Virus record (IMG/VR): IMGVR_UViG_3300031658_000129 | Coordinates: 1-23,805 of that record | Source: a virus | Reading direction: 5' to 3' (one strand) | Length of the DNA: 23,805 nucleotides | Shown here: in pieces, positions 1 to 23,805 of the stretch | How the letters are laid out: each line of letters starts with the position of its first letter | Numbering within the stretch: position 1 is the first letter of the stretch | Made by a program: the position numbers and the translations under genes | The notes under the pieces: model-generated | Seen by the model: only the letters and a program-made list of their open reading frames with translations | What the model was told of the DNA's origin: nothing | Databases searched by the model: none

Positions 1-464
1 CCCTTGAGATAGCCGTTGAATGCTTCCTCAGACATAGATGCTTGGATACCTTCAATACATTCTATCGACCCGTTGTTGTAGTGGTTAGGGTTGTTTACTA
101 CGTCTTCTTCATCTTGCCTAGCAATTATTTCCTCCAGCGACTCATCTACCCAACGCGCTTCGTACTCTGCTTGTTCTTTACGAGCAACATGCTGCTTCCA
201 CCACTCTGTTTCCTTCATGCTCTTATCAAGCTCTTCTTCGGCTGCGTCAAGATAAACCTTCATCTGCTCATCCACTGTAAGTTTCTTTACATCCCAGCAG
301 TCCCCAAATAGGTCTACGTCTTCTTTGTAAGCTGTCTGCGGTGCGGGCTTTGTGCCATCATGTACCCAGCTAAAGTTTAAACGCTTCTGATACTCCTCAA
401 AGGTAGGCTCCCCTGTTTCTCTAACTCTGTCCCAGTCTTGCGGGGTTGCGTTATTAATGCTCAT
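1..464 (-). CDS. DUF3310 protein (partial, runs off left edge)
   Basis: This reading frame begins at the ATG at 462-464 and stays open to the window edge, so only the N-terminal 154 or so residues are present. The last visible part reads NNPNHYNNGSIECIEGIQAS followed by a Phe-Asn-Gly-Tyr-Leu-Lys-Gly stretch. That is the start of the DUF3310 domain (SaV-like, PF11753), whose usual pattern is NPxHY..GGIECI.....F.GY.KGN. The preceding 120 residues are an acidic, helical, Glu-rich extension. Family members are common in phages and have been proposed to act in nucleotide metabolism, but the biochemistry is unsettled. A GAGG Shine-Dalgarno lies 9 nt before the ATG. The start overlaps the end of the endonuclease gene by 11 nt, so the two are probably translationally coupled at the distal end of the replication operon. 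Confidence 0.85.
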   Translation of the reverse strand, partial: MSINNATPQDWDRVRETGEPTFEEYQKRLNFSWVHDGTKPAPQTAYKEDVDLFGDCWDVKKLTVDEQMKVYLDAAEEELDKSMKETEWWKQHVARKEQAEYEARWVDESLEEIIARQDEEDVVNNPNHYNNGSIECIEGIQASMSEEAFNGYLK

Positions 465-930
465 CTTTAAAGTCCTCTCTGTTCTTTGCGGTAATCCAGT
501 TGTCTGGTATGGTCTGTTCACTAAACCATCTAAAGTTGTTGGCTGATGCCCACTCTCCATGTGTACGCCTCGTGCCGTCCTTACGTACCTTGGCGGCTGG
601 CATAGGAGAGTTAGGATTGGCAAACAGAAACACTAACTCAACATCGTCTGGAAGAACCTTTGCTATCCAGATATACTTAGAGTATTCTGCACTGTCCCAG
701 AAGCGACCCTTTGCTTCGAGCAGTATCTTCTTGCCTTCAATTTCTTTAACAAAGTCTGGCTCGTACTTGTGACTAATTGTGTACTCAACCTTGTCAACGT
801 GAAACTCCCATGCATCTAGGATACCGGAGTGAAGCTCGTATTCCCAGTTAGAGTCGTAACCCTTAATCAAGTTCTTCTCAACGGGGCGCTTCACCCTCGG
901 CTTCCTATATCCTTTGCGTACTTTCTTCAT
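454..930 (-). CDS. T7 gp3-like endonuclease I (Holliday junction resolvase)
   Basis: The protein resembles phage T7 endonuclease I, a dimeric PD-(D/E)XK enzyme that cuts four-way and branched DNA and helps debranch replicating DNA before packaging. Numbering from an upstream in-frame ATG at 966, the expected catalytic residues are Glu42/Glu44 in SNWEYEL, Asp71 in YEPDF, and Glu84 and Lys86 in LLEAKG. They correspond to T7 Glu20, Asp55, Glu65 and Lys67. The C-terminal part (THGEWASANNFRW...IPDNW) also follows the T7 layout. I chose the ATG at 928-930 (158 aa, MKKVRKGYRKPR) because AAGGGAG lies just upstream. The ATG at 966 has no Shine-Dalgarno and would overlap the preceding gene by 22 nt. 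Length fits T7 gp3 (149 aa) with a short basic N-terminal extension. Confidence 0.9.
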   Translation of the reverse strand: MKKVRKGYRKPRVKRPVEKNLIKGYDSNWEYELHSGILDAWEFHVDKVEYTISHKYEPDFVKEIEGKKILLEAKGRFWDSAEYSKYIWIAKVLPDDVELVFLFANPNSPMPAAKVRKDGTRRTHGEWASANNFRWFSEQTIPDNWITAKNREDFKDEH

Positions 931-944
931 GTGACTCCCTTCGT

Positions 945-1232
945 TTAGCGCTGACTCATCTTCCATTCAATGTCTTGAGAGCTTACATCCTCAACCTGCT
1001 TGTCAGGAAAAATCTTAATCAACTGTTTGATTTTGTTGGTCAACCACTTCAATGTATAGAAGCTCGTATGGACTGTACCCCTAGCCCAGATGTGGGTTTG
1101 TTCTGGGAGCATTTCCCTGAAGTTATCTTTGTTAATCTTAGAAGCCTCCTCAGTATCAAGGAGGCTTTTAAGCCATTCAACCTGCAATGTTTCTGCATGT
1201 TTTTTTATACGCTTAGACTTTGTTCGGTTCAT
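945..1232 (-). CDS. Hypothetical protein in nuclease operon
   Basis: I do not recognise this 95-residue protein. It is basic at its N-terminus (NRTKSKRIKKHAETLQ) and predicted largely helical. It contains a Trp- and aromatic-containing middle (WARGTVHTSFYTLKWL) and ends in a polar tail. No catalytic motif, signal peptide or membrane segment is visible. Its start overlaps the stop of the upstream exonuclease gene by 4 nt (ATGA), and endonuclease I follows 14 nt after its stop, so it is certainly read as part of the replication and recombination operon. The Shine-Dalgarno is weak, which fits translational coupling to the gene before it. A role as an accessory to one of the flanking nucleases is possible but only inferred from position. 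Confidence 0.7.
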   Translation of the reverse strand: MNRTKSKRIKKHAETLQVEWLKSLLDTEEASKINKDNFREMLPEQTHIWARGTVHTSFYTLKWLTNKIKQLIKIFPDKQVEDVSSQDIEWKMSQR

Positions 1233-2092
1233 AGTATCTCATCTACCTTGGGTTCGACTACTACTTCTGTTAAGTATTTATAGCCTGTGGAATATCTAAA
1301 AGTTCTCAGGCCGTTACCGTCATTAGAATCTTTGTGGCATTCATGCTTATACTTACACCACGTACATCCTTTAGCTAATTGCATGTTTCCTTTCTTGCCG
1401 TCAGGGGTAGGATTATAACACAGTTTAGGTGGAATGTTAAGTTCTAATTCGTCTTTTAGTGTAATAATTGTATTCTCTATGTTGGGCTTGTCCAAGTCAT
1501 CTGGAACAAACATACACAGCTCACCGCTTTCTTTGTTGATAACAAGGAAACCACCCTCGTCTGTTCCTTCTGCCTTCTCATAACCAGCAAGCTGTCCAAG
1601 GTAACCGAAGGGGTCGTCAGATGCTAACGTGCCTAGCCTAAACTTGTTGAAGGCAAACTTGGAAGCGGACTTAACATCTACTACCTGACCGTTAATCTTA
1701 CAATCCATGTGGCCTACAACACCTTCGACTGTTACTTGCTTCTGCTCATCGGTGACGTTGTGTCCAGCCATCCTTACAAGCATGAGTACAATCTCTTCTA
1801 ACACATGACCATAGAGAAACTTAATCTGTGTTGCACCATCTACACTGCCACGCCCTTTAGGGTCACGCTTCTCAAACCACAACTGTCGTGATGGCTTACC
1901 TACGTTGGACATTCTAATGTTGAAGTTGGTGTCTCGTTTACGTGGTGTTGCCCAACTAAGGATAGCTTCTTTCATTGCAACCATTGTAAGGTCAAGCGCC
2001 TCCTCCGTTATTGGAAGAGGCTCACCACCTGAAAGTTTTTCAAGTAACTCATAGATGTCAGGGACTAAAGTATTAAGCGGCTTCTGGTTCAT
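1229..2092 (-). CDS. PD-(D/E)XK (RecB/Cas4-like) exonuclease
   Basis: A 287-residue nuclease of the PD-(D/E)XK superfamily. Visible motifs are a Gly-His-x3-Glu helix (YGHVLEE, residues 94-100), the metal-binding Asp130 in GHMD, the Asp139-x-Lys141 pair in VVDVKS, and the Gln167-x3-Tyr171 motif in GQLAGY that marks RecB/Cas4-type exonucleases. The C-terminal part has Cys225 plus a C-x2-C-x5-C set (Cys243, Cys246, Cys252), like the iron-sulfur cluster cysteines of Cas4 and AddB. The usual N-terminal cysteine near the Arg-Gln-Leu-Trp segment is absent, so Cys225 may replace it. It probably supplies the exonuclease needed for recombination and host DNA breakdown, the job of gp6 in T7. AAGGAG lies 7 nt before the ATG. 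The start overlaps the preceding gene by 20 nt. Confidence 0.8.
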   Translation of the reverse strand: MNQKPLNTLVPDIYELLEKLSGGEPLPITEEALDLTMVAMKEAILSWATPRKRDTNFNIRMSNVGKPSRQLWFEKRDPKGRGSVDGATQIKFLYGHVLEEIVLMLVRMAGHNVTDEQKQVTVEGVVGHMDCKINGQVVDVKSASKFAFNKFRLGTLASDDPFGYLGQLAGYEKAEGTDEGGFLVINKESGELCMFVPDDLDKPNIENTIITLKDELELNIPPKLCYNPTPDGKKGNMQLAKGCTWCKYKHECHKDSNDGNGLRTFRYSTGYKYLTEVVVEPKVDEIL

Positions 2093-2498
2093 CTTCTAAC
2101 TCCTTAAAGGCTTTGATTACATCTGAGGAAAATAGCTTCTGTAAGTTTAATAGATACATTTGACTGGCTCTATTGTCACCACCTGATACTGTTTTAAAAC
2201 TGTCTAATCGTTTAACAATCTTTCTTAATGTGTTTGTATTGAATACAAGTGTACAGTATTCTTCATCACCAATACATAAGTTGTGAAACCAATAGTCAGA
2301 TTCTGTTGCATCAATACCCGATGGTTTACCATAGGACTTATACTCAATGGCGATGTTACCTGTCTTCATCCACATCCCACGCTCTGACTTAACTTCTATC
2401 TTCTTGTTGGTGAGCATGTCTGCAATCTTATCTTCACGTATCTCGCCGTACTGTAGGTCGAGGTCGAACTTCTTTCTGTCTGCTTTAATGGGTTTCAT
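2073..2498 (-). CDS. Second PD-(D/E)XK nuclease-like protein
   Basis: A 141-residue protein with the outline of a small PD-(D/E)XK endonuclease. An N-terminal segment DLDLQYGEIREDKIADML is followed by KKIEVKSERGMWMKTGNIAI, giving a Glu-x-Lys (EVK) active-site half and a conserved-looking Trp/Thr-Gly-Asn patch. Then comes EYKSYGKPSGIDATESDYWF. This order resembles phage and archaeal Holliday-junction-resolvase-like or restriction-endonuclease-like folds. The specific activity cannot be read from the sequence. I place the start at the ATG at 2496-2498, with GGAG 9 nt upstream. An in-frame ATG at 2526-2528 would add ten residues but has no Shine-Dalgarno and overlaps the polymerase by 44 nt. The gene lies between polymerase and exonuclease, overlapping both, so it belongs to the replication operon. 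Confidence 0.65.
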   Translation of the reverse strand: MKPIKADRKKFDLDLQYGEIREDKIADMLTNKKIEVKSERGMWMKTGNIAIEYKSYGKPSGIDATESDYWFHNLCIGDEEYCTLVFNTNTLRKIVKRLDSFKTVSGGDNRASQMYLLNLQKLFSSDVIKAFKELEDEPEAA

Positions 2499-4248
2499 GC
2501 CAGCCATCTCCGATATTGTAGTCACCATCTAGGGGACAATTTAATTTTAAGTTTATACCAGCTTGCACAATTGCTTGAACACCTAGCTCGCCTACTTGCT
2601 TTGCATCTGATTCTTTACATTCAATCTGCCATTCATCGTGGACGTTGGCTACAAACTTAGCAGTCAACTTAGATTCTTTGAAGTAATCATCAAGGATAAC
2701 CAGCGCCTCCTTCATTACGATTGCTCCAGCACTCTGCAATAGTGTGTTGAGTGCAGCATGTTCAGAACGTATAGCTAACTTACGACCGTCTAACCCTTTG
2801 AGGAATCCCTTTTTACTTTCTCGTTGTACTCGTTGGACAAGAGATTTAAATGATGGTAGACTATCAAGAAACTGGCTTCGCATTTGTCTGCCTCTTGCCT
2901 TACTTTGTCCAGCCACTGTCCCAAGCTTTGCATCTCCAGCTCCGTAGAGGAGGGCATAGATGAAAGTTTTCGCCTGATTTCTTGATTCAAGTCCTGCAAG
3001 TTTTTGGTTAGCTGTGTGTATGTCTCCGTTGAGAATTTCATTTGTGTATGCCTCATCGTTCATGTAGTGAGCAAGCATTCTAAGCTCTAAGCCTGAAGCA
3101 TCAATGCCTACGAGTTTGTTACCAGTCTCTACAGTCCAGCAAGCTCTACACTCTTTACCGTAAGGTGAGTTGGAGCTAGGTATCTGTGCCATGTTAGGAT
3201 GGCTATGTGTCATGCGGCCCGTCACTGCACCGTTAGGATTAACATAACCTCGAACCCTGCCGTCATCCTCTACTGTCTTGAGCCAACTGTTTACCTGAGC
3301 TAAACGCTTCTGAAGCATTAGGTAAGTAGAAATCAGCGCAGCTTCTGGGATACCTTTAACTTTGTTTAGTGTACCCTCATCAACGATTGGCTGACCAGTA
3401 GGTGTAAAGTTCTTAGGAACCCAACCGGCTGCAATCAACACATCACCAATCTGTTTACGAGAACCTAAGTTGAACTCAGTATATGTCTTACGGGTTACCG
3501 GCTTGTCAGTGTTGAGCATCGCTGTCCACTCTTCGTCTGTAAGCCTGACACCTTTGTCGTGTTGGTCTTTAGCTGTCTTAGCTATCGCACCAGTCTTAGT
3601 GTACTGAGGCTTGAGTATCTGTGTCTCAACCTTGGGCTTGACAGTCTCATGTACCTCAGATTCTGTAGCATCTAGCTTCTCTTGGAACATTGCAACCATC
3701 AGCATAGCTTTCTTTACATCTAACTTGAAGCCGTTGTCTCGCTGCTTATCTATAATCCAAGCAACGTCATGCTCTAGCTTAACTGCTTGTGGGGTGTAGC
3801 CCCTGCTCTCTACTCGAAGCTGCTGATATACCTTTGTGTTTAACTCTACATCACGCTGGCAATACTTGAGCATCTCTGGTCGGTAGTAATCCCATGCATC
3901 GTCTTGCTCACCGAAGTCACCCTTAGCAAACTTTAAGCGGTAACCCCAAGACTCTAAGCCGTGACCGCCTTCTCTAGGTGGCTTGAAGAGACGGGATAGT
4001 ACCAAGGTATCTACAATCTGTTTGTCACTGAGGTCGATACCTGCAATCTTTTTAATGGCTGGTAGGTCATAGCCAATTATGTTGTGACCGATTAGTTTCT
4101 TAGCTGCTCTAAGTAATCCGTAACCCTCTTCGAGCTGAGTGTTGTCAAACGTAAACACATCCAATGTGTCTACATCCTGAGCAACAATACAGTGTATCTT
4201 AGTGGGGTCAAGGCCGTCTGCTTCTATATCAAATACTAAGTTACTCAT
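2485..4248 (-). CDS. T7 gp5-like family A DNA polymerase with 3'-5' exonuclease
   Basis: A 587-residue replicative polymerase closely resembling T7 gp5 (704 aa). The N-terminal proofreading domain has Asp7 and Glu9 (FDIEADGL), Asp61 (NIIGYDLP) and Asp133 (YCQRDVELN). The polymerase domain has motif A with Asp383 (GIDASGLELR), motif B with Lys427, Tyr431 and Tyr435 (AKTFIYALLYGAG), and motif C His537-Asp538-Glu539 (VHDEW). SVNPNG-like, LDGR and HAALNTLLQSAGA segments also match T7. The part equivalent to the T7 thumb and thioredoxin-binding loop (about residues 195-260) is shorter, so use of host thioredoxin cannot be assumed. The start overlaps the helicase stop by 4 nt (ATGA), with GGAG 7 nt upstream. 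It should act with the primase-helicase at the fork. Confidence 0.97.
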   Translation of the reverse strand: MSNLVFDIEADGLDPTKIHCIVAQDVDTLDVFTFDNTQLEEGYGLLRAAKKLIGHNIIGYDLPAIKKIAGIDLSDKQIVDTLVLSRLFKPPREGGHGLESWGYRLKFAKGDFGEQDDAWDYYRPEMLKYCQRDVELNTKVYQQLRVESRGYTPQAVKLEHDVAWIIDKQRDNGFKLDVKKAMLMVAMFQEKLDATESEVHETVKPKVETQILKPQYTKTGAIAKTAKDQHDKGVRLTDEEWTAMLNTDKPVTRKTYTEFNLGSRKQIGDVLIAAGWVPKNFTPTGQPIVDEGTLNKVKGIPEAALISTYLMLQKRLAQVNSWLKTVEDDGRVRGYVNPNGAVTGRMTHSHPNMAQIPSSNSPYGKECRACWTVETGNKLVGIDASGLELRMLAHYMNDEAYTNEILNGDIHTANQKLAGLESRNQAKTFIYALLYGAGDAKLGTVAGQSKARGRQMRSQFLDSLPSFKSLVQRVQRESKKGFLKGLDGRKLAIRSEHAALNTLLQSAGAIVMKEALVILDDYFKESKLTAKFVANVHDEWQIECKESDAKQVGELGVQAIVQAGINLKLNCPLDGDYNIGDGWHETH

Positions 4249-5906
4249 AGCTCATCTCCGTCAAAGGCATCATAGTTATCACCGTCATCTACTTCTTTAA
4301 GTCTGCCTGTTACTGAGTCGTAGTGTAGGCTACAAGCCAGTCCAACATCACCAGTGTATCTTGACTTCAGTACCCTGACCTTAGTGGTCGAAGCCTCTAC
4401 CTCGTCATCTGATTGTTGGTTGCGCTCTAATCCTATAACACAATCGCTTAGCTGAGCAATAGATTGTGAACCTCTAAGGTGTGAGAGTCCGGTTTCGATA
4501 CCGTTCTCATGTCCCTTGTTACCTTCTACCCTACGGAGGTGAGACACAAGTATCAAGCCAGCACCTGTCTCTTCTACAAGAGAGCGGAGTCGATGCATGA
4601 TACCATCAATAGCTTTGCGCTCATCGCCTTCCAAGGCTTGAAGAACTAGCATGTGAAGGTGGTCAACTACAACCCACTTACAATCTAAACCTACAATCAA
4701 GTAGCGCAGCTTGCTGAAGATGTCTTCTAGGTTGTTGACACCAAGGTGAGCATGAATCCAAACCCGACCCTCGTTCTCTCCCATGAAGACCTTGCGGTAA
4801 TACTGTTCGAGCTTCTCGTCACCTATCTGATTCTTAACACTGTCTAGGTGCAGCTTAGAGTTAGCTTCAACAGCCATGATACCTTCAGCAGTTCGCATCC
4901 AGTTCTCTTCAAGAGCCACGATGCCTACGTTATCTTTGGTGTTGTTGATGAGCCAGTGAGAAAGCTCTCTAGTTACAGAAGACTTACCTAGTCCAGTGCC
5001 GCCGGTAAGAGTAATCAACTCGCCAGCTCTCAGGCCTTCTAGCTTATGGTTAAGCCCAGCCCAAGGGTATGGAATGGACGGCAGCTTCTCTGAACGTAAC
5101 CGCTTGTATTCGTCTAGCTGAGTAGACAAGTTCATAATCCCTGAAGGGGTGTAGACCTTAGCATCCCAGAAACAATTAACAAAGGAGGAATGCTTGCGCT
5201 CTTTGAGCATATCGTTAGGGTCTTTGAATCCCTCGGGCAGTGTCATCAGCTTAGCTTTGTTGGGGGTGAGGAGCTTAGCAATTGCTTTAGCTCCGTCCTT
5301 GCCCACTGCATCGCTATCGAAACAGATGACTACAGTCTCGAATGATTCAAGAAACTCTAGGCTATTCTTAACATCACGAGCACCTCCTTGTGCTCCAGAC
5401 TTTATACTTACAACAGGCCACTTACTTCCGAGTAGTTCGTATGCCGCCATAGCGTCACACTCTCCCTCTACGATTGTAATAAACTTACCGCCTGATTTAA
5501 AGAGCTGCTCTCCGAACAACCCTGTTTCTTTAGAATCACCCTTCCAAGCAAACTGCTTGTTGAGCTTTCTAACTTTCGTTGCTACTTCCTCGCCCTTGTG
5601 GAAGTAGGGGTAGTGGTGGCTGGTAACCTGACCGTTGAGAGTAGTAGACTTAACGCCATACTTTTTGGCTGTCTCGATACTAATCTGTCGGTCAGTTAGG
5701 GCATTAAAACTAGAGCCACTACCGGCTCCTTGATACGCTGTGAAGTCCGTTACGGTATCTTGCTTAGGGGTTTGCACTTCCGTTGTGCCATAGTTTTTAA
5801 AATACTTGTTGCAGCTAAAGCAGTAAGCTGACCCGTCATCGTTCTGACTGACTGGGTCGCTGCCTCCACATGAATCACATGGGAGATGGAATTTAACAAA
5901 CGGCAT
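4245..5906 (-). CDS. T7 gp4-like bifunctional primase-helicase
   Basis: A 553-residue protein matching T7 gp4 (566 aa) along its whole length. The zinc ribbon uses Cys10, Cys13, Cys29 and Cys32. The TOPRIM primase has Glu147 (VEGECDA) and Asp197-Ser-Asp199. The RecA-like helicase has a Walker A GGTGLGKS (302-309), catalytic Glu333/334 (ALEENW), Walker B Asp415 (VVVDHLH), sensor His456 (VSHLRR) and a likely arginine finger Arg516 (KSRYTGD). It would unwind the fork as a ring and make primers for the polymerase. The C-terminus is acidic (DDGDNYDAFDGDEL), as in T7, but ends in Leu rather than the Phe that T7 gp4 uses to bind polymerase. No internal start resembling the short gp4B form is evident. 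GAGG lies 7 nt before the ATG. Confidence 0.97.
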   Translation of the reverse strand: MPFVKFHLPCDSCGGSDPVSQNDDGSAYCFSCNKYFKNYGTTEVQTPKQDTVTDFTAYQGAGSGSSFNALTDRQISIETAKKYGVKSTTLNGQVTSHHYPYFHKGEEVATKVRKLNKQFAWKGDSKETGLFGEQLFKSGGKFITIVEGECDAMAAYELLGSKWPVVSIKSGAQGGARDVKNSLEFLESFETVVICFDSDAVGKDGAKAIAKLLTPNKAKLMTLPEGFKDPNDMLKERKHSSFVNCFWDAKVYTPSGIMNLSTQLDEYKRLRSEKLPSIPYPWAGLNHKLEGLRAGELITLTGGTGLGKSSVTRELSHWLINNTKDNVGIVALEENWMRTAEGIMAVEANSKLHLDSVKNQIGDEKLEQYYRKVFMGENEGRVWIHAHLGVNNLEDIFSKLRYLIVGLDCKWVVVDHLHMLVLQALEGDERKAIDGIMHRLRSLVEETGAGLILVSHLRRVEGNKGHENGIETGLSHLRGSQSIAQLSDCVIGLERNQQSDDEVEASTTKVRVLKSRYTGDVGLACSLHYDSVTGRLKEVDDGDNYDAFDGDEL

Positions 5907-5921
5907 TGCGTTACCTCAAGG

Positions 5922-6155
5922 TTAGGCTGCTACTTGAACTTCCATGTCATCGTCTTCTTCAGTGATAGCTTCATCCGTAAGTCTATCTTCTAGTAGGTTC
6001 TTAATGTAATTTGCTCCAGCTTGAAGCACTTGAATCTCATCGTTGGTGTTGTTAATCTTAACCATCGCTGACCGCAGCAGGGCAAAGTAACTCTGCCCCT
6101 CGTCATCCAGCTTGCTGATGTCGTAAGCTACATCACCCATTTTATATGTCATCAT
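5922..6155 (-). CDS. DUF6447-like small protein
   Basis: A 77-residue acidic protein. The sequence VAYDISKLDDEGQSYFALL followed by a helical segment (NNTNDEIQVLQAGANYI) recalls the DUF6447 family of phages and cyanobacteria, whose members read roughly Y-dl-s-LSdeA-...-v-eI..LQ......-Y. The match is from memory and moderate. The structure is a short beta hairpin plus two helices that could form a coiled coil, then an acidic tail (EEDDDMEVQV). No function is known. It shares one base with the SSB stop (TAATG). A GGAGGG box upstream falls about 9 nt from the first of two adjacent ATGs. It lies between SSB and primase-helicase, so a replisome-accessory role is plausible but unproven. Confidence 0.75.
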   Translation of the reverse strand: MMTYKMGDVAYDISKLDDEGQSYFALLRSAMVKINNTNDEIQVLQAGANYIKNLLEDRLTDEAITEEDDDMEVQVAA

Positions 6156-6580
6156 TAGATTGTTCCCTCCATCTCATCTTCTACATCGAACTCACCGCCA
6201 TCGACTGAGCCGACAGACACTAAGTCTAATACCTGCATTGCTTGGAAGTCTAAACCCTTAAAGGTCTTGCCCTTCCATACAGATTCCCATTCCTTATATT
6301 GAATCTTAACTGCTGAGCCGTTACCGATACGCTCATCAATTGGATTCTTAGTAGAGTCTACAAGCTTAGGCGGCTGACGAATCATACCGTTAGGGCCATT
6401 GACTTTACGTTTGATGATGAGAGCTGGGCCTTCGTCCATGTCTTTAACTGTGTGACCTTGTGACCTGAAGGTTTGTGCAGTCTCTTCATCGACTACTAAG
6501 TTTACTGTGTACACTGGTTCGTAAGTGGTGTTCGGAGTTGTTACGCTTGCCCAGTATGCTGTTCCTGTTACAATAGCCAT
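6155..6580 (-). CDS. gp2.5-like single-stranded DNA-binding protein
   Basis: A 141-residue OB-fold-type protein in the style of T7 gp2.5 and marine podovirus SSBs. The N-terminus MAIVTGTAYWASVTTPN, a strand-rich core with YTVNLVVDEE, the DEGPALIIKRKV and IGNGSAVKI segments, and a final LDFQAMQVLDLV strand are typical. An acidic tail (GEFDVEDEMEGTI) follows, which in this family contacts polymerase and helicase. Here it lacks the terminal Phe of T7. It coats single-stranded DNA at the fork and helps annealing. I set the start at the ATG at 6578-6580, with AGGA 8 nt upstream. An in-frame ATG at 6619 would start inside a predicted promoter -10 box. It is the first gene behind that promoter and heads the replication module. 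Confidence 0.8.
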   Translation of the reverse strand: MAIVTGTAYWASVTTPNTTYEPVYTVNLVVDEETAQTFRSQGHTVKDMDEGPALIIKRKVNGPNGMIRQPPKLVDSTKNPIDERIGNGSAVKIQYKEWESVWKGKTFKGLDFQAMQVLDLVSVGSVDGGEFDVEDEMEGTI

Positions 6581-6617
6581 ATTATCTTTCCTGTCGTTGG
6601 TGTAAAAGTGAGGTGGC

Positions 6618-6646
6618 ATTATACCACAAGTTGTATTAGATGTGAA
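6618..6646 (-). promoter_or_regulatory. Leftward sigma70-like promoter before SSB
   Basis: On the minus strand a TTCACA -35 box (6641-6646) and a perfect TATAAT -10 box (6618-6623) are separated by exactly 17 bases. The bases TGG directly before TATAAT form an extended -10. Transcription would start near 6611, giving a leader of about 30 nt for the SSB gene. The box positions are read directly; activity is inferred. It would let the replication module be transcribed independently of the main early promoter 6 kb upstream. Confidence 0.65.
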
Positions 6647-6659
6647 GCTTTATTTAAAA

Positions 6660-6773
6660 TTATTTATAAGGGTGTAGTAATTCTGCAAAGAAACAAACTA
6701 CAGCAGCGGCACCCACTAGCCAGACTGGACTGCCAATCAACACTAGTCCTATTACTATCGCTGCGGTTGTCAA
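6660..6773 (-). CDS. Possible 37-aa membrane peptide
   Basis: A short frame with a TTG start at 6771-6773 that overlaps the MazG-like stop by 4 nt (TTGA) and ends with TAA at 6660-6662. The product is 37 residues. It is almost entirely hydrophobic from residue 4 to about 28 (TAAIVIGLVLIGSPVWLV then GAAAVVCFF) and ends in a short polar tail. It would be one long or two short membrane segments. The coupling geometry and hydrophobicity favour a real peptide. The non-ATG start and weak upstream GAGAG make it uncertain. It could be a small membrane or holin-like protein, but no family is recognisable. Confidence 0.4.
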   Translation of the reverse strand: MTTAAIVIGLVLIGSPVWLVGAAAVVCFFAELLHPYK

Positions 6774-7090
6774 GCGGCAGCGCTCTCATCAACCCGCTCT
6801 TTAACAAACAACCCATCAACCATCTTGCCTTTGCGGTGTCGTATATCTTCATAAGCATGAGCCATACAGTCATGGAGTGATAGGTTGTTTCGATGTGCCA
6901 AGTTGCATAGCACTACGATGATGTCTCCGATGTCGTCAATGATTGGCTGGCTGTTCATAATGTTTAGCCGCAACTCCTCAACTTCTTCTAAGAGTTTCTC
7001 AAACTGCTGGTGGTCTGTTGAACCGTGGATAAGATTACGGTCATGATGCCAGTGAATAATTCTACTTTCTAATGTATATGCTGTTGTCAT
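6770..7090 (-). CDS. MazG-like nucleotide pyrophosphohydrolase
   Basis: A 106-residue all-alpha NTP pyrophosphatase of the MazG-like type. The metal-binding pattern EExxE is present in LLEEVEEL (Glu35, Glu36, Glu39), followed by DDIGDIIVVL (Asp53 and Asp56). The C-terminal signature AYEDIRHRKGKMVDGLFVKE is typical of phage and bacterial homologues. These enzymes hydrolyse nucleoside triphosphates to monophosphates and pyrophosphate. In phages they are thought to adjust nucleotide pools or lower alarmone levels during infection. The start shares one base with the stop of a preceding 23-codon gene (TAATG), showing coupling. The end overlaps a possible membrane-peptide start. Length is normal for single-domain family members. 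Confidence 0.85.
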   Translation of the reverse strand: MTTAYTLESRIIHWHHDRNLIHGSTDHQQFEKLLEEVEELRLNIMNSQPIIDDIGDIIVVLCNLAHRNNLSLHDCMAHAYEDIRHRKGKMVDGLFVKERVDESAAA

Positions 7091-7161
7091 TACTTAATCC
7101 TCTGGCTGTTTAGATACTCATCTAGTATCTCTTGAAGCGTCTCGTTGCCTTCTATTTTCAT
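7090..7161 (-). CDS. 23-aa coupled micro-gene upstream of MazG-like gene
   Basis: A 23-residue peptide, MKIEGNETLQEILDEYLNSQ plus three residues, starting at the ATG at 7159-7161. The ATG shares one base with the stop of the preceding membrane-protein gene (TGATG). Its own stop shares one base with the MazG-like start (TAATG). GGAG lies 7 nt before the ATG. The peptide is a single amphipathic acidic helix. It could be a true micro-protein or a translation-coupling device feeding ribosomes to the next gene. The perfect start and stop geometry on both sides is the evidence; there is no family match. Confidence 0.5.
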   Translation of the reverse strand: MKIEGNETLQEILDEYLNSQRIK

Positions 7162-7340
7162 CAGTCTTCTCCTTCCAAGATAATATCTACGGCCTTTACA
7201 ACGAAGGCACAGAACCCTATAACGAACACCAATAGTGCGGCTGTTTCTAAAAGCCCGTTATTCATTGCCAGTCCACCTAAAAGCCCAAGCGCTAGGGTTC
7301 CTAGCATTGCTTTACCAACCCACTTTTTAATTTTACTCAT
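7161..7340 (-). CDS. 59-aa two-segment membrane protein
   Basis: A 59-residue protein with a basic start (MSKIKKWVGKAM). It has two hydrophobic stretches, residues 12-25 (MLGTLALGLLGGLA) and 33-50 (TAALLVFVIGFCAFVVKA), and an acidic end (LEGED). The positive N-terminus and short turn (MNNGLLE) suggest a hairpin in the inner membrane. GGAG lies 7 nt before the ATG within AAGGAGAG. Its stop shares one base with the next gene. Size and topology would fit a small holin or a superinfection-type membrane protein, but its early-operon location argues against a lysis role. No specific family is recognised. Confidence 0.65.
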   Translation of the reverse strand: MSKIKKWVGKAMLGTLALGLLGGLAMNNGLLETAALLVFVIGFCAFVVKAVDIILEGED

Positions 7341-7414
7341 TTTTACTCTCCTTTTTCTTTAGATACTCCATTACTTTGTAGGCTATTTCTGATGTTGATA
7401 CATAAGCAACAGAG

Positions 7415-7546
7415 TCATCGCTCGTCTTCCTCTCTTATATATTTAAGAAGTTCATCTGCTGTTACATCCCATTTACTACAGGCTTGCATTAAAGTTAACA
7501 AGCCTTTCATAAAATCGTTGTGTGCTGCTGCTAAGTTCTGACTCAA
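7415..7546 (-). CDS. Small early protein, possibly frameshifted
   Basis: This frame starts at a TTG (7544-7546), 1 nt after the DUF932 stop, with GAGGG 9 nt upstream. It encodes 43 residues and stops with TGA at 7415-7417. An internal ATG at 7508-7510 would give 31 residues but has no Shine-Dalgarno. Directly at the stop, a +1 shift continues for 27 more codons in a convincing protein-like frame (DSVAYVSTSEIAYKVMEYL, then Lys-rich) to a TAA at 7333-7335, overlapping the next gene by 8 nt. The intact gene may therefore be about 70 codons, interrupted here by one extra base. No family is recognised. Confidence 0.35.
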   Translation of the reverse strand: MSQNLAAAHNDFMKGLLTLMQACSKWDVTADELLKYIREEDER

Positions 7547-7547
7547 C

Positions 7548-8486
7548 CTATGCTGCCCTCTGAAAGTAATCTTGAATAATTGTTTGTCGTTTATTTCTGG
7601 TGGCTGCCATGTTCCCTGCTGCTGATTGTCTCTTAGTAATAGAGTGAGTAGACCAATCAGTCAGTGCATTGTAAAAAGCCCAGCGGTTTGCACCAAGTCG
7701 TCTTCGATATGTGTTCTGCCAAGTGACCCAGATATATTCTAGTGAGCTATTTACTCTGGGCATCTCGTCAAGAACTTGACCGGGGGTATAGTCCGGGTTG
7801 GTGTTGATAATCTTTAAGGCTGATGTGGCGTTGATAGCTTCAGCGGCTGCTGTAAATGCTTGGATGTCAGTCATTGCTTCGTTACTCCACTGGCTCCAAA
7901 GCTCTCTCTCGTTTTCAAACAAGTCCAGTGCCTTAGTGATAACCCTACCGCCCAGCTCAATGTTTAAGTGTCGAGTATGCTTAGCTTTAAACACAGCAAC
8001 CTCACCGGAAACAAACACCTGAAGATTAGTACAAGCTTGTTGTATAGCAGCGGCACTAATCATAAACGGCCATGTCCCATCAAAGCTTGACACTGCTAAC
8101 AGTCCAAGGGATGCAGTGTCACCGTCTGGTGTGGTAAAGGTATGGGCTGGTAGCTTATACTGTACAAAGGTTCGAGAGCCGTTGTGTGATGTCCTGATAG
8201 TCTCTTGAATCCCTGTTGTGTCTAAGTCAGACCTCTCAATGATAGCCCTTGTAACATCAATCATCTCATGAGGTGCAACTGCTTTGTAGTCTAAGCCATG
8301 AACACCAAGCTGTGCTCCAGTGTCTTCACGGTAGATTACTTTCTTAGTAGTAATAAGTACACCAGCTGCTTGAGTATGGTACTGGAGGATAGTTTCACCT
8401 ATCTCGAAGCCTGCCTCGCCGTAGCCACTACGCTTTAGCTCTGTCATATCTGATGTGTTTCTAAACATATTTACAATAGCATTCAT
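7548..8486 (-). CDS. DUF932 domain protein
   Basis: A 312-residue protein resembling the DUF932 (TIGR03299-like) phage and plasmid family. Residues about 60-75 (GVHGLDYKAVAPHEMIDV), the central SSFDGTWPFMI segment and the AVFKAKHTRHLNIELGG region follow the family pattern. That pattern is a regulator-like N-terminal half, then an 'S-x-DG' strand, and an Arg/His-rich helix. Family members occur widely in phages and mobile elements, and no enzymatic role is established. The C-terminal third contains aromatic and basic segments (WQNTYRRRLGANRWAFYNAL) that could bind nucleic acid. GGAG lies 9 nt before the ATG. A 40-codon zinc-ribbon gene ends 2 nt upstream of its start, so both belong to one early transcript. 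Confidence 0.75.
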   Translation of the reverse strand: MNAIVNMFRNTSDMTELKRSGYGEAGFEIGETILQYHTQAAGVLITTKKVIYREDTGAQLGVHGLDYKAVAPHEMIDVTRAIIERSDLDTTGIQETIRTSHNGSRTFVQYKLPAHTFTTPDGDTASLGLLAVSSFDGTWPFMISAAAIQQACTNLQVFVSGEVAVFKAKHTRHLNIELGGRVITKALDLFENERELWSQWSNEAMTDIQAFTAAAEAINATSALKIINTNPDYTPGQVLDEMPRVNSSLEYIWVTWQNTYRRRLGANRWAFYNALTDWSTHSITKRQSAAGNMAATRNKRQTIIQDYFQRAA

Positions 8487-8487
8487 A

Positions 8488-8610
8488 TCAATCTTCTCCT
8501 AAGCAAGTTGCACATTGACCACTATCGTAGCCATTATTAATAGATTCACCACAGCTGAAACACTCATAGGTGGCCTCACTGTCAGTGTAGAGTTTAGCCT
8601 GTTCTATCAT
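8488..8610 (-). CDS. 40-aa zinc-ribbon micro-protein
   Basis: A 40-residue protein starting at the ATG at 8608-8610. It has two Cys-x2-Cys knuckles, Cys17/Cys20 in YECFSCGE and Cys33/Cys36 in GQCATCLGED, separated by 12 residues. This is the layout of a minimal zinc ribbon. AGGGG lies 8 nt before the ATG. The ATG overlaps the stop of the preceding gene by 4 nt (ATGA). Small phage zinc ribbons can bind RNA polymerase, ribosomal components or DNA, but no target can be assigned. It is followed 1 nt later by the DUF932 gene. Confidence 0.75.
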   Translation of the reverse strand: MIEQAKLYTDSEATYECFSCGESINNGYDSGQCATCLGED

Positions 8611-8864
8611 GCTACAATCCCCTCGGCTCCGTTAATGTCTTTGATGTTCTTAAAGCTAATGCTTCGAGAGCTACCATGTTGTAGATAGAACGCCCACTTA
8701 TAACAGTGGAAGATGTTGAAGCAGTCGCCCTTACTGACCTCGAAGCGGTTCTTAATTGTTCTACGTCTTACAATAAAAGACTTACCAAATACTGTACCAT
8801 TTTTCTTACCGCTAAAGACTGCTGAGTGTGTAGCTTTTGCGACTAAGTTGAATAAAGTTTCCAT
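8607..8864 (-). CDS. Hypothetical 85-aa protein
   Basis: I do not recognise this 85-residue basic protein. It has a hydrophobic-to-polar N-terminus (METLFNLVAKATHSAVFSGK) and a Arg/Lys-rich strand (SFIVRRRTIKNRFEVSKGD). An aromatic segment with two cysteines and a His (CFNIFHCYKWAFYLQHG) and a short tail follow. No membrane segment or clear enzyme motif is seen. Its basic and aromatic character would suit nucleic-acid binding, which is only a guess. An AGG-type Shine-Dalgarno lies about 9 nt before the ATG. Upstream are a plus-strand promoter-like sequence and the first of the three large hairpins, so its mRNA may begin at a processed 5' end. Confidence 0.7.
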   Translation of the reverse strand: METLFNLVAKATHSAVFSGKKNGTVFGKSFIVRRRTIKNRFEVSKGDCFNIFHCYKWAFYLQHGSSRSISFKNIKDINGAEGIVA

Positions 8865-8904
8865 AGTTTGTGACCTATTGTAGTTAATTGGTTTCCGATT
8901 TTAC

Positions 8905-8933
8905 TTGACAGCCGACACCGACCCTGTTACAAT
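8905..8933 (+). promoter_or_regulatory. Rightward (antisense) sigma70-like promoter
   Basis: On the plus strand a perfect TTGACA (8905-8910) and TACAAT (8928-8933) are separated by exactly 17 bases. Transcription would start near 8940 and run into the hairpin at 8929-8996, then antisense to the leftward early genes. The -10 box overlaps the base of that hairpin. The match is one base short of consensus. Whether it is active, and why it faces against the operon, is unknown. Confidence 0.5.
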
Positions 8934-8996
8934 AACTTAATGTCTTATAAGTTAGTTCGTAAGAACTTACTAACTTATAAGTCATTAAGTAATTGT
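8929..8996. promoter_or_regulatory. Long hairpin, copy 1 of a shared-loop family
   Basis: An intergenic inverted repeat. Inner arms CTTATAAGTTAGT (8944-8956) and ACTAACTTATAAG (8969-8981) pair over 13 bp. ACTTAATG/CATTAAGT (8935-8942 with 8983-8990) adds 8 bp, and ACAAT/ATTGT adds 5 more, with single T-T and A-A mismatches between blocks. The 12-nt apex TCGTAAGAACTT matches copy 2. It can refold as AGTTC-GTAA-GAACT with a 4-nt bulge. It lies between 8864 and 9003, where the leftward early transcript would be uninterrupted. No U-tract follows on the minus strand, so it is more likely a processing or stability element than a terminator. Confidence 0.75.
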
Positions 8997-9002
8997 TCTT
9001 AT

Positions 9003-9164
9003 TTACTTGATTGTATTATACACTTGGTTATAAAGTTCAGTTGCAATATCATCTAGTGTTTCAACCATGTCCTCATCTGGATTAAAGTCTTTGTCTTTAG
9101 CTAAGAAGGCTACACTAGTGTTTAAGTCTGCTAATATGTTGAAGAAATCATCTTTATTGGACAT
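9003..9164 (-). CDS. 53-aa early protein
   Basis: A 53-residue acidic protein, MSNKDDFFNILADLNTSVAF onwards, starting at the ATG at 9162-9164 with AAGG 8 nt upstream. It is predicted to be two helices joined by a DFNPDED turn. There are no cysteines, no membrane segment and no recognised motif. The preceding gene stops 1 nt before its ATG, so the two are coupled. The hairpin at 8929-8996 follows 6 nt after its stop. It belongs to the run of tiny early genes whose products often modify host functions in phages, but no target can be suggested. Confidence 0.6.
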   Translation of the reverse strand: MSNKDDFFNILADLNTSVAFLAKDKDFNPDEDMVETLDDIATELYNQVYNTIK

Positions 9165-9165
9165 A

Positions 9166-9357
9166 TTATTTACCTTTTATTGATTTGTTTAGTGTGTTTT
9201 GCTGTATCATAGTAATTATGTAGGGCTTATCGCTATACATACGCCCTACTTTGTGAGCATCTTCTAAACTAAAGCTAAAACTAGGGGTATCAAACTCTCC
9301 AAGCCAGTCAACACGCCATAAAACATTGCCTTCTTCAATTATATCTGAGCTTTTCAT
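9166..9357 (-). CDS. 63-aa early protein
   Basis: A 63-residue protein starting MKSSDIIEEGNVLWRVDWLG and ending in a basic tail (LNKSIKGK). The middle (SFSLEDAHKVGRMYSDKPYI) looks like an alpha-beta mini-domain, with a strand, a helix and a strand ending in YIITMIQ. I chose the ATG at 9355-9357 because GAGG and AGGA lie 9 and 4 nt upstream. The in-frame ATG at 9370-9372 has no Shine-Dalgarno. The start overlaps the preceding gene by 23 nt. No family is recognised. Confidence 0.6.
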   Translation of the reverse strand: MKSSDIIEEGNVLWRVDWLGEFDTPSFSFSLEDAHKVGRMYSDKPYIITMIQQNTLNKSIKGK

Positions 9358-9499
9358 GTCGTCCTGCCTCATCTAAGTAACCGATTAGTTCTTTAAGTGG
9401 TATAAGTTCTAGCAAATCATAGAGCGGCTGGCCTTCGCCGTCCCTCATATCTTTCCATACCTGCTCCATAGCAGCTAACACCGCCTCGTCTTTAGTCAT
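9335..9499 (-). CDS. 54-aa early protein
   Basis: A 54-residue, mostly helical protein, MTKDEAVLAAMEQVWKDMRD onwards, with a Leu-rich second half (YDLLELIPLKELIGYLDE). The start at 9497-9499 overlaps the end of the preceding gene by 8 nt. An upstream in-frame ATG at 9538 would lie deep inside that gene. The Shine-Dalgarno is weak (GAG 8 nt upstream), consistent with coupled translation. The Leu-rich helix pattern (L-x-x-vP-x-x-x-L-x-x-YL) is seen in other small phage proteins, but I cannot name a family. Confidence 0.6.
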   Translation of the reverse strand: MTKDEAVLAAMEQVWKDMRDGEGQPLYDLLELIPLKELIGYLDEAGRHEKLRYN

Positions 9500-9719
9500 G
9501 ATGCAATCTCGCTTTAGTCTTATCCATCCAAGCTTCAAAGCTACGGCGGTGTATCTGTTTATACTTACCGCCGCCTAGCTTAATAACTTTTTGTATATAG
9601 TGATAGGTCTTTAGCCCCTCCATTGCCTTGTTTAAGTCAGGCTCCATAGTGAAGCACCAGATATGTTCGGCACAAGTCTCTTTAAATTCTTCTTCAGTTG
9701 GTAAGTCTTCTTTATTCAT
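9492..9719 (-). CDS. 75-aa early protein
   Basis: A 75-residue helical protein starting MNKEDLPTEEEFKETCAEH. It has an aromatic stretch (IWCFTMEPDLNKAMEGLKTY), a Gly-rich turn (KLGGGKYKQIHRRSF) and a basic C-terminus (MDKTKARLHHD). It has two cysteines but no zinc-binding arrangement. The start overlaps the preceding gene's stop by 4 nt (ATGA), so translation is coupled; the GGAG box is 11 nt upstream, which is long. No family or function is recognised. Confidence 0.65.
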   Translation of the reverse strand: MNKEDLPTEEEFKETCAEHIWCFTMEPDLNKAMEGLKTYHYIQKVIKLGGGKYKQIHRRSFEAWMDKTKARLHHD

Positions 9720-9892
9720 GGCGTTACTATCTCCAAGTCTTCAAGCTCCAAGCCTTCACTTGAGTAGCTACAGTCATACCCTTCAGACCTGTATAGTTTT
9801 ATATAACCCTCTTCGTTTAATTCTTCGTTGCCGTCTTCGTCAAAACGATAGAACAGCATATCATAGACTGCAATTGTATATTCTTTACTCAT
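9716..9892 (-). CDS. 58-aa acidic early protein
   Basis: A 58-residue, strongly acidic protein, MSKEYTIAVYDMLFYRFDED onwards, starting at the ATG at 9890-9892 with GGAG 7 nt upstream. It is Glu/Asp- and Tyr-rich with alternating strands, and reads like a small beta-sheet protein. The high negative charge could allow DNA mimicry or binding to a basic host protein. That is a speculation based only on composition. It begins 2 nt after the stop of the HhH-like gene and overlaps the next gene by 4 nt. Confidence 0.65.
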   Translation of the reverse strand: MSKEYTIAVYDMLFYRFDEDGNEELNEEGYIKLYRSEGYDCSYSSEGLELEDLEIVTP

Positions 9893-9894
9893 AG

Positions 9895-10509
9895 TTATTC
9901 TCCAGTCAAATAAGTATAGTGTACTTCGCTTACATGGTTACCATCTTGCCACCGCTTAGACTTGCTAGCTAAGAACTCACACCATGAATCCCAGAGATTC
10001 TCACAGCCATAGTCTTCACACAGTTCTATGTAGTTCCATATTTTAATCTCATTAGCTCGGCTGGCCTTGTCTGTCTTAGGGTTCGGGTTAAGTTTAAAGT
10101 CTTTAGCATTTAAGTTATACATTCTAATGTTGTGAACATCCATACAGCCAACCAGCCCAGCAATCAACTGACAGCAGAACCCGGCCTTTGGTATACCTAA
10201 GCCGTCAACCCTTAGAAAGATTATCATTAAGCTATAAGCTTTCTCGTTGTCAGACTTACTAGAGTTAAGCACTGCCTTGACCTGAGAAAACATCATATGT
10301 TTATTGGACATAAGGTACTCATAAGTCTTTATCTTGTTACCCCATAAGAACCTAGACTCTAGCTTGTTAGCTCTTACATCAGCTATCTGGTCACCAACAC
10401 CAAGCCAATTCTGTTGAATGCTCAGAGCTACCATCAATATAGTGTCTCCAAAGTTATCGGCATTACGCTGTGAATATTCTTGTACTGCTTTGCAATGAGT
10501 ATTGAACAT
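9895..10509 (-). CDS. Conserved phage protein with HhH-GPD-like core
   Basis: A 204-residue protein, the largest of the early cluster. Its middle, FLRVDGLGIPKAGFCCQLIA then GLVGCMDVHNIRMYNL, has the shape of a helix-hairpin-helix followed by an Asp. This is as in HhH-GPD DNA glycosylases, whose pattern is L-x-G-x-G-x-K-A ... x-D-x-H. Similar segments (GLG-x-x-KAGF-x-x-QL ... GC-x-D-x-HN) occur in uncharacterised phage proteins. The catalytic Lys of bifunctional glycosylases is not evident. Base excision or base recognition is possible but unproven. I chose the ATG at 10507-10509, two codons inside the first ATG, because GAGG lies 8 nt upstream of it and only 2 nt from the first. A large hairpin lies just upstream. 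Confidence 0.7.
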   Translation of the reverse strand: MFNTHCKAVQEYSQRNADNFGDTILMVALSIQQNWLGVGDQIADVRANKLESRFLWGNKIKTYEYLMSNKHMMFSQVKAVLNSSKSDNEKAYSLMIIFLRVDGLGIPKAGFCCQLIAGLVGCMDVHNIRMYNLNAKDFKLNPNPKTDKASRANEIKIWNYIELCEDYGCENLWDSWCEFLASKSKRWQDGNHVSEVHYTYLTGE

Positions 10510-10531
10510 CGGCATTTCCTCGGTGGTGGTT

Positions 10532-10605
10532 TACCCTACAACTGAATGTCTTTTAAGTTAGTTCGTAAGAACTCACTAACTTAAAAGTCATTAAGTAGTA
10601 GGGTA
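10532..10605. promoter_or_regulatory. Long hairpin, copy 2 of the shared-loop family
   Basis: An intergenic inverted repeat with inner 13-bp arms CTTTTAAGTTAGT (10550-10562) and ACTAACTTAAAAG (10575-10587). Outer pairing continues through CTGAATG/CATTAAG with one mismatch, and then TACCCTAC/GTAGGGTA. The 12-nt apex TCGTAAGAACTC differs from copy 1 only in the last base. Compared with copy 1, one inner A-T pair has become T-A on both arms, and the outermost stem has wholly different but still paired bases. It fills the gap between the genes ending at 10614 and starting at 10509, without a U-tract, so an RNA processing role is favoured over termination. Confidence 0.75.
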
Positions 10606-10613
10606 TATATTAA

Positions 10614-10880
10614 TTATTTAAACCATTTAATCTGTTGGGCTAGTTTGGCATCCCATAAATCTAACGCCTCTTTAACTGTTAGGTCATAGTGACCCCAGAA
10701 TATATCCATCTGGCCTCCCTCATCTCCCCAACTATGTAACATATATTCACCTTCAGGTCTAAAGTTATTCTCTGTTTTAGGTCGATGGCTAATACAGATT
10801 CGTAGTATACCACAAGAACTTATAAGCTTAGCATCTAAACGTGACTGTAAAGTCTTTTCTAGTTCATTTGAAGTGTTCAT
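10614..10880 (-). CDS. Hypothetical 88-aa early protein
   Basis: An 88-residue protein that I do not recognise. It has a helical N-terminus (ELEKTLQSRLDAKLISSC), a basic strand (ILRICISHRPKTENNF) and a Trp-rich segment (YMLHSWGDEGGQMDIFWGHY). A helix (TVKEALDLWDAKLAQQIKWF) follows. The mixed alpha-beta pattern suggests a small folded domain. The start overlaps the stop of a 29-codon membrane-peptide gene by 4 nt (ATGA), so it is coupled to it; GAGG is 10 nt upstream. The hairpin copy 2 begins 9 nt after its stop. Confidence 0.65.
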   Translation of the reverse strand: MNTSNELEKTLQSRLDAKLISSCGILRICISHRPKTENNFRPEGEYMLHSWGDEGGQMDIFWGHYDLTVKEALDLWDAKLAQQIKWFK

Positions 10881-10966
10881 ATATCATCATCCTCTCTTTC
10901 ACTATATTTAAAGAGCAACACTGTTACCGCTGCAACTAGACAGATTGTAAACAAATCAGCTAACAT
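10877..10966 (-). CDS. 29-aa single-pass membrane peptide
   Basis: A 29-residue peptide starting MLADLFTICLVAAVTVLLFK and ending in a charged tail (YSEREDDDI). Residues 5-19 form one hydrophobic segment. A strong GGAGG lies 6 nt before the ATG at 10964-10966. The stop overlaps the next ATG by 4 nt. The strong ribosome binding site and coupling argue that this very short gene is real. The preceding gene stops 1 nt before its ATG. It is likely a small inner-membrane peptide; function unknown. Confidence 0.65.
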   Translation of the reverse strand: MLADLFTICLVAAVTVLLFKYSEREDDDI

Positions 10967-10967
10967 T

Positions 10968-11129
10968 CTATACCTCCACTTCTATTTCTTGTAAGCTTTC
11001 AAGGTCAACATCCTCGGAGGGATAGATATTAACCTCGTTATAATTCTCTAGCAAACTAGATGCTACGTCTCTAGCAATGTCTAAGTCTTCACATATAATT
11101 CTATTGCCATCAAATATAATATTAAACAT
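10968..11129 (-). CDS. 53-aa acidic early protein
   Basis: A 53-residue acidic protein, MFNIIFDGNRIICEDLDIAR onwards, ending EIEVEV. It reads as strand-helix-strand with a helix around DVASSLLENYNEV. GAGG lies 9 nt before the ATG at 11127-11129, and the start overlaps the preceding gene by 8 nt. No motif is recognised. It sits in the part of the early operon nearest the promoter, among genes with similar GAGG-type ribosome binding sites. Confidence 0.6.
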   Translation of the reverse strand: MFNIIFDGNRIICEDLDIARDVASSLLENYNEVNIYPSEDVDLESLQEIEVEV

Positions 11130-11292
11130 TCTCTGTCGCCTCTTTTTTGTTAACCATCTTACAAGCTAAGTTCCAAGCCATAATAGCACCCATCCAAGCT
11201 GCTGCCTTCTCACTACCGGAATAGCTTTCTATTCTATCTTCTAAGTCTTTCATATCTTCTGGGGTCACAAAAGCAGGGACTGATTTAATCAT
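11122..11292 (-). CDS. 56-aa early protein
   Basis: A 56-residue protein, MIKSVPAFVTPEDMKDLEDR onwards. It has an acidic first helix and then a hydrophobic second helix (AAAWMGAIMAWNLACKMV) that is amphipathic rather than clearly transmembrane. GAGG lies 9 nt before the ATG at 11290-11292, in the context GAGGTATAAAATT. The following gene begins 8 nt before its stop, and the preceding gene ends 4 nt before its start. No family is recognised. Confidence 0.6.
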   Translation of the reverse strand: MIKSVPAFVTPEDMKDLEDRIESYSGSEKAAAWMGAIMAWNLACKMVNKKEATENV

Positions 11293-11296
11293 AATT

Positions 11297-11476
11297 TTAT
11301 ACCTCGTAGCAGTTAGAAACAGTAGACCAGTCTATACTATGCAATACTTCTTCGCAATAGTATAGATGTTTATGCACAACTATTGTACCATCATCCCATT
11401 CTATACAAACTTTATCACGAAATGAAACATCAGGAAACATTCTTGCCCATATATAACTATCATCAAAGTCTTGCAT
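11297..11476 (-). CDS. 59-aa early protein
   Basis: A 59-residue protein starting MQDFDDSYIWARMFPDVSFR. It is acidic and aromatic with three cysteines, reading as a small beta-rich domain (KVCIEWDDGTIVVHKHLYYC). I use the ATG at 11474-11476, which has GAGG 9 nt upstream in the context GAGGTATAGATTT, almost the same leader as the next gene. A longer version would need a TTG at 11491 inside that ribosome binding site. It is the second gene after the main leftward promoter. Function unknown. Confidence 0.6.
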   Translation of the reverse strand: MQDFDDSYIWARMFPDVSFRDKVCIEWDDGTIVVHKHLYYCEEVLHSIDWSTVSNCYEV

Positions 11477-11531
11477 AAATCTATACCTCAAAAATTAATA
11501 GAATTTAACTGGCCGTCCTTGGCCGATAGAA

Positions 11532-11960
11532 TTACTTGGCAGAAAGAATCTCAAGGATTTTATCCATCTTTGCTTCTAGCGAATCAACACGGCTTGTAAG
11601 AGCTTCTTTTTTCGCAGTAGCCGTTGCTATTGCCTTTGCTGTAACCTTCGGAGCCTTCGGAGCAGCTTTAGCTTTCTTGAAAGCCTTTGTCTTCTTTGTT
11701 GGTTTCTTGCCGGTAATCATCAGCAGGAACTGTTCTGGGACACATTCCCATTCTCTGAATTCAGAGACATCGCCATGAGTCATAAAGCTATCGGCATCGC
11801 TGTAATACTTCTTGATAACGGCATTGAAAACCTTGGTCAATCCATATCTCTCCGTAGGAGAAGCAGCATGGATATTGGCAAAGTGACAAGCAACGCCGTA
11901 GGTTTGACGGTCTGTTGCAATGTTGTTGACATCGATGTTTTTGAAGTTTGAAGTCAGCAT
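11532..11960 (-). CDS. First early protein: unknown domain, Lys/Ala tail, coiled coil
   Basis: A 142-residue protein, the first gene behind the leftward promoter. Residues 1-80 form an unrecognised domain (aromatic, with TDRQTYGVACHFANIHAAS and a Trp-Glu-Cys segment). Residues 84-118 are Lys/Ala/Pro-rich with repeated KKAKAAPKAPK-like units, resembling histone-H1-like tails. Residues 119-142 form a short coiled coil (LTSRVDSLEAKMDKILEIL). The tail suggests nucleic-acid contact, and the coiled coil suggests oligomerisation. Both are inferences from composition. AAGGA lies 8 nt before the ATG, but it sits inside the stem of the hairpin at 11964-12030. Translation may therefore depend on opening or cutting that structure. 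Confidence 0.8.
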   Translation of the reverse strand: MLTSNFKNIDVNNIATDRQTYGVACHFANIHAASPTERYGLTKVFNAVIKKYYSDADSFMTHGDVSEFREWECVPEQFLLMITGKKPTKKTKAFKKAKAAPKAPKVTAKAIATATAKKEALTSRVDSLEAKMDKILEILSAK

Positions 11961-11963
11961 ATT

Positions 11964-12030
11964 AGTATTCCTTATTAAAAAATGAAGAAGTTCGTAGAAC
12001 TCTCTTCTTCATTTTTAAATAAGGAATACT
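11964..12030. promoter_or_regulatory. Long hairpin, copy 3, masking a ribosome binding site
   Basis: Arms GTATTCCTTATT.AAAAATGAAGAAG (left, from 11965) and its complement (12004-12029) pair over about 26 bp with a single A-A mismatch, 11977 against 12017. The apex TTCGTAGAACTCT shares the AGTTCGTA-GAACTC core of copies 1 and 2, and can form AGTTC-GTA-GAACT with a 4-nt bulge (CTCT). On the minus-strand RNA, the AAGGA Shine-Dalgarno of the first early gene (11969-11973) is paired within this stem, 8 nt from its ATG. Confidence 0.8.
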
Positions 12031-12032
12031 TA

Positions 12033-12073
12033 TTAGTAACCCTATAAGCTTTTATAGCTTATAGGGTTACTAA
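12033..12073. promoter_or_regulatory. Perfect 18-bp hairpin in early leader
   Basis: Arms TTAGTAACCCTATAAGCT (12033-12050) and their exact complement (12056-12073) enclose a 5-nt loop, TTTAT. It lies 2 nt from copy 3. Neither strand shows the run of U residues expected of an intrinsic terminator. On the leftward RNA it would form immediately before the copy 3 hairpin. It may stabilise the 5' end of a processed transcript or guide folding of its neighbour; this is inferred from position. Confidence 0.75.
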
Positions 12074-12083
12074 AAATCTGGAC

Positions 12084-12594
12084 AAATTCCTATCGGAATT
12101 TCCATGCAGGCGATAGAACTAGAGAGACTTTAAAAGTCTCAGGAGGGAGAAATAGACGAAGTCTAAAAAGCTGGTAAGTCGTTGAAAAGATTGGAAGTCT
12201 CTGGAGTAAATCTATAGATTTAAAAACATTTTAACATCTCCCTAGTTTTGTAAACTAGAAAGCTGGGACTGAACCTTAAAGACTTTAAAAGTCTTCTATG
12301 CATGTGATGTCTGCATAGCGGGCGTTGAGATTCTATGGAATCTCTGGAGATTTTTAAAGACTCTCTGGAGTCTTTAGGGGGTGGGCAAGCTGCCATGGGG
12401 GGGTACTGGGATATATATACAATCACATACATTTTATGGAGATATGCCATGTAAACCAGATAGCGCCGCAGCTTTAAAAGGCTTTAAAGGGAAGGGCAAG
12501 GGATGGGAAGTCGGGCGACCTCCAAGGTCTTTAAAGGGAGAGGGTTTATAAACTGCGGGATATGTAAGCATGAACCTAAACCTGTATTACATAT
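12084..12594. other. Non-coding array of small perfect hairpins (early leader)
   Basis: This stretch has no credible gene. It contains successive perfect stem-loops: 12084-12101 (AAATTCC stem), 12124-12140 (GAGACT), 12153-12165 (TAGAC), 12207-12222 (TAAATC), 12242-12258 (CTAGTTT), 12279-12295 (AAGACT), 12296-12318 (CTATGCA), 12327-12344 (GAGATTC), 12355-12376 (TAAAGACTC), 12517-12529 (GACCT) and 12560-12594 (ATATGTAA). The 15-mer AGACTTTAAAAGTCT occurs at 12125 and 12280. The 9-mer TCTCTGGAG occurs at 12198, 12341 and 12362. All would lie in the leftward transcript between its start near 12614 and the first early gene. Function unknown. Confidence 0.7.
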
Positions 12595-12620
12595 GCTATA
12601 ACCCCGGGGGCTTAATATCT

Positions 12621-12649
12621 ATTATACCCGTAGAATGAGCATCTGTCAA
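12621..12649 (-). promoter_or_regulatory. Main leftward early promoter
   Basis: On the minus strand a perfect TTGACA (12644-12649) and a perfect TATAAT (12621-12626) are separated by 17 bases, a full sigma70 consensus. Transcription would begin near 12614 and run left through the hairpin array. The flanks AAATAACTTGACA and TACGGGTATA are shared with the rightward promoter. This should be recognised directly by host RNA polymerase on DNA entry. Confidence 0.85.
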
Positions 12650-12725
12650 GTTATTTCTTGTTTATTTGCTGATATGTTACTGTATATACTATAAAGAGCT
12701 TTATATACTATTATATATGAAAATA

Positions 12726-12741
12726 AGTTATAAATAACTTG
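12726..12741. promoter_or_regulatory. Palindrome overlapping the rightward -35 box
   Basis: AAGTTAT and ATAACTT flank a 2-base centre and form a perfect inverted repeat that runs into the TTGACA of the rightward promoter. The ATAACTT half also precedes the -35 box of the leftward promoter. It could be an operator for a phage or host regulator, or simply an AT-rich promoter upstream element. No regulator gene is visible in the window. Confidence 0.4.
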
Positions 12742-12768
12742 ACAAGAGGCTATATTACGGGTATACTA
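12740..12768 (+). promoter_or_regulatory. Main rightward promoter for packaging and structural genes
   Basis: A perfect TTGACA (12740-12745) and TATACT (12763-12768) are separated by 17 bases. Transcription would start near 12775, giving a leader of about 30 nt before the TerS ATG at 12806. It shares AAATAACTTGACA and TACGGGTATA with the leftward promoter, which faces away from it. Its -10 box is one base off consensus. Confidence 0.85.
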
Positions 12769-12805
12769 TAGTAATAGTAAAGAATTAAAGGGAATAAACA
12801 TTATC

Positions 12806-13201
12806 ATGGCTGATAAGCAACTAACCACAAGACAGCAAGACTTCTTGAACAACCTCCCCTCTTGTGGGGGTGATGTTAGGCTCGCAGCAGAGCAAGCAGG
12901 CTACGCAGAGGGAACACACTACGCTGTAGTCAAAGCCCTGCGTACCGAGATACTTGACGTAGCTACCGGCATCCTAAGCCTGAGCGCACCTAAAGCCGCC
13001 ATGAAGCTAGTTAGCATCATGGACAGTGCAGAGCCTATACCACAGGCTAACATGCGCTTACAGGCAGCACAGCAAATCCTAGACCGTGTAGGCTTAGGCA
13101 AGACAGAACGCTTAGATGTCAATGTGAATACAGTTGGTGGGTTGTTTGTTATCCCCGCCAAGAAGGAGGTGGTAATAGATGGAGACTATACGGAGGTCTA
13201 G
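12806..13201 (+). CDS. Terminase small subunit (TerS)-like
   Basis: A 131-residue protein with the layout of phage small terminases. The N-terminal helix-turn-helix region reads LTTRQQDFLNNLPSCGGDVR then AAEQAGYAEGTHYAV, as in the common 'xLTxxQxxFxxxL...AAxxAGY' pattern. A helical oligomerisation region follows, with ANMRLQAAQQILDRVGLGKT near its end and a short C-terminal tail (GGLFVIPAKKEVVIDGDYTEV) that would contact TerL. TerS recognises the phage DNA and regulates cutting by TerL. It is the first gene of the rightward operon. The nearest Shine-Dalgarno-like AGGG is 13 nt from the ATG, so initiation may be weak. The end overlaps the next gene by 23 nt. TerL follows two genes later, supporting the assignment. 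Confidence 0.75.
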   Translation: MADKQLTTRQQDFLNNLPSCGGDVRLAAEQAGYAEGTHYAVVKALRTEILDVATGILSLSAPKAAMKLVSIMDSAEPIPQANMRLQAAQQILDRVGLGKTERLDVNVNTVGGLFVIPAKKEVVIDGDYTEV

Positions 13202-13415
13202 TAGCACTATACCGTTTGGTTATAAGCTCAGTGAGTCTAATAACGAAATGCTAGAGCCAGTGCAAGAAGAACTAGACATGCTAGAAAAGGTTATCCCCCT
13301 CATAAGGGACAGGTCACTAAGCTTACGAGACGGAAGCATTTGGCTTACACATGAAACAGGCAGGGCCATATCACACATGGGCCTTAAAAAAATAGTAAAG
13401 AAGAGAGGCCAATAG
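13179..13415 (+). CDS. Small HTH-like protein resembling a recombinase domain
   Basis: A 78-residue basic protein. The segment STIPFGYKLSESNNEMLEPV followed by helical DMLEKVIPLIRDRSLSLRDG and IWLTHETGRAISHMGLKKIV resembles the DNA-binding 'Recombinase' domain (PF07508) of large serine recombinases. That domain runs 'PyGYr....lvpdp.ea..v..if.....g.slr.IA.wLn..G...s...v..il'. No catalytic serine domain is present or nearby, so it is not itself a recombinase. It probably acts as a small DNA-binding protein. AAGGAGG lies 9 nt before the ATG, inside the end of TerS. Its place between TerS and TerL suggests a packaging or regulatory role. The similarity is from memory and moderate. Confidence 0.65.
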   Translation: METIRRSSSTIPFGYKLSESNNEMLEPVQEELDMLEKVIPLIRDRSLSLRDGSIWLTHETGRAISHMGLKKIVKKRGQ

Positions 13416-13416
13416 A

Positions 13417-13662
13417 ATGACAATGAAAGTAATTACACTCATGCTGACCGCTGTTGTACTGATGGGTTGTCAGACGTTTAACGCTGCTGTAGATGGCGGC
13501 CAAGACATCGTAAACAAGACCATTGCAGCTACCGGCGAAGCAACTGCCGACATCACCCAAGCAATTGGCGGTGACGTAACCAACACCATTACCTACGGCG
13601 CTGATGGTGTTGCAGAAGGTATTCGGCAAGCTACGGGCAATACTACAGAAGCTCAGAAGTAA
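13417..13662 (+). CDS. Small lipoprotein with lipobox
   Basis: An 81-residue protein with a lipoprotein signal peptide: a short basic start (MTMK), a hydrophobic core (VITLMLTAVVL) and the lipobox LMGC with Cys18 as the lipidation site. The mature 64 residues are Ala/Thr/Gly-rich and repetitive (NAAVDGGQDIVNKTIAATGE, then AIGGDVTNTITYGADGVAEG), like small entericidin-type or phage exclusion lipoproteins. It would be anchored in the outer or inner membrane. Possible roles are superinfection exclusion or the outer-membrane part of a spanin, but no inner-membrane spanin partner lies beside it. GAGG lies about 8 nt before the ATG. It begins 1 nt after the preceding stop. Confidence 0.75.
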   Translation: MTMKVITLMLTAVVLMGCQTFNAAVDGGQDIVNKTIAATGEATADITQAIGGDVTNTITYGADGVAEGIRQATGNTTEAQK

Positions 13663-13670
13663 AGAAGACC

Positions 13671-15347
13671 ATGACTGATTGGGAAGAGAATCCCGACAAC
13701 TACGTCAAGGATGATGACGGCCAGTTTGTCTTAAAGCTAGATGGTACTCCTCGTAAAAAGGGCGGCAGAGTTAAAGGTTCAAAGGGTAGGGGATACACAT
13801 ACCACTCAGAGACTAAAGCTAAGCTCAGCGCCAAGAAGTCCGTTAAGGACAAAGAGAAGAAGCTTAAAGCAGCACAGAGTAAAATAGATAACTACAAGAA
13901 GTCTATAAGCAAAACCAAAAAGACTCTTAGCAAGCTCGAAAACGAGAACGCAACAAAGCTCGTAAGCGCCGATGAGCTGGATGACATTCCAACAGCCCTG
14001 CAAGCTGAAGCACAAGAGAATGTTATCTTTAAGGCTAACGAAGGCCCACAGGAAGAGTTCCTAGCGGCTGGAGAGACAGATGTGTTGTACGGTGGTGCAG
14101 CGGGGGGTGGTAAGTCATACGCCATGCTTATTGACCCCCTTCGTTTTGCACACCGCTCAGCCCATAGAGCAATCATCTTGCGCCGCTCTATGCCAGAATT
14201 AAGAGAACTAATCGACAAGAGTCGGGAGCTATACCCAAAAGCATTTCCCGGCGCTAAGTACAAAGAAGTAGAAAAGATGTGGACGTTCCCGAGTGGAGCT
14301 AAGATGGAGTTTGGGTTCTTGGAGCGTGATGCGGATGTTTACCGTTATCAGGGTCAGGCATACAGCTTCATTGGCTTTGATGAGATTACACACTTGCCCA
14401 CGGAATTTGCTTGGAACTACCTTGGTTCACGACTACGAACCACAGACCCCGAGATTGAGGTCTACATGCGTTGTACAGCGAACCCCGGTGGTTCAGGAGC
14501 GCATTGGGTGAAGAAGCGGTACATTGACCCCGCTCCCCCTAATGATAGCTTTAGAGGCGCTGATGGCCTCACTAGAAAGTTTATACCCGCTAGGCTACAG
14601 GACAATCCTTACCTAGCCAAAGATGGTCGTTACGAAAAGATGTTAGCCTCCCTGCCCCCAACGCAGCGACAGCAACTTCTGGAAGGTAACTGGGATGTTG
14701 CAGAAGGCGCAGCGTTTACAGAGTTTAATCCTTTCGACCATGTGATTACGCCCTTTGAGATTCCTATTGGTTGGGAACGCACCAAGGGAATAGATTACGG
14801 TTATGCTTCAGAGAGTGCTTGTGTATGGGGTGCAGTTGACCCCTCTGACGGCACACTGATTATATACCGTGAGTTGTACCGCAAAGGCTTGCTAGGCACT
14901 GAGCTTGGAAGCATGTTGACAGAGATGGAGTACGAAGACCCCTTCTCCGTCCCCGGAGTGCTCGATACAGCGTGTTGGAGCAAGACGGGTACGACAGGCC
15001 CAACAGTCGGCGAAACCCTTCAGAGAGCCGGACACAAGCTCAGAAGAGCAGATAAGAATAGAATACAAGGCAAGATACAAATCCACGAATACTTGAAGTT
15101 GCAACAAAGCGGTAGGCCACGAATACAAATATTTAATACATGCCCTAACCTGATACGTGAGCTTCAAAGTATTCCTCTGGATAAGACTAAGCCCGAAGAC
15201 GTAGATACACACGCATCTGACCACGCATACGATGCACTACGCTACTTGATAATGGGAAGACCCCGTATCAACGATACAATAAATCAGCTTAGACAGTTTA
15301 GAAGAGAATCACACTTCACGCCGTCTGACTCAACATTTGGATACTAA
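13671..15347 (+). CDS. Terminase large subunit (TerL), packaging ATPase-nuclease
   Basis: A 558-residue packaging motor. The ATPase has Walker A GGAAGGGKS (141-149), Walker B IGFDEI (234-239; Asp237, Glu238) and a coupling motif CTANPGG (268-274). The RNase H-like nuclease has Asp375 (GIDYGY), Asp432 (VLDTACW) and Asp517/Asp521 (HASDHAYDALRY). It pumps DNA into the prohead through the portal and cuts concatemers. Residues 1-110 are an unusual lead: a basic GTPRKKGGRVKGSKGRGYTY patch and a Lys-rich coiled coil (residues about 60-95) that precede the normal TerL start. The Shine-Dalgarno is weak (AAAGAAG). The gene starts 8 nt after the lipoprotein stop. Confidence 0.95.
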   Translation: MTDWEENPDNYVKDDDGQFVLKLDGTPRKKGGRVKGSKGRGYTYHSETKAKLSAKKSVKDKEKKLKAAQSKIDNYKKSISKTKKTLSKLENENATKLVSADELDDIPTALQAEAQENVIFKANEGPQEEFLAAGETDVLYGGAAGGGKSYAMLIDPLRFAHRSAHRAIILRRSMPELRELIDKSRELYPKAFPGAKYKEVEKMWTFPSGAKMEFGFLERDADVYRYQGQAYSFIGFDEITHLPTEFAWNYLGSRLRTTDPEIEVYMRCTANPGGSGAHWVKKRYIDPAPPNDSFRGADGLTRKFIPARLQDNPYLAKDGRYEKMLASLPPTQRQQLLEGNWDVAEGAAFTEFNPFDHVITPFEIPIGWERTKGIDYGYASESACVWGAVDPSDGTLIIYRELYRKGLLGTELGSMLTEMEYEDPFSVPGVLDTACWSKTGTTGPTVGETLQRAGHKLRRADKNRIQGKIQIHEYLKLQQSGRPRIQIFNTCPNLIRELQSIPLDKTKPEDVDTHASDHAYDALRYLIMGRPRINDTINQLRQFRRESHFTPSDSTFGY

Positions 15348-15348
15348 A

Positions 15349-15699
15349 ATGAAGAAAGCTAAATACAACAACGGCGGCTTAGTAGCTCGTAAAGATTTCA
15401 AAGGCGTTGGCTCTATTGAAGGCAATCTAGGCGGCAACCAAAACTATCGTAGCGGGAGTGTAACAGCATCTGCTAAATTAGGTGACGCTAGAGTAACCGC
15501 AAGTAGGTCAATGGACTCGATGGGCAACTCTTCTAAAAACTATAGCGTAGAGAAACAACTGAAGAATAAGTCTTCTGCTGGAGTAAAGCTAGGAAAGAAC
15601 CCCAAGGTAACTTACTCCAAGAACTTAGGTAAAGGGTTTACACTTAAAGCTGAAGCCAGTAAAAACTACAGCGGCATGTCAATCTCTAAGCCCCTATAA
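15349..15699 (+). CDS. Gly/Ser-rich basic protein between TerL and portal
   Basis: A 116-residue, strongly basic protein of low complexity. It starts MKKAKYNNGGLVARKDFKGV. The rest is built of short alternating strands rich in Gly, Ser, Asn and Lys (SVTASAKLGDARVTASRS; YSVEKQLKNKSSAGVKLGKN). No membrane segment or enzyme motif is present. I chose the ATG at 15349, 1 nt after the TerL stop; a start at 15337 would lie inside TerL. The N-terminal KYNNGG element resembles KYMGG-type elements in the large virion protein at 17952-19577. That hints that both are virion parts recognised in the same way. It may be a minor head protein; function unknown. Confidence 0.65.
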   Translation: MKKAKYNNGGLVARKDFKGVGSIEGNLGGNQNYRSGSVTASAKLGDARVTASRSMDSMGNSSKNYSVEKQLKNKSSAGVKLGKNPKVTYSKNLGKGFTLKAEASKNYSGMSISKPL

Positions 15700-15710
15700 A
15701 GGAACAGTAC

Positions 15711-17894
15711 ATGAATGACGAAAACACAGAATACGATACGGTCAACAACCTATACTTCGAGCCTGAAGAAACGGCAGGAGGCATGGAGCTTAGCCTAGAG
15801 GAAGATGTACGTAACCGTTTCGTAGGTTTAGTAGAAGACCGTTATGCAGCAGCAGAGCAGGCTAGAGACTTTGACGAGGCTCGCTGGCTCACTGCCTATC
15901 ATAACTTCCGTGGCATTTACAACAAGAATGTAAAGTTCCGTGAGAGCGAGAAGTCTAAAGTATTCGTTAAAGTTACTAAGACTAAAGTTCTAGCGGCATT
16001 CGGTCAGCTAGTAGATGTTATCTTTGGAACTGGTCAGTTTCCTATTGGTGTACGTGAGACTCGGTTGCCCGAAGGTTTAGCAAAGTATACGCACCTCGAA
16101 GCAGGCGCAACAGGTATCGAAACTAGCGCACCTGCTTACGAAGAGCCTGAAGCAGCCCCTGAAGAAGCTAGAAGCCCTTATGATGTTGGCTACGCAGGAG
16201 ACGGTCGAGACGAGCCTCTTAGCGCAGGTAAAACTTTAAGCGCAGGTAAAAGCGTTGTAAGCGCAGCTATTGAAGAAGCAGGCGCAACATTTAAAGACGG
16301 AGCCTCTCCAGACCCACAAGTATTAGAACGCTCTCCTGCTAAGGAAGCGGCACGAAACATGCAGACACTTATCCATGACCAGATTGAAGAGTCAGGCGGT
16401 TCTAGTGAGTTGCGTAATGCGCTCCTTGAATCTACACTGTTCGGCACTGGCATCGTTAAAGGCCCATTCAACTACAACAAGACTTTGAGCCGCTGGACAA
16501 AAGACGAAGACGGTAATCGAGTATATGACCCTATCAATGTTCGTGTACCCCGTATTGAGTTTGTTAGTATCTGGGATTTCTTCCCAGACCCAAGCGCTAC
16601 TTCTATTGAAGACTGTGAGTTTATTGTCCACCGTCACAGAATGAACAGGTCGCAGTTAAGAGGCTTGTCCAGAATGCCTTTCTTTAACAAAGACGCTATC
16701 CGTGAATGCCTCCAAATGGGGCCAAACTATACTGAAAAGGACTATGAACACGAACTGAAAGACGACCATCGTAGCGAAGACTACGGGTCTGGACAGTTTG
16801 AAGTCCTTGAATACTGGGGAATGATGGATGCTGAGTACGCTAGAGAAGTTGGAATGTCGTTACCTGATGAGGTGGATGACCTAGATGAAGTACAAGTTAA
16901 TGCTTGGGTTAGTAATGGTAAGCTTTTACGTGGGGTTGTTAACCCATTTACACCTTACCGACTCCCCTACAATGCCTTTCCTTACGAGCGTAATCCTTAT
17001 TCTTTCTTTGGTATTGGCGTTGCTGAAAATATGGACGACTCTCAACAAATAATGAACGGTCACGCACGTATGGCTATCGACAACCTTGCACTTGCAGGCT
17101 CGTTAGTCTTTGACGTTGATGAGTCAGCGTTGGTTGGCGGTCAGAGCATGGACATTTATCCCGGCAAAGTATTTCGCCGACAGTCTGGTATGCCCGGACA
17201 AGCTATCCACGGTGTCAAATTTCCGAACACTTCTCAAGAAAACATGATGATGTTCGACAAGTTCCGACAGTTGGCTGACGAACAAACCGGCATCCCAAGC
17301 TACTCTCACGGACAAACAGGCGTACAGAGCATGACTCGAACCGCTTCCGGTATGTCTATGTTGTTGGGCGCAGCGTCGCTTAACATTAAAACAGTTATTA
17401 AAAACATTGATGACTTCTTGCTGAAGCCTATCGGTGAAGCATACTTCCAGTGGAACATGCAGTTTTTTGAAGGGAACCTTGAAATTCAAGGAGACTTAGA
17501 AATTCAAGCAATGGGAACAAACAGCCTGATGCAGAAGGAAGTACGTAGTCAACGACTTACTATGTTCCTACAAACTGCACAGAATCCTGCGATTGCACCG
17601 TTTGTTAAAATCTCTAAGATTGTCAGTGAGCTGGCTTATAGCCTTGACCTTGACCCCGATGAGATTCTTAACGACCCTGAAGAAGCAGCAATCATGGCAC
17701 AAATAATAGGAGCACAAAATGCTGGACAAGGAGATGGCGGGCCGACTGGGGCCGCTGGTCAACAACCCGGAACTATGGGCGGCCCTGAAGGAGCACCTCA
17801 ACAACCTACGGAACTTGGAGCTACAGGGACTGGCGGTGGAAACATCGGAACTGGGTCTGTACCGCAGGCAGGGGAAAGCGAGTTCACTGGCTAA
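15711..17894 (+). CDS. Portal protein
   Basis: A 727-residue portal. It is longer than T7 gp8 (536 aa) because of a low-complexity Ala/Glu/Pro insert (residues 129-210, with a direct repeat SAGKTLSAGK) and a Gly/Gln/Pro tail (from residue 665). Recognisable parts are the N-terminal helices, the SIWDFFPDPSATSIEDCEFI segment typical of marine podovirus portals, the NPFTPYRLPYNAFPYERNPY loop, the MDDSQQIMNGHARMAIDNLA helix and the TRTASGMSMLLGAASLNIKT segment near the tunnel. It forms the dodecameric ring through which TerL drives DNA. AAGGA lies 7 nt before the ATG. The last 58 codons are overprinted by another gene in a second frame. Confidence 0.93.
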   Translation: MNDENTEYDTVNNLYFEPEETAGGMELSLEEDVRNRFVGLVEDRYAAAEQARDFDEARWLTAYHNFRGIYNKNVKFRESEKSKVFVKVTKTKVLAAFGQLVDVIFGTGQFPIGVRETRLPEGLAKYTHLEAGATGIETSAPAYEEPEAAPEEARSPYDVGYAGDGRDEPLSAGKTLSAGKSVVSAAIEEAGATFKDGASPDPQVLERSPAKEAARNMQTLIHDQIEESGGSSELRNALLESTLFGTGIVKGPFNYNKTLSRWTKDEDGNRVYDPINVRVPRIEFVSIWDFFPDPSATSIEDCEFIVHRHRMNRSQLRGLSRMPFFNKDAIRECLQMGPNYTEKDYEHELKDDHRSEDYGSGQFEVLEYWGMMDAEYAREVGMSLPDEVDDLDEVQVNAWVSNGKLLRGVVNPFTPYRLPYNAFPYERNPYSFFGIGVAENMDDSQQIMNGHARMAIDNLALAGSLVFDVDESALVGGQSMDIYPGKVFRRQSGMPGQAIHGVKFPNTSQENMMMFDKFRQLADEQTGIPSYSHGQTGVQSMTRTASGMSMLLGAASLNIKTVIKNIDDFLLKPIGEAYFQWNMQFFEGNLEIQGDLEIQAMGTNSLMQKEVRSQRLTMFLQTAQNPAIAPFVKISKIVSELAYSLDLDPDEILNDPEEAAIMAQIIGAQNAGQGDGGPTGAAGQQPGTMGGPEGAPQQPTELGATGTGGGNIGTGSVPQAGESEFTG

Positions 17895-17955
17895 CCTAAT
17901 GAATTTAAAAGAACAGGCTATTGAAGCCAGACAACGGATAGAGGAACAACGATGA
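17719..17955 (+). CDS. Overprinted small helical protein
   Basis: A 78-residue protein read in a different frame from the portal, overlapping its last 176 bases. It starts MLDKEMAGRLGPLVNNPELW. It continues as two amphipathic helices (ALKEHLNNLRNLELQGLAVE; LYRRQGKASSLANLMNLKEQ) and ends AIEARQRIEEQR. A strong AGGAG lies 6-7 nt before the ATG, and the stop overlaps the next ATG by 4 nt (ATGA). Small helical proteins with an 'RxQGxxxxLxxLxxL' pattern occur after portals in other phages. The portal tail in the overlap is low-complexity, so the constraint appears to lie in this frame. It may be a head-completion or scaffold accessory. Confidence 0.75.
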   Translation: MLDKEMAGRLGPLVNNPELWAALKEHLNNLRNLELQGLAVETSELGLYRRQGKASSLANLMNLKEQAIEARQRIEEQR

Positions 17956-19577
17956 AGAAAGTACCTAAACTAAAATATGCAGTAGGCTCAGTAGCTCAAG
18001 CAGCAGCGGAAGGTGCAGATACATTGTTGTCTGAAGCACGTAAAGATGTAGTAGCTCAGCGTAGTCCTAAGCCGGGCGTTGGTAAAGATGATACAGCATT
18101 AGCTGAAACACTTGCCAAAGTAGAAGGGCCGGGGAAAACTGAAGCGGCTCCTGAAGGGGGCCAAGACAACCTGATGGCTACTACTAAGCTTGTAAACTCT
18201 TTTAGCTTTCAGGGCGGCAACAAGAAGATGGACAAGCAGTTCATCATGGAGTCTTTAAGCTCCGTTGCTGATACCCCTATTGTAGAAAACAAACAGTCTA
18301 TTGCTGAGTTTATTACTGACCTCCACCGTGTTCAAGTAGAAGAAGAGTCTAAGCCGTTATTGTCCCCGAAGGACTTTCAAAAGCTTAATAGCTTTGCAGC
18401 AGACGCTGGTGACGAAGGCCGCTTAGAAAAGAAAGAAGGCGGCGAAGTATCTGACGAAGATAAGTACATTAGTCTTTATAAGTCTATGGAGCAGTCCATG
18501 GACAAAGCTAAAGATGATGCTTCTAAGGAAAGAATATACAAACGATTTGCAGAGGTAGAAAACTCTTTTGACGGTAATGTTATTTCTAACGCTTTGCAGA
18601 AGATGGACGCAGAGGAAGAAGGTAGAGTAGGTAAGTTCTTTGGCGGCATAATGAAGGTAGCTAAAGAAGTATTAGGTCAAAGTGGCGGCGGTGAACCTAC
18701 TGGTATTCTTGGCGCAATAATGAAGGGCGGTGCTGAAGGCACAACTACTGTACCTCAAGGCCAAGACGAGGCGGCAAGCATTAGCGCTCTCGAAGGCCCA
18801 GACCCTATTTCTGCTGCTAACAATGCACCGATTGCAAACTTTGCAGAGGGTGGACGAATCTCTGTTTCTGAGTATGTAAAAGCTAGAGACAAGGCACTAA
18901 AAGATATAGACAACACTGAAAGTCTCACTGAGAGAGAAGAAATCAGTGCAGCTTTTTCAAAAGTATCTAAAGAGTTTATGGAACAAGAAAGTTTAGGTGA
19001 CTCAATAGATAGAGAGCGAGCAGAAAAAGCAAAAGCTCTTAAAAAGAAAAACATGGGCGGTTCGCTGCTTGCAGACGACAAGCCTGTAGATACTTACGAC
19101 AACATCCCCGAAGGCGAGAAAGAAGCAGTAGAAGCTTCACAACTCCCTGACGAAGAGATGGAAGATGAGTACGCTGGATTCGTTCTAGGCGAAGCTCTAA
19201 GCACAGAAGACCAAGAATATTTAATGGGCGCTCTTGAAGGTGATGAGCGTCTGGGTGGTATCTTTGACAAGGTCATGGATATTGCTGGAGAATTTGCAGG
19301 TGACGGAGCCGTTAAAGGCCCGGGAACCGGCACATCAGATTCGATACCCGCAAGGTTGTCGGATGGTGAATTTGTTTTCACCAGAAAAGCAACTGACCAG
19401 CTAGGTACGGAAAAGCTTCAAACTATGATGGACGAAGCTGAACGTGCTTACGATGGCGGTTTAATGAAAAAGTACATGGGTGGAAGCATTCTAGGAGGCA
19501 TGGATGAAGTAGAAGATAATGATAAAAAAGTCTACGACCAGATGTTAACCTCTAATGCCATGCCAAGTGTACGATAA
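17952..19577 (+). CDS. Large virion protein with SDSIPA..SDGEF motif
   Basis: A 541-residue acidic protein, largely helical and low in complexity. Near the C-terminus (about residues 454-475) is GTSDSIPARLSDGEFVFTRK, a motif widespread in marine phage virion proteins of unknown role. Short Gly-Gly elements recur: KYAVGS at the N-terminus, NFAEGGRISV near residue 297, KKKNMGGSLLADD near 367 and MKKYMGGSILGG near 505. These divide the chain into segments of helical, Glu/Lys-rich linkers. It could be an internal virion or ejection protein, or a head-to-tail structural protein. Position between portal and scaffold is unusual for ejection proteins, which in T7 lie after the tail genes. No hydrolase motif is visible. 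Confidence 0.75.
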   Translation: MKKVPKLKYAVGSVAQAAAEGADTLLSEARKDVVAQRSPKPGVGKDDTALAETLAKVEGPGKTEAAPEGGQDNLMATTKLVNSFSFQGGNKKMDKQFIMESLSSVADTPIVENKQSIAEFITDLHRVQVEEESKPLLSPKDFQKLNSFAADAGDEGRLEKKEGGEVSDEDKYISLYKSMEQSMDKAKDDASKERIYKRFAEVENSFDGNVISNALQKMDAEEEGRVGKFFGGIMKVAKEVLGQSGGGEPTGILGAIMKGGAEGTTTVPQGQDEAASISALEGPDPISAANNAPIANFAEGGRISVSEYVKARDKALKDIDNTESLTEREEISAAFSKVSKEFMEQESLGDSIDRERAEKAKALKKKNMGGSLLADDKPVDTYDNIPEGEKEAVEASQLPDEEMEDEYAGFVLGEALSTEDQEYLMGALEGDERLGGIFDKVMDIAGEFAGDGAVKGPGTGTSDSIPARLSDGEFVFTRKATDQLGTEKLQTMMDEAERAYDGGLMKKYMGGSILGGMDEVEDNDKKVYDQMLTSNAMPSVR

Positions 19578-19578
19578 C

Positions 19579-19639
19579 GATAAGGCCACCTGTTAGCGCA
19601 GCCCCTTATCAACAACTAATAATCTAAAGGCCACCTTGT
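19579..19639 (+). promoter_or_regulatory. Hairpin and direct repeat before scaffold gene
   Basis: The 137-base gap before the scaffold gene holds GATAAGG (19579-19585) pairing with CCTTATC (19604-19610) around an 18-nt loop. It also holds two copies of AAGGCCACCT (starting 19582 and 19627), each followed closely by a TAG. No U-tract follows and no clear sigma70 boxes are seen. It might set mRNA processing or attenuate transcription between early-late and capsid genes. Activity is unproven. Confidence 0.4.
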
Positions 19640-19714
19640 AGTATCAAGCCCTATTCAGCAGTCGCGAGCCGAGTAGCTACCTTGAAAAGACGACAAGCCC
19701 CAACGGAGTGTGAA

Positions 19715-20518
19715 ATGACTGATTTACCTGAGACACAAGAAGAAGAAGTAGCCAACCCTTACAACATGCATAAAGATTGGCATGATGTTGAGGAGCACCA
19801 GTTTGAAGGTGCTGATGGCGCTTACTTTGAAAAGAAACCTAAGAAGGCTACCCGCAAGTCGGCCCCTTCGGATGAAGAGTCTGTTACAGATTATAAAAAG
19901 AGATACGATGACCTAAAGAAACATTACGACTCTAAGATTAGTGAGTTCAAGCAGAAAGAACTAGAACTACAAGCAGAAACTCGAATGACACAGCATGTTG
20001 AACAGGCCGTTCGTCACGAGGATAACACTGAAGCAGTTCAAGCCGAGTATGTTGAACCACAAGCAGAGGCACTAGAACCGGCACGGACATCTACACTAGA
20101 CGAACGTGAAGCCAGTATTGCGCGCAGAGAAGCAGAACAAACTCTTCAAAGTGCTCACCCTGACTTTGCAACTATTCGTCAAAGTGATGAGTTCCACGGT
20201 TGGGCCAAAGCGCAGCCAGCAGCAATTCAGGACTGGGTGTATAATAATCCCAATGACGTAACACTAGCGGTCAAAGCCATCGACCTTTATAAAATGGAAA
20301 CTGGTTCAGGGGTTCAATCTTCTACTGGTAAAACAGGAAGTTCACAAACCTCGACCGCTTCGGCAGCGGATATGGTTTCAACTAGAACACAAACCGTAAA
20401 CACTAATGAGCCGAAGATTTGGTCACAAAGGGAAATTGCTGCGCTGTCTATGGCCGCATACGATAAATTTGAAAAAGAAATCGATGCAGCCATCATGGAA
20501 GGCAGAGTAGTTGCTTAA
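19715..20518 (+). CDS. Scaffolding-like protein
   Basis: A 267-residue, highly charged, helical protein in the position of T7 gp9, directly before the capsid gene. It has an acidic N-terminus (MTDLPETQEEEVANPYNMHK) and a Lys/Glu coiled coil (YKKRYDDLKKHYDSKISEFK; about residues 60-95). A second charged helix follows (LDEREASIARREAEQTLQ), then a HPDFATIRQSDEFHGWAK segment typical of marine podovirus scaffolds. The C-terminal helix (YDKFEKEIDAAIMEGRVV) is probably the capsid-binding end. I chose the ATG at 19715 with GGAG 6 nt upstream. A longer frame would start at a TTG at 19682 with no ribosome binding site. Confidence 0.8.
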   Translation: MTDLPETQEEEVANPYNMHKDWHDVEEHQFEGADGAYFEKKPKKATRKSAPSDEESVTDYKKRYDDLKKHYDSKISEFKQKELELQAETRMTQHVEQAVRHEDNTEAVQAEYVEPQAEALEPARTSTLDEREASIARREAEQTLQSAHPDFATIRQSDEFHGWAKAQPAAIQDWVYNNPNDVTLAVKAIDLYKMETGSGVQSSTGKTGSSQTSTASAADMVSTRTQTVNTNEPKIWSQREIAALSMAAYDKFEKEIDAAIMEGRVVA

Positions 20519-20553
20519 TAACTATTGTCTTTAAATCATAAGGAAACATAATC

Positions 20554-21528
20554 ATGGCTCAATTTTTTGAACCCGGTACAGATACCAACGCTAACTTCGG
20601 AAACTCTGTCACAGGACAGACTAACTCTTTCTTCCTTCCAGCCATTTACTCCAAGAAGGTTCTTAACTTCTTCCGTAAGGCTTCGGTTGCTGAAGCGATT
20701 ACTAATACTGATTATGCCGGTGAGATTTCTGCATTCGGTGATTCCGTAAAAGTAATTAAAGAGCCAGTAATCAGCGTTAGTTCTTATACCCGTGGCGCTG
20801 CTACTACTGCCACTAAGCTAACTGACCAAGAAGTTACTTTGGTTGTTGATACTGCTAACGCCTTTAAGTTCATCGTAGACGACATTGAAACTTCCATGTC
20901 TCACGTAAACTTTAAAGAAGTCGCTGCTTCATCTGCTGCTTACGCTCTGCGTGATGCATTTGATACCGCAGTAATTGCAGGTATGTTCACAGGCTTGTCT
21001 GCTTCTTCTCCTGACCACGTTCTAGGTGCAGATGACGACACTACTATGGCTGCTGGCGTAATTGACGAAGCTTCTAAGTCTATCAACCTGCTTATTACTG
21101 ACCCTCTGGATGTACTGGCTCGTATGGCTCGTCTTCTTGACGACCAGAACGTACCAGAAGAAGGTCGTTGGGTTGTAGCTTCACCTGACTTCTACGAGCA
21201 GTTGTCTCAGTCTAACTCTAAGTTGTTGTCTGTTGACTTCAACGGCGGCCAAGGCTCTATCCGTAACGGTCTGGTAAGCTCTGGTAAGTTGCGTGGCTTT
21301 GCTATGTACAAGTCTAACAACATTGGCGCTACTTCTGCTGCTGACGGTAAGCTAATTGCCGGTCACATGTCAGCCGTTTGTACTGCACAGACTATCACCA
21401 GCACTGAAGTCATTCGTGACCCAGACAGCTTCGGTGACATCTGTCGTGGTCTGCACGTATTTGGTGTTAAGGTCATTCGACCTGAAGCCCTTGTAGGCGC
21501 ATTCTACAGCTTATCTGCTGGTAGCTAA
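20554..21528 (+). CDS. Major capsid protein
   Basis: A 324-residue protein with the character of an HK97-fold marine podovirus capsid subunit. It has an N-terminal arm (MAQFFEPGTDTNANFGNSVT), an ITNTDYAGEISAFGDSVKVI segment typical of the family, and a spine helix region (VAASSAAYALRDAFDTAVIA). A central domain (LARLLDDQNVPEEGRWVVAS is approximate; the actual start is RMARLLDDQNVPEEGRWVV) and a C-terminal domain ending PEALVGAFYSLSAGS follow. It builds the icosahedral head on the scaffold. AAGGA lies 9 nt before the ATG. A strong terminator follows 25 nt after the stop, and a scaffold-like gene precedes it, as in T7 and relatives. Confidence 0.9.
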   Translation: MAQFFEPGTDTNANFGNSVTGQTNSFFLPAIYSKKVLNFFRKASVAEAITNTDYAGEISAFGDSVKVIKEPVISVSSYTRGAATTATKLTDQEVTLVVDTANAFKFIVDDIETSMSHVNFKEVAASSAAYALRDAFDTAVIAGMFTGLSASSPDHVLGADDDTTMAAGVIDEASKSINLLITDPLDVLARMARLLDDQNVPEEGRWVVASPDFYEQLSQSNSKLLSVDFNGGQGSIRNGLVSSGKLRGFAMYKSNNIGATSAADGKLIAGHMSAVCTAQTITSTEVIRDPDSFGDICRGLHVFGVKVIRPEALVGAFYSLSAGS

Positions 21529-21553
21529 GTAACAGTTAGTACACATTAAGTGC

Positions 21554-21581
21554 GGGGGCCGTAAAAAGCCCCCAATCTTTT
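21554..21581 (+). terminator. Rho-independent-like terminator after capsid gene
   Basis: GGGGGC (21554-21559) pairs with GCCCCC (21568-21573) around an 8-nt loop. The stem is followed by AATCTTTT. The stem is all G-C and the T-run is modest, so termination may be partial, allowing lower expression of the tail genes beyond. T7 has its main terminator in the same place, after the capsid gene. Confidence 0.8.
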
Positions 21582-21606
21582 AACACATTTAAAGGCTAAA
21601 GAACTT

Positions 21607-22377
21607 ATGGCAACAACCTACTTAGAACTTACAAATGAATTGCTTCGGGAGTTGAATGAGATTCCGTTGACAGCATCTGATTTTCCAACGGCTGTTGGTG
21701 TTCAAGCCCACGTTAAAGATACTGTAAACAAAGCATACTTCGACATGATTAACCAAGAACCGCAGTGGCCTTTTCTATCGGCTGGAGAAAGCGGCGAAGT
21801 TAATCCCATGTACGGTAATGTGTATGTCGAAACAGTTATCGGTCAACGCTATTACGAATTAAAAGCTTCGAGTGATTCCATCATCAACGACTACGGTTCA
21901 GTTGACTGGGATAACTTTTATCTGACTACTGTAGGTGTGAGCAACGAAACAGCTCCCTACACAGGTACAAATTTAAGATACGTAACTAACGAACAGTGGA
22001 AAACTTTCCGCAGAGTTTCAGAGAACCTAGACCAAGCAGACACTACTACGTATGGCACTCCGAATAGTCTTATTCGCAGCCCAGACGCACGTAAGTTTGG
22101 ACTCAGTCCCATTCCAGACAAAGTATATCGTGTATGGTTTTACGCATGGGACTTACCCACAAAGTTTACAAACCCTACCGACACAGTTGTTTTTCCAGAG
22201 ATGTACTCAACAACTCTACTAGCTAGAGCACGTTACTACATCTGGCAGTTTAAAGACAACCCACAAGCAGCCGCATTTGCCCTAGACGACTACAAGAAAG
22301 GCATGCGCTCAATGCGTTCAAACCTTATTGAGCCTACGCCCTTCTATATGTCTGACGACAGAGTGAGGTACACCTAG
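21607..22377 (+). CDS. Tail tubular protein A-like (head-tail adaptor)
   Basis: A 256-residue protein in the position and size range of T7 gp11 (about 196 aa) and its marine podovirus counterparts. It begins MATTYLELTNELLRELNEIP, the characteristic start of this group. It continues with AHVKDTVNKAYFDMINQEPQ and WPFL, and has a jelly-roll-like middle. A C-terminal helix (LLARARYYIWQFKDNPQAAA; DDYKKGMRSMRSNLIEP) follows. It would form the ring joining portal to tail. The Shine-Dalgarno is weak. The next gene begins 1 nt after its stop. Membership is by pattern; it could also be named a gp4-type adaptor. Confidence 0.75.
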   Translation: MATTYLELTNELLRELNEIPLTASDFPTAVGVQAHVKDTVNKAYFDMINQEPQWPFLSAGESGEVNPMYGNVYVETVIGQRYYELKASSDSIINDYGSVDWDNFYLTTVGVSNETAPYTGTNLRYVTNEQWKTFRRVSENLDQADTTTYGTPNSLIRSPDARKFGLSPIPDKVYRVWFYAWDLPTKFTNPTDTVVFPEMYSTTLLARARYYIWQFKDNPQAAAFALDDYKKGMRSMRSNLIEPTPFYMSDDRVRYT

Positions 22378-22378
22378 T

Positions 22379-23805
22379 ATGTCGCAGTCCCAACCTTTTG
22401 GTTTCTCTTGTAAGGGTGGTTTAAACACCAACCTGAGCGAGATTGAAATGCTCCGACAGCCCGGAATTGCTACACAGTTGAGAAACTTTGAGGTTGACCC
22501 CGATGGAGGCTATCGTAGAGTTAGTGGCTTTACAGACTATGGCGGTGACGATGCAGCCCGTCCAAATTCTAGTAATGATATTTTAGGCATTAAGGTATAT
22601 GCAGACGGCGTTATTGTTTGTAGCGGAACAAACATTTACTTTAGTAATGATGGTGAAACTTGGCTACAGATTAATAAGGCTAGTGTTGCAGGAAGCGGTG
22701 ACAATCTAACAGCCTTAAACGGGCGTTCAGTTGCTGCAAGAACTGCACAGGGTCAAAGCTCTATAGCCTTGTTTGAAGGCAGTAAATCTATATACGGAGA
22801 AATAGTTATCTGTGACGGGGCTAACAAGCCTTTTTACTTTTACATGACCGGAGCAGGAGCACTCAGCACCCGTACATTTTTTGTAGCTGACATTACAGTA
22901 AGCAGCACTGACGCTCCTTCTATTGCTACTGTACACAATAACTTCTTAGTAGTTGCAGGTCAAACAAATGCCCCTAACACGGTACGTAATAGTCACCTCT
23001 TAGAAGTAGATAATTTTTCAGGCTCTGGCGCTAATGAGGTTGTATTAGCCGACAGGGTTGTAGGACTTAAAAGCTTTCGTGGTGACTGTATTGTTTTCTG
23101 CCGCAACAGTATTTATAAGTTTGTTAATATGGAAGACAAGGCAAATGCTGCTATTGTCCCTATTACAAAAAACGTAGGTTGCGTAGACGGGAATAGCATC
23201 CAAGAGATTGGCGGTGACCTAGTGTTCCTAAGCCCTGATGGTGTTCGTACACTTGCAGGTACTTCACGCATCGGTGACGTTGAGCTGGCTTCTGTAAGTA
23301 GAAATATCCAGCGACTAATTAGTAGCATTGTTGATAACATTAATGTGCTTACAATTTCAAGCGTTGTACTGCGCTCTAAGTCTCAGTATCGCTTGTACTA
23401 CAATGACCCCTCTGTAGCCGCCTCGTTTTCAAAAGGTATTATTGGTACTTTTACAGGCCAAGGTTTTGAGTGGTCAGAAACACTAGGCATTGAAGCTACC
23501 GCAGTAGATAGTGGGTTTCTAGCTAATGGTCTTGAAGCGCTAGTTCACGGCGACACAGACGGATATATTTATAACCACGACAAGGGCATTACCTTTCGTC
23601 ATGGCGGCGCAGCAGCAAACATTGATGCTCTATACGAAACACCCTATTTAGATTTTGGAGACATGGGAACACGGAAAACTTTGCAGTACGCAAAGATTTC
23701 AGTAACCCCCGACAGAGAATCAGGAGGGTTTTCAGACCCAACATTAAAAGTTCAGTACGACTTCCAAGATATTAATGTTCAACAGCCTCCTTTATATCAG
23801 CTACC
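22379..23805 (+). CDS. Tail protein, tail tubular B/stabilisation-like (partial)
   Basis: This frame opens at the ATG at 22379-22381, 1 nt after the preceding stop, and stays open to the window end, giving at least 475 residues. It starts MSQSQPFGFSCKGGLNTNLS and continues with LRNFEVDPDGGYRRVSGFTD, the hallmark of marine podovirus tail proteins. These correspond in position to T7 gp12 (tail tubular B) or P22 gp10 (stabilisation protein). The rest is repetitive beta strand with blade-like units (VIVCSGTNIYFSNDGETW; IGGDLVFLSPDGVRTLAG; GLEALVHGDTDGYIYNHD), suggesting a beta-propeller in the tail nozzle. Its C-terminus and the downstream tail genes are outside the window. Confidence 0.85.
   Translation, partial: MSQSQPFGFSCKGGLNTNLSEIEMLRQPGIATQLRNFEVDPDGGYRRVSGFTDYGGDDAARPNSSNDILGIKVYADGVIVCSGTNIYFSNDGETWLQINKASVAGSGDNLTALNGRSVAARTAQGQSSIALFEGSKSIYGEIVICDGANKPFYFYMTGAGALSTRTFFVADITVSSTDAPSIATVHNNFLVVAGQTNAPNTVRNSHLLEVDNFSGSGANEVVLADRVVGLKSFRGDCIVFCRNSIYKFVNMEDKANAAIVPITKNVGCVDGNSIQEIGGDLVFLSPDGVRTLAGTSRIGDVELASVSRNIQRLISSIVDNINVLTISSVVLRSKSQYRLYYNDPSVAASFSKGIIGTFTGQGFEWSETLGIEATAVDSGFLANGLEALVHGDTDGYIYNHDKGITFRHGGAAANIDALYETPYLDFGDMGTRKTLQYAKISVTPDRESGGFSDPTLKVQYDFQDINVQQPPLYQL

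Follow-up and report, generated by a model that had tools for sequence, protein, structure and literature searches.

The window, meaning the whole 23,805-nt stretch of DNA analysed here, is a 23.8-kb genome fragment from a phage similar to the HMO-2011-type podophages, with T7-like replication genes in its left-pointing arm and head and packaging genes in its right-pointing arm. A covariance-model search recovered, on the minus strand, the three long hairpins noted in a preliminary description of this DNA. Of the 32 distinct copies that went into the model, R1, one belongs to the family of copy 1; the E values are given with the features of the early operon.

7548-8486, minus strand: DUF932-type gene (phrog_1221), downstream of the hairpin cluster
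8607-8864, minus strand: gene of 85 aa, downstream of copy 1, with its start codon 64 nt beyond the foot
8905-8933, plus strand: rightward promoter TTGACA-17-TACAAT, whose -10 element overlaps the left foot of copy 1
8929-8996, minus strand: hairpin copy 1 (E=1e-11), between genes 9003-9164 and 8607-8864
9895-10515, minus strand: gene of 206 aa, downstream of copy 2, with its ribosome site just beyond the stem foot
10532-10605, minus strand: hairpin copy 2 (E=3.7e-12), between genes 10614-10880 and 9895-10515
11532-11960, minus strand: gene of 142 aa, first of the early operon, lying downstream of copy 3 and without a PHROG match
11964-12030, minus strand: hairpin copy 3 (E=1.3e-6), leader hairpin of gene 11532-11960
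12033-12073, minus strand: second leader hairpin with an 18-bp perfect stem and 5-nt loop, immediately preceding copy 3 on the mRNA
12621-12649, minus strand: leftward promoter TTGACA-17-TATAAT of the early operon, matching the consensus at 12/12 positions, upstream of all three hairpins
12739-12767, plus strand: rightward sigma-70-type promoter, a near-perfect consensus match

The three hairpins of the preliminary description are real. Only four hairpins in the window had a stem score of at least 16, namely copies 1–3 and the second leader hairpin, and each of 20 dinucleotide shuffles of the window contained none with such a score and none as long. Read in the sense direction of the leftward mRNA, the order of elements is stem, GTRA bulge on the 5′ side, GTTC, TTAC or TAC, GAAC and stem. 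The stem of copy 1 has 26 positions (8929-8954 with 8971-8996), mismatched at positions 12 and 21, with the bulge at 8967-8970 and the apex GTTCTTACGAAC at 8955-8966. Copy 2 has 29 stem positions (10532-10560 with 10577-10605), a GTGA bulge at 10573-10576 and its apex at 10561-10572, and its foot lies about 17 nt from the start codon of gene 9895-10515. Copy 3 has 26 stem positions (11964-11989 with 12005-12030), a GAGA bulge at 12001-12004 and the apex GTTCTACGAAC at 11990-12000, with a 3-nt loop. The shared apex AGTTCGTA(A)GAACT is as first described for all three copies, as are the matched A-T to T-A swap and the unrelated yet paired outer stems that distinguish copies 1 and 2. The one-sided 4-nt bulge is also present, but the register given for it, TACT/CACT, has to be replaced by TYAC, which holds family-wide on the plus strand. 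All hairpins had been placed in gaps of a leftward early operon; this is correct for copies 1 and 2, whereas copy 3 is part of the first gene's 5′ leader. A leftward transcript across all three agrees with the perfect sigma-70-type promoter that points over them.

The two divergent early promoters (12620-12768) lie within a 67-nt imperfect inverted repeat that is 70 % complementary, which suggests a shared operator. Between them and the leader hairpins, at 12080-12600, lies a leader or intergenic stretch of about 500 nt that has no clear gene and is rich in short inverted repeats of the AAAGTCT/AGACTTT type. Three relatives (L028, L012 and L031) have long hairpins at the matching position, and the same three have a tandem hairpin of different sequence at the place of 12033-12073.

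The rightward promoter at copy 1 is also found in relatives. About 16 distinct relatives retain TTGACA-17/18-TAYAAT with little variation in its distance to the apex; the spacer sequence changes. RNA from this promoter would be antisense to the early operon and would start inside the hairpin of copy 1. This opposite-strand promoter goes beyond the preliminary description, as do the scale of the family, its second apex class and the sequestered ribosome site at copy 3.

The apex was found to be kept in relatives across IMG/VR contigs, which disposes of the objection that it might lack conservation. On the mRNA strand, class A, which has the tip known from the window, reads stem, GURA bulge, GUUC, UUAC loop, GAAC, stem. 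Its tip recurs in at least about 100 IMG/VR contigs, and the exact core of copies 1 and 2 is present in 45 IMG/VR stretches; the apex alone occurs in at least 119 stretches, where some matches are due to chance, and the class A counts are lower bounds. True copies were separated from chance matches by stem score, chance matches clustering at 0–4 and true copies mostly scoring 8–27. A scan for the form with a 3-nt loop returned apparently mostly chance matches, and low-scoring sites often have such a loop. A structure-only search of class A loci revealed class B (stem, UAGAG, UAUC, UURC, GAUA, stem), in which the UAGAG bulge accompanies the UAUC/GAUA mini-stem. Class B is present in 73 stretches, and some phages carry both classes, even at neighbouring gene junctions. 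A rarer class C has the form GCUUUC-UUU-GAAAGC with a 5′ bulge.

The apex is invariant at 12 columns, whereas every stem position is variable. Below the bulge, the folded stem has a median length of 17 bp in both classes, to which the mini-stem adds 4 bp, giving about two helical turns. Some stems are short (9–11 bp), many are defective after about 9 bp, and position 10 is mismatched in half of the class B stems. Around position 4648 in L013, one hairpin combines, across the apex, an arm of one stem family with an arm of another, a hybrid that could reflect either recombination within the apex or an assembly chimera. Two further contigs carry many hairpins of other types with a 5′ surplus of 3–4 nt, namely CTCTCTCT-TTATG-AGAGAG in L075 and CTACTACTAC-TTAT-GTAGTAG in L058.

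The preliminary description had reported covariation within one genome. The compensatory changes it noted are present, but three copies alone are thin evidence and are superseded by the family-wide data. These come from representatives whose stems are dissimilar, 32 of class A and 33 of class B. Both sides of the pair change at 12/12 tested stem pairs in class A and 11/12 in class B, and 93 % of stem cells are paired, compared with 61 % (class A) and 71 % (class B) after shuffling. The covariation score was 0.78 for class A and 0.63 for class B, against about 0.17, and collapsed once the stem partners were slid. Among sense-strand mismatches there were 40 G.U and 5 A.C, with 29 contigs favouring G.U and three the reverse; counting each local context once gave 24 against 4, and in all of these counts relatedness among contigs is only partly removed. 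In each of 18 long contigs, the class A copies are all on one strand. The excess of G.U over A.C on the sense strand together with this single orientation shows, as firmly as comparison of sequences can, that selection acts on the sense-strand RNA.

The position of the hairpins relative to genes was determined on contigs that are mostly fragments, with gene starts from a simple caller. A Shine-Dalgarno sequence and start codon follow the 3′ foot in 71/90 and 58/75 copies, compared with 9/90 and 6/75 in the antisense control. The median distance from the 3′ foot to the start codon is about 20 nt, and the stop codon of the upstream gene lies about 10 nt ahead of the 5′ foot. In G016, most of the larger early-gene gaps hold one such hairpin, and in several of these the outer stem itself supplies the stop codon. 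A sigma-70 promoter was considered as a further part of the module and rejected, TTGACA being found upstream in just 15/90 and 10/75 copies and at varying distance.

The leader slot occupied by copy 3 was compared using homologues of the first gene (142 aa) in related contigs, which gave 15 distinct leader sequences. All 15 have a long hairpin whose end lies close to the start codon or a few bases ahead of it. In the window, AAGGAA (11968-11973) in the 3′ arm of copy 3 is the Shine-Dalgarno sequence of gene 11532-11960, and most of the 15 leaders likewise hold an AAGG-type ribosome site inside the 3′ arm. The apex varies in this slot (class A, GUUCAGAAUGAAC, GCUCUUUGAGC, GUCACUUGUGAC and others), with the long stem and usually the 5′ bulge kept; in the leader of L033 the tip carries two small hairpins. 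A duplex this long over the ribosome site should block translation unless it is opened.

We consider the hairpins to be candidate RNase III-type processing sites that split the early message, a reading to which we give a probability of about 0.5. It draws on the stem length, the position, the sense-strand selection and the locked leader, all of which fit a double-strand-specific endonuclease. The proposed element is an apex module, consisting of a 4–5-nt 5′ bulge, a 4-bp mini-stem and a 3–4-nt loop, set on a free-sequence stem of about 17 bp. Host RNase III would cut the resulting duplex of about 21 bp in the manner of T7 early mRNA, and the cut would divide the polycistronic message into gene units whose ends are defined and protected by hairpins. 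In the leader slot, a cut may also release the ribosome site enclosed by the 3′ arm and thereby permit translation of the first gene. PF14622 was searched for as a phage RNase III gene and was found in 0/18 hairpin-bearing contigs, which may be incomplete, against 8/14 in the control; a host enzyme must therefore be assumed. RNase III of the alphaproteobacterium Sinorhizobium meliloti has been assayed on T7 R1.1 as a model substrate (PMC6121014).

The apex is not explained by RNase III alone, because the bacterial enzyme needs no conserved loop; loop conservation in bacterial RNase III targets falls far short of that of the AGNN loop of Rnt1p (PMC8708148). The strict apex suggests an additional reader, which might be an antisense RNA or a protein of phage or host. 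A sequence-specific RNA-binding protein of phage or host could be that reader, regulating translation or processing of the downstream gene, with the stem merely presenting the apex and the two classes being two recognition variants. The 12 invariant columns above a wholly variable stem, the tie between bulge and mini-stem in class B and the placement just upstream of the ribosome site all agree with such a protein. Strict 20–21-base probes, which cover only some stem variants, found no copy in about 85,000 GTDB prokaryote genomes, and this fits a phage reader. No protein, however, was common to all hairpin phages and absent from those without hairpins. The genes shared are the replication module and DUF932; the DUF932 protein was rejected as the reader since it is encoded in 19/28 hairpin contigs yet also in HMO-2011 and CRP-1, which lack the hairpins. 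The leader slot keeps its hairpin while the apex varies, and nearly all stems are much longer than a binding site requires. As the main function, binding by a specific apex factor is possible, though we hold it to be rather unlikely.

RNase III-type processing and a specific apex-binding factor can coexist. Tentatively, and with some doubt, the apex may be seen as a phage-wide recognition code in two classes, sometimes alternating within one early operon, through which a factor would cut or translate each gene unit. In the clade of the window this factor could even be an antisense hairpin RNA, transcribed from the conserved rightward promoter at copy 1, with a GUAA loop that complements UUAC, the loop of copies 1 and 2.

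Passive hairpins that stabilize mRNA ends or insulate translation between neighbouring genes would need no dedicated reader, and the upstream stop at or near the 5′ foot and the Shine-Dalgarno sequence at the 3′ foot are what they would be expected to show. They leave the invariant apex, the fixed side of the bulge and the shared weak point near stem position 10 unexplained, and we regard this explanation as improbable.

A DNA-level element, such as a recombination junction or a mobile palindrome acting as cassette linker, is very improbable. Gene content around the hairpins is variable, the L013 hairpin looks as if recombined in the apex, and on the complementary strand the apex loops read GTA, GTAA or GTAT. 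For such an element the two mismatch classes should be equal, whereas G.U is in excess on the sense strand; the orientation to genes is fixed, pairing is kept in nearly all copies, and the L013 case could be a product of assembly. The GTA/GTAA loops also brought N4-like single-strand promoter hairpins and integron attC sites into consideration, and both were dropped because of the sense-strand G.U bias. Intrinsic terminators would likewise lie between genes, but a run of five T within 10 nt after the foot occurs in 0/180 copies and the stem GC content is merely 26–32 %, making this reading scarcely tenable.

The family appears to be a new structured RNA outside Rfam, with several copies per genome in many uncultured, mostly marine phages. 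No part of the window matched Rfam at gathering thresholds, and relaxed searches gave sub-threshold matches only, mostly to miRNA-like hairpins. Models R1 and R2 had no match in 18 isolate phage genomes, including HMO-2011, HTVC104P, HTVC115P, several CRP phages and T7, and the literature searched contained no description of the hairpin family. By these searches, a large family between the early genes of mostly marine uncultured phages has apparently gone undescribed. It offers a sequence-defined handle on how an early message is divided into separately controlled genes in phages without a detected RNA polymerase gene. A T7-type RNA polymerase as reader, or its promoter as the role of the hairpins, was set aside, PF00940 being found in 0/18 contigs, with the positive control likewise giving no match. 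The two covariance models could serve as annotation tools for early operons and gene starts in marine viromes, and the family poses the puzzle of an RNase III-like element with an invariant tip.

Several known systems resemble the family in part. T4-type promoter-stem-loop cassettes are repeated stem-loops at gene junctions in a variable early region, proposed to serve as recombination junctions or cassette linkers; most copies here are without a recognisable promoter of their own, and their apex is fixed. The RNase III site in the lambda N leader is a hairpin just upstream of the ribosome site of an early gene, where the cut permits translation, but it is a single site and does not belong to a family with a shared apex. 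The AGNN-tetraloop substrates of Rnt1p, the yeast RNase III, share the ruler-like plan of a conserved apex on a free-sequence stem; they differ in the loop, and no reading of loops is known for bacterial RNase III (PMC8708148).

The closest likeness is to the T7 early sites R0.3, R0.5, R1, R1.1 and R1.3, which were folded for comparison at what we take to be their RNase III cut positions. The cut of R1.1 is at 5887 (PMC8708148). In T7 as in the family described here, a long hairpin occupies a junction of early genes or the first leader and is closely followed by the next ribosome site; the upper part is conserved, and the lower stems vary in sequence yet remain paired. The T7 sites have an upper stem of about 9–10 bp (AAGGTC../..GGCCTT), a two-sided internal loop and a short lower stem. 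In the family, a mini-stem of 4 bp separates the loop from a bulge confined to the 5′ side, the free-sequence stem measures about 17 bp, there are two apex classes, and the phages have no detected T7-type RNA polymerase. The similarity to T7 RNase III sites that had been proposed for the window thus holds for the overall plan, but not for the bulge, which is one-sided on the 5′ side rather than a T7-like internal loop. Neither the R1.1-type upper-stem sequence nor the two-sided asymmetric internal loop was found in the family, while a long paired sense-strand hairpin in polycistronic early mRNA, between genes and upstream of a ribosome site, is common to both. Because that internal loop is lacking and cleavage is a prediction, we do not claim membership among the T7 sites; by analogy, the hairpins would work like them.
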